Of a stretch of 44,924 nt of DNA, positions 1 through 44,924 are shown piece after piece. Position numbers and translations under genes: made by a program. The DNA comes from a virus. The stretch is from positions 1-44,924 of the IMG/VR virus record IMGVR_UViG_3300046000_006534; one strand, 5' to 3'. Each line of letters opens with the position of its first letter. The first letter of the stretch is position 1. A model generated the notes under the pieces. That model was given only the letters and a program-made list of their open reading frames with translations. It did not search any database and was not told the DNA's origin.

Positions 1-2
1 TG

Positions 3-1439
3 GCCACCCACGTCAAAGAGTTGATTGCTCAAAACTATGCCGCCCTGTTGCGCCTTTGGCCCAATGCCCCGGCTGGCATCTATTCGGCGGGCCTTGGCCG
101 CAGGCAGATGCGACAGGTGACCTTCGCGGGCATCCAGTCCGTTGCCAAGAAAGCAGATAGCTTTGGCCATATCGACATTCTGATTGTGGACGAAGCCCAT
201 CTGATCCCCCGGTCCGGTGACACGCTCTATCAGAAATTCATCGAAGGGCTGCGCCTGACCAATCCAAATTTAAAGGTCATTGGCTTGACCGCAACGCCGT
301 TCCGGCTGGATAGCGGGCGGCTGGATCGGGGGCAGGGCGCAATCTTTGACGGTATCGCTTATGACATTCCAATCCCCATGCTGGTCACGCGCGGATATCT
401 TGCGCCCCTGATCAGCAAGCGCCCCGGTTTCGTTTTCGACACGACCGGACTGCACACCCGTGCCGGGGATTTTGTCGAAGGCGAGATGAACGACCGGTTC
501 AACAAGGATGACGTGACGCGGGCCGCCGTGTCAGAAATCATCGCCTTGGGGCAAGACCGCCGATCATGGCTTTTGTTCTGCATTTCAGTTGACCACGCTT
601 CCGCCGTCAAAGCCGAGTTGATCCGCCAGGGCATCCCGGCCGATCTGGTGACGGGGGAAACCCCAGCGATGGAGCGGGCGCGCATTCTGGAGGATTTCAA
701 AGCCGGTCGCATCCGGGCGCTGACCAATGTCAACGTCCTGACGACCGGGTTTGACGCACCCGCGACCGACCTTCTGGCATTCCTGCGGCCCACAAAATCA
801 CTTGGCCTTTACATGCAGATGGCGGGCCGTGCCATGCGGATAGCCCCCGGCAAAGAGAATGGTCTAGTGCTGGACTATGCTGGTAACGTCGCCCGCCACG
901 GGCCGGTTGACGCCGTGTCCGCCACAGAGGGTAGCGCCAAGTCCGGCAATAAGTTGGAGGGGGAAATCGCCACCGCCCCGGCCAAGACGTGCCCTCAGTG
1001 CGACTCGATCCTCTGGATTGGCGCGCGCGAATGTGTCGATTGCGGCCATGTTTTCCCGGAGCCTGAACCCAAGATCGAGCGCGAAAGCAGCACCGACGCC
1101 ATCATGAACCTGACCGCCGTTGACGATTGGCAACCCGTGCGTGACTTCGCGTTGACGCGCCACAGCAAGGACGGCAAGGCATCGCTGCGAGCCGATTATC
1201 TGGTTGGATCGCGCGTGGTCAAAGAGTTTGTCTGCTTGGAGCATGTCGGGTTTGCGCGCCAAAAGGCCGTGACATGGTGGCATCAGAACGCCGGGACCAC
1301 GCCACCCGCAACGGTGGCGGACGCGCTGGAAAGGCAGGCAGAGGTGCGCATTCCGACCGAAGCGGTGGTGCGCAAGGAAGGCGACTGGTGGCGCGTCACC
1401 CGCACACGCGGCGATGCACGGCAAGAGGTGGCAGCGTGA
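3..1439 (+). CDS. DEAD/DEAH-box superfamily 2 helicase with zinc ribbon, 5' truncated
   Basis: This is the C-terminal 479 or so codons of a superfamily 2 helicase; the window edge removes the start and the Walker A motif, both intact in the second copy at 42550-44160. Visible parts are the DEAH box (VDEAH), motif III (TATPFR), the helicase C domain with TTGFDAP and the arginine-finger motif QMAGRAMR, then a four-cysteine zinc ribbon (CPQC near codon 325 and CVDC about 15 residues later). It differs from the second copy at 11 residues. Its stop overlaps the next start (GTGA). The probable role is DNA unwinding in phage replication or repair; the family resembles RadD/YejH-type helicases, which is an inference. 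Confidence 0.9.
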   Translation, partial: ATHVKELIAQNYAALLRLWPNAPAGIYSAGLGRRQMRQVTFAGIQSVAKKADSFGHIDILIVDEAHLIPRSGDTLYQKFIEGLRLTNPNLKVIGLTATPFRLDSGRLDRGQGAIFDGIAYDIPIPMLVTRGYLAPLISKRPGFVFDTTGLHTRAGDFVEGEMNDRFNKDDVTRAAVSEIIALGQDRRSWLLFCISVDHASAVKAELIRQGIPADLVTGETPAMERARILEDFKAGRIRALTNVNVLTTGFDAPATDLLAFLRPTKSLGLYMQMAGRAMRIAPGKENGLVLDYAGNVARHGPVDAVSATEGSAKSGNKLEGEIATAPAKTCPQCDSILWIGARECVDCGHVFPEPEPKIERESSTDAIMNLTAVDDWQPVRDFALTRHSKDGKASLRADYLVGSRVVKEFVCLEHVGFARQKAVTWWHQNAGTTPPATVADALERQAEVRIPTEAVVRKEGDWWRVTRTRGDARQEVAA

Positions 1440-1684
1440 CCGTTTACCGCGCCCTGACATTCACGGATTACGAGCGTTGTGCCAAAGCTGGCATGACAGC
1501 CGCGCAGGCCGCCGCCCATTTGGGCGCCTCCCACAAGTCGGTCCACGCGATGACGGTGCGGCGCGGCCTGCGCTTTGCCCCGGCGATTGTCCGTGACCAT
1601 GATCCCGACGCCCGCGTAAAGGCGTTCTCTGCCTCGCCCGCTGCCATTGCTAAATGGGAGGCGTCACGGTGCAAGCCCAGATGA
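1436..1684 (+). CDS. Small helix-turn-helix-like protein
   Basis: This 82-residue protein starts at GTG 1436, overlapping the helicase stop (GTGA); the second copy at 44157 uses ATG in the same place, which supports this start. The segment MTAAQAAAHLGASHKSVHAM fits a helix-turn-helix of the kind that reads a short DNA site: an Ala-rich first helix, a turn at LGAS and a recognition helix. The C-terminal part is basic. It sits in the helicase/methyltransferase cluster, so it may be a regulator or a DNA-targeting helper. No specific function can be assigned. Confidence 0.7.
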   Translation: MTVYRALTFTDYERCAKAGMTAAQAAAHLGASHKSVHAMTVRRGLRFAPAIVRDHDPDARVKAFSASPAAIAKWEASRCKPR

Positions 1685-1995
1685 TCGGATACCCATGCGC
1701 CGTCTGCCGTCGTGAGGGCGGGGCCGTCACCATCTACTTGACCGGAAAACCTATGGTGCAGACATGCAGCACCGATTGCGCGAGGCTTTTTATGACCGCT
1801 GGCCCAGCCCTGACACCATCCGAAGAAATCGCATCCGCAAAAGGCGGCGAAGAGGCGGGGGCATATCTTGACCGGATCGGCAAAACCGACCTTGCCAAAC
1901 TGACCGGGCTAGAATGGGATAAATTCTGCCAGACCATGTTTACCGCATCCTGCGCCGAGCTGCGCCGCATGGCCGACGACGCGGTGCCGTTTTAG
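1681..1995 (+). CDS. Small putative zinc-binding protein
   Basis: This is 104 residues from ATG 1681, which overlaps the previous stop as ATGA; an in-frame ATG at 1654 would give 113 residues but overlaps the upstream gene more deeply. The N-terminus holds CAVC and, about 25 residues later, CSTDC. This spacing is typical of a small treble-clef or zinc-ribbon fold. The rest is helical and charged. The gene abuts the methyltransferase (stop at 1995, next ATG at 1996). Its role is unknown; its conserved place between helicase and methyltransferase in both terminal copies suggests a functional link. Confidence 0.7.
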   Translation: MIGYPCAVCRREGGAVTIYLTGKPMVQTCSTDCARLFMTAGPALTPSEEIASAKGGEEAGAYLDRIGKTDLAKLTGLEWDKFCQTMFTASCAELRRMADDAVPF

Positions 1996-2655
1996 ATGCG
2001 CGTTTTGATTGGATGTGAACTCTCTGGTGTTGTCCGGCGTGCTTTTTCTGCGCTGGGGCATGATGCATGGTCATGCGACATGCAGCCGTGTGAAGATGGC
2101 AGCAACCGCCATATCATCGGCGACGTGCGCGACGTAATGCACATGGGATGGGATTTGCTCGCAGTCTTTCACCCACCCTGCACCCGCCTTTGCAACTCTG
2201 GTGTCAGGTGGCTAAACGCCCCTCCGCCCGGTCGCACTCGGGACGAAATGCAGGCCGAATTGGTAGAAGGGGCTGCGCTGTTTTCGGCGGTCTGGAATGC
2301 CCCGATTGAGCGTGTCGCGGTTGAAAATCCGGTCATGCACAAATACGCGAAGGCATTGATCGACAACTATCAGCCCGCCACCCAAACAGTGCAGCCGTGG
2401 TGGTTTGGGGATGCTGCGTTTAAGGCCACGGGGCTTTATCTTCGGGGTATCGCCCCATTGCGGCCAACTCAAAGGCTGACGCCGCCGCGCAAGATCGACG
2501 CCCCGCAGGAACACGCGCGTTGGTCAAGAATCCACAGAGCAAGCCCCGGCCCGGACCGCGCCCGGCTTCGTAGCGAAACTTTCCCCGGAATTGCCGCTGC
2601 GATGGCCGACCAGTGGGGCGGTGACGCAAACAGAGAAACGGCAATTCAATGCTGA
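1996..2655 (+). CDS. DNA (cytosine-5)-methyltransferase-like protein
   Basis: This 219-residue protein has the order of C5-methyltransferase motifs: an N-terminal SAM-binding start (MRVLIGCELSGVVR, then an acidic residue after strand 2, SCD), the catalytic-loop motif HPPCTRLCNSG with the Pro-Pro-Cys nucleophile, an ENP motif in place of ENV (VAVENPV), and a C-terminal FPGIAAAMADQW segment like motif X. It is far shorter than a full enzyme (usually 300 or more residues) and has no obvious target-recognition domain. Phages often carry this short family. The target base is not predictable, and it may need a partner. It overlaps the primase start by 7 bases. Confidence 0.72.
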   Translation: MRVLIGCELSGVVRRAFSALGHDAWSCDMQPCEDGSNRHIIGDVRDVMHMGWDLLAVFHPPCTRLCNSGVRWLNAPPPGRTRDEMQAELVEGAALFSAVWNAPIERVAVENPVMHKYAKALIDNYQPATQTVQPWWFGDAAFKATGLYLRGIAPLRPTQRLTPPRKIDAPQEHARWSRIHRASPGPDRARLRSETFPGIAAAMADQWGGDANRETAIQC

Positions 2656-4988
2656 CAACACCAGACCTTTCACCCCTCGGCGCAGCCGCAGTCGAATATG
2701 CCAAGCGCGGCTGGGCCGTCTTCCCCCTTCTGCCAGAATCGAAAGAACCCCTGATCAGCAAGCGCATGGGTGGGCGCGGGTTTCTCGACGCCACCACCGA
2801 TCTGCAAAAGATCACCAACTGGTGGCGTGTCACACCCAATGCCAACATTGGCCTTTCCCTCATCCATTCTGGGCTGGTCTGTGTTGATGCGGACACCTAC
2901 CGTCCGGAATGCGAGTGGGCCTCATTCATCGCAGGCCGTGATCTGCCAGCAACCCTCGTCCAGCAATCGGCGCGGGGCGGAACCCATTACATCTTTACCG
3001 CCCCCCAAACCACAGACTTCCCGGCCCACTTGTGCAAATTCGTGGACATAAAGCACAAGGGCTACATTGTGCTGGAGCCATCCATCTTTGAGGGTGCGGT
3101 CTACAGCTTTCAGACCGATGACGACCCGGCCCCGGCCCCAGATTGGCTTTTATCAGCTAAGCCACATGTGCCAGAGCGCCAATCGTCATCGGCTACCGTC
3201 ACCGTGCGCACAGCCGATCCGCGTGTCTTGGCCTATTGCCAGACTGCCATTGCGCAAGAGTTGGGCGTGGTGGCAAATGCACCCGACGGCACCCGCAACA
3301 ACACCCTGAACGCCGCCGCATTCAACATCGGGCAGATCGTCGGGGCAGGGCTGGCAGATCGTGACGACATGGCCGCAGCTCTGTCCGAAGCTGCATCGCA
3401 CTGGCCAAACCCTGCCAAGACAGCCGGGACCATCGCATCCGGCTTGACCGCAGGTATGGCCACGCCGCGGGCCTTCCCGATGGATGATGAACCCCCATTC
3501 GATCCGACCGAGATGCAAAAGGTTGTGGATGCAATCTGGTCCAGTTTCGAGCGGCGCGGGGATAAAAGCCGAGAGGAAGCCATTTCCGATGCCATCAAGG
3601 AAATCACCGAAACCCAAACCCCTATGCGTGACCTCTGGCAAGCCATGCCATCATTCCCAACCGGTTCTGCCCGGCGGAAATACCAAGAGGCCATCATGCC
3701 AACATCGGCCGAGTTTGAGCGCCTCATCCCGAAAGACCCAGGATCATTCCCAATATCCTCGATCGTGAGGGGGTGCCCCGGCCTCTTGGGGCAGCTTGCC
3801 GACTTTATCGACGCAGCCTCTCCAACTGCCACCGAGGCTGGGGCTATAGCCGTGGCTATCCCCCTGCTTGGCGCGATCATGGGCCGGGCTTACCGCACTG
3901 AAACCAACCTGCGCACCAACGTCTACACCGTCGCCCTTGGAGGGTCCGGTTCTGGCAAGACAAGCCTTGTAAGCCCTGCCAAAGAACTCCTGACCCTTGC
4001 CAAAATGACCAACATCATCGGATCTGATCGCATCGCATCAGGGTCAGGTCTGCTGAAAATGCTCAGCGGCAACACCCCGAAGGTCTGCTTTCTGGATGAG
4101 TTCGGGCACATGCTGAAGCAGATCGGCGCGCCCGGTGCAGGGTCGCACTCCAAGCAGATCATCACCGAGTTTACCGCCCTCTATTCGGCGGCAAACACCC
4201 TCTTTACCGGCACGGCCTATGCCACGAACCCACCAGACCCAATCGACAGCCCCCACCTATGCTTATTCGGCATGGCGACGCCAGATCAGTTCTGGGACGC
4301 CTTCGGGTCATCTGCAATGGAGGATGGATCAATCGCCCGCTACCTGATTTTTCCAATCGGAAAGAGCGGACCGAAAGACCCAGACATGCGCTTTCAATCT
4401 GAAATTGTGGATGCCATGGAAGGTGTCGCCAACGCTGTCGGAAGCCGGGTGCGCGGCAATCTTGGCATTGCCCAGATATGTCAAGCCGAAATGTCGGCGG
4501 GCGCGGAAAAAGCCCGGCAGTCGCTCATTCGCACCATGACATCATGTGCCGAATATGCCGAGGCGAACGGCGTCAAGGGCGGCTCTGCCATCTTGCGACG
4601 CGTTGCTGAAAACGCCTACAAGATAGCCCTGATCAGCGCCGTCGGGGTTGACCCAGTCGCGCCCAAGATCACCGATGCAGACTTTGCCATTGGCCACGCC
4701 TTGGCCCGCTGGTCAGCCACATCCATGATTGCCAACATCGCCTCTCACATCGCAGATAACCAATATGAGCGCGATGTGAACGCAGTCGAGCGGCGCATTG
4801 AGGCCGCTGGAAAGGATGGCATCCTGCAAGGGAAACTGAACAACGACATGCGCGCAATTCGCAAGCGCGACTTTGAAGAGATCATCGCAGGCCTGCTTGA
4901 CGGTGGCGTCATTTTCCGCAGCAAGACAGACAGCAAGAAGCCCGGAAGCCGTGTCTTTCACCGAAAATATCTGCAAGACCAAGACTGA
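2649..4988 (+). CDS. Bifunctional DNA primase/polymerase with C-terminal DUF3987-type ATPase
   Basis: This 779-residue replication protein has an N-terminal archaeo-eukaryotic Prim-Pol domain (about residues 10-170) with the metal-binding motif VCVDAD (D80, D82) and the GGTHYIF segment (H113). A C-terminal P-loop ATPase follows, with Walker A GGSGSGKTS near residue 431 and Walker B FLDEFGH near 480, matching the DUF3987 type often found in phage and plasmid primase-helicases. The likely job is priming and unwinding at the phage origin. It is the last gene before a terminator, and the repeat-rich region 5021-5266 lies directly downstream, which makes that region a candidate origin. Confidence 0.9.
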   Translation: MLTTPDLSPLGAAAVEYAKRGWAVFPLLPESKEPLISKRMGGRGFLDATTDLQKITNWWRVTPNANIGLSLIHSGLVCVDADTYRPECEWASFIAGRDLPATLVQQSARGGTHYIFTAPQTTDFPAHLCKFVDIKHKGYIVLEPSIFEGAVYSFQTDDDPAPAPDWLLSAKPHVPERQSSSATVTVRTADPRVLAYCQTAIAQELGVVANAPDGTRNNTLNAAAFNIGQIVGAGLADRDDMAAALSEAASHWPNPAKTAGTIASGLTAGMATPRAFPMDDEPPFDPTEMQKVVDAIWSSFERRGDKSREEAISDAIKEITETQTPMRDLWQAMPSFPTGSARRKYQEAIMPTSAEFERLIPKDPGSFPISSIVRGCPGLLGQLADFIDAASPTATEAGAIAVAIPLLGAIMGRAYRTETNLRTNVYTVALGGSGSGKTSLVSPAKELLTLAKMTNIIGSDRIASGSGLLKMLSGNTPKVCFLDEFGHMLKQIGAPGAGSHSKQIITEFTALYSAANTLFTGTAYATNPPDPIDSPHLCLFGMATPDQFWDAFGSSAMEDGSIARYLIFPIGKSGPKDPDMRFQSEIVDAMEGVANAVGSRVRGNLGIAQICQAEMSAGAEKARQSLIRTMTSCAEYAEANGVKGGSAILRRVAENAYKIALISAVGVDPVAPKITDADFAIGHALARWSATSMIANIASHIADNQYERDVNAVERRIEAAGKDGILQGKLNNDMRAIRKRDFEEIIAGLLDGGVIFRSKTDSKKPGSRVFHRKYLQDQD

Positions 4989-4991
4989 TTG

Positions 4992-5013
4992 GACCGCCTT
5001 CGGGCGGTCTTTT
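4992..5013 (+). terminator. Rho-independent terminator closing the early operon
   Basis: A perfect 7-bp stem (GACCGCC/GGCGGTC) closed by a TTCG tetraloop is followed by TTTT, starting 4 bases after the primase stop. It separates the early replication operon from the repeat region and late operon. Confidence 0.88.
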
Positions 5014-5020
5014 CATGAGG

Positions 5021-5266
5021 GCAAATAGTTACAACCTGAGCAAATAGTGAGCATAAGGTGCAGTTTCTTGAATAATCCAAGCCGAAAAGTGAAATTCTCA
5101 ATGATATGGTCACTATTTGCTACTATTTGCTACTCAACAAATACAATGGGTTAAGGTAGTAAATAGTTAAATAGATTAAATAGTAGCGAGAGTGTAAACA
5201 GTATGTACACTCACACCAACACCTACAGACCTATGGTGTTCACTATTTGCACTATTTGCTATTTGC
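5021..5266. repeat. Iteron-like ACTATTTGC repeat region (candidate origin/regulatory region)
   Basis: This AT-rich non-coding stretch in a GC-rich genome holds six exact copies of a 9-mer. Two are in the GCAAATAGT orientation (5021-5029, 5040-5048) and four as ACTATTTGC (5112-5120, 5122-5130, 5242-5250, 5251-5259), with a further overlapping CTATTTGC at 5259-5266. Three shorter AAATAG units lie at 5161-5184. Inverted repeats are also present: GAGTGTA (5190-5196) with TACACTC (5206-5212), and AACACC (5218-5223) with GGTGTT (5235-5240). Clustered short iterons, low GC and the adjacent Prim-Pol gene fit a replication origin; a binding region controlling the late operon is an alternative. No open reading frame is supported between 5014 and 5364. 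Confidence 0.75.
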
Positions 5267-5364
5267 TAAGTTTGGCACCCATTTCACCACCCCTTGCGGC
5301 ACCGGGCGCAACTGCGCTATCGTGGTAATGCCAAACCCCGACGCGACCCGGACAGGGCCGCACC

Positions 5365-6003
5365 ATGACAGACCAATCAAGCTTCCTCAAAGGATGGCGG
5401 GCAACTGTAGCTGAGCCATCCTTTCGCATTGGCGACACCTTCCCCATCGCGGCGCGCCAAGCCATCATCAGCGGCCCGCCATTGCCCCCATGCTGGTATG
5501 CCCTGCTGACCATGCCGCAAGGCGAGGCTAAGGCGCAGGCATGGCTCTTGGCCAATGGTGTTGAGAGTTGGTATCCAACCGAAACAGCTTGGCGCATCAA
5601 TCGGCATCGCAAGCGCAAGGAGCTGTATCAGCGCCGCATCGCACCGGGATACCTGTTCGCTCGCTTCGAACATCACCCCAACTGGCCAGCCATCCGCTAT
5701 TCACGGCACGCACTCCGCGTCATCTCGATCAACGGCGAACCTGCGCCAATCACCGATGAAACCATGGCGGACATGCAATCCATCCCGACGCGCCTTGAGG
5801 AAATGAAGCGCAGCGCCACTGCGGCACGCACAATCCATCCCCAAGACCGGGCCACAATCCGCGATGGTTTCATGGCCGGATGGGTGGTGGACGTGGCTGA
5901 AATCTCTGGTTCCATCGCCAAATTCATCATCCCGATCTTGGGCGGCAAGGAGGTCAAGATGCATGTTTCCCGGTTGCAAAAACAACAAGGGGTTGCGTTG
6001 TGA
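5365..6003 (+). CDS. NusG-like transcription antitermination protein
   Basis: This 212-residue protein has the NusG layout. After a 42-residue extension comes an NGN domain (about 43-135) beginning CWYALLTMPQGEAKAQAWL, with the conserved RRIAPGYLFARF strand near 90-101, and then a KOW domain (about 163-205, ending KEVKMHVSRLQ). NusG/RfaH proteins bind the RNA polymerase clamp and suppress pausing and termination. It is the first gene downstream of the early terminator and repeat region and stands directly before the packaging genes, so a role as late-operon antiterminator is a reasonable inference. The start at ATG 5365 has a weak AGGG ribosome site. Confidence 0.85.
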   Translation: MTDQSSFLKGWRATVAEPSFRIGDTFPIAARQAIISGPPLPPCWYALLTMPQGEAKAQAWLLANGVESWYPTETAWRINRHRKRKELYQRRIAPGYLFARFEHHPNWPAIRYSRHALRVISINGEPAPITDETMADMQSIPTRLEEMKRSATAARTIHPQDRATIRDGFMAGWVVDVAEISGSIAKFIIPILGGKEVKMHVSRLQKQQGVAL

Positions 6004-6149
6004 TCAAGATCGTGTATCTTGCGTGGCAATCCCGGTCAGTAATCGCCACGCTTGGCGACAGAACATCCTGGGGGAGCGCAGGCCGGGACCGCGATAGCAC
6101 CCCACGGCAATGCAACTGCGCAAGCCATTCAAGAGGTATCAGTCAATGA
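6000..6149 (+). CDS. Small hypothetical protein between NusG-like and TerS
   Basis: A 49-codon frame starts at GTG 6000, overlapping the NusG-like stop as GTGA, and ends at 6149, overlapping the TerS start as ATGA. An AAGGGG sequence precedes it. Four-base overlaps on both sides match the tiling used throughout this genome, which is the main support. The product starts MIKIVYLAWQSRS and is Ser/Arg-rich with two cysteines near the end (QCNC). No family is recognised. Confidence 0.5.
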   Translation: MIKIVYLAWQSRSVIATLGDRTSWGSAGRDRDSTPRQCNCASHSRGISQ

Positions 6150-6754
6150 CCGCACGCAAGCCAAGGGGCGGCGGGGCCGGGCAAACGCCAACGCGGGCAC
6201 AGGCCGCTAAGGCCAAAGGTGGCGCTAAAAAGGGCAACACCAATTTCATTCCCTTCCCAATCGGAAACCAACTTTGGAAGTCTCGCAGCATCCACTCCGG
6301 GCCAGCCCTCAAGATGGCCTCTGCGGAATTACTCTGGTCGTCCTGCTGCGAATATTTCGAATGGAACCGGGATAACCCGCTTTGGGAAATGAAGGCCTTC
6401 GCGCATCAAGGTGCTGTGACGCAGGAACCTGTTGCCAAGATGCGGGCCATGACCATTGGCGCAATGTGCGTTTTCCTCGACATATCCAATGAAACTTGGA
6501 TCGACTGGCGCAAGAACCGCGATGATCTGCAACCGGTGATCAAGCAAGTTGAAGCCATCATCTATGCACAGAAGTTTGAGGGCGCATCGGCCGATCTGTT
6601 GAACGCATCCATCATCGCCCGCGATCTGGGCTTGGCTGACAAGCGCGAACTGTCAGGCCCCGGAGGTGGCCCGATCCAGACCATCAACAACGATATGACG
6701 CCGCAGGAGGCCGCAGAAGCCTATGCAGCCACCCTTGACGCTAACAAAGGCTGA
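6146..6754 (+). CDS. Terminase small subunit (DNA-packaging protein)
   Basis: This 202-residue protein starts at ATG 6146, preceded by AGAGG; an in-frame ATG at 6110 is possible but has no ribosome site. It begins with a basic, Gly-rich segment (about 1-30), then a helical core (IGAMCVFLDISNETWIDWRK near 110) and an Asn/Asp-rich tail with GPGGGPI near 185. This resembles the P22 gp3/Sf6 gp1 type of small terminase, which recognises the packaging site and recruits the large subunit. It overlaps the large subunit start by 32 bases. Confidence 0.85.
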   Translation: MTARKPRGGGAGQTPTRAQAAKAKGGAKKGNTNFIPFPIGNQLWKSRSIHSGPALKMASAELLWSSCCEYFEWNRDNPLWEMKAFAHQGAVTQEPVAKMRAMTIGAMCVFLDISNETWIDWRKNRDDLQPVIKQVEAIIYAQKFEGASADLLNASIIARDLGLADKRELSGPGGGPIQTINNDMTPQEAAEAYAATLDANKG

Positions 6755-8369
6755 TTGGCCACCGGATTACGTTTCCGTCTGGGCGTGGCGTCAAAAACAG
6801 CTTCTGGCCATGCGCGCCAACCCGGCGCTAATGTCCGGGGCGATGGAATTTTACCGGACGCATCCGGTGGAGTTTATCAACCACTGGCTTGATACATACG
6901 ACCCTCGCAATGCCGGGCGGAAGACGCCTGCGAAAATGCCGTTCATCATGTTCGAGCGGCAGGCGCAGATGGTTGAATTCATTCTCGCCTGCATCGCGGG
7001 TGAGGAGAATGGGCTGATGGAAAAGGCCCGCGATATGGGAGCAACGTGGGTTTGTTCCGCTGTGTCGGTTTGGCTGTGGCGGTTCTACCCCGGCGCTGCT
7101 GTCGGCTGGGGCAGTCGCAAAGAGCAACTGGTTGACAAGATCGGGGACCCGGACAGCATCTTTGAAAAGATGCGAATGCTCATTCGGGGTATGCCGCGCG
7201 AGTTCTTGCCAGTCGGGTTTAACCAGGACGATCACCTGACCTACATGCGGATTGTCAACCCACAGACGGGCGCGACGATCACCGGGGAGGCTGGCGACAA
7301 CATCGGTCGCGGCGGGCGAAAGCTGATCTACTTCAAGGATGAAAGCGCCCACTATGAGCGGCCTGAAAAGATCGAGGCCGCACTTGCTGACAATACCCGT
7401 GTGCAGATGGATATTTCATCGGTCAACGGCCTTGGCAACGTCTTCCACAGACGCCGCGAAGGTGGCGTTGAGTGGGCAGGTGGTCCCGCAATTGAGGGTG
7501 TCACCAACGTCTTCGTGATGGATTGGCGCGACCATCCGGCGAAAGACGATGCGTGGTATTTGGCGCGGAAAAAGAAGGCTGAGGCCGACGGCCTGTTGCA
7601 CGTCTTTGCGCAAGAAGTTGAGCGGAATTACTCGGCATCGGTTGACGGCGTCATCATCCCGGCCGATTGGATTATCGCCGCGATTGATGCGCATGTGAAG
7701 CTTGGGTTTGAAGCGACGGGCGCGCAGATCGGCGCTTTGGACGTGGCAGACGAGGGCGGCGACAAGAACGCCTTGGCGCTGCGCAAAGGTGCAGTGCTGC
7801 AATCCGCCGATGACTGGGCAGAAGGCGACACTGGCGACACCACACGGCGCGCTGTGGCGATGTGTGCGGGGCTTGGCCCCGTCGCGCTGCAATATGACAG
7901 CGTTGGCATTGGTGCCGGGGTTAAGGCGGAAGCCAACCGGCTCGCTGCCGTGGGTGATCTACCGAAGGGCCTTACATTCTTTGCTTGGAGCGCAGGCGCG
8001 GGGGTCCAAGACCCTGACGGACATATCGAGCCGCGCGACAAGCAGACGCCGCTGAACAAGGACTTCTACGCCAACTTGAAGGCTCAGGCGTGGTGGCAAC
8101 TGCGTCGCCGGTTCGAGCGGACATGGCGGGCGGTGACACAGGGTGTTGTTTACCCACCAGAAGATCTGATCAGTTTGCCAAGCGCGCTTCCAAAGCTGGC
8201 CCAACTGCAAAAAGAGCTGGGGCAAGCGACGGCAAGCCGAACGGCTGGTGCATTGAAACTGGTGGTGGATAAGTCACCGCCGGGAACGAAGTCGCCGAAC
8301 CTTGCCGACGCTGTGGTTATGGCGTTCTGGCCGATCCGCAATTCCCGCTACACCCTCGCAAACATCTAA
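6723..8369 (+). CDS. Terminase large subunit
   Basis: This 548-residue packaging motor has an N-terminal ATPase with a Walker A-like EKARDMGATW (about 100-109) and Walker B/catalytic Glu LIYFKDESAH (about 201-210). A C-terminal RNase H-like nuclease follows, with the first acidic residue in GALDVADEGGDKNA near residue 339. It cuts concatemeric DNA and pumps it into proheads. The overlap with the small subunit gene implies translational coupling. A strong AAGGAGG before 8379 sits just after its stop. Confidence 0.93.
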   Translation: MQPPLTLTKADWPPDYVSVWAWRQKQLLAMRANPALMSGAMEFYRTHPVEFINHWLDTYDPRNAGRKTPAKMPFIMFERQAQMVEFILACIAGEENGLMEKARDMGATWVCSAVSVWLWRFYPGAAVGWGSRKEQLVDKIGDPDSIFEKMRMLIRGMPREFLPVGFNQDDHLTYMRIVNPQTGATITGEAGDNIGRGGRKLIYFKDESAHYERPEKIEAALADNTRVQMDISSVNGLGNVFHRRREGGVEWAGGPAIEGVTNVFVMDWRDHPAKDDAWYLARKKKAEADGLLHVFAQEVERNYSASVDGVIIPADWIIAAIDAHVKLGFEATGAQIGALDVADEGGDKNALALRKGAVLQSADDWAEGDTGDTTRRAVAMCAGLGPVALQYDSVGIGAGVKAEANRLAAVGDLPKGLTFFAWSAGAGVQDPDGHIEPRDKQTPLNKDFYANLKAQAWWQLRRRFERTWRAVTQGVVYPPEDLISLPSALPKLAQLQKELGQATASRTAGALKLVVDKSPPGTKSPNLADAVVMAFWPIRNSRYTLANI

Positions 8370-8378
8370 GGAGGCGGC

Positions 8379-10235
8379 ATGACTAAGCCCCGTGTTCGCC
8401 TTCACGCGGACGGAACCAAATCATTCGTCATGGCCGATGGCCTGCAAAACGTGGTGGCCAACCTCGGCACCGACCGGGACAAGGCTGCATTTTCCACATA
8501 TGCGGCCCCGGTTCTTTCACCTTACGCGCTGCAAAACGCCTATCGCGGGGCTTGGTTGCCGCGCAAGATCGTGGATATTCCGGCTCTGGACAGTTGCCGC
8601 AAGTGGCGCGACTGGCAGGCGGAAAAAGATCAGATCACCATGATCGAGGCCGAAGAAGTCCGCCTTGGCGTCAAGCTGAAGGTTCTAAAGGCTCGCGTGG
8701 CCGCCCGGTTGTTCGGCGGAGCCGCACTGATGATCGGTGACGGGGCAACTGACCCATCGTTGCCGCTGCTGCCTGAAACCATCAAAGCAGGGGGGCTGAA
8801 ATACGTCACCCTGCTGCATAAGCGTCAATTGTCGGCTGTCGATTTGGACCGCAACCCCGCGTCTGATTATTTCGGAGCGCCAGCAATGTGGATGCTTTCG
8901 GTTGGGGCTGCAAGCGCACCTCGCGTGCATCCGTCCCGGTTGGTAATTTTCCATGGTGCGCAATCGCCGGACCCTGAAATGTCCAACACCGAGATTGGCT
9001 GGGGGGATTCGGTTCTGCAGGCTATCATGGATGCCGTGATGAATGTAGACGCCACGGCGGCAAACATCGCATCGCTGGTGTTTGAGGCCAAGGTGGACAC
9101 AGTCGGCATCCCTGAATTGATGCAGAAGCTTGGCGACAGCGGATACGAAGAGGTTCTGCTGAAGCGTTGGCGTCTGGCGATGACGGGTAAGGGCATCAAT
9201 GGCGCTTTGATGCATGACGCTGAGGAAATCATCGGTCAAAAGACTGCCTCGTTCTCTGGTCTGCCGGAGGTGCTTGATAGGTTCATGATGATTGCGGCGG
9301 GTGCAGCCGATATCCCAATGACGAGGCTCATGGGTCAAGCGCCGGGCGGCATGAATGCGACAGGCGAGAGCGACACGCGCAACTATTACGACCGGGTGAG
9401 TGCATCGCAAGAGCTGGAGATGGGTCCGGCAATGTCCGTTCTGGATGAATGCTTGATCCGATCTGCATTGGGTGCACGTCCAGAGGAAGTGCATTATCGT
9501 TGGGCCAGCCTGTGGCAGGTGAGTGATACTGAGCGCGCCACCATCGGCAAGACTCATGCTGATATGATCAAGGTGCTGCGCGACACGCAGCTTATCCCTG
9601 ATCAGCCCTTGGCAGAGGCGGCGGTGAACCTGCTGACCGAAAGCGGGGCGATGCCAGGCCTTGAAGGTGCTGTTGACCAATGGGAGACTGAAAACCCAGA
9701 CGGCGCAGACGGGCCAGACACGATTGAAGCCGCGACGACACCAGAGGTGAAGCCAGAAGTCGATCCTTTGCAGAACGACGCTGCACCGCGCACCCTTTAC
9801 GTGCGGCGCAACGTTGTGAACACGAAAGACATCATCGCTTGGGCCAAAGAGCAAGGCTTCAAGACCACGCTGGAAGCTTCCGATCTGCACGTCACAATCG
9901 CTTTCAGCCGGACACCTGTTGACTGGATGAAGGTTGGCGAGGTGTGGCAGGCCGAGGTTGAAGTGGCAGCGGGCGGCCCTCGCCTGATGGAGGCATTCGG
10001 CGCGTCCAAGGTCTTGCTGTTCGCATCGTCGCACCTGTCTTGGCGGCATGAGGAAATCAAGAACACGGGCGCGTCTTGGGATCATGCGGAATACCAGCCG
10101 CATATCACCATCAGCTATGCCGATGATGCGCCGGACTTGGCGACGGTGACGCCATACGCCGGAAAGATCGTCTTGGGGCCTGAAATCTTTCAGGAAGTCA
10201 AAGACGACTGGCAGCAGTCGATCAAGGAGGTCTGA
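8379..10235 (+). CDS. Portal protein (DUF1073) with C-terminal Acb1-like phosphodiesterase domain
   Basis: This 618-residue protein opens with the DUF1073 portal region (LQNAYRGAWLPRKIVDIPA near 50-68; portal core through about residue 440). An acidic linker (about 440-465) leads to a C-terminal domain from about residue 468. That domain carries two HxT motifs, LHVTIAFS (H504, T506) and PHITISY (H575, T577), the 2H-phosphoesterase signature of the Acb1 anti-CBASS family, which degrades the cyclic nucleotide signals of CBASS immunity. The portal forms the dodecameric DNA gate at one capsid vertex. The Acb1 activity is inferred from the paired motifs. An AGGAGG-type ribosome site precedes ATG 8379. 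Confidence 0.9.
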   Translation: MTKPRVRLHADGTKSFVMADGLQNVVANLGTDRDKAAFSTYAAPVLSPYALQNAYRGAWLPRKIVDIPALDSCRKWRDWQAEKDQITMIEAEEVRLGVKLKVLKARVAARLFGGAALMIGDGATDPSLPLLPETIKAGGLKYVTLLHKRQLSAVDLDRNPASDYFGAPAMWMLSVGAASAPRVHPSRLVIFHGAQSPDPEMSNTEIGWGDSVLQAIMDAVMNVDATAANIASLVFEAKVDTVGIPELMQKLGDSGYEEVLLKRWRLAMTGKGINGALMHDAEEIIGQKTASFSGLPEVLDRFMMIAAGAADIPMTRLMGQAPGGMNATGESDTRNYYDRVSASQELEMGPAMSVLDECLIRSALGARPEEVHYRWASLWQVSDTERATIGKTHADMIKVLRDTQLIPDQPLAEAAVNLLTESGAMPGLEGAVDQWETENPDGADGPDTIEAATTPEVKPEVDPLQNDAAPRTLYVRRNVVNTKDIIAWAKEQGFKTTLEASDLHVTIAFSRTPVDWMKVGEVWQAEVEVAAGGPRLMEAFGASKVLLFASSHLSWRHEEIKNTGASWDHAEYQPHITISYADDAPDLATVTPYAGKIVLGPEIFQEVKDDWQQSIKEV

Positions 10236-10237
10236 CC

Positions 10238-11347
10238 ATGCAGCACCAATTCATCGATACCGCGCCCCTGACGGGGGTGCGAATAACCGCTGATGGCTAC
10301 ATGGTTGGGGAGGTGCTTTGCGCCCGCACTGGTTGCCAGGATTACCTGGCATCCGACTTTGGCATCATGGATGGTGGCGTTGTCACTGTCTACCGCGCGC
10401 CGGAAGTGGTGTTTGCCAAGGACAGCTTGGCCACATTCGCAGGCAAACCTGTGACCATTGGCCACCCTTTCGAACCTGTCACTGCCGACAACTGGAAGGT
10501 GCTCGCGGTTGGTGACATCGGCACTGACATTGCCCGCGACGGCGAATTTGTCCGTGTGCCCTACAAGATCATGGATGCAGGCGCGATTGCCGAAATTCAG
10601 GCTGGCACCCGCGAAGTCTCGATGGGTTACACCACCGGCGTCCAAATGCGTGACGGTGTGGCCCCAGATGGCACAGCCTATCAGGCGGTCCAAACCGGAC
10701 CTATCCGCATCAATCACCTTGCCATCGTGCCAAAGGCGCGGGGCGGTTCGCAACTCCGCATTGGCGACGATGCGGCACCATGGGGCGTTGCCCCGCTAAC
10801 CCCGAAACAGAAGGAAATCGGCATGTCCGACCAACTCAAAACGGTGGTTCTGGGCGACAAGGCTGTGCAAGTTGCAGCCGCAGACGCTCACACCATCGAC
10901 ACCTTCAAGGCCGACACCGCCAAGGCGTTGACCGATGCCATGGCAGATCACGACAAAGCCATGGCAGTCAAAGACGCCAGTCTGGCCACCAAGGACGCGG
11001 AAATCACAGCCCTGAAGGCCAAGACCATGACCGACGCCGATATCGACAAGTTGGTGGCAGATCGCGCCGACCTGATCGGCAAGGCCAAGGCCATTCACGC
11101 GACCATTGATACCGCTGGCAAGTCCGTCTCCGATATCAAGCGCGCTGTGGTCACTGCCAAGATCGGCGATGAAGCAACCGGCAAGTCCGAGGCCTATCTG
11201 GATGCCATGTTTGACATTCTGGCGACCGCCGACAAGGCCGACCCGATCAAGGCCGCACTGGCCGACGGCAAGAACAAACAACCGACCGGCGACATCTACG
11301 CCGAGCGAAACAAGCAACTGTCTGATGCATGGAAGGGGGGCAAGTAA
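10238..11347 (+). CDS. DUF2213 prohead protease/scaffold-like protein
   Basis: This 369-residue protein has an N-terminal DUF2213 region (about 1-175), including GKPVTIGHPF and a conserved REVSMGYT motif, as in a family of phage prohead proteases. A long Ala/Lys/Asp-rich helical segment (about 190-369) follows, which looks like a scaffold. This is the usual protease-scaffold fusion found between portal and capsid genes. The stop overlaps the ATG of the next gene by one base (TAATG). Confidence 0.82.
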   Translation: MQHQFIDTAPLTGVRITADGYMVGEVLCARTGCQDYLASDFGIMDGGVVTVYRAPEVVFAKDSLATFAGKPVTIGHPFEPVTADNWKVLAVGDIGTDIARDGEFVRVPYKIMDAGAIAEIQAGTREVSMGYTTGVQMRDGVAPDGTAYQAVQTGPIRINHLAIVPKARGGSQLRIGDDAAPWGVAPLTPKQKEIGMSDQLKTVVLGDKAVQVAAADAHTIDTFKADTAKALTDAMADHDKAMAVKDASLATKDAEITALKAKTMTDADIDKLVADRADLIGKAKAIHATIDTAGKSVSDIKRAVVTAKIGDEATGKSEAYLDAMFDILATADKADPIKAALADGKNKQPTGDIYAERNKQLSDAWKGGK

Positions 11348-11778
11348 TGACTATTCAAGACACCATCGGGACCTACCCGACTCGCACTCCGCTGGGCTAC
11401 GCGGGCATGATCGCTGATGCGACAGGCATTCAGGACATCGCATCGCGCAAGGTCGAGACTGCCGCTGTCGCGTTCGGCTTGGCTGTTGGCCGTGGCACGG
11501 CAGACGGCTCAGCCAAGCTGGCAGGCACTGGCTTCGAAGGCATCGCCGTTGCCGACAAAACCCGCTCCGCTGACAGCTATGCAGTGGGCGAAGTCGCGGG
11601 TGTGATCCGCAAGGGGTCGGTCTGGGTGACCGCATCGACCGCTGTTACCCCTGCCGATCCTGTGACGTTCACTGCCGCGACGGGCGTGATCGGTGCAGGC
11701 CTCGTAACCACCATCGCTGGCGCAAAGTTTGAGAACACCGCAATCATCGGTGGCCTTGTTCGCGTCTATCTGGGCTAA
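11347..11778 (+). CDS. Head decoration / structural cement protein
   Basis: This 143-residue, Ala/Gly/Thr/Val-rich beta protein begins MTIQDTIGTYPTRTPLGYAG. Size, composition and position directly before the major capsid gene match the phage decoration or cement proteins (DUF2190-like/Gp24-like) that sit on the capsid surface. ATG 11347 is chosen because it overlaps the previous stop; an upstream in-frame start at 11329 is less likely. Confidence 0.75.
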   Translation: MTIQDTIGTYPTRTPLGYAGMIADATGIQDIASRKVETAAVAFGLAVGRGTADGSAKLAGTGFEGIAVADKTRSADSYAVGEVAGVIRKGSVWVTASTAVTPADPVTFTAATGVIGAGLVTTIAGAKFENTAIIGGLVRVYLG

Positions 11779-11792
11779 GGAGGCCTGAAAGC

Positions 11793-12689
11793 ATGACATT
11801 TCAAATGATGGACGCTCAAGCCGCGCTTGGCTTCGTCACCGGGCAGGCTTCGCACATCGAGCGCGAAGTTCTGGCAGTGCCTTACCCTGAAATCCGCTAT
11901 GCGGAAATGGTTCCGGTTGACACATCGGCCAATCCGTTTACGGCTTCGGTCACCTTCTTCACATCAGACATGGTCGGTCGCGCCAAGCTGATGAATGGCA
12001 CTGGCGACGACATTCCGATGGCCAACTTGATGAAAACCAAGTTTGAACAGGGCATTCTGGATGCCGGCATCGGTTATGAGTTCTCGCTGACCGAGATCGG
12101 CCAAGCGCAAATGATGGGCCAGAGCCTCAGCGCCGATGGCGCGGCGGCTGCACGCCTGTCCTACGAGCAATTGGTGGACGAGGTGACACTCAACGGCGGG
12201 GAGGGCATCGAGGGCCTTTACAACACCACCGGCATCACGTCTGCGGCGGCTGCTGCAACCTTTGCGGCCGGAACCGCGGCTCAGGCTTTGGCCGCAATCA
12301 ACACCGCTCTGACCGCCATCATGACCGACACCAACGGGATTGATATGGCCGATACAGTGGTCCTGCCTATGGCGGCCTATGGCATCATCGCCACCAAGCA
12401 GATTGATGCCACCAGTTCGATGACGATCTTGGAATTCATCAAGAAATCCAATGTCTACACCGCGCGCACGGGCAAGGAATTGATGATCATCGCAGACCAT
12501 CGCCTGACAACCAAGATGGTGGTCTACAAGCGCAACCCCTCTGTGCTGAAACTGCACATGCCGATGTCGCTGCGGTTCTTGCCGCCCCAGTTGATCAACC
12601 TGTCGGTGCGTGTGCCCGCGATGTTCCGCTTTGCACCCCTGTCGATCCGTCGCCCCAAGGCGATCCGCTATGTGACCGGCGTCGCGTAA
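11793..12689 (+). CDS. Major capsid protein (DUF2184 family)
   Basis: This 298-residue protein looks like the DUF2184 family of HK97-fold major capsid proteins. It has an N-terminal segment with IEREVLAVPYPEIRYAEMVP, the central EFSLTEIGQAQMMG helix, GIEGLYNT, and a C-terminal segment ending in basic residues (RRPKAIRYVTGV). It follows the decoration gene after 14 bases with an AAGGAGG ribosome site. A hairpin lies downstream at 12710-12736, common after highly expressed capsid genes. Confidence 0.9.
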   Translation: MTFQMMDAQAALGFVTGQASHIEREVLAVPYPEIRYAEMVPVDTSANPFTASVTFFTSDMVGRAKLMNGTGDDIPMANLMKTKFEQGILDAGIGYEFSLTEIGQAQMMGQSLSADGAAAARLSYEQLVDEVTLNGGEGIEGLYNTTGITSAAAAATFAAGTAAQALAAINTALTAIMTDTNGIDMADTVVLPMAAYGIIATKQIDATSSMTILEFIKKSNVYTARTGKELMIIADHRLTTKMVVYKRNPSVLKLHMPMSLRFLPPQLINLSVRVPAMFRFAPLSIRRPKAIRYVTGVA

Positions 12690-12709
12690 CCGCGCGGCCA
12701 TAAACAGAC

Positions 12710-12736
12710 AGGCGGCGGGTTGAACCGCTGCCGCCT
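12710..12736 (+). other. Hairpin after the capsid gene
   Basis: AGGCGGC (12710-12716) pairs with GCCGCCT (12730-12736), with an inner GGTT/ACC pairing. No T-run follows, so it is more likely an RNA-processing or stability element, or a weak attenuator, than a full terminator. Confidence 0.55.
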
Positions 12737-12757
12737 ATCACCCCGAAGGGAGGCGAA

Positions 12758-13180
12758 ATGCTTTCATTTACCGCATCCGCCGTCACCGTTGCCGAAGCCG
12801 ATGCCTACGCCGCCTCTCGTGGGCTGACATGGTCAGGTGACAACACCGCCAAGACCGCAGCCCTGCGGCGCGGACAGGATTACATCGCGGGCGAATACAA
12901 TCGTAAATGGCTGGTCGGCTTCACCGATGCAACCGCGCCAGATGTGGTCAAGTATGCCATTGTCGAAGCTGCCACGCGTGAAATCACCACCCCGTTCGGC
13001 CTCACCCCGGACGTGCGGATGGGCAGTGCGAAGGTGCTGACTGGGTTGGACACATTGAAGTGGACACCCCTCAAATCTGATCCGAAGGCCGCAGACATGA
13101 AGCCGACGATCTTCGCAATTCGCGGCCTGCTTTCGGGCGTGGCCGCCATGGGCGATATGCCCTCTGCCTTCGTGGTCTGA
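12758..13180 (+). CDS. DnaT-like head completion/adaptor protein
   Basis: This 140-residue protein begins with LSFTASAVTVAEADAYAASRGLTW, has the helical LRRGQDYIAGEY segment near 45 and KWTPLKSDP near 103. This pattern is that of the phage DnaT-like ssDNA-binding protein family, which in this gene position is generally a head-tail connector (adaptor) and not a replication protein. A GGGAGG ribosome site precedes the ATG. Confidence 0.78.
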   Translation: MLSFTASAVTVAEADAYAASRGLTWSGDNTAKTAALRRGQDYIAGEYNRKWLVGFTDATAPDVVKYAIVEAATREITTPFGLTPDVRMGSAKVLTGLDTLKWTPLKSDPKAADMKPTIFAIRGLLSGVAAMGDMPSAFVV

Positions 13181-13182
13181 TC

Positions 13183-13536
13183 ATGGCAGAGAACTGGGTA
13201 GCCATTGCTTCTGATGTCATCGCAGCCATCGCTGGTGTGGGATTTGACGTGATCGTCAACCGCAAGACAAGCGGCCCGGTCACGCCATGGGATGCGACAG
13301 CAACTGTAACTGCCGCGCTGACATGCAAGGCGATTGACGGCAAGCCACGGCGCATCCGAATTGACGGCACGTCCGAAATTCGCAGTGCTCGCGTGCTGCT
13401 TGTCGCGCCGGGTCCGGTCGTTCCGGCCCAAGGCGACAAGGTGACTGTGCGGGGCATCCTGCATGATGTATCAGCTGTAGAGGCAGTCGCGCCCGGTGGC
13501 GTTGATTTGCTCTACAAGGTGGAGTTGGCAAGTTGA
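13183..13536 (+). CDS. Putative head closure (stopper) protein
   Basis: This 117-residue beta-rich protein (VRGILHDVSAVEAVAPGG near the end) stands directly after the adaptor gene, where siphophages usually encode the head-closure protein. The function is inferred from size and position only. It overlaps the next frame by four bases (TTGA). Confidence 0.55.
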   Translation: MAENWVAIASDVIAAIAGVGFDVIVNRKTSGPVTPWDATATVTAALTCKAIDGKPRRIRIDGTSEIRSARVLLVAPGPVVPAQGDKVTVRGILHDVSAVEAVAPGGVDLLYKVELAS

Positions 13537-13820
13537 ACCGCATTCCCGCCGATATCCAAGCCGTTCTGGACACGTTTGAGCCGCAGTTGCGCAAGGCGTT
13601 TCTGGACGCAGTTGAACAAGTGAAAAGTGTCGCGCAGATGCAAGCCATCATCGGCCACTTGCAGACCGGCAACGTCGAGGCCGCAGTGCAGGCCTTGCGT
13701 CTCGACAAGTCGTTCTATGCGCCACTTGACCGCGTCATGGCAGAGGTATTCTGGCAAGGGGGCGTTATGGCGCTGGCATCATTGCCAAGGATGCGTGACC
13801 CTTTTCCGGGGGCCGAGTAA
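13533..13820 (+). CDS. Minor head / head morphogenesis protein, N-terminal part (frame broken)
   Basis: This 95-residue frame starts at TTG 13533, overlapping the previous stop. It ends MAEVFWQGGVMALASLPRM and then stops at 13818. Helical N-termini of this kind normally run straight into the GRHPRAEAW segment of Mu gpF/SPP1 gp7-like minor head proteins. That segment is present here one frame back, after 13814. The two frames join if one base is re-read or one G is added in the GGGGG run at 13808-13812. The joined protein would span 13533-14581 (about 349 residues). Confidence 0.75.
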   Translation: MNRIPADIQAVLDTFEPQLRKAFLDAVEQVKSVAQMQAIIGHLQTGNVEAAVQALRLDKSFYAPLDRVMAEVFWQGGVMALASLPRMRDPFPGAE

Positions 13821-13942
13821 TCCTCGGCTTCAACGGTCGCCACCCACGCGCAGAAGCTTGGGCCCGGGAGCGGTCATCTACCCTGATTGAGAACATTATC
13901 ACCGATCAGCGCCAAGCCGTCCGCGCCACTATCGAAGCCGGG

Positions 13943-14581
13943 GTGAAAGCGGGGCGCAATCCGCGCAACATCGCGCTGGACATCATCGGGCGCATCAACC
14001 CGGCAACCGGCAAGCGCGAAGGCGGCGTTATCGGCCTTACTTCAAACCAAACCGATGCTGTGATCAAGGCGCGGAGTGAGTTGCAAAATCTGGACACAAA
14101 CTACTTCACCCGGCAACGTCGGGATGCGCGGTTTGACAAGACCATTCGCAAGGCGATTGCTGATGGAAAACCCCTGACTGCTGATCAGATCGACAAGATC
14201 ACAGGACGATACAAGGACCGGCTGTTGCAATTGCGGGGCGAAACCATTGCGCGAACCGAAGCCATCACAGCACTGCGGGCCGGAACCCACGAGGGGTTTG
14301 CTCAGCTTGTCGATAGCGGGGCGGTGCGAGCCGATCAAATCAGGCTCACTTGGTCTGCAACCGGCGACGGGCGAACACGCGACACCCACACCAGCCTGAA
14401 CAAGCAGGCCATCACATTCGGTGGAACCTTTGTCAGCCCGTCAGGGGCGATGTTGAGCTATCCCGGCGACACCTCCCACGGTGCGTCGGGGGCGGAAACA
14501 ATCCAATGCCGCTGCACGGCCAACTATCGGATCATGCCAAATGAAAAGCTTCGCAGCATCGGTGGCAGATTGGGCCAATAG
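13943..14581 (+). CDS. Minor head / head morphogenesis protein, C-terminal part
   Basis: This 212-codon frame from GTG 13943 is open further upstream to 13799 but has no start codon there. The upstream open part encodes RVILGFNGRHPRAEAW, a conserved segment of the family, so 13943 is unlikely to be the true start. The body has the GRINPATGKREGGVIGL motif and a C-terminal SPP1 gp7/Mu F-like core with ARTEAITALRAGT, TRDTHTSLN and the Cys-containing IQCRC. It is a minor capsid component acting near the portal. See the matching N-terminal entry for the frame break. Confidence 0.82.
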   Translation: MKAGRNPRNIALDIIGRINPATGKREGGVIGLTSNQTDAVIKARSELQNLDTNYFTRQRRDARFDKTIRKAIADGKPLTADQIDKITGRYKDRLLQLRGETIARTEAITALRAGTHEGFAQLVDSGAVRADQIRLTWSATGDGRTRDTHTSLNKQAITFGGTFVSPSGAMLSYPGDTSHGASGAETIQCRCTANYRIMPNEKLRSIGGRLGQ

Positions 14582-14957
14582 AACCAAAGCAGCGCAGCTT
14601 TCTGTCATGCGCGACAGTGTGGCGGATGTGATCGAGGATGCTGGGCTGCCTAAAGCGCAAGGCGGACGGATGCCAGTTGACACAGGCAATCTGCGCAACA
14701 CCGTGGCATCTGGCCTCAATGGTGAGTTTGGCCCGGACGATAGTTCGAACATCGAGTTGACCATCAACGAGATGGAACCCGGCGACGTGGCGCGGTTCGC
14801 ATGGACTGCAGAATATGCCATGCGGATGGAACTTGGTTTTGTCGGAACCGACGCCTTGGGCCGAACCTATGAACAGGACGGTAATCACTTCGTCGGTGGC
14901 GCGGCGGCCAAGTGGGAGCAGATCGTTGCCGTCAATGCAGAGAAGCACAAGCCATGA
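14541..14957 (+). CDS. HK97 gp10-like neck/tail completion protein
   Basis: This 138-residue protein from ATG 14541 overlaps the head morphogenesis gene by 41 bases. The segment RMPVDTGNLRNTVASG is the hallmark of the HK97 gp10-like family, which joins head and tail; a later FAWTAEYAMRMELGFVG segment fits as well. An in-frame ATG upstream at 14481 would overlap much more and is not preferred. The stop forms ATGA with the next start. Confidence 0.85.
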   Translation: MKSFAASVADWANRTKAAQLSVMRDSVADVIEDAGLPKAQGGRMPVDTGNLRNTVASGLNGEFGPDDSSNIELTINEMEPGDVARFAWTAEYAMRMELGFVGTDALGRTYEQDGNHFVGGAAAKWEQIVAVNAEKHKP

Positions 14958-15358
14958 TTGACGAAAACGAGATCATGCAGGCGGTTGGTGAAATCATCAT
15001 CGCATCGGGGCAGTTTCCGCGCATTGTGTGGGCCAACAAGGACAGCATTCCAGCGCGGCCATACCTCGCGCTATCGTTGGTGCCTACGGGTGTCACGGAT
15101 GACACCATGGCCAAGAGTCTGCCGGTCTGGCGTGGCTTTCTATCTGCGACGATTGTGACCGGGCTGGACGAGTTCGAAACAGCAGGCCGCGCTTTGCAAG
15201 TGCAGCTTGGCAATCTATTTCCTGCCGCCATGCGAGTGACAATGGCCAGCGGTCGTCGCCTGCTTGTGCCGGACCATCCGCAGACCTTGCCGCCTTACCG
15301 CGACGGCACAGACTACCGCCTGCCGATCCGCATCCCCCTGCGGACGGATAGCCTCTAA
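14954..15358 (+). CDS. Tail terminator-like protein
   Basis: This 134-residue protein starts MIDENEIMQAVGEIIIASG, with ARPYLALSLVP near 36-46 and a C-terminal IRIPLRTDSL. The helix then beta-sheet pattern and the place after the gp10-like gene match phage tail terminators (DUF4128/gpU-like), which cap the tail tube at the head end. ATG 14954 overlaps the previous stop as ATGA. Confidence 0.75.
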   Translation: MIDENEIMQAVGEIIIASGQFPRIVWANKDSIPARPYLALSLVPTGVTDDTMAKSLPVWRGFLSATIVTGLDEFETAGRALQVQLGNLFPAAMRVTMASGRRLLVPDHPQTLPPYRDGTDYRLPIRIPLRTDSL

Positions 15359-15376
15359 ACCTCGGAGTAATCCCCA

Positions 15377-15730
15377 ATGCCTGCAATTACCCAGACCGCG
15401 CTTGCCGCGAACGGGGTCTCGACGCTTGTCGAAACCACGCTCAACGGCACCGACACCTTCTCCTACAGCCAAGGCACCAACCAGGTCCTGTTGCTGCGCA
15501 ACCCGACTGCAGGGGCGATCATCCCCAAGCTGGTGGGTGACGCAGCCTCAGCGGCATACCCCGTGCCCCGCGCCGCCACGATCTCGCTCGTCGCAGGCTT
15601 CACCATACCATCGATTGCAGCGGGCAGCGCGCGGCGCATCCGTTTGGATTCGGTCGGGGCTTATCTCGAAGGCAACTGCTCGATCACGACCGGGACCGGC
15701 CTCGTCGCATCGCTGTATCAGGAGGATTGA
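15377..15730 (+). CDS. Hypothetical structural protein
   Basis: This 117-residue beta-rich protein begins MPAITQTALAANGVSTLVE and is rich in Thr/Ala/Gly, with VLLLRNPTAG near 43 and RRIRLDSVGAYLEG near 85. It lies between the tail terminator and the tail tube gene. The composition suggests a virion decoration or tail accessory protein. No family is securely recognised. Confidence 0.65.
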   Translation: MPAITQTALAANGVSTLVETTLNGTDTFSYSQGTNQVLLLRNPTAGAIIPKLVGDAASAAYPVPRAATISLVAGFTIPSIAAGSARRIRLDSVGAYLEGNCSITTGTGLVASLYQED

Positions 15731-15732
15731 TC

Positions 15733-16002
15733 ATGGCAACGATCACGAACAACACCAACCGCCCGATCACCTTGCCGACCAAGATCGTCATCCAGCGCGG
15801 GGCCACCATCGAAGTGGAAAACGGCGACATCACCAATCGTGACAACGGCCCGACCATCGCCAGTTCGGTTGCCAATGGTGACCTGTCTTACGCTTTGGAC
15901 CCGGAAGACCCGGAAGAAATCGCAGCGCCAGTCGCTGTTGAGCCTGTCGCGCAAGCGGCCCCAATCATCACCGAAACATCGCCCGCTAAGGCCGCGAAGT
16001 AA
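15733..16002 (+). CDS. Small hypothetical virion-associated protein
   Basis: This 89-residue protein from ATG 15733 has AGGAGG 7 bases upstream; the TTG at 15727 is less likely. The first half is a beta-like segment with RPITLPTKIVIQRGATIEV; the second is acidic, then Ala/Pro-rich and ends in Lys. Its place just before the tail tube gene points to a tail accessory role. The function is unknown. Confidence 0.65.
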   Translation: MATITNNTNRPITLPTKIVIQRGATIEVENGDITNRDNGPTIASSVANGDLSYALDPEDPEEIAAPVAVEPVAQAAPIITETSPAKAAK

Positions 16003-16017
16003 CAAGAGGTTATCAAT

Positions 16018-16455
16018 ATGCCTGACATCATCACCTATGTTGGCGCGACCATTGCCGTCGTCGCAGCCGTTCCAGCAACCTACAACTCGGCAGGCTATGC
16101 CGCTCTCACGTGGGTGCCTGTTGGCAAGATCACGTCCTGGGGCGAGGCTGGAGACACATCCGAAGACGTGGCCGAAACCACCCTCGCGGGCCGGGTTATC
16201 CATGCCAACGGCGCGCTTGACGGTGGCGCGGTTGCTTTTGCGATTGTCGTGTCTGGCACTGATGCTGGCCAAACAATTCTGGTCAACAACTCCAATTCGA
16301 ACACCGACATTTCTTACCGGGTCACCGACCCTGATGGGAAGATCGAATATTCGACTGGCATTGTCGCCAACGTGCGCAGCCGTGAGCGCACTGCCAGCAC
16401 AGCCAAGGGCCTAACGGGCGAGGCTCGCATCAACACTGCCTTGGTGCGCGTCTAA
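16018..16455 (+). CDS. Major tail (tube) protein
   Basis: This 145-residue beta-rich protein has TWVPVGKITSWGEAGDTSED near 36-55, typical of the first strands of lambda gpV-like tail tube proteins, then a GTDAGQTILV stretch and a final strand with NTALVRV. It precedes the tail assembly chaperone genes, as in other long-tailed siphophages. An AAGAGG-type ribosome site precedes the ATG. Confidence 0.82.
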   Translation: MPDIITYVGATIAVVAAVPATYNSAGYAALTWVPVGKITSWGEAGDTSEDVAETTLAGRVIHANGALDGGAVAFAIVVSGTDAGQTILVNNSNSNTDISYRVTDPDGKIEYSTGIVANVRSRERTASTAKGLTGEARINTALVRV

Positions 16456-16472
16456 CTTTTGATGCGACCAAA

Positions 16473-16503
16473 GCCCGAGGCAGAGTGGTTCACTGTCTCG
16501 GGC
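16473..16503 (+). other. Hairpin between tail tube and chaperone genes
   Basis: GCCCGAG (16473-16479) pairs with CTCGGGC (16497-16503), with partial inner pairing. No T-run follows. It may attenuate transcription or protect the abundant tube mRNA. Confidence 0.5.
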
Positions 16504-16533
16504 ACCTTGAACCAGAACCTCCAAGGATAAATC

Positions 16534-16956
16534 ATGGATTTCAACGAATTCGACAGCCGTTCGCTGGCCGAAGATGGCGCGGCAATGGACATCATGCACC
16601 CGGTAACGGGTGAGCCAATGATGGACGATGGCCACCCTTGCCGGGTTTTTGTGCGTGGCGCTGAGAGCCGCAAGGTTCAAGCGGCCCTTTCGTCCGCCAA
16701 CAAGGCGCGGACAAACCAGCCGACAAATCAGACCATGGGCGACATCCACCTTGACTTGGTGAAGAATGCCAAGCGGCTGATCACCGGGTTCGAGAACGTG
16801 GACCGGGGGGACAAGCCCGCGACCGCAGACGACGCGGAATGGTTCCTCGACCTGAACATGATCAATGGTCAAGAGGGTGAAAAGTCCTTTGCCGAGCAGG
16901 TGCTGGCCTTTGCGACCAAGCGGGCAAATTACTTGGGAAACGCATCGAAACCCTAA
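16534..16956 (+). CDS. Tail assembly chaperone G
   Basis: This 140-residue protein has a tail-chaperone-like body (HPVTGEPMMDDGHPCRVFVRG near 21-41; DDAEWFLDLNMI near 102-113). It sits between tail tube and tape measure. Near its end it contains GGGAAAC in the zero-frame phase G GGA AAC at 16935-16941, so part of the ribosomes should shift to the -1 frame and make the longer GT product. The chaperones coat the tape measure during tail assembly and are not in the final virion. Confidence 0.86.
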   Translation: MDFNEFDSRSLAEDGAAMDIMHPVTGEPMMDDGHPCRVFVRGAESRKVQAALSSANKARTNQPTNQTMGDIHLDLVKNAKRLITGFENVDRGDKPATADDAEWFLDLNMINGQEGEKSFAEQVLAFATKRANYLGNASKP

Positions 16957-16982
16957 TCCTTGCCGCAAGGCAATTAGGGTTT
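16935..16982 (+). promoter_or_regulatory. Programmed -1 ribosomal frameshift signal (G to GT)
   Basis: A canonical slippery heptamer G GGA AAC (16935-16941) is in the right phase. After a 6-base spacer comes a strong stem-loop: AAACCCTAAT (16948-16957) pairs perfectly with ATTAGGGTTT (16973-16982), stacked on an inner CCTTG/CAAGG stem with a CCG loop. The -1 frame is then open to 17297, while the zero frame stops at 16956 inside the stem. Confidence 0.9.
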
Positions 16983-17297
16983 CTCCATGCCACGCCAGAC
17001 AAAGTGAAGACCAGCCGATTTCAGGCCGGTCTTCGCGCTATGCCCGACCTCGATCCGGGTGAACACATGCTGCAAGCGTTTCTGGATATGGGGCCAGTGA
17101 TGCACCTGCCAGATGGCGATGCACCTGTGACATGGGTTGAGGCCTCAGCCTTCGCAACGGCCACCCTAGCCGTTTCCGACCCATGGGAAATCCGCACGCT
17201 CGTGCAAATGAGCCGTGCATTCGCCTTCACGCGTGAGGCGGCAAAAGACCCGCTTTACCTATCACCGATTGAACAAGGTCACGAACAAGATGACTGA
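16938..17297 (+). CDS. Tail assembly chaperone T extension (made as GT by -1 frameshift)
   Basis: After the slip, the -1 frame reads KRIETLILAARQLGFLHAT and continues to 17297. If translated alone it would need GTG 17004 or ATG 17040, both without good ribosome sites. The T part (SRFQAGLRAMPDLDPGEHML and WVEASAFATATLAVSDPWEI) resembles small proteins that follow tail chaperone G in many siphophages. Its stop overlaps the tape measure start by 8 bases. Confidence 0.85.
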   Translation, partial: KRIETLILAARQLGFLHATPDKVKTSRFQAGLRAMPDLDPGEHMLQAFLDMGPVMHLPDGDAPVTWVEASAFATATLAVSDPWEIRTLVQMSRAFAFTREAAKDPLYLSPIEQGHEQDD

Positions 17298-20200
17298 TTT
17301 TGCCACCCTCATCCTTGCCGCTGACACGCGCCAACTCGAACATGCAGTTGCATCGCTGGACGGACTTGTCGTGTCGGCGGGCAAGGCTGAGGTTGGGGCG
17401 AAGAAATTCAGCGGCGGCGCAAAGCAGGCGGGGGATAGCGCTGCGACGGCTGCGCCGAAGATCGGAGCGGCGGCTGCGGCGGCTGACCTGATGCAGGTGG
17501 CATCAAGCAAGGCCGCGCGTGCGCTTGGAGTCATGGCCGCAGGCTTTGTGTCGATGGCAGCAATCAGCGGGTCGGTGACGCAGGCCCGCGAGTTTAATGC
17601 CGCGATTGCCGAAACATCCACCCTGATCAAGGGAACCCCCGAGGAGATTGCTGCGCTAGAGGCGGGCGCGCGAAAGCTTGCTCTGACCTTCGGCGGTGAG
17701 GCAACGCCGCAGGTGAAAGCCTACTATCAGGCGCTGAGTGCGGGGGCAGCATCAGTCGGTGAGGCGACGGCGTTGCTTGGCACAGCGAACAAGCTGGCCG
17801 TTGGCGGCGTCACCGATGTTACTACGGCGGTTGATATCCTGACCACAGCCACGAACATCTACAAGACCGAAGGTCTGCTTGCCGCCGATGCGTCAGACGC
17901 GCTGTTCGTTGCCATGCGGGCGGGTAAAACCACCGTGGGCGAATTGGCATCTGGCATGGGGCAGGTATTGCCACTTGCACAAAAGCTTGGCGTCAGCTTT
18001 GACGAAACTGCCGCTGCAACCTCCGCCCTCACAAAAGGCGGCTTGGCGACGACTTCCGCCATCACCGGGCTGCGGGCCGCGATGACTGCAGTCCTTGGGC
18101 CATCGGCCGAGGCGACGAAGCTTGCACAGAAGCTTGGCATTGATTTCACAGCATCCGGGCTGAAAGCCAAAGGGTTCTCTGACTTCATGGCGGATGTTGT
18201 CGCCAAGACGGGCGGCTCTGCTGAGGCTATGGCAACGCTCTTCGGGTCGGTTGAGGCCACCACTGTCGCGCTATCCCTTTCGGGGGCAGCGGGCGGATAC
18301 ATGAACGACATCCTCGGGCAAATGAAAACCAAGGCCGGGGAAACGCAAACCGCGTTCGACAAGATCAATGAGTCTTTGGACGGTCGCCTGTCGCGCGCCT
18401 TGGCAGCAACCAGCGATATCGCTCTTGGGCTTGGCAAGATCGCTCTGCCGTTGGTGGTGTTTGGCCTTGAAGCGGTCGCAGGTGTTACGAAAATCGTATC
18501 GGAGCACATGGATGTTCTGGCGGTTGGGCTTGGGGCGGCTGCGACCGCCTATGTTGCGACACTTATCCCCGCCGCGTGGGCCGCAGTGGCGGCATTTAGC
18601 GGTAACATCATAGCACTTGGCAGCCTGATTGCGGAGTTTGGTGTGGCCACTGTCGCCACTAAGCTATTCGGTGCGGCGTTTATCCTGTCAAACCCGGTCG
18701 GCTGGGCCATCGGTATAGGTATGGCGGCGGCGGGCCTTTATGCTTTGGCAACATCGGCGGGGCAGGCCGCAACAGCGGCTGATATTCAGGCCACCGCTGC
18801 GCGCTCGCTAAACGCCGCTCTGACTGGCGTTAATCTCGCGTCTGCCGAAGGCGCGGTGAAGGCGCGCGAACTTGCGCAGGCAACGCTTGACGCGGCGCGC
18901 GCTGATCTTCTTGCGGCACAGCTGCGATTGCAGCAGGCAGAAGCAACTTCAAAAGCTATGGCTGGCACCCGTGGTGGCATTCCTGCGGCCATTGCTGCAC
19001 GAGAAGCCGCGAAGGCGATTGAAGAACAGCGCAACATCATGATCGGCCTTGTCGCCGAGGCTGAAAGGTTAGGGATTGTCCTTTCACGAGTGCCGTCCGA
19101 AATCCGCAATGCGTCGGCAGAGGCGCACAGGCTGGGCGTGGAGGCGGGCATTTCCGCAGACGCCGCACTCGGCATTGCTGTGGCCGTTGGCAACATCAAC
19201 ATGTCCTCAGCCATTTCCGGGGCGAACGCGCTCGCAGCACGTCTTGGGGTGGCCCTTGATGTGGCCATCGCGCTGAGTGCCACGCTGGACCGGGCCGCAG
19301 GAATTCAGCGCGCGGCCAAGGCGAGCACAGGGCCAAGCCTCTCGTTCGGCGCAAAGGTGCCAAGCCTCGGGGTTGATGTTCCTTCGGTAACCACCGGGAC
19401 CAAGGCGGTATTGAAATTCGCATCTGCTGCCGAGATTGCAGCAATGTCTTCTCGTCGTGCGTCCGCACAAGCTGCCGAACTCACGGCGAACCTTGGCGGG
19501 GCGGGTGGTGGAGTTGCCGGGGCCGCGAAAGAGGCAACCGTTGCCCTTACCGCTGCACAAGAGGCTGCGAAGAAGTACGCCGAAACAATGTCCGGCTTTG
19601 TCACAGATGGCATCGGCAAGGCCGTAGATTGGATGGTCAACGGCTTCAAGGGCGGATTGAAGGGGCTTCTCGACATCTTCAAGCAGACCATCGCTCAGAT
19701 GATATCCTATGCCCTGAAAAACAAGATCATGATCGCCATCGGCGGGTCGGGTGGGATTGCAGGGTCAGCAGCATCCGCTGTGACGGGGGCAGCATCAGGC
19801 GGTGGCTCAGGCGGCTTGATTGGTGGCGTCCTCAGTAATTTCCTCGGATCGTGGGGCACTGCAGGGGTCGCGGGCACTGGGCTGCTTGGAGGCCTCGGGG
19901 CATCACTCACCGGGGGGCTGGCCAACGTCTTCAGCATCGGAAGCAACATCGCTGCAGCGGGCGGGGGTATTGCGGCTGGCCTCGGGGCGATCTTGGCCCC
20001 CATTGCCATCATCGCGGGGATCTTCTCGTTCTTCAAGAAGAAGGTCACTGTGCTGGATCAAGGTCTGTCGGTTGCCATCGCTGGCGTTGATGTTGCGGTG
20101 AAGAACTTCACAACGACCAAGACCACACGATTCTGGGGCTTGTCGAAGAAGATCAAGACCACAGAGGCCGATGCAGACCCGGAGCTTACCAGCCAAGTAA

Positions 20201-21219
20201 ATGCCATTTACGACAGCATTCATTTGGCTGTCGGCAACGCTGCAACCTCGCTTGGTGTTGGCGCATCCGTTCTGGACGGGTTCACCCATTCTCTGAAAGT
20301 CAGCTTGAAGGGCTTGACCGACGAGCAAGCGCAGAAGGCAGTCGCCGATGCATTCCTCGGCATGTCCGACGCAATGGCGAAGCTGGTGCTGGCCGGGTCG
20401 GGCGTGGTCTTGGCTGGCCGGGGCGCAACAGAGGTCTTGCAAGGATTGGCCAATGCGCTGACTGGTTCAAATGCGGCGCTTAAGTTGTTCGGCTGGCAGC
20501 TTTTTCAGACCAGCATCGCGGGCGGCTTGGCAGCAGAGGAGTTCGTCAAGAAGTTCGGCGGTCTGGAGCAATTCCTGAGCACAACAGGGTTCTATTTTGA
20601 GAACTTCTATTCGGAGCAAGAACGCGCCCAAAAGCTTGCGGCCAACTTTCAAGCCGCTCTGGCTGGCCTTGGTGTGTCGGCCATGCCTGCCAGCCTTGCC
20701 CAGTTCCGCACGCTGATTGAAAGCTTTGAGGCGCTTGGCAATCGGGATGCGGTGGCGAAGCTGATGCAGCTTGCCCCTGCCTTGGTCAGCATCCTTGATC
20801 TGCAAACCGCGTCCATGAATGAACGGATCGGGCTGGAGGAAAAGCTGCTGCAATTGCAGGGCCGCACCGCCGAGCTGCGCGAGCGCGAACTGGCAAAACT
20901 GGACCCGGCCAACCGCGCCATGCAGATCATGATTTGGCGGCTGGAGGATATGCAATCCACCCTCAAGCCGGAAAACTTCAAGACGCTTTTCGACTTTAAC
21001 AAGGCGGTCGCGGTCGGCTCTGGTGTCGGCGGGCAGGGCGCGACCCTGTCGTCTGTCAGTTACAGCGCGCCACAAACTGCGAGCGCAGCACCCCCCATTG
21101 CGGCACCACAGAGCACGTCCGAAGCCATGCTGTTTGAGGTGGCAACCACTGTCAAGCGGTTGTTAGCGTTGCACCGCGACTGGGACACCATCGGACTACC
21201 CGCAGAAAGGACCGCCTAA
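17290..21219 (+). CDS. Tail tape measure protein (TP901 type)
   Basis: This 1309-residue protein from ATG 17290 is the longest gene. The N-terminal third has the TP901-type core (ETSTLIKGTPEEIAALEAGA, GGVTDVTTAVDILT, KTTVGELASGMGQVLPLA). The middle has hydrophobic Ala/Gly-rich helices (about residues 395-495), and the C-terminal half has Gly-rich stretches and charged helices. It sets tail length and may help DNA entry. At roughly 1.5 angstrom per residue it predicts a tail near 190-200 nm, a rough rule only. An upstream in-frame start at 17215 would overlap the chaperone gene and is not preferred. Confidence 0.93.
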   Translation: MTDFATLILAADTRQLEHAVASLDGLVVSAGKAEVGAKKFSGGAKQAGDSAATAAPKIGAAAAAADLMQVASSKAARALGVMAAGFVSMAAISGSVTQAREFNAAIAETSTLIKGTPEEIAALEAGARKLALTFGGEATPQVKAYYQALSAGAASVGEATALLGTANKLAVGGVTDVTTAVDILTTATNIYKTEGLLAADASDALFVAMRAGKTTVGELASGMGQVLPLAQKLGVSFDETAAATSALTKGGLATTSAITGLRAAMTAVLGPSAEATKLAQKLGIDFTASGLKAKGFSDFMADVVAKTGGSAEAMATLFGSVEATTVALSLSGAAGGYMNDILGQMKTKAGETQTAFDKINESLDGRLSRALAATSDIALGLGKIALPLVVFGLEAVAGVTKIVSEHMDVLAVGLGAAATAYVATLIPAAWAAVAAFSGNIIALGSLIAEFGVATVATKLFGAAFILSNPVGWAIGIGMAAAGLYALATSAGQAATAADIQATAARSLNAALTGVNLASAEGAVKARELAQATLDAARADLLAAQLRLQQAEATSKAMAGTRGGIPAAIAAREAAKAIEEQRNIMIGLVAEAERLGIVLSRVPSEIRNASAEAHRLGVEAGISADAALGIAVAVGNINMSSAISGANALAARLGVALDVAIALSATLDRAAGIQRAAKASTGPSLSFGAKVPSLGVDVPSVTTGTKAVLKFASAAEIAAMSSRRASAQAAELTANLGGAGGGVAGAAKEATVALTAAQEAAKKYAETMSGFVTDGIGKAVDWMVNGFKGGLKGLLDIFKQTIAQMISYALKNKIMIAIGGSGGIAGSAASAVTGAASGGGSGGLIGGVLSNFLGSWGTAGVAGTGLLGGLGASLTGGLANVFSIGSNIAAAGGGIAAGLGAILAPIAIIAGIFSFFKKKVTVLDQGLSVAIAGVDVAVKNFTTTKTTRFWGLSKKIKTTEADADPELTSQVNAIYDSIHLAVGNAATSLGVGASVLDGFTHSLKVSLKGLTDEQAQKAVADAFLGMSDAMAKLVLAGSGVVLAGRGATEVLQGLANALTGSNAALKLFGWQLFQTSIAGGLAAEEFVKKFGGLEQFLSTTGFYFENFYSEQERAQKLAANFQAALAGLGVSAMPASLAQFRTLIESFEALGNRDAVAKLMQLAPALVSILDLQTASMNERIGLEEKLLQLQGRTAELRERELAKLDPANRAMQIMIWRLEDMQSTLKPENFKTLFDFNKAVAVGSGVGGQGATLSSVSYSAPQTASAAPPIAAPQSTSEAMLFEVATTVKRLLALHRDWDTIGLPAERTA

Positions 21220-21222
21220 GCC

Positions 21223-22647
21223 ATGCGGATGATCATCCCGAAAGATGTTGCCGATGGTATGTTGGTTGACGAGCCTCGTTGGAATTTGCTGACCCAAACG
21301 GAGTTTCCCAACGGGGTCACGGACGCCCCGTCGCGCGGCGGCTTGATTTCAGCGACATCCATGACTGGATTTGCCGGCGCTTTGGCCTTTGGATATGACG
21401 GTGTGGTGACCGCCCATGCCTATAAGACCTTCGCCTTCACTGCAGGGTTGACCTATACCCTGTCCGTCATTTTCGAAATGACGGACGGTCTTGGCCCACC
21501 GGTCGTCCACGCCACCTCCTCACTCTCTGATATGGTGTTGGTGGTCGCGGGGGTAACTGTCGCCGCTGCCTCGCATACAATAACGGCGCTGTCAGACGGT
21601 CGATATCGTGTGTCGGCCACCAGACAGGCGGCAGCTTCCGGTGTTACCACCATCGGCATTGTCAAATACGCCTACTATACGGGTCGGACCTTCAAGACAT
21701 CCGGCTGGCAGGCGGTGGTTGGAGCTTTGCCCGGCCCATACCAAGCCATCACGACAGCCGGTGCCTATGTCGGCCTGCCGTCCTCTGTGCCGGAGAATGA
21801 CTACGCTGAATGGTCATCTGCAACCGCCTATATCATCGGTGATCGGGTGATATCGACAGCCTCGCACTCGGTCTATGAGTGCGTCTTGGGTCACACAAAC
21901 CAAAGCCCATTGGTGGATGTAAGCCCCACAACGGGGGTTGGCACCTATTGGCTGCGCGTCAGCGCGACAAACCGCTGGAAGGCGTTCGACAAACGGTTGG
22001 CAGAGCAAGTCTCTCACGCATGGTCTATCGTTTACGACCTGCTCCTGTCTGAGCCGATCACGTCTGTTGCTTTTTTCGGGCTGCAAGCAGAAGCGGTGCG
22101 CATCACGATCATCGATCCTGCATTCGGAATTGTCTTTGATCTATTGCGCCCGACCATTGATCAGACTGCGGTGATCGACTGGTGGACCTATTTCTACGAG
22201 GATGGCGCGTTTTCAAGTCAGGTCTCAATTCCGGGGATTCCAGGTTTCTCAGGCAGTATCATGCGCATCGAGATATCAGGTTCTGGCACGAACAAGGTCG
22301 GGCAGATCGTCCTTGGCAAGGATAAGAAGCTGGGCACAGCACTGGCCAACACCGGCACTGGAATTGTCGATTACTCCCGCAAGGATCGGGACACATTTGG
22401 CAACCCTGTTATTGTCGAGCGGGCTTATGCAGACCGGGTCGATTTCCGGTTTTCGCTCCCATCAAGTGATGCCAATCGGGTCAAGTCGCTGCTCGCATCG
22501 ATGCGGGCAACCCCGGCGATTTACCACGCGGGAGACGGCACCGATCAATACGGAACAACCGTTTACGGATACTTCAAGGACTTCACAATCACGCTGGCCA
22601 GCGTCCCGGTCAGTTTTGCTTCGATGGAAATAGAGGGGCTTGTCTAA
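21223..22647 (+). CDS. Tail tip protein with carbohydrate-binding-like module
   Basis: This 474-residue protein follows the tape measure gene. The first 170 residues are a beta-rich lectin-like segment. Residues about 188-245 carry AEWSSATAYIIGDRV, then VYECVLGHTN and YWLRV, the pattern of small chitin-binding type 3/CBM5-12 modules that bind polysaccharide. The C-terminal half (YEDGAFSSQVSIPGIPGFSG, ERAYADRVDFRF) resembles a distal-tail/baseplate core. It likely joins the tail tip to cell-surface glycans. Start and length fit well between its neighbours. Confidence 0.72.
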   Translation: MRMIIPKDVADGMLVDEPRWNLLTQTEFPNGVTDAPSRGGLISATSMTGFAGALAFGYDGVVTAHAYKTFAFTAGLTYTLSVIFEMTDGLGPPVVHATSSLSDMVLVVAGVTVAAASHTITALSDGRYRVSATRQAAASGVTTIGIVKYAYYTGRTFKTSGWQAVVGALPGPYQAITTAGAYVGLPSSVPENDYAEWSSATAYIIGDRVISTASHSVYECVLGHTNQSPLVDVSPTTGVGTYWLRVSATNRWKAFDKRLAEQVSHAWSIVYDLLLSEPITSVAFFGLQAEAVRITIIDPAFGIVFDLLRPTIDQTAVIDWWTYFYEDGAFSSQVSIPGIPGFSGSIMRIEISGSGTNKVGQIVLGKDKKLGTALANTGTGIVDYSRKDRDTFGNPVIVERAYADRVDFRFSLPSSDANRVKSLLASMRATPAIYHAGDGTDQYGTTVYGYFKDFTITLASVPVSFASMEIEGLV

Positions 22648-23693
22648 TGCCAGTTTCAACACCGCCAGCCGCGCCAAATCGAAACGATCCGAGCGGTTTT
22701 CCTGCGGCTGCAGACGCTTTCGTCGCGTGGCTGATTGCGTCGGTTCCAGAGTTCAACGCGCTTTCGCTCATGACGGCAAGCGGAACGTTCAACGTGGGTG
22801 CGGTCGCCACCCCGTCCATAGCCTTCACGGGCGATCCCAATACCGGCTTTTATTGGGTCGGGGCTGATCAAATCGGCATGGCCACCAACGCTGTGCGGCG
22901 TGTCCTGCTCTCCACCACAGCGATGCAAATCGACCTGCCAATCACAGGCACCGCCGTGCAGTCGTCCGCAGTGGACACAACGGCGGGTCGCATGATGGCG
23001 GTTGGCGCGTTCGGTCTCGGGGCGATTGGGTCTGTGCCGCTCTTGGCCGCACTGGATGCTACAACCATCCCAGACGGCGACGCGCGATATGATGCAACGA
23101 CCACTGGCACATACCCCGCGGGGGTGACGGCGGCCAACCTCGGAACAGTCTCGATGTTTCGCGCCACGGCCACATCGGGCTTCATGGTCCTTCAGCCTGC
23201 CAACTCAAATCTGATGTATGTTCGGCGGTTGGCGACCACTTGGCAGGCGTGGCAGCAATGCTTGACTGTCCCGGATGCGGGTGTGGCAGAGGGTGATTTA
23301 CTTTATCGCAATGCGACGGGCTGGGTGCGACTGGCCAAAGGGGCCGCATATCAAGTCCTGACGCAAAACGCAGGGCTTACCGCGCCAGAATGGGCGACCC
23401 CTGTCGGTGGCTTTGGGGAAAGCCAAACTTGGCAAAACGTATTGGGCAGTCGTGTTAATGGCACCAGCTACCAAAACTTAACCGCACAGCCCATTGAGGT
23501 CGCTATCTCAGGGTCTGGAGGGTCTGGCACTCAGGTGATGGCGCAGGCCTCAGCCAATGGATCAACATGGATTGATATTGCATGGAGGTCTGATGCATCG
23601 AACAACATCGCCACCTTCACTGTGCCGGTGAATTGGTATTATCGGACACAAAACCTCTCGTCCTTGTCCTCTTGGGCGGAGTTGCGGGCATGA
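22647..23693 (+). CDS. Tail fibre / receptor-binding protein with pyocin-knob-like domain
   Basis: This 348-residue Gly/Ala/Thr-rich protein has an N-terminal segment with a fibre-like IAFTGDPNTGFYWVGADQIG (about 59-78). A middle domain around 155-215 (AANLGTVSMFRATATSGFMV, then YVRRLATTWQAWQQC) has the pyocin knob pattern common in tail fibres, and a beta-rich tip follows. It overlaps both neighbours by a few bases and is a likely host-range determinant. Confidence 0.75.
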   Translation: MPVSTPPAAPNRNDPSGFPAAADAFVAWLIASVPEFNALSLMTASGTFNVGAVATPSIAFTGDPNTGFYWVGADQIGMATNAVRRVLLSTTAMQIDLPITGTAVQSSAVDTTAGRMMAVGAFGLGAIGSVPLLAALDATTIPDGDARYDATTTGTYPAGVTAANLGTVSMFRATATSGFMVLQPANSNLMYVRRLATTWQAWQQCLTVPDAGVAEGDLLYRNATGWVRLAKGAAYQVLTQNAGLTAPEWATPVGGFGESQTWQNVLGSRVNGTSYQNLTAQPIEVAISGSGGSGTQVMAQASANGSTWIDIAWRSDASNNIATFTVPVNWYYRTQNLSSLSSWAELRA

Positions 23694-24094
23694 TCAGGCA
23701 TTATTCAGGCGCAGATGGTGCATACCTGGGGGCCTTCTCCGATTGCTCCCCGTTGGTCGAGGCTACAGAGCGCCCGGCACCGCCCCACAGTATGGCGCGA
23801 TGGGACGGCAACGGGTGGATTGTGAAGGATGATGATCTTCTGCCCTACCTTGAAGCCCAGAGGGCGACGATGTTTTGCAGTCGGATGCAGGGGGTTCTGG
23901 CGCTTGGTGAGGATCGGTGGGCTAAGGTCTTGGAGTATCGCGCCAATGCAACTTGGGCAGAGAAGGTCATCATTGATGACGCCGGTAATTGGTTCCGAAA
24001 CTCTGAGAACATTCAGTTCTTTGGCTATCTTCTGGGCCTGACTGCCGTTGAAATGGACGATCTGTTCGCATCGGCCGCGAGGATAACAGAATGA
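23690..24094 (+). CDS. Hypothetical tail-region protein
   Basis: This 134-residue protein from ATG 23690 overlaps the fibre stop as ATGA. It begins MIRHYSGADGAYLGAFSDC and has aromatic, charged helices afterwards. Position directly after the fibre gene suggests a fibre accessory or assembly protein. No family is recognised. Confidence 0.7.
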   Translation: MIRHYSGADGAYLGAFSDCSPLVEATERPAPPHSMARWDGNGWIVKDDDLLPYLEAQRATMFCSRMQGVLALGEDRWAKVLEYRANATWAEKVIIDDAGNWFRNSENIQFFGYLLGLTAVEMDDLFASAARITE

Positions 24095-24459
24095 TGGACG
24101 CTGAAATTGCCGCCCTGCGCGCCCGCTATGTCTATACGCCCGAACCGAAGGACCGCTGGACCCTGCTCGATGCGCCAGAGGGGCCGCTGACAGGCGACTG
24201 CGAGGATTGGGCCTATACGGTCGCATGGATCTGCGCAGGCCGCTCCTGGGGCCGGTTCTGGCACATGATCTGGTCGCGCGAGATCGAGTTCTGGTTTGTG
24301 AATTTCGATGACAGGCCCAACAGCCGCCACATGACGCTGTTCGTCAAAGGGCGGGGCTGGACCGACAGCTATTATTGGCAATGGTCTGCGGTGCCGCATC
24401 ACACGCCAAAGAAGCGCTACGGCGTGTTCAAGATGGCCCGAACCCTGTTGTTGAAATGA
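24091..24459 (+). CDS. Transglutaminase-like cysteine-protease-fold protein (putative)
   Basis: This 122-residue protein has GPLTGDCEDWAYTVAWICAG (Cys near residue 33), RHMTLFVKGRGW (His near 79) and an Asp about 11 residues on (TDSYYWQW). This Cys-His-Asp order matches bacterial transglutaminase-like cysteine peptidases. Placed just before the holin candidate, it could act on peptidoglycan peptides or virion proteins. The catalytic reading is tentative. Confidence 0.65.
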   Translation: MMDAEIAALRARYVYTPEPKDRWTLLDAPEGPLTGDCEDWAYTVAWICAGRSWGRFWHMIWSREIEFWFVNFDDRPNSRHMTLFVKGRGWTDSYYWQWSAVPHHTPKKRYGVFKMARTLLLK

Positions 24460-24469
24460 GAGGCTCGCA

Positions 24470-24778
24470 ATGATCGAGAAGCCACCTGAATTTTACGTTG
24501 GGTTGGTTGCGGCGATGGGGTTTGTTTACCAGCGCCTGCCGCACCTGACCTCTCTCCCCCGTGCAGTTTATGCGGGCATCAGCGGAGGGCTTGGTTATGC
24601 GAGTGCCCCGGCTATTGCTGACCTTACTGGGCAGAGCGAGGTCTTGGCCGTTATCGCCATGACGTCACTTGGATACATTGTGCTGGACACTGGGGCGGCG
24701 CTTCTCGGGAACAAGCAATTGTGGGCAGGGGTCGTGAAGGGCCGCTTCGGAGGTAAACCAGATGACAAAGACGCGTGA
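24470..24778 (+). CDS. Putative holin
   Basis: This 102-residue protein has two to three hydrophobic segments (EFYVGLVAAMGFVY, AVYAGISGGLGYASA, VLAVIAMTSLGYIVL) and a charged C-terminal tail (GKPDDKDA). It is close upstream of an amidase gene and spanin genes, so it is the best candidate for the hole-forming membrane protein that starts lysis. It overlaps the next gene by 17 bases. Confidence 0.72.
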   Translation: MIEKPPEFYVGLVAAMGFVYQRLPHLTSLPRAVYAGISGGLGYASAPAIADLTGQSEVLAVIAMTSLGYIVLDTGAALLGNKQLWAGVVKGRFGGKPDDKDA

Positions 24779-25229
24779 GGCATTTGCACGGGCGATATCT
24801 GGCCCGTCCTTGATGGTGTTCGTTGCTGTGGCCTATCTGTTCTCGCCACTAGCGATCAACAGTATGCGCGGGCCGGAATACTGGCTTCGCGTCAACTCGG
24901 TTGAGGTTGCCCACACCACTGCCAATGTCAGCCCACCGATGGTGGTCAACCGCAGTATCGTGCGACCATTTCTAGCTGGGTGGAGCGTCATCATTCGGAG
25001 GCAGGAGACTGCGGGTTGGATTGTTGCCTGTGCGGCACACGGCGGCGGGGATTACCGGGTCGATGCGGCATTGCCTGAAAATCTGACATTGGATTGGTGG
25101 ACCGATGGGCAATGCAAAACGCTGGCCCCCGGTGCATATCAAGCGACAACGATTTGGGAAATCCACCCAAAGGGCGGCGTTACAAAGCGACTGGTTGTCG
25201 AAAGCAATGTTTTTGAGGTGACTTCATGA
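24762..25229 (+). CDS. Membrane-anchored hypothetical protein of the lysis region
   Basis: This 155-residue protein has a single hydrophobic N-terminal segment (SLMVFVAVAYLFSPLAI, about 16-32) and a beta-rich exported part with two cysteines. It lies between holin candidate and amidase. It may be a second holin/antiholin component or a lysis accessory. No family is recognised. Confidence 0.68.
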   Translation: MTKTREAFARAISGPSLMVFVAVAYLFSPLAINSMRGPEYWLRVNSVEVAHTTANVSPPMVVNRSIVRPFLAGWSVIIRRQETAGWIVACAAHGGGDYRVDAALPENLTLDWWTDGQCKTLAPGAYQATTIWEIHPKGGVTKRLVVESNVFEVTS

Positions 25230-25714
25230 GCGAACTAAAGCGCATCATCATGCACTGGACGGGCGGGCCGCATAAGGCCACGGACCTTGATCGAGAGCAT
25301 TACCATTTCATCGTCGAAGGCGACGGCAAGGTTGTCTCAGGCAAACTGCGACCTGAAGACAATATCTCGACCAATGACGGGATCTATGGCGCGCATACTC
25401 TGTCGCTCAATACCGGGTCGATTGGTGTTTCCATCGCGGCGATGGCTGGGGCGCATGATGTGCCGTTTTCGTGGGGCAGCGCGCCGATCACCGAGACGCA
25501 GGTTGCGGCGCTGTGCAAACTGGTGAAATCGTTGTGCGATAAATACGGCATCGAGATTTCGCGCCGAACCGTGCTGACCCATGCTGAGGTGCAGCCGACA
25601 TTGAAGATCAAACAGCGTGGCAAGTGGGACATTTGCTGCCTGCCGGGCGACAAGATGATCCGCGACCCTGTGAAGATTGGCGACATTCTGCGCGCCCGAA
25701 TCGTGGCCTCGTGA
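25226..25714 (+). CDS. Endolysin: N-acetylmuramoyl-L-alanine amidase
   Basis: This 162-residue protein has the amidase_2/PGRP pattern: RIIMHWTGG (zinc ligand H10), ADR-like region replaced by DREHYHFIVEGDG, LNTGSIGVSIAAM, and LTHAEV (H119) with an Asp/Cys near 135-138 (WDICC) as the probable third ligand. It cuts the bond between muramic acid and the stem peptide. It has no signal peptide, so it needs the holin. It overlaps the preceding gene by 4 bases. Confidence 0.88.
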   Translation: MSELKRIIMHWTGGPHKATDLDREHYHFIVEGDGKVVSGKLRPEDNISTNDGIYGAHTLSLNTGSIGVSIAAMAGAHDVPFSWGSAPITETQVAALCKLVKSLCDKYGIEISRRTVLTHAEVQPTLKIKQRGKWDICCLPGDKMIRDPVKIGDILRARIVAS

Positions 25715-25800
25715 TGCGCCCTGATCGCCTTTCAACCGCCATCGGAGAGGCCGCAATTTGGTTCGGTCTCTTGGTGCTGGTGATATGGGGGACACCGTAA
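25714..25800 (+). CDS. 28-residue membrane peptide of the lysis cassette
   Basis: This short frame starts at ATG 25714 (TGATG with the amidase stop) and ends at 25800 (TAATG with the next gene). The product MRPDRLSTAIGEAAIW continues into a hydrophobic stretch FGLLVLVIW, a single membrane segment. Tight overlaps on both sides are the support. It might modulate the holin; the function is unknown. Confidence 0.5.
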   Translation: MRPDRLSTAIGEAAIWFGLLVLVIWGTP

Positions 25801-25979
25801 TGGAATGGCTCGTCGTTCTAACCCTGACCTTCAACGGCAAGACCGGACAGGTGCCTTGGGCGCTGACCCATGACGCCACGTCCTGCAACATAACGGGTGC
25901 GGCTGTCGTGATGCTCATGGAGCGCGTGACGCCGGGGCTGGACGCCGCGTTTACCTGCGTCCAGCGGGTGGCAGCGTGA
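25800..25979 (+). CDS. Small hypothetical protein
   Basis: This 59-residue product from ATG 25800 is hydrophobic at the start (MEWLVVLTLTFNGKTG) and has two cysteines. It overlaps the next gene by 4 bases (GTGA) and lies inside the lysis cassette. No family is recognised; it may be exported. Confidence 0.6.
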   Translation: MEWLVVLTLTFNGKTGQVPWALTHDATSCNITGAAVVMLMERVTPGLDAAFTCVQRVAA

Positions 25980-26326
25980 GCGCCCTGTCCCCTATCCTGC
26001 GCAGCCTTGAGGGCGGGTCGGTGTTATTCTGGTGCCCCGGCTGCAAAACCGGCCACCAAGTGCGCGTTTCATCAGCGCAATCGAACTGGGGTTACAACGG
26101 CAACCCAGATGCGCCAACATTCACGCCATCGGTCTTGGTGCGGGGAACGGTTCGCATCACCGAAGACGAGCGACTGCGCATCTTGGGCGGTGAAATCATC
26201 GCTGTGCGCCCGCTGGTCTGCCACTCGTTTGTGACTGACGGCCAGATTCAATTCCTGAGCGATAGCACACATGAGTTGGCAGGGCAGACAGTGCCGTTGC
26301 CCGTGTTTCCAGGGTGGCAGGAATGA
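25976..26326 (+). CDS. DUF6527 family protein
   Basis: This 116-residue protein has the DUF6527 pattern: VLFWCPGCKTGHQVRV, NWGYNGNPDAPTFTPSVLV, and CHSFVTDGQIQFLSDSTHEL near the end. The CPGC pair plus later Cys/His could bind zinc. The family is common near phage lysis genes but has no known function. GTG 25976 overlaps the previous stop. Confidence 0.8.
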   Translation: MSALSPILRSLEGGSVLFWCPGCKTGHQVRVSSAQSNWGYNGNPDAPTFTPSVLVRGTVRITEDERLRILGGEIIAVRPLVCHSFVTDGQIQFLSDSTHELAGQTVPLPVFPGWQE

Positions 26327-26652
26327 ACCCATGGCTGATCACTGGCACTCTATTGCTGGTCATTGGCGCAGGCGCTGTGGGCTTCGTGAAGGGCGGTCAG
26401 CTTAATGAGGCCAAGCACGTCGCAGCGTGGGCCGTAGCGCAGCAGGAAGCCACAGAGGCGGGCATCGCCCTTGCGGCGGCTGAGACCGAACGGCTGGCCC
26501 TTGTGGAGGCTAACCGGATGATATCACGCGAACTGGAGGATCAAGCCTATGCGGAACCTGTATCTAATACTACTTGCCTCTCTCCTTCTCGCGGCTTGCG
26601 GCTCGACCAGAGGATTAAGGCCGCCAACCGTGCCGCCGCAGGCCAGCCTTGA
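26323..26652 (+). CDS. Rz: i-spanin (Rz-like)
   Basis: This 109-residue protein from ATG 26323 has one N-terminal membrane segment (WLITGTLLLVIGAGAVGFV) followed by a helical, Ala/Glu-rich coil (QQEATEAGIALAAAETERLA). This is the layout of inner-membrane spanins, which bridge to an outer-membrane lipoprotein and fuse the two membranes at lysis. The o-spanin gene overlaps its 3' end in another frame. The start overlaps the previous stop as ATGA. Confidence 0.78.
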   Translation: MNPWLITGTLLLVIGAGAVGFVKGGQLNEAKHVAAWAVAQQEATEAGIALAAAETERLALVEANRMISRELEDQAYAEPVSNTTCLSPSRGLRLDQRIKAANRAAAGQP

Positions 26653-26800
26653 CCAGCTTTGCGCGACCTTGCCGGGGCTTCCTGCCCCACCGATAACCGA
26701 CCAAGCAGTCGAGGTGTGGGCCGGGCGGGTGATCGACCTGTATGGCGAGTGCGCGGGCCGTCACGCCGCCGCGACCAAGGCTCGCGCCAAGCCGATGTAG
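26549..26800 (+). CDS. Rz1: o-spanin (Rz1-like lipoprotein)
   Basis: This 83-residue protein starts inside the i-spanin gene in a different frame. It has a lipoprotein signal peptide with lipobox LLAAC (Cys17), then a Pro-rich segment (RPPTVPPQASLDQL) and two more cysteines. It is the outer-membrane half of the spanin pair, overlapping the Rz-like frame by 104 bases and extending beyond it. Confidence 0.82.
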   Translation: MRNLYLILLASLLLAACGSTRGLRPPTVPPQASLDQLCATLPGLPAPPITDQAVEVWAGRVIDLYGECAGRHAAATKARAKPM

Positions 26801-26865
26801 GCAGCGCTTCGCTAACGCCAAGCCACGTTGATGATAGCGAGGGCGGTTTGGCTACAATCAAGAAC

Positions 26866-26894
26866 GCCCCTCGCAGCAATGCGGGGGGCTTTTT
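26866..26894 (+). terminator. Rho-independent terminator at the end of the late operon
   Basis: GCCCCTCGCA (26866-26875) pairs with TGCGGGGGGC (26880-26889), one G-T pair, with a GCAA tetraloop and a following TTTTT. It closes the late operon after the spanins and faces the leftward integrase operon. Confidence 0.88.
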
Positions 26895-26914
26895 GTGTTT
26901 CTGTGAACGCGAAT

Positions 26915-27099
26915 CTGCGGGACACCGTGCCGATAAGCCATTGATCTGTATTGCGCGGCAACGCGGGAAAGTGTCCCGCAGATGCGTTGAAAACGTTGGA
27001 TTTTTTGTTGAATTGGTGGGCGATCTTGGACCATCATTCGTGGCTTATCGTCCTTGTTTTGTTGCTCCAAGTGTCCCGCACGGAAAGACTGCGGGACAC
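26915..27099. repeat. TGCGGGACAC repeats next to integrase (candidate attP/arm sites)
   Basis: The non-coding gap between late terminator and integrase holds four copies of a 10-mer: CTGCGGGACAC at 26915-26925 and 27089-27099, and its complement GTGTCCCGCA at 26971-26980 and 27071-27080. The outer pair is direct, the inner pair inverted. An AT-rich stretch lies between the inner copies. Position beside the integrase 3' end and the paired arrangement fit integrase arm sites and an attP core. No tRNA-like fragment was recognised. Confidence 0.65.
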
Positions 27100-28187
27100 T
27101 ACCAGTCCAGACCAGCCAAAGCCTTCATGCCATCGGCGGCCAAAACCTGACGTTCAACACCCTTGGTGTAGACTTCCGAGGTCTTTGCTTGGGTATGTGC
27201 CAGCACTGCCATGATCTGGTGTTGTGAGCAGCCCGATTCTGCCATCAACTCGGCCATGGCCTTGCGAATGCCGTGCGACGAACGGTCAACCAACCCTGCG
27301 GCGGCGCACCAGCGCTGGACGCGGACGCGCAGCGCCTCGACCGATGTAAAGGGGCGTCCTGTCTCGGACAGCAGATAGGTTGGCCCTACGACCACAGATG
27401 CGCGGGTGGCTTTGAAAAGCGGCGGTAGCATCGGGATTGCGACGGGCGAAGATCCTTTCTTGCGTGGTTGCCATTTCAACCAGGTCTGCCCGTTGATCAT
27501 CACCTCGTTCTCGCGCCCCAGCCAAAGGGCATCACCAATGCGGCAAGCCGTGAAGGCCTGTAGGGTCAGCCACAAATGGGCGGTCGTGCCGGGTGGATGC
27601 ACCTCGCGGAACTGGCGCAGATCGGCGGGCTTCCATGCGACAGCCCCGCCCTTTGGGTTGCGGTTGATGGTGCCGATTCCTGCGGCCGGATTGTGATGGA
27701 TCATGCCCCGCTCTATAGCCCACTCATAGACCGCGCGGATGGATTTGATCAGGTTGTCTGCCGCGCCCGGCACATGCGCCCAGCTATCGCGGATCGCCAC
27801 GAAGGCCGAGGCAGGGGCGGCGATATGGTAATCCCCATACCGGTCACCGTCTTTGCTGGTGTATTCGCACAGTCTTGTCAGCACCGATCTGCGCTGTTTC
27901 AAAGTGGCAGGTGACATTTGGCCCGCGCCAACCATCTTGGCCAGAAAATCCAGATATGAGCCAACCAGCCAGTCGATGGACATTTCAACCGCCTGTGGCG
28001 TGGCCGGTTCCCAAGTTTCGCCCGCCCGTGCGGCATGGTAGTGATGTGCAAAATCTGGGTGATCTGGCATCACTGGAATGTGGATGCGTCGGGATTTATC
28101 GCCTTCCACGCGGACGCGGCAGCGCGGGGTGCCGTTGCGGTGCCGTTCGATCAGCAGCCCCGGAAAATCAACCCGCACCGGAATCAT
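27099..28187 (-). CDS. int: Tyrosine recombinase (integrase)
   Basis: This protein is about 362 residues from ATG 28187, which overlaps the upstream stop as ATGA; a GTG at 28199 would add four residues. Counted from the GTG start, catalytic residues are Arg220 (ACRIGDALW), Lys247/248, His309 and Arg312 (HGIRKA), His335 (LAHTQ) and Tyr344 (SEVYTKG). The N-terminal part carries a SAM-like core-binding domain. It integrates the phage DNA at attP, probably the adjacent repeat region. It is the last gene of the leftward operon, so the shared repressor should control it. Confidence 0.95.
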   Translation of the reverse strand: MIPVRVDFPGLLIERHRNGTPRCRVRVEGDKSRRIHIPVMPDHPDFAHHYHAARAGETWEPATPQAVEMSIDWLVGSYLDFLAKMVGAGQMSPATLKQRRSVLTRLCEYTSKDGDRYGDYHIAAPASAFVAIRDSWAHVPGAADNLIKSIRAVYEWAIERGMIHHNPAAGIGTINRNPKGGAVAWKPADLRQFREVHPPGTTAHLWLTLQAFTACRIGDALWLGRENEVMINGQTWLKWQPRKKGSSPVAIPMLPPLFKATRASVVVGPTYLLSETGRPFTSVEALRVRVQRWCAAAGLVDRSSHGIRKAMAELMAESGCSQHQIMAVLAHTQAKTSEVYTKGVERQVLAADGMKALAGLDW

Positions 28188-28375
28188 CCTCTTGACCACT
28201 CTTTCGGCATTGGTCGCACATCGCGGCGCGCGGTGTCTATGGGTTTAGGGCTTTCGGTTTCCACGGTGACAGTTCCGTCCCGCGCCACCGAGAACCGCGC
28301 GACGATCAGGCCAGCCGCCACCGCAGCCGTCAGCGCGCGGGTGATCGCGGCTTGGGTGCTGCGGGCTGCGGTCAT
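28184..28375 (-). CDS. Small protein upstream of integrase (possible excisionase-like)
   Basis: This 63-residue protein begins MTAARSTQAAITRALTAAVA, a helical N-terminus, followed by a short beta segment (GTVTVETES) and a Pro/Arg-rich tail. It is coupled to the integrase (ATGA). Size and place would suit a directionality factor, but no winged-helix signature is clear. Function not assigned. Confidence 0.68.
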   Translation of the reverse strand: MTAARSTQAAITRALTAAVAAGLIVARFSVARDGTVTVETESPKPIDTARRDVRPMPKEWSRG

Positions 28376-28593
28376 TCATCATACCTTTTGTCTTTGAGCC
28401 ACTCCAAGATCGGGTTGACCTCGCTGTAGTGCAGTTCGGAAAAGCTGAACGTCTTCGCCTCGCCATCGACCGACATTGGCCCCGGCAGTTTCGCCCAAAG
28501 GCCGTTAAGGTTGAACCCCATGGCGACCCTTGGGTGCAAAATGCGGACTTGCTCGATGTAAGACAGGCCGGATAACGTGCGTTGCGGGGTCAT
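28372..28593 (-). CDS. Hypothetical protein
   Basis: This 73-residue protein (MTPQRTLSGLSYIEQVRIL at the start, charged C-terminus KDKRYDE) has no recognised family. Four-base overlaps with both neighbours in the leftward operon are the main support. Confidence 0.65.
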   Translation of the reverse strand: MTPQRTLSGLSYIEQVRILHPRVAMGFNLNGLWAKLPGPMSVDGEAKTFSFSELHYSEVNPILEWLKDKRYDE

Positions 28594-28937
28594 TCCTCGC
28601 CCTCCTGTTGGCCACGGGCGCGGATGGCTGCAATAACGTCACGCTCTGCCTCTCGCCCCCGCTGTTCCGCCTCGGCCAGCAGCGCGGCAAGCGCGTCGGG
28701 GTCTATGATTGAGGTAACAAGCCGAACAATATCGGCGTTCGCGCCATCTTGGGCATCCTGCAAATTACCCACATCACCATCCACAGAATAATACCCGTGA
28801 CGATTCCACATACCATTCGGCCAAGCGACGTAGCGGCCAAAGATCGATTTGGCTTCCCATACTTCACGCGGCAGTGTCGATTTACACTGTTCCCACACCA
28901 GCGGCGCGACAAGGCGGGATAGGTCAACGGCGGTCAT
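28590..28937 (-). CDS. Hypothetical protein
   Basis: This 115-residue protein has an aromatic-rich middle (GRYVAWPNGMWNRHGYYSVD) and a helical C-terminus (LLAEAEQRGREAERDVIAAI). The first half resembles small phage proteins that describe a folded beta domain, but no function is recognised. It overlaps both neighbours by 4 bases. Confidence 0.65.
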   Translation of the reverse strand: MTAVDLSRLVAPLVWEQCKSTLPREVWEAKSIFGRYVAWPNGMWNRHGYYSVDGDVGNLQDAQDGANADIVRLVTSIIDPDALAALLAEAEQRGREAERDVIAAIRARGQQEGEE

Positions 28938-29248
28938 TGGGATTTCTCCTGATGGTGCGCATAACGCAATTTCTTTTTCCAGCGATCTGCTGCTGATTTT
29001 TCTAGATCCCCCGGTGATCGAATGTCACCAGCGCGGATCATTGCCAGATGCACAGCGAACAGGTCGAGCAATTCGCTTTCAAGGAGTCTGTGGTTCGGCA
29101 CAGCCTGAGGATCGGCAGGATGGTAGCTGTCGTGTCTGTGTCGGAGTGTCTTCCCGACAACCTGAATAACCTCAGCACATTCCTCCGCAATCATGGCTAG
29201 GCGCTCTGCTTGTGATGGGGTGAGGTCATTGAAGTGATCGCCTATCAC
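28934..29248 (-). CDS. MazG-like nucleotide pyrophosphohydrolase family protein
   Basis: This 104-residue all-helical protein has MIAEECAEVIQVVGKTLRH (EExxE) and, about 40 residues later, ESELLDLFAVHLAMI (ExxxD). These are the metal-binding motifs of MazG/all-alpha NTP pyrophosphatases. Phage members may adjust nucleotide or alarmone pools. It lies in the leftward accessory operon. Confidence 0.75.
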   Translation of the reverse strand: MIGDHFNDLTPSQAERLAMIAEECAEVIQVVGKTLRHRHDSYHPADPQAVPNHRLLESELLDLFAVHLAMIRAGDIRSPGDLEKSAADRWKKKLRYAHHQEKSQ

Positions 29249-29529
29249 GCTGCACCGCCTTTCTTTTCTGCGAAAAGCGCGCCAAGCAGTCTGCCCTCAA
29301 CGCCATAGTCCGAGGTCAATACCAGAGCGTCATCCTCGGCTAGGTGGATTTTTACCTCTTCTGGCCAGTGGACCGGATTTAAGCTGACCCAAATTACCTT
29401 GAAAAACTTGCCATTTTCAAACTTAACGGTTGGCATCGCACCTGGTATTTTTTCAAACGCCACCCGCATGTCAGCCGGAAGATTTTTGAATTTTCCAATC
29501 GGCCACACTATCAAATCTTTGTTGGTCAT
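29245..29529 (-). CDS. Hypothetical protein
   Basis: This 94-residue protein (MTNKDLIVWPIGKFKNLPAD at the start) is mixed alpha/beta and rich in Val and Lys. The surrounding DNA is less GC-rich than its neighbours. No family is recognised. It overlaps both neighbours by 4 bases. Confidence 0.65.
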   Translation of the reverse strand: MTNKDLIVWPIGKFKNLPADMRVAFEKIPGAMPTVKFENGKFFKVIWVSLNPVHWPEEVKIHLAEDDALVLTSDYGVEGRLLGALFAEKKGGAA

Positions 29530-29738
29530 GCTGCACCGCCGATCAAGCCAAACGCATCCGCTTGAAACGCCTCGATCACCTCAGCCGATGTGAGATCGTG
29601 ATCCACGCCAAACAGGTCTGGCGCACAGTCACAGACTTCGCGGGCGAAGTTTTCCAGCACCGCCACCCCCGGAAATCCGTCATGGATCACGCCGTCGAGC
29701 AGGCGGGTGTCGGTCCATTCGATTGCGGTTTCAGCCAT
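29526..29738 (-). CDS. Hypothetical protein
   Basis: This 70-residue protein from ATG 29738 begins MAETAIEWTDTRLLDGVIHD and is acidic. The longer frame to 29795 would overlap the upstream gene more and is not preferred. No family is recognised. Confidence 0.6.
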   Translation of the reverse strand: MAETAIEWTDTRLLDGVIHDGFPGVAVLENFAREVCDCAPDLFGVDHDLTSAEVIEAFQADAFGLIGGAA

Positions 29739-30450
29739 TGGACTTCGCCTCGGCCAAGTGTTGCATATCAGCCATGGCCACCTCGTTGCTTTCATAAAAG
29801 CGAACGGGGCTGATCTGGTATCCGCTGGCGCGATAGATCAGTTGCGCGGCCAAACACCAGCCGTGACGTTGCTCAAGCGCGTATCCTGCCTCACCAGCCA
29901 GATGGACCGCCCATCCAGCACGGCAATGAGTTGTCGAGCATGTATGCACACCAGCCATGTTTAATGCGCCTGTCTGGCTAGCCGCATCGAAAATCCGCTG
30001 ATGAATGCTTTCGATCACCGGCACGGGTGGCGGCATATAGTCGCCAACCTTGCCAGATTTGCCCGAGCAGCGCGAGCAGCCCGAGCAGCGCGAGCAGCGC
30101 GAGCAGCCCGAGCAGCGCGAGCAGTCCGAGCAGTCCGAGCAGCGCGAGCAGCCCGAGCAGTCCGAGCAGCCCGAGCAGCGCGAGCAGCCCGAGCAGTCCG
30201 AGCAGCGCGAACAGTCCGAGCAGCGCGAGCAGCCCGAGCAGCGCGAGCAGCCCGAGCAGTCCGAGCAGCGCGAACAGTCCGAGCAGCGCGAACAACGCGA
30301 ACAGCCCGAACAGCCCGAACAGTTGACGCAATTTCTGCAATCAACTAGCGATGCTAGCGCTTTTTTTGCAGAATCCTCCGATCCACAATAGGCGACAGAG
30401 CAGCGATTGCCGTTTTCGTCCTCGAACCATTTTTCAGTTTGTTCACTCAT
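29731..30450 (-). CDS. Cys-Ser-X repeat protein with conserved C-terminal domain
   Basis: This 239-residue protein is taken from ATG 30450, which has AAGGAG 8 bases upstream; the ATG at 30456 is too close to it and the frame extends to 30486. Residues about 44-130 are 29 uninterrupted Cys-Ser-X triplets where X is only Gly, Arg or Asp, preceded by CRNCVN. The N-terminus (SEQTEKWFEDENGNRCSVAY) and the C-terminal domain (HTCSTTHCRAGWAVHLAGEA, then a helical tail) are ordinary. About 29 cysteines in register could form a metal-binding or disulfide-stapled solenoid. The function is unknown. Confidence 0.8.
   Translation of the reverse strand: MSEQTEKWFEDENGNRCSVAYCGSEDSAKKALASLVDCRNCVNCSGCSGCSRCSRCSDCSRCSDCSGCSRCSGCSRCSDCSRCSDCSGCSRCSGCSDCSGCSRCSDCSDCSRCSGCSRCSRCSGCSRCSGKSGKVGDYMPPPVPVIESIHQRIFDAASQTGALNMAGVHTCSTTHCRAGWAVHLAGEAGYALEQRHGWCLAAQLIYRASGYQISPVRFYESNEVAMADMQHLAEAKSNG
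30061..30321 (-). repeat. Tandem 9-bp repeats encoding Cys-Ser-X triplets
   Basis: Twenty-nine 9-base units read on the minus strand as TGC TCG NNC with few changes, the third codon being GGC, CGC or GAC. First two codons are near-invariant even at synonymous sites, which points to recent expansion by slippage or recombination. Alternative frames through it are open only because of the period of 9. Confidence 0.92.
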
Positions 30451-30477
30451 TTTCATTTCTCCTTGGCCATTGGGATG

Positions 30478-30496
30478 CCAGCCCACGCGGGGCTGG
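30478..30496 (-). other. Hairpin before the Cys-Ser-X gene
   Basis: CCAGCCC (30478-30484) pairs with GGGCTGG (30490-30496) with a 5-base loop, just upstream of the ribosome site of the repeat protein. There is no T-run; it may affect translation. Confidence 0.4.
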
Positions 30497-30507
30497 ACAC
30501 CGAAGGG

Positions 30508-30729
30508 TCAGGCTTTGCCTGCATCTTTCATTGCGGCTTGAATGCCGACTGCCACGGCGTCAGCCACGCGGTAAGCTGTTGTCACGCCGTATCTGCGAAC
30601 GAGGGCCACGCCGATTGCCCCGCCCAAGCCGTCTGGCGAAGACCCCACGCGGATAGCATCGGCAATCATTTCGCATTCCGGGCCAGTGAGGGGCGCTTGC
30701 GTGGGTTTCCGTCTGGGGAAAAACGTCAT
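30508..30729 (-). CDS. Hypothetical protein
   Basis: This 73-residue protein starts MTFFPRRKPTQAPLTGPECE and is otherwise a helical Ala/Val-rich domain (RRYGVTTAYRVADAVAVGIQ). ATG 30729 overlaps the previous stop as TGATG. No family is recognised. Confidence 0.62.
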   Translation of the reverse strand: MTFFPRRKPTQAPLTGPECEMIADAIRVGSSPDGLGGAIGVALVRRYGVTTAYRVADAVAVGIQAAMKDAGKA

Positions 30730-31043
30730 CACACCGCCCCCATGCTGAGACGCCACGCAACGGCGGCTGCGGTAACCAGCCACCCGGCGATGAGAAGGCG
30801 GTGCATCCAGCGCAGGGCCAAGACCTCGCGGTCGTCGCAGGCGACACGGTGAGCGTCATCTGCGGCCATGGCGCGGCGGACAGCACGCACGGTTATGATG
30901 TCGGTGTAATCGGCAGAATGCCCGTCCAGATAGTCACACGCGACGGCGATCTGGTCAGGCGTTGACCCTTCGCACCGCAGAACCTCGCGGCAAGCTGCAA
31001 GCGTGGCAACATCGGCGGGGAAGTCGTGCATCTGGGCGCTCAT
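30729..31043 (-). CDS. Hypothetical protein with C-terminal membrane segment
   Basis: This 104-residue protein has a soluble N-terminal part (DFPADVATLAACREVLRCEG) and a hydrophobic segment near the C-terminus (LLIAGWLVTAAAVAWRL), so it may be tail-anchored. Function unknown. It overlaps its neighbours by 1-4 bases. Confidence 0.62.
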   Translation of the reverse strand: MSAQMHDFPADVATLAACREVLRCEGSTPDQIAVACDYLDGHSADYTDIITVRAVRRAMAADDAHRVACDDREVLALRWMHRLLIAGWLVTAAAVAWRLSMGAV

Positions 31044-31231
31044 GGCAACTTTCCTTTCGCTGTTGAAAGCCCCGCGTCCACCAGATCATCAGAAAGGCGG
31101 GCAACACCGCGCAACAGGTGGCGGTTAACCGTGGGCAGGGCGGTGGTGTCGGATGCAGCCCGCAAGGCCGCATATGCGGCTTCGTTCAATGCTTTGACGG
31201 CGGTGATGAATTTATCTTCGGCGGCGGTCAT
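31040..31231 (-). CDS. Small hypothetical protein
   Basis: This 63-residue helical protein begins MTAAEDKFITAVKALNEAAY and is taken from ATG 31231. The longer frame to 31426 would run through the terminator at 31254-31287 and is rejected. No family is recognised. Confidence 0.6.
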   Translation of the reverse strand: MTAAEDKFITAVKALNEAAYAALRAASDTTALPTVNRHLLRGVARLSDDLVDAGLSTAKGKLP

Positions 31232-31253
31232 CGGTCTTGCTCCGGTTGATTTG

Positions 31254-31287
31254 AAAAGCCCCCGGCCCATGGATTGCAGGCCGGGGG
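31254..31287 (-). terminator. Rho-independent terminator inside the leftward operon
   Basis: Read on the minus strand, CCCCCGGCC (complement of 31279-31287) pairs with GGCCGGGGG (31259-31267) around an 11-base loop and is followed by CTTTT (31254-31258). It lies between the 31335-31661 gene and the downstream genes, so it should split the leftward arm unless antitermination occurs. Confidence 0.8.
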
Positions 31288-31334
31288 AGGTGGCGCGCAA
31301 CGCAGGGAGACCCGTCGCGCGCAGGCAGAAATGG

Positions 31335-31661
31335 TCAGGCGGCGTCGCGGCGGTCATAGCGCCGCTGGTCGGCTGCGTTGTCTCGGGCGTCTCGGGCGAG
31401 CTGGTCCTCGTCGGGGCCAAATTCATCGGCGTGGTATTTGCACCAATCCTCGGTCAGGTCGCGGAAAGTGCCATCGGCCATGTTGATCAAGACCACATGC
31501 GCGTTTTCGATGGTCGGAGCAGCTTCGCCACGGAAGCCGTCAACAAAGGCCTGCCATGCGCCATCGCGGGTTTCCATATCGTCGGTCAGGTTGCCCCAGC
31601 CCTTGACGGTAGGCTCGCAAAACAGGCGCTTAACGTCGTAGTATTCTGTTGGCTTGGTCAT
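31335..31661 (-). CDS. Hypothetical protein
   Basis: This 108-residue protein from ATG 31661 begins MTKPTEYYDVKRLFCEPTVK, is very acidic and ends in an Arg/Asp-rich tail (DNAADQRRYDRRDAA). No family is recognised. It is separated by 5 bases from its upstream neighbour. Confidence 0.62.
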   Translation of the reverse strand: MTKPTEYYDVKRLFCEPTVKGWGNLTDDMETRDGAWQAFVDGFRGEAAPTIENAHVVLINMADGTFRDLTEDWCKYHADEFGPDEDQLARDARDNAADQRRYDRRDAA

Positions 31662-31666
31662 GGCGA

Positions 31667-31888
31667 TCACGCGGCTTTGACGAACGTGAGGACGTATCCG
31701 CAGGCTTCTGCGACGGATGGATTGACCAGCATGGGGTCGCCACCGTCGGCCAGATAATCGGCTTGGATTTTGGCGTAGGCCGCATCGGTCAAGAACACGT
31801 CGTAGCGGGCTGAAAGACGGGCGGTGCGCTTGGCCACAACCCATTTGCGGGTTTGCAGTTTTTCGGCGGTGTAATCGGAAAGGGTCAT
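31667..31888 (-). CDS. Hypothetical protein
   Basis: This 73-residue protein from ATG 31888 begins MTLSDYTAEKLQTRKWVVAK. It overlaps the upstream gene as ATGA, which decides the start. No family is recognised. Confidence 0.6.
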   Translation of the reverse strand: MTLSDYTAEKLQTRKWVVAKRTARLSARYDVFLTDAAYAKIQADYLADGGDPMLVNPSVAEACGYVLTFVKAA

Positions 31889-32283
31889 TTCAACACCTGC
31901 TTCAGGTTGGTAGTTTCCAGAACCAGCATCCCATGCTCGACGATCAGGTCCACTTCCTGCATTCCGAACGGGATCATGTCGCAATAGGCCGAAGGGATGC
32001 AGACTTCGCGCCAGCGGTGCGTTGTGGCGATGACCTTGAAGTCGCCTTGCTCTGCGATGCAGAAGGCAAGCCGGGTGCCGCCATCGCTGTAGGTGGAACA
32101 CATGCGACCCATCGCCATGGCCAGCGGCAAAAGCAGCTTGGGTGAGCGCGGCGACGATGCGTACCGCTGCACTTTCGGGCGCGGGTTCTCCTTGGCTTGC
32201 CTGCCAATGTTTTCATTGCGCATGACCCGCTTCCAGACGGGCGCGGCAGGAACACGGGCGGGAAATTGGGTTACGGCGTTCAT
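31885..32283 (-). CDS. Hypothetical protein
   Basis: This 132-residue protein has a basic first half (RPKVQRYASSPRSPKLLLPL) and a beta-like second half with three cysteines, ending ETTNLKQVLK. It is an early gene of the leftward operon, so it may be an anti-host or anti-defence factor, but nothing in the sequence shows this. No family is recognised. Confidence 0.65.
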   Translation of the reverse strand: MNAVTQFPARVPAAPVWKRVMRNENIGRQAKENPRPKVQRYASSPRSPKLLLPLAMAMGRMCSTYSDGGTRLAFCIAEQGDFKVIATTHRWREVCIPSAYCDMIPFGMQEVDLIVEHGMLVLETTNLKQVLK

Positions 32284-32414
32284 TTTGCCACCCGCGCCAC
32301 TTCGCGGGCCGCTGTCTCAAATGCCGCCCGGATCACCAAATCAGCCACCTCGGGCAGCCAGCTATTGCTGGCATACAAGGCTTCGAGGCGTTCCTTCATC
32401 TTGCTGTCGTTCAT
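32280..32414 (-). CDS. First gene of the leftward operon, small hypothetical protein
   Basis: This 44-residue helical product (MNDSKMKERLEALYASNSWL) starts at ATG 32414 with GGGAG upstream. It is about 45 bases downstream of the predicted leftward start site, which makes it the first gene of the arm. Unknown function; it overlaps the next gene by 4 bases. Confidence 0.6.
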   Translation of the reverse strand: MNDSKMKERLEALYASNSWLPEVADLVIRAAFETAAREVARVAK

Positions 32415-32462
32415 GGCGGTTCTCCCAATGTGCAGGCTCATATGTCGCTGCGGTATGGGCGG

Positions 32463-32491
32463 AATATGACTGACAGGAATGTTGCTGTCAA
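32463..32491 (-). promoter_or_regulatory. Leftward promoter with repressor operator (PL-like)
   Basis: On the minus strand, a perfect -35 TTGACA (32491-32486), 17-base spacer and -10 CATATT (32468-32463). The spacer and -35 overlap a 20-base near-palindrome (32471-32490) of the form TGACAG...CTGTCA. The same promoter-operator layout, identical at 24 of 29 positions, occurs at 34020-34048. A second, poorer half-operator lies at about 32496-32509. Confidence 0.83.
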
Positions 32492-32511
32492 TGCCTGTCA
32501 GGAATATTTTT

Positions 32512-32540
32512 TTGACGATTGCCAGAATCACGTGCTAAGG
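32512..32540 (+). promoter_or_regulatory. Possible rightward promoter for the 32576 gene
   Basis: TTGACG (32512-32517), 17 bases, then CTAAGG (32535-32540). The -35 is good and the -10 poor. It faces away from the leftward promoter and could drive the 32576-32911 gene in the lysogen. Confidence 0.4.
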
Positions 32541-32575
32541 TGTCACCAGCGCATGGTGCGCCGACGGAGGTTCGG

Positions 32576-32911
32576 ATGGGTGATGGATTGGTGAAGATCG
32601 TGGTGCCGCCAGGCGGGTTGGCCAGCGGGACGCGGGTCTACACGGCGGATGGCTCGGAGGTTCGGGGGGTGACATCCATTGATGTTCGCCTCTCGGCAAA
32701 CAGCCTGGTAACGGCAACCATAGGGCTGCATCTAAGCACGGGCGCGGAAATTGAGGCCCACCCGCTTTTGACAGAAGAGACGCTGCGCAGGTCGGCAGTG
32801 GCCTTGGGGTATAGTTTGGTCAAGGGTGATGGCATTATTCGGACACACGTCCAGTCTGACGGCAACGACAGCACTTTAGAACACCTACAATGGTCTGGTA
32901 TCAGGTCTTGA
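32576..32911 (+). CDS. Hypothetical protein of the immunity region
   Basis: This 111-residue protein from ATG 32576 has GGAGG 5 bases upstream. It is beta-rich (KIVVPPGGLASGTRVYTADG, VRLSANSLVTATIG). It lies between the two repressor-controlled promoters, on the strand opposite to the leftward arm, so it may be expressed during lysogeny. No family is recognised. Confidence 0.65.
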   Translation: MGDGLVKIVVPPGGLASGTRVYTADGSEVRGVTSIDVRLSANSLVTATIGLHLSTGAEIEAHPLLTEETLRRSAVALGYSLVKGDGIIRTHVQSDGNDSTLEHLQWSGIRS

Positions 32912-32952
32912 TTTTCGGCGGAGGCTAACATGTTTGATTATGGGTTGGTGAG

Positions 32953-33426
32953 TTAATTCCAGCTTGTGACGTGCATCCCGCGCGGTGTCCCGTCGCCTTC
33001 AAGATAGACATAGTCGCCCCCATAAAGGACTGCCTGCCACTGATTGCCAATGCCGGGGTAATAAGCTTGATTTATCTGCGGCTCATAAACGAGCGAACAA
33101 ATGAGACCGGTATAGGTCTGGCCGGTTCCGTATGTCTGGCGGCGCGACCTGAGCAACTCAATGTCGCGGCCTGTCAGACCGCGCCGCTTAAGCTCCACCT
33201 CGATGATCTTGAAATCGGCAACGGAATAGGGATGCAGGTTGCCGCCGGTCATTGATCCGCCCCTGTTGTATGCCGAGCAGATTTCCAGAATGCCCTTCTT
33301 TGAAAGTGATGATCTAGCATATTCGGACCACTCTGTCGGCTGCGTTGTCACTAAGAAAAGATCAGGGTAGTCCGTCGCGGTGCACCCACACATAATCAGA
33401 GAAATCGCAAAAATTTTGGCCTTCAT
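32953..33426 (-). CDS. Putative lipoprotein of the immunity region
   Basis: This 157-residue protein has a lipoprotein-type signal peptide, MKAKIFAISLIMCGC, with a Cys at 13 or 15 as lipidation site, and an exported body with tyrosine-rich segments (YGTGQTYTGLICSLVYEP). It has its own ribosome site (GAGG). It sits beside the repressor and is transcribed apart from the lytic arms, like lysogenic-conversion genes; a superinfection-exclusion or envelope-modifying role is a guess from context. Confidence 0.72.
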   Translation of the reverse strand: MKAKIFAISLIMCGCTATDYPDLFLVTTQPTEWSEYARSSLSKKGILEICSAYNRGGSMTGGNLHPYSVADFKIIEVELKRRGLTGRDIELLRSRRQTYGTGQTYTGLICSLVYEPQINQAYYPGIGNQWQAVLYGGDYVYLEGDGTPRGMHVTSWN

Positions 33427-33591
33427 CGGGAAATCCTCAAATATGGCAGTGATGCCTGCCGTCCGATTCTGTTCTATATCTTGCGTGACTTTCCCGCTCT
33501 AGTCGAGCGGCATGTCCAAAAGACTACCCCTAGCGGGTTGCGTGTTCACATATTGTTTACGTATGGTTAAGCTGCATTCTGGGGGAGTGTC

Positions 33592-33750
33592 ATGGGGAAA
33601 CAGCTTGGCGATACCGTTAAGTTATTGAGCAAAAAGCAGCTATTTGCGTTATTGGTCATGTTGAATTCGTTCAGCGACGACCCTCCGCCATCGCTTCAAG
33701 AACAACAAGCGCTGCCTCTACCTGAACGGGATCATCAATTGCCGAAATAG
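33592..33750 (+). CDS. Possible small protein antisense to the repressor 3' end
   Basis: A 52-codon frame starts at ATG 33592 with GGGGGAG 5 bases upstream and begins MGKQLGDTVKLLSKKQLFAL, an amphipathic basic helix. It ends 80 bases inside the repressor gene on the opposite strand. The ribosome site is the main support; no family is recognised. Confidence 0.38.
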   Translation: MGKQLGDTVKLLSKKQLFALLVMLNSFSDDPPPSLQEQQALPLPERDHQLPK

Positions 33751-33961
33751 CCGCCAACACTCGGCTTTGCAGATCGGGAAGCGCGAAGAGTTGCGCGGGG
33801 TCAACCCGAAGGGCTTTTGCGATAACAAGTATCTTCTCCAGGGTCGGGTTGGCCGTGCCAGCCTCAATCTTGGACAGATACCCCTGACCAAGTCCGGTCA
33901 TATCGGCAAGCTGTTCTTGCGTCAGGCCCTTGGCCTCTCGGATGGTCGCCATGTTCTTCAT
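33671..33961 (-). CDS. XRE-family phage repressor (CI-like)
   Basis: This protein is about 96 residues from ATG 33961; GTG 33997 would give 108. The helix-turn-helix is plain (ATIREAKGLTQEQLADMTGL, then GYLSKIEAGTANPTLEKIL). After it comes only a short helical tail for dimerisation, with no S24/LexA peptidase domain, so RecA-driven self-cleavage is not expected. It is encoded just left of the rightward promoter and divergent from the Cro-like gene, the classic place for the lysogeny repressor. Confidence 0.82.
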   Translation of the reverse strand: MKNMATIREAKGLTQEQLADMTGLGQGYLSKIEAGTANPTLEKILVIAKALRVDPAQLFALPDLQSRVLAAISAIDDPVQVEAALVVLEAMAEGRR

Positions 33962-34019
33962 GCCGCGATAGTGCCCGATCCAGCCACGCGCCTCCACTGA
34001 CTGGGTGGAATATTCATTC

Positions 34020-34048
34020 TTGACAGTAATATTCCTATCAGGCATGTT
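34020..34048 (+). promoter_or_regulatory. Rightward promoter with repressor operator (PR-like)
   Basis: TTGACA (34020-34025), 17 bases, CATGTT (34043-34048). The 20-base operator at 34021-34040 has the same pattern as that at 32471-32490 (TGACAG...CTATCA). A partial second copy with GGAATATTC lies upstream at 34007-34015. The predicted start site falls at about 34055, next to the Cro-like ATG at 34056. Confidence 0.8.
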
Positions 34049-34055
34049 GCTGGGC

Positions 34056-34274
34056 ATGAAGCATCTCACATCATATCTCAAGTCGAACAGGATTTCGCAG
34101 GTGGCGTTTGCCAACAGCATCGGGATTTCGCAGTCTGCGCTCTCCAAAATGTGCAGTGGCGCTATCTTCCCAGCCCTTCAAACTGCCATCGAAATTGAGC
34201 GCATCACCGGTGGGGCTGTCCCGGTTTCATCGTGGTCGTCTGACACCGACACCCCGCAAGCGAAGGCGTCTTGA
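34056..34274 (+). CDS. Cro-like helix-turn-helix regulator
   Basis: This 72-residue protein has a Cro/YdaS-type helix-turn-helix (YLKSNRISQVAFANSIGISQ, then SALSKMCSGAIFPALQTAIE). It is the first gene right of the repressor, divergently transcribed, as Cro is. The frame runs back to 34005, but ATG 34056 is chosen because the predicted transcript starts there; it would be almost leaderless. It likely counteracts the repressor at the shared operators. Confidence 0.8.
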   Translation: MKHLTSYLKSNRISQVAFANSIGISQSALSKMCSGAIFPALQTAIEIERITGGAVPVSSWSSDTDTPQAKAS

Positions 34275-34276
34275 TC

Positions 34277-34612
34277 ATGGTGGCCCGGTCTGTCGCTGCA
34301 TCATCTGTCCCTTCATCGGTTCCGTTTGCCAACCATGCACCAGCATCGGGCGGCAAGTCCTGCGAGAAGTTTGACGGCAAGTTTGCCAGACCTTTCGACA
34401 TGCATGGCTGTCGCCGCAGCTTCCCGGATCGTTGGAGCGCATTCTTGCGCGCGCACTTCGCAAGCCCGGTGCAAGTCGCCCTGTTTTTCGACATGCAAGA
34501 CACCACCACGGCCCGCCATTGGTGGAACGGCTCCAACGCGCCGATGGCCCACTTCGTGATGCACGCCATCGACAAGATCCCCGAGGCCATCAATTTCCTG
34601 AGGGCAGCATGA
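34277..34612 (+). CDS. Hypothetical early protein
   Basis: This 111-residue protein from ATG 34277 has GAAGG upstream; TTG 34271 is an alternative. It has a C-terminal helical part with TTTARHWWNGSNAPMAHFVM and an N-terminal Ser/Ala-rich part. Second gene of the rightward arm, where some phages encode regulators. The helical part could bind DNA, but no family is secure. Confidence 0.65.
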   Translation: MVARSVAASSVPSSVPFANHAPASGGKSCEKFDGKFARPFDMHGCRRSFPDRWSAFLRAHFASPVQVALFFDMQDTTTARHWWNGSNAPMAHFVMHAIDKIPEAINFLRAA

Positions 34613-35130
34613 CTGCGCCCTGCATCCCATTCGCCGCTATCGGCGTTTCGGTGGCACCGTCCGTCCACGGTGTGTCTGACGGGGCAGGTGGCAGTCCTGC
34701 TGCAACCGTTTCGTCCGATATCCACTACCTCCCTCAACTCCCCGGCGGCATTCCTCCCGTCGTCGGGGCCTTTTCTCTCACCTTTGAAATCACCCTGCCT
34801 TGGCCATCTGCACACCTTTCGCAAAACGGGCGCGGGTCGCAGCGCCGCAAGTGGGTCTTGATCCGCGAATACCGCAAGGCTTGCGCGGAAGCCGCATGGA
34901 AGCAGGGCGTCAATCCAACGGTCGCCCTGCGACTGGACGCCATCACTTTCTGCCCGCCCGCCGCTCACCGGTATGATCGCGACGGCCTGATTGGTCGGTT
35001 CAAGTATGGCCAAGACGGCTTGGCCGATGCCATGGGCGTTGACGACAACACCTTTGAGCCTGCCTACGCACGCGGCCCGAAGATCGAAGGCGGCGCGGTT
35101 CGCGTCACACTTACCAGAATTCCCGACTGA
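34609..35130 (+). CDS. RusA-like Holliday junction resolvase
   Basis: This 173-residue protein from ATG 34609 has the RusA-type signature near 120-150: RYDRDGLIGRFKYGQDGLAD followed by AMGVDD, the cluster of aspartates that binds catalytic metal. RusA-like enzymes cut Holliday junctions and branched DNA before packaging. The 60-residue N-terminal extension is Ser/Pro-rich and unusual. It overlaps the previous stop as ATGA. Confidence 0.82.
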   Translation: MTAPCIPFAAIGVSVAPSVHGVSDGAGGSPAATVSSDIHYLPQLPGGIPPVVGAFSLTFEITLPWPSAHLSQNGRGSQRRKWVLIREYRKACAEAAWKQGVNPTVALRLDAITFCPPAAHRYDRDGLIGRFKYGQDGLADAMGVDDNTFEPAYARGPKIEGGAVRVTLTRIPD

Positions 35131-35190
35131 GATCGGGCAACAGCCGTGTCGGGGTTTGGCAACACCGGCGGGCACAAAAAGGAGAACGCT

Positions 35191-35994
35191 ATGGCGTTGT
35201 CACTTACCAACCTTCGCCGGAAAACTGGCGACAAGCCGCCGATCATGGCCATCTATGGCCGCGAGAAGATCGGCAAAACCACATTGGCCGCAGAATTCCC
35301 CGGTGCGGTTTTCATCCAAACCGAGGATGGCAGCGGCAGTCTCGATATCACCACCTTTTCGGACGGCGCGTTGAAATCATTGGCCGAAGTTAACGAGGCG
35401 CTGGACGCGCTGGCCAGCGAAGACCACGAATTCAAAACGCTGGTGGTGGACAGCATCACCCACCTGGAACCGCTGATCTGGGATGCTACCTGCAAGCGCT
35501 GCGGCTTCAAATCCATGGAGCGCGGCGGCGACGGTAAGTCCAATTTTGGCAAAGGTTATGTCGAGGCCGACAAGGAATGGGCCGAATTCATGGCCGCGAT
35601 GGCATGGCTGCGCGACAACAAAGGCATGACCATCGTTTTGATTGGCCACGAGGCCGTTGAGAAGGTCGATGATCCGTCCACGGACAGTTACAACCGTTAC
35701 ACCATGCGCCTGCACAAGCGGGCAAACGATCTGGTGCGCGAAAAGGTTGACGTGCTGGGCTACATGGCCCCCGTCATTGCCATCGCCAAAGAAACTAACG
35801 GTTTCAAGGAAGAACGCAAGGCGCGCGGCAGCGGGCAAATGGCCGTCAATTTTGCGCCGCGCCCGTCTTTTCAGGCCGGGAACCGCTTCGATCTGCCCAC
35901 GCAAATCCTGATCAACAAAGGGCAGGGGTATGTCGCGCTGGCACCATATCTGCCCGGACACCGCAACATCGCCGCCGTCCAGAACGCGGCCTGA
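35191..35994 (+). CDS. Sak4-like RecA-fold ATPase (AAA)
   Basis: This 267-residue protein from ATG 35191 has AAGGAG upstream. It has Walker A YGREKIGKTTL (about 23-33), Walker B KTLVVDSITHLEPL near 87 and a CKRCGF pair near 107. This is the pattern of phage Sak4-like single-strand annealing/RecA-core ATPases. It works with the DUF669 protein encoded next, a standard pair in phage recombination modules. Confidence 0.86.
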   Translation: MALSLTNLRRKTGDKPPIMAIYGREKIGKTTLAAEFPGAVFIQTEDGSGSLDITTFSDGALKSLAEVNEALDALASEDHEFKTLVVDSITHLEPLIWDATCKRCGFKSMERGGDGKSNFGKGYVEADKEWAEFMAAMAWLRDNKGMTIVLIGHEAVEKVDDPSTDSYNRYTMRLHKRANDLVREKVDVLGYMAPVIAIAKETNGFKEERKARGSGQMAVNFAPRPSFQAGNRFDLPTQILINKGQGYVALAPYLPGHRNIAAVQNAA

Positions 35995-36005
35995 AAGGAA
36001 CCATC

Positions 36006-36491
36006 ATGGCAAATCTTGGAAACTATGACGCGACGGGCGGTCAAACCATGGGCGAGCGCGATGCGCTTCCCGCTGGGGAATACACCGCCGCCTTGGTCAA
36101 GTCTGATCGGACGCAGGCGAAATCGAACCCAGACAACAGCTTCATTGCCTGCGAATTTGAAGTGATGGACGGCGAACACAAGGGCCGCCGTTTCTGGACC
36201 AACCTGAACTTGTGGAACGGCAATGCGCAGGCAGTTGACATTGCGCAGCGTGAATTGAATTCCGTGATGCACGCCTGCGGGCGGCTGCGGATTGTCGAAA
36301 CCGAAGAGCTTCACGGCATCCCAATGCGGGTCAAGCTGGGCTTCCAGAAGAACGACGCAACCCGCAATGAGGTGAAGGGTTATTCGCCCCTGAACGGCGG
36401 CGGCAACGCATCGCAACAGCAAAACCACAGCCAAGCCAACACCGGGGGCCAACAGGCCTCTGGCGGCGCGCCGTGGAAGCGGTCGGCCTGA
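36006..36491 (+). CDS. DUF669 family ssDNA-binding-like protein
   Basis: This 161-residue protein starts MANLGNYDATGGQTMGERDA, has LPAGEYTAALVKSD and GRRFWTNLNLWN, and ends with a Gln/Asn/Gly-rich tail and APWKRSA. This is the DUF669 layout: an OB-like domain then a disordered tail with a terminal motif. It probably coats single-stranded DNA for the Sak4-like ATPase. Confidence 0.85.
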   Translation: MANLGNYDATGGQTMGERDALPAGEYTAALVKSDRTQAKSNPDNSFIACEFEVMDGEHKGRRFWTNLNLWNGNAQAVDIAQRELNSVMHACGRLRIVETEELHGIPMRVKLGFQKNDATRNEVKGYSPLNGGGNASQQQNHSQANTGGQQASGGAPWKRSA

Positions 36492-36498
36492 TCTAGCC

Positions 36499-36540
36499 GG
36501 GAAGCCGCCCACAGTCGCCAAACCCAAGGCGGCTTCCCTT
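36499..36540 (+). terminator. Hairpin/attenuator in the rightward early operon
   Basis: A perfect 11-bp stem, GGGAAGCCGCC (36499-36509) with GGCGGCTTCCC (36528-36538), 18-base loop and a short T-run (TTTCCC). The T-run is weak, so partial termination or mRNA stabilisation of the DUF669/Sak4 part is likely. Confidence 0.65.
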
Positions 36541-36577
36541 TCCCTGACAACCCGAAAGCAGCCAAGGAGGTTTATCC

Positions 36578-36820
36578 ATGGCACAAAACAACTTTGACTG
36601 TCTGCACGGAACTTCGGTGCGACTATCTGAAAAGTCCGGCCCGTTCCAATCCTGTCGGCATTGCATCCATGAAAGCAGAAATTCCGGCACCGTCCTGTTC
36701 ATCGGCGGCAATCCTCACCATGCCCAAATCGTCTGTGCAGATTGCGGGATGCACGTATCTTGGCTGGGGCGCGACCATCTGGAAGCCATGCTGGCCCAAT
36801 TCAAAGGGGCGGCGGCATGA
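36578..36820 (+). CDS. Small cysteine-rich protein
   Basis: This 80-residue protein has AAGGAGG before ATG 36578. Cysteines occur as CLHG, CRHC and CADC, suggesting a zinc-binding fold. It overlaps the nuclease start as ATGA. Function unknown; the context is recombination and nuclease genes. Confidence 0.72.
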   Translation: MAQNNFDCLHGTSVRLSEKSGPFQSCRHCIHESRNSGTVLFIGGNPHHAQIVCADCGMHVSWLGRDHLEAMLAQFKGAAA

Positions 36821-37842
36821 CCGAGCTTCCACCGCCACCAATGCCAACCGTGGATGCAATCTGGGCCGCGCGCGAACGCGAAGCGATGGGCCGTCCGCAC
36901 TATGACGGCTACGGCATCGCCGCGTCCGCCTTGGGCAACGCCTGCGACCGATCACTGTTTTACGGCCTGCGGTGGGTCAGCCCGCCCGAAGCCCTGACGG
37001 GCCGCAAGCTGCGCATCTTCGAGCGCGGCAACATCGAAGAGGATCGGGTCTTGGCCGATCTGCGCCGCGCTGGTCTGGACGTTCTGGACCGCGACGATAT
37101 GACTGGCAAGCAATGGTCATTTACCCTTGCCGATGGATGGCTGCGCGGCAAGGCCGATGGTCGATGCACGGGCGTGATTGAGGCCCCAAAGGCCGATCAC
37201 GTTCTGGAAATCAAAAGCCTCAAGGCATCCGATTTCCGGGCGATCCTGAAACACGGTCTGCTTAAGGCAAAGCCGGAACACTGGCACCAGTTGCACGCTG
37301 GCATGGCAGGGCTGCACGTCGCGCGGGGCATCTATGTGGGCGTCAACAAAGACACAGAAGAAATCCTGACAGAGCGCATCCGGCTGGACGTTGAAGAGGC
37401 CGCACGCCAAGAGGCCCGCGTGGCGCGCATCGTTGAAGCGCATGACGCCCCCGGTCGGATAAGTGACAAGTCGGACGCATTCGCCTGTCGTTTCTGCAAT
37501 CACAAAGCCATCTGCCACGATGGCGTGCCTGCCCGGCGGCATTGCCGGACATGCCTGCACTTCACCCCCACCAGCCACGGTGACGGGCATTGCACACGGT
37601 TCAACGAGTCGATGCCAGTAAAAAGCCAAAACAGCACTGGCGAATTCGCGCCGTGGGAAAAGGTGCCATGGGAAACGCCCACGAGAAGCCGTGGCGGCAA
37701 ATCCTGCCCTGCTCACCTTTACCTGCCGACCCTCGTGGCGGGGGAGCAAATCGACGCGGACGAGGCATCCGAAACCATCACTTATCGCATGAAAGACGGT
37801 TCCGAGTGGACCGATGGCGCACAGGAGGCGCAAGCGAAATGA
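36817..37842 (+). CDS. RecB-like PD-(D/E)XK nuclease with cysteine cluster
   Basis: This 341-residue protein from ATG 36817 has the nuclease core GKADGRCTG, then VLEIKSLKASDF (D and E-x-K motif near 112-133), following an N-terminal helical part (IAASALGNACDRSLFYGLRW). The C-terminal part has CRFCNHKAICHDG and CRTCLHF, a cysteine set like the zinc or Fe-S clusters of Cas4/AddB-type nucleases. It probably resects DNA ends for the Sak4-like recombination pathway. Confidence 0.8.
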   Translation: MTELPPPPMPTVDAIWAAREREAMGRPHYDGYGIAASALGNACDRSLFYGLRWVSPPEALTGRKLRIFERGNIEEDRVLADLRRAGLDVLDRDDMTGKQWSFTLADGWLRGKADGRCTGVIEAPKADHVLEIKSLKASDFRAILKHGLLKAKPEHWHQLHAGMAGLHVARGIYVGVNKDTEEILTERIRLDVEEAARQEARVARIVEAHDAPGRISDKSDAFACRFCNHKAICHDGVPARRHCRTCLHFTPTSHGDGHCTRFNESMPVKSQNSTGEFAPWEKVPWETPTRSRGGKSCPAHLYLPTLVAGEQIDADEASETITYRMKDGSEWTDGAQEAQAK

Positions 37843-38540
37843 ATGTTATTGCACCTGTCGGACACAACAATCCACCCGACCCCATTGTCACGACTGTAGA
37901 GCCTTATCTGGACTATTTGACCGAAGCCGAGACCCTGCTTGACGGCGGGTCGGTCGAAACAGAAGGCCAGATGAAGCACTACGACACGATCATCAAGGGC
38001 GTGAAGGAAGCCCGCAAAGCCATCGACACCGCCCGCGACGAAAGCACCCGTCCTCTGCACGAGGCCTGGAAGGGCGAGGTCGCGCGCTGGAAGCCGACGC
38101 AAGACGATTTGGACCGGATCATCAAAGGTCTGATTGCGGCGGTTGACAGTTTCAAGCGCAAGCTGGCCGCAGAAAAGGCAGAGGCCGAACGCAAGGCGCG
38201 CGAAGAAGCCTATGCCGCCAAACGTGCCGCCGAAGATGCGCACCGCGCCGCGATGCAGGCTGAAACCGATCTGGAAGCGCAGCGCGTTGCCGCAGAAGCC
38301 TTTGAGCGCGCTGAGGATGCGTGGCGACATGTTGGCGAGGTTGCAAAGGACACCGTGAAGGGGCTGCGCACCGTCACCATCGCCGTGGTCGATGATTACG
38401 CGGCCTGCGTCAATTGGATCAGGATGAACGACCGCCAAGCCCTGACCGATTTCATGGACGCCTACGTTCAAAAGGCAATTCGCGGCGGAAATCACAACAT
38501 CGCCGGTGTGACCGTTCGCACCGAAAAGCAAGCATATTGA
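37839..38540 (+). CDS. Coiled-coil hypothetical protein
   Basis: This 233-residue protein from ATG 37839 overlaps the nuclease stop as ATGA. Residues about 50-165 are a long charged helix rich in Ala/Glu/Lys/Arg (EKAEAERKAREEAYAAKRAA), clearly a coiled coil, then a small C-terminal domain (WIRMNDRQALTDFMDAYV). It is common in this kind of phage recombination module. Function unknown. Confidence 0.72.
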   Translation: MNVIAPVGHNNPPDPIVTTVEPYLDYLTEAETLLDGGSVETEGQMKHYDTIIKGVKEARKAIDTARDESTRPLHEAWKGEVARWKPTQDDLDRIIKGLIAAVDSFKRKLAAEKAEAERKAREEAYAAKRAAEDAHRAAMQAETDLEAQRVAAEAFERAEDAWRHVGEVAKDTVKGLRTVTIAVVDDYAACVNWIRMNDRQALTDFMDAYVQKAIRGGNHNIAGVTVRTEKQAY

Positions 38541-38551
38541 GGAGCAAAGCC

Positions 38552-38830
38552 ATGAAAGACTTCTTCACCGCAATCCCAGAGGCGCAAGCCATTATCCATT
38601 CGAGCGGCGTCTATCGCCAAGTGCCGCTCTACCTGCGTGACAACCGGGTCTACGCCAAGATTGGCAGCGGCTTTGTCCGTCTGTCGCAGGGCGGCGCAAC
38701 ATCTGCGCCCAAGGTCCGCTGGGCCGAAGGCCTGTACACCCCGGAAGGGGCGTTCAAGGAGGGCGGCTCGTTTGTCGAATACCTGCCGCCCGCTGGTGAA
38801 GTGATCGCGCATCGGGTGGCTGCAGAATGA
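38552..38830 (+). CDS. Hypothetical protein
   Basis: This 92-residue protein from ATG 38552 has GAGGAG upstream and begins MKDFFTAIPEAQAIIHSSGV. It is beta-rich (PLYLRDNRVYAKIGSGFVRL). It overlaps the clamp start as ATGA. No family is recognised. Confidence 0.7.
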   Translation: MKDFFTAIPEAQAIIHSSGVYRQVPLYLRDNRVYAKIGSGFVRLSQGGATSAPKVRWAEGLYTPEGAFKEGGSFVEYLPPAGEVIAHRVAAE

Positions 38831-39975
38831 AATTCAGCACCGACATGAAGGCCTTCCGCGCTGCGCTCGCCGTGGCTGGGAAGGTCATCCCGGCCAAGTC
38901 ACCATGGCCGATCATCCTCAACATCAAGCTGGTGACCAATGACAACCGGGTCACCATGATCGGCACCGACACCGACACGACTTTTGAAATGGACGTGCAG
39001 GCCGAAGTTATGACCGAGGGTGCGGTGGCATTTTCATATGCCACGCTCACTACATTCTGCGCAGCGGCAAAGGCCACCAGCTTGTCAGTCGAAGTCGAAA
39101 AAGGCAGCGCAACCCTGCGGGCCGGAAAGTCGCGCATCGTCTTGTCTGCGGTGGACGTGACCGATTTTCCAAACTATCAGCCAGCAACAGGCGAGACCGT
39201 CGCAGTTGACCGTGACACGTTCTGTCAGGCAATCAAGTTTTGTGCCGCCGCTGCGTCCGACGAAGAGGCGCGCTATTACCTCAATGGCCCATATATTCAA
39301 GAGCGTGATGGCTCTGTGCATGTTTGGGGCACCGATGGCCACGCGCTACACCATGCACATCTGCCGGGCATGACTGGCATCGGCGGCGGTGGCACCCTTC
39401 CCATGGCGGCAACCCAGATCATCCTTGGTATCGCAGAAAAGGCAGAAACCGTTCACGCCATGGTCTGCGAGCACGGTTGGCACGTCATGGCCGGACCCGT
39501 CCGGGCTTGGGGTAAGGTGATCGAAGGATCATTCCCCGACGCCATGCGGGTCAAGGATGGCTTTGTCGGCTGGCAAGAGTTTGTTGTTGCTGGCCTTGAT
39601 GAAATTACATCAGCCATCACAGTCGCCACCTGTGGCACCGATACCATGGCGAACAAAGCGCGCAGCCTGATCATCCGGGCCGATGCTGGACAACCTGTCA
39701 TCATGCGGGGGGCCAAGGGAGCCGCGGGCATCATCCACGCGGGACGGGCCGAAATGGAGGCATCCGGCAAGGGCCATGCCGCAATGTGTGTGTCTGCATC
39801 CCTGTTGTCCGAAAGCGTCAAGGCCATGGCGGTAAAGGAGTTCTCCTTGTCCTACACAGACCGGGATGGCACCTCTGCCGTGCTGGTCACGCCCGCTCAA
39901 AAGAGCGCCGCAATCGATATGTCCGCGCTGATCATGGGTATTCGCGCAACAGCAGAGGAGTTGGCCGATGTCTGA
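38827..39975 (+). CDS. DNA polymerase III beta subunit-like sliding clamp
   Basis: This 382-residue protein has the three-domain length of bacterial beta clamps (about 366 residues). It begins MKFSTDMKAFRAALAVAGKV with PWPIILNIKL, like the DnaN start (FLNAVSFVSRVIP...LPILSNVLI), and domain-2/3 features such as YYLNGPYIQ with a preceding TDG-like WGTDGHALHH and GKVIEGSFPD. It would load on DNA as a ring and hold the host replicase or other partners. No polymerase gene was recognised in the window. Confidence 0.85.
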   Translation: MKFSTDMKAFRAALAVAGKVIPAKSPWPIILNIKLVTNDNRVTMIGTDTDTTFEMDVQAEVMTEGAVAFSYATLTTFCAAAKATSLSVEVEKGSATLRAGKSRIVLSAVDVTDFPNYQPATGETVAVDRDTFCQAIKFCAAAASDEEARYYLNGPYIQERDGSVHVWGTDGHALHHAHLPGMTGIGGGGTLPMAATQIILGIAEKAETVHAMVCEHGWHVMAGPVRAWGKVIEGSFPDAMRVKDGFVGWQEFVVAGLDEITSAITVATCGTDTMANKARSLIIRADAGQPVIMRGAKGAAGIIHAGRAEMEASGKGHAAMCVSASLLSESVKAMAVKEFSLSYTDRDGTSAVLVTPAQKSAAIDMSALIMGIRATAEELADV

Positions 39976-42553
39976 TTTGTCTTATACCGACTTCTTGCGC
40001 GCCAAAGCAGCCATCGCGCCCAAGTTCGGCGGGCTGGAGGTGGACGAGGCCGACCTGAACCCCATGTTGAAACCCCATACCCGCCGCATGGTGGCGTGGG
40101 GCCTAAACGGCGGGCGGCGCGCGTGGTTTGCATCTTTCGGGCTGCACAAGACTGCAACCCAACTTGAAGCTATGCGGGTCATTTGGCGAAAATCCAATAA
40201 ACCCGTTCTGATCGTCGCACCCTTGGGGGTGCGGCGCGAGTTCTTCGAAGATGCCCGCCTGCGCTTTCTTGGCGACTTTGCCATTGATCTGAGATTCATC
40301 AAATCAGACGCCGAAATTGACGGCCCGGCGGTCTATCTGACCAACTACGAGAGCGTGCGAGACGGAAAGATCAGCCCCGGCCACTTCGAGGGCGCCAGCC
40401 TTGACGAGGCGGCTGTGTTGCGCGGCATGGGCGGCACAAAGACATTCCGCACGTTCATTCGCACCTTTATGGACGTGCCATATCGGTTCGTCGCCACCGC
40501 AACCCCAAGCCCGAATGACTATATCGAATTGCTGTCCTACGCCGGATTTCTGGACGTGATGGACATTGCGCAGGCCAAGACCCGCTTTTTCAAGCGTAAC
40601 AGTGAGAAAGCCGACAACCTGACCCTGATGGTTCACAAGGAGCGCGAGTTCTGGCTATGGGTGGCATCATGGGCCCTGTTTGTCACCAAGCCATCCGACC
40701 TTGACTCGGCTTTTTCCGATGATGGCTATGACCTTCCGCCGTTGGATGTGCGCTGGCACGAATTGCCAGTGGACCATGCCAAATCGGCCGGAAATGAAAA
40801 AGGCGGGCAGGGTCGATTGATCCGTGACGCCGCCGTCGATCTGTCCGGCGCTGCCAAGGAAAAGCGCGAAAGCCTGCCCGCCCGTCTTGAAAAGATGATG
40901 GAACTGCGCAGCGAAGATCTGACAGCGCACCGGATCATCTGGCACGACCTGGAGCGCGAGCGCGAAGGCATTGAGCGCGCGCTGCCAGACTGCGCAACTG
41001 TCTTTGGCAATATGGACCTTGACGAGCGCGAGCGCATCATTGGCGATTTCGCGGACGGTCGCATTCCTGAAATCGGCGCAAAGCCTGTCATGCTTGGCAG
41101 CGGCACGAACCTGCAACGCCATTGCGCATGGTCAATTTTCTTGGGCATCGGCTTCAAATTCAATGACTTTATTCAAGCGGTTCACCGTCTGCGGCGGTTT
41201 GGGCAGGAAGCCCCGTCCGTGCGGATTGACATGATCTACACCGAAGCGGAGCGCAGCGTGAAGCGTGCACTTGAACGGAAATGGCAACAACACAACGAAA
41301 TGGTGGCGCGGATGGTAGGTATTGTGCGGGAATATGGACTGGCAGAAATCGCCATGCAGCAGCAGCTTTTGCGCGCCATGGGTGTTGAGCGGATCGAGGC
41401 GACCGGCCCCGGTTACAGGGTGGTGCATAACGATTGCGTCAAAGAGACAAAGCGCATGGCCCAAGGATCGGTGCAGCTTGTCGTCACCTCAATTCCATTC
41501 TCGACCCAATACGAATATAGCCCGAACTTTGCCGACTTCGGCCATACCGATGACGACGCGCATTTCTGGCAACAGATGGGCTATCTGATCCCAGAGCTGT
41601 TCCGCGTGCTGGAGCCAGGCCGGATCGCCGCTATCCACGTCAAAGATCGGATCATCCCCGGCGGCATCAATGGCCTTGGCTTTCAAACCCTGTCCACCCT
41701 GCATTGCGACTGTATCGCCCAATTCCAGAAGTTCGGCTTTGCCTATCTGGGCATGAAAACCATCGTCACCGACGTTGTGCGCGAAAACAACCAGACCTAT
41801 CGGCTGGGCTGGACCGAGCAATGCAAGGACGGCACTCGCATGGGCGTCGGCACGCCGGAATATCTGCTGATTTTCCGCAAGCCACCATCAGACCGCAGCG
41901 ATGGCTATGCGGACCGCAAGGTGACAAAAGCCAAAAAGGAATGGAACCCCGAGGAGAAGAATTGGCGCAACGAGGCCGGGTATTCCCGCGCGCGCTGGCA
42001 GATGGACGCGGCTGGCTTTACCCGGTCCAATGGCAACCGCACGCTTAAGCCGGAAGAACTGGACGGGCTGGAGGCCAGCGTCGTCTATCAGACTTGGAAG
42101 CGGTTCAGTCTGTCCGAGGTCTACGATTTTGAGCACCACGTCAAGATCGGCGAACACCTTGAAATGCACGGTCGCTTGCCGCCAACCTTTATGCTGTTGC
42201 CGCCCCACACCCTGCACCCGGACGTGTGGACAGATGTTGCGCGCATGATAACCATCAATGCCGAACAGGAGCGCGCTGGCAACGAACTGCACCTCTGCCC
42301 GCTGCAATACGACATCGTTGACCGGGCCATCGCCCAATACACCGAAGAAGGTGAAACCGTCTTTGACCCATTCGGCGGCCTAATGACAGTGCCTTTCCGC
42401 GCCCTGAAATTGAAGCGCAAAGGCATCGGCGTGGAGTTGAACAAGACCTATTTCTTGGACGGGTTGAAGTATGTCGAAGGCGCTTCCCGCCGCTTGGACA
42501 TGCCGTCGCTTTTCGACTTCCTGACAGATCAGGAAAATGAGGTGGCGGCATGA
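39968..42553 (+). CDS. SNF2-like helicase fused to adenine/cytosine-N4 DNA methyltransferase
   Basis: This is 861 residues. The N-terminal half is a SNF2-type helicase: Walker A region FASFGLHKTATQ (about 54-65) in which the usual GxGKT is GLHKT, motif II LDEAAV (145-150), and TATPSPND (177-184). The C-terminal half is a methyltransferase with TSIPFSTQYEYSP near 506 (variant of the S/D-PP-Y/F motif) and the SAM-binding DPFGG near 800. It may translocate on DNA and methylate it. It overlaps the clamp gene and the next helicase by 4-8 bases. Confidence 0.86.
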   Translation: MSDLSYTDFLRAKAAIAPKFGGLEVDEADLNPMLKPHTRRMVAWGLNGGRRAWFASFGLHKTATQLEAMRVIWRKSNKPVLIVAPLGVRREFFEDARLRFLGDFAIDLRFIKSDAEIDGPAVYLTNYESVRDGKISPGHFEGASLDEAAVLRGMGGTKTFRTFIRTFMDVPYRFVATATPSPNDYIELLSYAGFLDVMDIAQAKTRFFKRNSEKADNLTLMVHKEREFWLWVASWALFVTKPSDLDSAFSDDGYDLPPLDVRWHELPVDHAKSAGNEKGGQGRLIRDAAVDLSGAAKEKRESLPARLEKMMELRSEDLTAHRIIWHDLEREREGIERALPDCATVFGNMDLDERERIIGDFADGRIPEIGAKPVMLGSGTNLQRHCAWSIFLGIGFKFNDFIQAVHRLRRFGQEAPSVRIDMIYTEAERSVKRALERKWQQHNEMVARMVGIVREYGLAEIAMQQQLLRAMGVERIEATGPGYRVVHNDCVKETKRMAQGSVQLVVTSIPFSTQYEYSPNFADFGHTDDDAHFWQQMGYLIPELFRVLEPGRIAAIHVKDRIIPGGINGLGFQTLSTLHCDCIAQFQKFGFAYLGMKTIVTDVVRENNQTYRLGWTEQCKDGTRMGVGTPEYLLIFRKPPSDRSDGYADRKVTKAKKEWNPEEKNWRNEAGYSRARWQMDAAGFTRSNGNRTLKPEELDGLEASVVYQTWKRFSLSEVYDFEHHVKIGEHLEMHGRLPPTFMLLPPHTLHPDVWTDVARMITINAEQERAGNELHLCPLQYDIVDRAIAQYTEEGETVFDPFGGLMTVPFRALKLKRKGIGVELNKTYFLDGLKYVEGASRRLDMPSLFDFLTDQENEVAA

Positions 42554-44160
42554 TGCAGCTTCGAGATTACCAATCAGCAGCCATCGACGGGCTGTATTCG
42601 TGGTTCGGCGCGGCAAAGGGCAACCCATTGGTTGTTGCCCCAACTGGGGCCGGGAAGTCTGTCATTCTGGCCGAATTCATCCGCCGCGCCATCGCTGACT
42701 ATGGTGACACGCGGATCATCATGGCCACCCACGTCAAAGAGTTGATTGCTCAAAACTATGCCGCCCTGTTGCGCCTTTGGCCCAATGCCCCGGCTGGCAT
42801 CTATTCGGCGGGCCTTGGCCGCAGGCAGATGCGACAGGTGACCTTCGCTGGCATCCAGTCCGTCGCCAAAAAGGCCGCAGACTTTGGCCATATCGACATT
42901 CTGATTGTGGACGAAGCCCACCTGATCCCCCGGTCTGGCGACACGCTCTATCAGAAATTCATCGAAGGGCTGCGCCTGACCAATCCAAATCTAAAGGTCA
43001 TCGGTCTGACCGCCACGCCGTTCCGATTGGATAGCGGGCGGTTGGACCGGGGGCAGGGCGCAATCTTTGACGGTATCGCCTACGACATTCCAATCCCCAT
43101 GCTGGTAACGCGCGGATACCTTGCACCCCTAATCAGCAAGCGCCCCGGTTTCGTTTTCGACACGACCGGACTGCACACCAGAGCCGGGGATTTTGTCGAA
43201 GGCGAAATGAATGACCGCTTCAACAAGGACGACGTGACGCGGGCCGCCGTGTCGGAAATCATCGCCTTGGGGCAAGACCGCCGATCATGGCTTTTGTTCT
43301 GCATTTCGGTTGACCATGCATCTGCCGTCAAAGCCGAGTTGATCCGCCAAGGCATCCCGGCCGATCTGGTGACAGGTGATACGCCAGCGATGGAGCGGGC
43401 GCGCATTCTGGAGGATTTCAAGGCCGGACGCATCCGTGCGCTGACCAACGTCAACGTCCTAACCACCGGGTTTGACGCGCCCGCAACTGACCTGCTGGCA
43501 TTCCTGCGGCCCACAAAATCGCTTGGACTTTACATGCAGATGGCGGGCCGCGCCATGCGGATAGCCCCCGGCAAAGAGAGCGGTCTGGTGCTGGATTATG
43601 CCGGCAACGTCGCCCGCCACGGCCCGGTTGACGCGGTTTCTGCCACCGAGGGTAGTGCCAAGTCTGGCAAGAAGCTGGAGGGTGAAATCGCCGCCGCCCC
43701 GGCTAAGGCGTGCCCTCAGTGCAACTCGATCCTCTGGATTGGCGCGCGCGAATGCACCGATTGCGGCCATGTTTTCCCAGAGCCAGAACCCAAGATCGAA
43801 CGGACAAGCAGCACCGACGCCATCATGAATCTGACCGCCGTTGACGATTGGCAACCCGTGCGGGACTTCGCGCTGACGCGCCACAGCAAAGACGGCAAGG
43901 CATCGTTGCGAGCCGATTATCTGGTGGGGTCGCGCGTGGTCAAAGAGTTTGTCTGCTTGGAGCATGTCGGGTTTGCGCGCCAAAAGGCCGTGACATGGTG
44001 GCATCAGAACGCCGGGACCACGCCACCCGCAACGGTGGCGGACGCGCTGGAAAGGCAGGCAGAGGTGCGCATTCCTACCGAGGTCGTGGTGCGCAAGGAA
44101 GGCGACTGGTGGCGCGTCACCCGCACACGCGGCGATGCACGGCAAGAGGTGGCGGCATGA
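42550..44160 (+). CDS. DEAD/DEAH-box superfamily 2 helicase with zinc ribbon, complete copy
   Basis: This 536-residue protein has the whole set of motifs. These are the Q-like LRDYQSAAIDGLY, Walker A APTGAGKS (about 30-37), VDEAH, TATPFR, TTGFDAP, and QMAGRAMR, then a zinc ribbon (CPQC with CTDC) and a C-terminal domain ending VTRTRGDARQEVAA. It is the complete version of the truncated gene at the left edge and differs there by 11 residues. ATG 42550 overlaps the previous stop; ATG 42553 is an alternative. Confidence 0.93.
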   Translation: MMQLRDYQSAAIDGLYSWFGAAKGNPLVVAPTGAGKSVILAEFIRRAIADYGDTRIIMATHVKELIAQNYAALLRLWPNAPAGIYSAGLGRRQMRQVTFAGIQSVAKKAADFGHIDILIVDEAHLIPRSGDTLYQKFIEGLRLTNPNLKVIGLTATPFRLDSGRLDRGQGAIFDGIAYDIPIPMLVTRGYLAPLISKRPGFVFDTTGLHTRAGDFVEGEMNDRFNKDDVTRAAVSEIIALGQDRRSWLLFCISVDHASAVKAELIRQGIPADLVTGDTPAMERARILEDFKAGRIRALTNVNVLTTGFDAPATDLLAFLRPTKSLGLYMQMAGRAMRIAPGKESGLVLDYAGNVARHGPVDAVSATEGSAKSGKKLEGEIAAAPAKACPQCNSILWIGARECTDCGHVFPEPEPKIERTSSTDAIMNLTAVDDWQPVRDFALTRHSKDGKASLRADYLVGSRVVKEFVCLEHVGFARQKAVTWWHQNAGTTPPATVADALERQAEVRIPTEVVVRKEGDWWRVTRTRGDARQEVAA

Positions 44161-44405
44161 CCGTTTACCGCGCCCTGACATTCACGGATTACGAGCGTTG
44201 CGCCAAGGCTGGCATGACAGCCGCGCAAGCCGCCACCTATTTGGGTGCCTCTCACAAGTCGGTTCACGCGATGACAGCGCGGCGCGGCCTGCACTTTGCC
44301 CCGGCGATTGTCCGTGACCATGATCCTGACGCCCGCGTAAAGGCGTTCTCTGCATCGCCTGCTGCCATTGCTAAATGGGAGGCGTCACGGTGCAAGCCCA
44401 GATGA
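44157..44405 (+). CDS. Small helix-turn-helix-like protein, second copy
   Basis: This 82-residue protein starts with ATG where the left copy has GTG. It differs from the left copy at four residues (for example AAHL to ATYL in the helix-turn-helix, and R to H near residue 46). The functional assignment is as for the left copy. Confidence 0.7.
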   Translation: MTVYRALTFTDYERCAKAGMTAAQAATYLGASHKSVHAMTARRGLHFAPAIVRDHDPDARVKAFSASPAAIAKWEASRCKPR

Positions 44406-44716
44406 TCGGATACCCATGCGCCGTCTGCCGCCGCGAAGGCGGGGCCGTCACCATCTACTTGGCCGGAAAACCCATGGTGCAGACATGCAGCACCGATTGC
44501 GCGAGGCTTTTTATGACCGCAGGACAATCCCTGACACCATCCGAAGAAATCGCATCCGCAAAAGGAGGCGAAGAAGCCGGGGCATATCTCGACAAGATCG
44601 GCAAAACAGACCTTGCCAAACTGACCGGGACAGAATGGGATAAATTCTGCCAGACCATGTTTACCGCGTCCTGCGCCGAGCTGCGCCGCATGGCTGATGA
44701 CGTGGTGCCGTTCTAG
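44402..44716 (+). CDS. Small putative zinc-binding protein, second copy
   Basis: This 104-residue protein from ATG 44402 (ATGA overlap) keeps CAVC and CSTDC, and differs from the left copy at six positions, none of them cysteine. Its stop is followed at once by the methyltransferase ATG at 44717. Confidence 0.7.
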   Translation: MIGYPCAVCRREGGAVTIYLAGKPMVQTCSTDCARLFMTAGQSLTPSEEIASAKGGEEAGAYLDKIGKTDLAKLTGTEWDKFCQTMFTASCAELRRMADDVVPF

Positions 44717-44924
44717 ATGCGGGTCCTGATTGGATGTGAACTCTCTGGTGTTGTCCGGCGTGCTTTTTCTGCGCTGGGGCATGATGCATGGTCATGCGAC
44801 ATGCAGCCGTGCGAAGATGGCAGCAACCGCCATATCATCGGCGACGTGCGCGACGTAATGCACATGGGATGGGATTTGCTCGCAGTCTTTCACCCACCCT
44901 GCACCCGCCTTTGCAACTCTGCCT
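44717..44924 (+). CDS. DNA (cytosine-5)-methyltransferase-like protein, 3' truncated by the window
   Basis: The first 69 codons match the protein at 1996-2655 up to and including HPPCTRLCNS; the window then ends. It is the same locus on the circular map, not an extra gene. Confidence 0.85.
   Translation, partial: MRVLIGCELSGVVRRAFSALGHDAWSCDMQPCEDGSNRHIIGDVRDVMHMGWDLLAVFHPPCTRLCNSA

What the first reader, a model, noticed from the sequence alone, without database searches (positions are those of the whole stretch)
29731..30450. Protein with 29 tandem Cys-Ser-X repeats (X = Gly, Arg or Asp)
A block of 87 residues made only of Cys-Ser-X, encoded by near-identical 9-base units in which only the X codon varies, sits between ordinary N- and C-terminal domains. 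Cysteine is at every third position. This could form a disulfide-ladder or metal-loaded beta-solenoid or polyproline-like helix. The DNA pattern also suggests rapid copy-number change, a form of phase or length variation. I know no characterised protein with this exact repeat.
Basis: partly seen in the sequence, partly recalled or inferred. Interest (0 to 1): 0.85.

Follow-up and report, generated by a model that had tools for sequence, protein, structure and literature searches.

The report
Phage protein with shuffled cysteine-triplet repeats
A temperate phage carries a protein built around 29 Cys-Ser-X triplets; the same kind of array occurs in many other phages, stands in the place that known rod-shaped repeats take in sister proteins, and is copied almost letter for letter except at the residue X, which suggests a fast-changing binding rod of an undescribed type.

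Summary
A 239-aa gene on the minus strand (29731-30450) has 29 exact Cys-Ser-X units (12 Arg, 10 Gly, 7 Asp), a short N-cap and a conserved helical C-terminal domain. It is real coding sequence: in IMG/VR the C-terminal domain finds 357 relatives, and 79 of the best 80 carry in-frame CSx arrays (the other is cut by its contig end). Family arrays run from 4 to 52 units.

New here: (1) The same C-terminal domain sits on pentapeptide arrays in sister phage proteins, and two further C-terminal domains are shared between CSx and pentapeptide or YdcK/hexapeptide solenoids. CSx therefore occupies the slot of a beta-solenoid rod. (2) In 78 CSx genes the 9-base units are nearly identical within a gene at synonymous sites; almost all variation is at bases 1-2 of the X codon. 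Sister pentapeptide arrays behave alike; chromosomal pentapeptide proteins of the same genomes do not.

Best reading: an undescribed Cys-core solenoid, homogenised by unit exchange, with selection keeping the exposed X residues diverse: a quickly evolving binding surface in a phage protein of the early region. The fold is inferred (AlphaFold2 unsure); the target is unknown. Metal or disulfide chemistry is possible but not needed for the shared role.

The parts
29731..30450 (-). CSx-repeat gene, 239 aa, ATG at 30450, stop at 29731-29733
   Evidence: AAGGAG ribosome-binding site 8 bases upstream; whole frame conserved in relatives
30340..30450 (-). N-terminal cap, residues 1-37 (W..D.NGNRCSV..FGS....A..AL.SL): short hairpin and helix
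   Evidence: conserved in most relatives; AF2 pLDDT 71-93
30322..30339 (-). two degenerate entry units C-R-N, C-V-N (residues 38-43), conserved in the family as C.NC.NC
30061..30321 (-). 29 tandem 9-base units, (Cys-Ser-X)29, residues 44-130
30025..30060 (-). linker, residues 131-142
   Evidence: variable in relatives
29734..30024 (-). C-terminal helical domain, residues 143-239, motif H-x-C-x-T-T-H-C-R-A-G-W; shared with pentapeptide-repeat phage proteins
   Evidence: PHROG 31265; AF2 pLDDT 85-98
29526..29738 (-). next gene of the operon; its likely ATG at 29738 overlaps the stop of the CSx gene; no family match
   Evidence: sequence
30508..30783 (-). preceding gene of the same strand, no family match

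Best explanation
A phage protein of the early (repressor-integrase) region, made of an N-cap, a variable-length rod and a conserved C-terminal domain. The rod is a tandem tripeptide solenoid: the Cys of each unit points inward, Ser sits in a short extended stretch that bridges to neighbouring coils, X sits at an exposed corner. The rod fills the slot that pentapeptide (right-handed beta-helix) or YdcK/hexapeptide solenoids fill in sister proteins. At DNA level the 9-base units are homogenised within each gene by exchange or conversion of whole units, while selection keeps the X residues mixed (D, G, R, Y, N), so the array is a quickly reshuffled contact surface towards a host or competitor macromolecule. 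Shown: coding selection, module sharing, the pattern of variation. Inferred: solenoid fold (about 0.65), X as contact surface (about 0.5), binding or inhibition of a host target early in infection (about 0.35).
For: CSx frame kept with both end domains in nearly all relatives. Same C-terminal domain on pentapeptide arrays: Bordetella plasmid pA protein, 15 GTDB loci, 55 IMG/VR proteins; PHROG 31265 is pentapeptides plus this domain. Two more C-terminal domains shared between CSx and pentapeptide proteins or YdcK/hexapeptide solenoids. Position 2 takes beta-formers or large residues when not Ser, hardly ever A or P although one base away; X takes polar and turn residues. Per-base entropy in 78 genes 0,0.01,0,0.06,1.05.94.03 bits; codon bias excluded; the same pattern in sister pentapeptide arrays but not in chromosomal pentapeptide proteins of the same genomes. 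Near-identical pairs differ only inside the array. AF2 puts a beta bridge at the Ser of each of the first eight units.
Against: AF2 confidence in the array is low (pLDDT 28-70) and AF2 is biased to solenoids for repeats (PMC11795689). No fold match in PDB. Period per coil is only hinted at (lag 4). Within-array strain differences may partly be misassembly of short reads. No target, no expression data; the surface role of X is by analogy.
Confidence: 0.55

Rival explanations
1. The array is a thiol or metal device: a Cys column that binds Zn, Cu or Fe-S clusters, or a redox buffer or disulfide ladder, and this chemistry is the function.
For: Cys is almost invariant at every third residue over about 2,300 units; nearest PDB sequence is the disulfide-rich Tenebrio antifreeze solenoid 1ezg, E 0.017 only.
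Against: The same C-terminal domain occurs on pentapeptide arrays without regular Cys; no redox or metal genes recur next to the family; it does not explain the variation confined to X.
Confidence: 0.15
2. The array is a flexible or polyproline-like spacer of variable length; X is simply unconstrained.
For: Low AF2 confidence; X order looks nearly random; length varies from 4 to 52 units.
Against: A loose linker would not keep Cys at every third residue without register breaks; X is not unconstrained, since hydrophobic and Glu/Lys/Gln residues are nearly absent; neutral X cannot explain varied X bases beside fixed synonymous bases; swapping with solenoid rods.
Confidence: 0.15
3. X varies because of targeted mutation (diversity-generating retroelement or similar), not because of selection after unit shuffling.
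For: Variation at bases 1-2 of one codon with base 3 fixed resembles retroelement-varied AAY codons (general knowledge); bases 1-2 of X vary in 99% of genes.
Against: No reverse transcriptase and no second or template array in the window; base 2 of X is A or G in 97%, whereas such mutagenesis would also give C and T; the same pattern in pentapeptide arrays. The window may be incomplete.
Confidence: 0.07
4. A DNA-level tandem repeat (recombination or slippage element) with an accidental open frame.
For: Near-perfect 9-base units; all six frames open; one Ser codon per gene in most genes.
Against: The Ser codon differs between genes (TCG, TCC, AGC, TCT, TCA) while Cys-Ser stays; frame kept with both end domains; sister proteins use unrelated DNA.
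Confidence: 0.03

Closest known systems
PHROG 15341 (phage protein family, function unknown)
   Same: Matches N-cap and CSx array, E 6e-21; it is the same family
   Different: Uncharacterised profile; says nothing on structure, swapping or variation
PHROG 31265 / phage pentapeptide-repeat proteins with the TTHCRAGW domain (e.g. WP_306230003.1)
   Same: Same C-terminal domain, same place of a repeat rod, same variation pattern
   Different: Rod is A(D/N)LXX pentapeptides, without regular Cys; different N-cap
YdcK/hexapeptide-solenoid phage proteins (Bacteroides phage BF766P1, Chryseobacterium phage MA9V-1)
   Same: Share a C-terminal domain (PHROG 20532) with CSx proteins L136 and L148
   Different: Another rod type; the window protein has a different C-terminal domain
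Gyrase-binding pentapeptide-repeat proteins Qnr and MfpA (PMC10886550)
   Same: Show that a beta-solenoid rod can act by binding a host enzyme through its outer face
   Different: Other repeat, no TTHCRAGW domain; no evidence of gyrase binding here
Fungal HET-D/HET-E WD40 repeats with high internal conservation (PMC12222747)
   Same: Repeats homogenised by concerted evolution with hypervariable surface codons under diversifying selection
   Different: Beta-propeller NLR sensors of fungi; no homology; recognition is proven there, only inferred here
Tenebrio antifreeze protein 1ezg
   Same: Cys-rich short-coil beta-solenoid; best PDB profile match, E 0.017
   Different: 12-residue TCT repeats, ice binding; match not significant

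Membership tests
PHROG 15341 (CSx phage family) | profile match over N-cap and CSx array | tested here: met
   E 6e-21, residues 21-144
PHROG 31265 (pentapeptide + TTHCRAGW domain) | C-terminal domain | tested here: met
   E 4e-23, profile positions 149-247
PHROG 31265 (pentapeptide + TTHCRAGW domain) | pentapeptide-repeat N-terminal part | tested here: not met
   the match covers the C-terminal domain only
Pentapeptide repeats PF00805 | A(D/N)LXX repeats reaching the Pfam cut-off | tested here: not met
   no Pfam match for the protein; none in the window
Beta-solenoid (any known type) | parallel beta coils in a structure or confident model | tested here: inconclusive
   bridge residue at each Ser for eight units but low pLDDT; no PDB fold match
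Metallothionein or other metal-thiolate protein | profile match to a known Cys-rich metal family | tested here: not met
   no Pfam or NCBIfam match
Metallothionein or other metal-thiolate protein | stoichiometric metal binding | not testable with these tools
   needs purified protein
Diversity-generating retroelement target | reverse transcriptase and template repeat nearby | tested here: not met
   no RVT_1 match and no second array in the window, which may be incomplete
High-internal-conservation repeats with diversified surface codons | units homogenised at synonymous sites with variation confined to particular codons | tested here: met
High-internal-conservation repeats with diversified surface codons | variable codons at a recognition surface | not testable with these tools
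   needs structure and partner

The most novel reading that the evidence does not exclude
CSx arrays are a minimal tripeptide solenoid (perhaps 12 residues per coil with stacked Cys inside) that phages use, interchangeably with pentapeptide rods, as a recognition surface with one variable residue per repeat, rebuilt by unit shuffling: a phage counterpart of hypervariable repeat receptors.
Probability: 0.3. Interest if true: 0.88.

Novelty: new variant of a known kind. Interest (0 to 1): 0.7.

Why it matters
If right, it adds an undescribed protein repeat (Cys at every third residue) to the solenoids and shows that phages keep a class of early-region proteins whose rod can be built on chemically unrelated scaffolds while exposed residues are diversified and the other bases are homogenised. 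That signature points to an arms race with an unknown target, can be looked for in other phage repeat proteins, and the shared C-terminal domain gives a handle to find the target. It also offers a tripeptide module for protein design.

Tried and rejected
Pfam, NCBIfam and PADLOC scans of the protein gave nothing. A DNA-pattern scan for (CSx)6 in IMG/VR mixed true members with unrelated low-complexity reading frames such as GCSGCSG and CCSCCS, many of them probably antisense to collagen-like arrays; removed by frame and X diversity. Foldseek against PDB: nothing meaningful; against BFVD: short proteins of Campylobacter phage CP20 and one unnamed entry (A0A1P8VWG3). Periodicity of X to count units per coil: not decisive, only a lag-4 hint. 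Repeat number modulo 3 or 4: no clear preference. Single-sequence searches with the two other C-terminal domains in IMG/VR found only themselves; tblastn in cultured phages worked. Neighbour clustering: no strictly conserved partner; recombination and DNA-metabolism genes recur in a few loci each, named by sight, not by profile. Literature searches for the repeat found no description. Retroelement, DNA-level-repeat and codon-bias explanations were considered and rejected.

Full report
OBSERVATION. The gene is on the minus strand, 29731-30450 (239 aa, ATG with AAGGAG 8 bases upstream). Residues 44-130 are 29 Cys-Ser-X units (12 R, 10 G, 7 D), coded by 30061-30321; two degenerate units (CRN, CVN) precede them. 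The array is the only one in the window and far beyond chance. The window is a 44.9-kb virus record that reads as a temperate tailed phage: terminase, portal, tape measure, primase, helicase, integrase, repressor; its terminase is nearest, 58-60%, to a Pseudanabaena phage and Rhizobium phages. The gene lies on the leftward strand between repressor and integrase; its stop overlaps the likely start of the next gene, so it is part of an operon (sequence).

FAMILY. Searching IMG/VR with the C-terminal domain gave 357 relatives; 79 of the best 80 have CSx units upstream in frame, the last is cut by its contig end. In GTDB genomes (prophages or phage-like loci in Phyllobacterium, Kaistia, Rhizorhapis, Bosea, Dyadobacter, Methylobacterium and others) 15 of 33 loci have CSx arrays. 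TTHCRAGW was itself a search pattern, so its invariance is partly by construction. Array length runs from 4 to 52 units, median 23.5; X is mostly D, G, R, Y or N; position 2 is Ser in 88%. Several N-caps and several other C-terminal ends exist. PHROG 15341 is this family, function unknown. Among 50,697 cultured-phage records only Flavobacterium phage FL-1 shows the C-terminal domain by tblastn; it too has a long CSx array, but the deposited sequence changes frame inside the C-terminal domain.

MODULE SWAPPING. A protein of Bordetella bronchiseptica plasmid pA has the same C-terminal domain behind a long pentapeptide array. In GTDB, 15 loci join the domain to pentapeptide arrays, one to a leucine-rich-like array and one to an Ala-rich array (by eye); in IMG/VR a pentapeptide-type query gave 55 pentapeptide and 10 CSx proteins. 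Independently, PHROG 31265 consists of pentapeptides followed by this domain and matches the window protein only over the domain. Two unrelated C-terminal domains repeat the pattern: one on CSx proteins (L108, L201) and on pentapeptide proteins of Caulobacter and other phages; one on CSx proteins (L136, L148) and on YdcK/hexapeptide-solenoid proteins of Bacteroides and Chryseobacterium phages. CSx thus takes the place of a solenoid rod. That is an inference from architecture, not a structure.

FOLD. AF2 on the full protein: N-cap and C-terminal domain confident, most of the array at pLDDT 28-70; DSSP puts a single bridge residue at the second residue of each of the first units. AF2 is known to favour beta-solenoids for repeats (PMC11795689), so this is weak support. 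Independent support: residues replacing Ser are beta-formers or large (R, Y, F, L, T, W), hardly ever A or P although these are one base away; X takes turn and polar residues. A weak lag-4 correlation of X (Tyr z 3.7, 2.5 without the top three genes; charge z -1.9) would fit 12 residues per coil. No solved fold matches.

VARIATION. In 78 genes the mean entropy of the nine bases over the units of one gene is 0, 0.01, 0, 0.06, 1.05.94.03 bits: the three synonymous bases are nearly fixed, X bases 1-2 vary in 99% of genes. The window's own array varies a little more at Cys base 3 (TGT near its start). Between genes the Ser codon differs. Codon bias does not explain it: 1.84 bits at the same Ser base in other ORFs of these loci against .067; 67 of 74 arrays are monomorphic against 0.01 expected. 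Sister pentapeptide arrays (59 genes) show fixed core codons and varied surface codons; chromosomal pentapeptide proteins of the same genomes, without the domain, have 0.44-1.98 bits at the same synonymous bases. So the pattern belongs to this phage family on both scaffolds. Two near-identical pairs differ only inside the array (3 of 3 and 11 of 11 differences), and L030 holds two adjacent paralogues with 97.9% identical C-terminal DNA but quite different arrays of 45 and 52 units. Misassembly of short reads could produce part of the strain differences; it cannot make synonymous sites uniform and X sites varied in 78 genes.

MECHANISM. Whole-unit exchange homogenises the array and selection keeps X mixed; this is the signature described for fungal HET-D/E WD40 repeats, where the variable codons lie on the recognition surface (PMC12222747). 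By analogy the CSx rod is a fast-changing contact surface, presented with a conserved C-terminal domain, in a phage protein of the early region. Solenoid rods such as Qnr and MfpA bind gyrase (PMC10886550), an example of what such a rod can do; nothing here identifies the target. Metal or disulfide chemistry may stabilise the rod but is not required for what the family shares.

VERDICT. Observation confirmed, interpretation partly supported. A catalogued but undescribed phage family with a repeat that matches no curated family; strong evidence for module swapping and for the variation pattern, moderate for a solenoid, weak for the target.

Noticed in passing
L002 (Flavobacterium phage FL-1, around the match at 26959-27250 of KY421186.2): Long CSx array with an unannotated N-terminal part; the deposited sequence changes frame inside the C-terminal domain, so only the C-terminal piece is annotated. 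Sequencing error, decay or recoding cannot be told apart here.
   Followed up: partly
L030:2449-3297 and 3331-4242 (+): Two adjacent CSx genes in one phage, C-terminal DNA 97.9% identical, arrays of 45 and 52 units in different order.
   Followed up: yes
L103, end of the contig, minus-strand ORF: A run of at least eight Cys-Ser-Asp units directly follows a Cys-rich zinc-ribbon-like domain resembling a primase zinc finger; cut by the contig end.
   Followed up: no
L220:2-427 and L236:5542-6234: The TTHCRAGW domain behind a leucine-rich-like array and behind an Ala/Trp/Asp-rich array: possible further rod types.
   Followed up: no
L105, L154, L184: CSx proteins with other N-caps and a short ending (LKYAI...L..E.Y..K), apparently a separate subfamily.
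   Followed up: no
loci L283-L285, second ORF after the pentapeptide gene: Neighbouring protein with a CGMSACWGGW motif that resembles C.TTHC.AGW: perhaps a distant relative of the C-terminal domain.
   Followed up: no
window 28934-29248 (-): MazG-like nucleoside triphosphate pyrophosphohydrolase on the same strand (PHROG 4856, E 1e-11).
   Followed up: no
window 39968-44160 (+): Two consecutive ORFs match the same helicase PHROG 16; the first also matches DNA methyltransferase PHROGs: a duplication or a composite gene.
   Followed up: no
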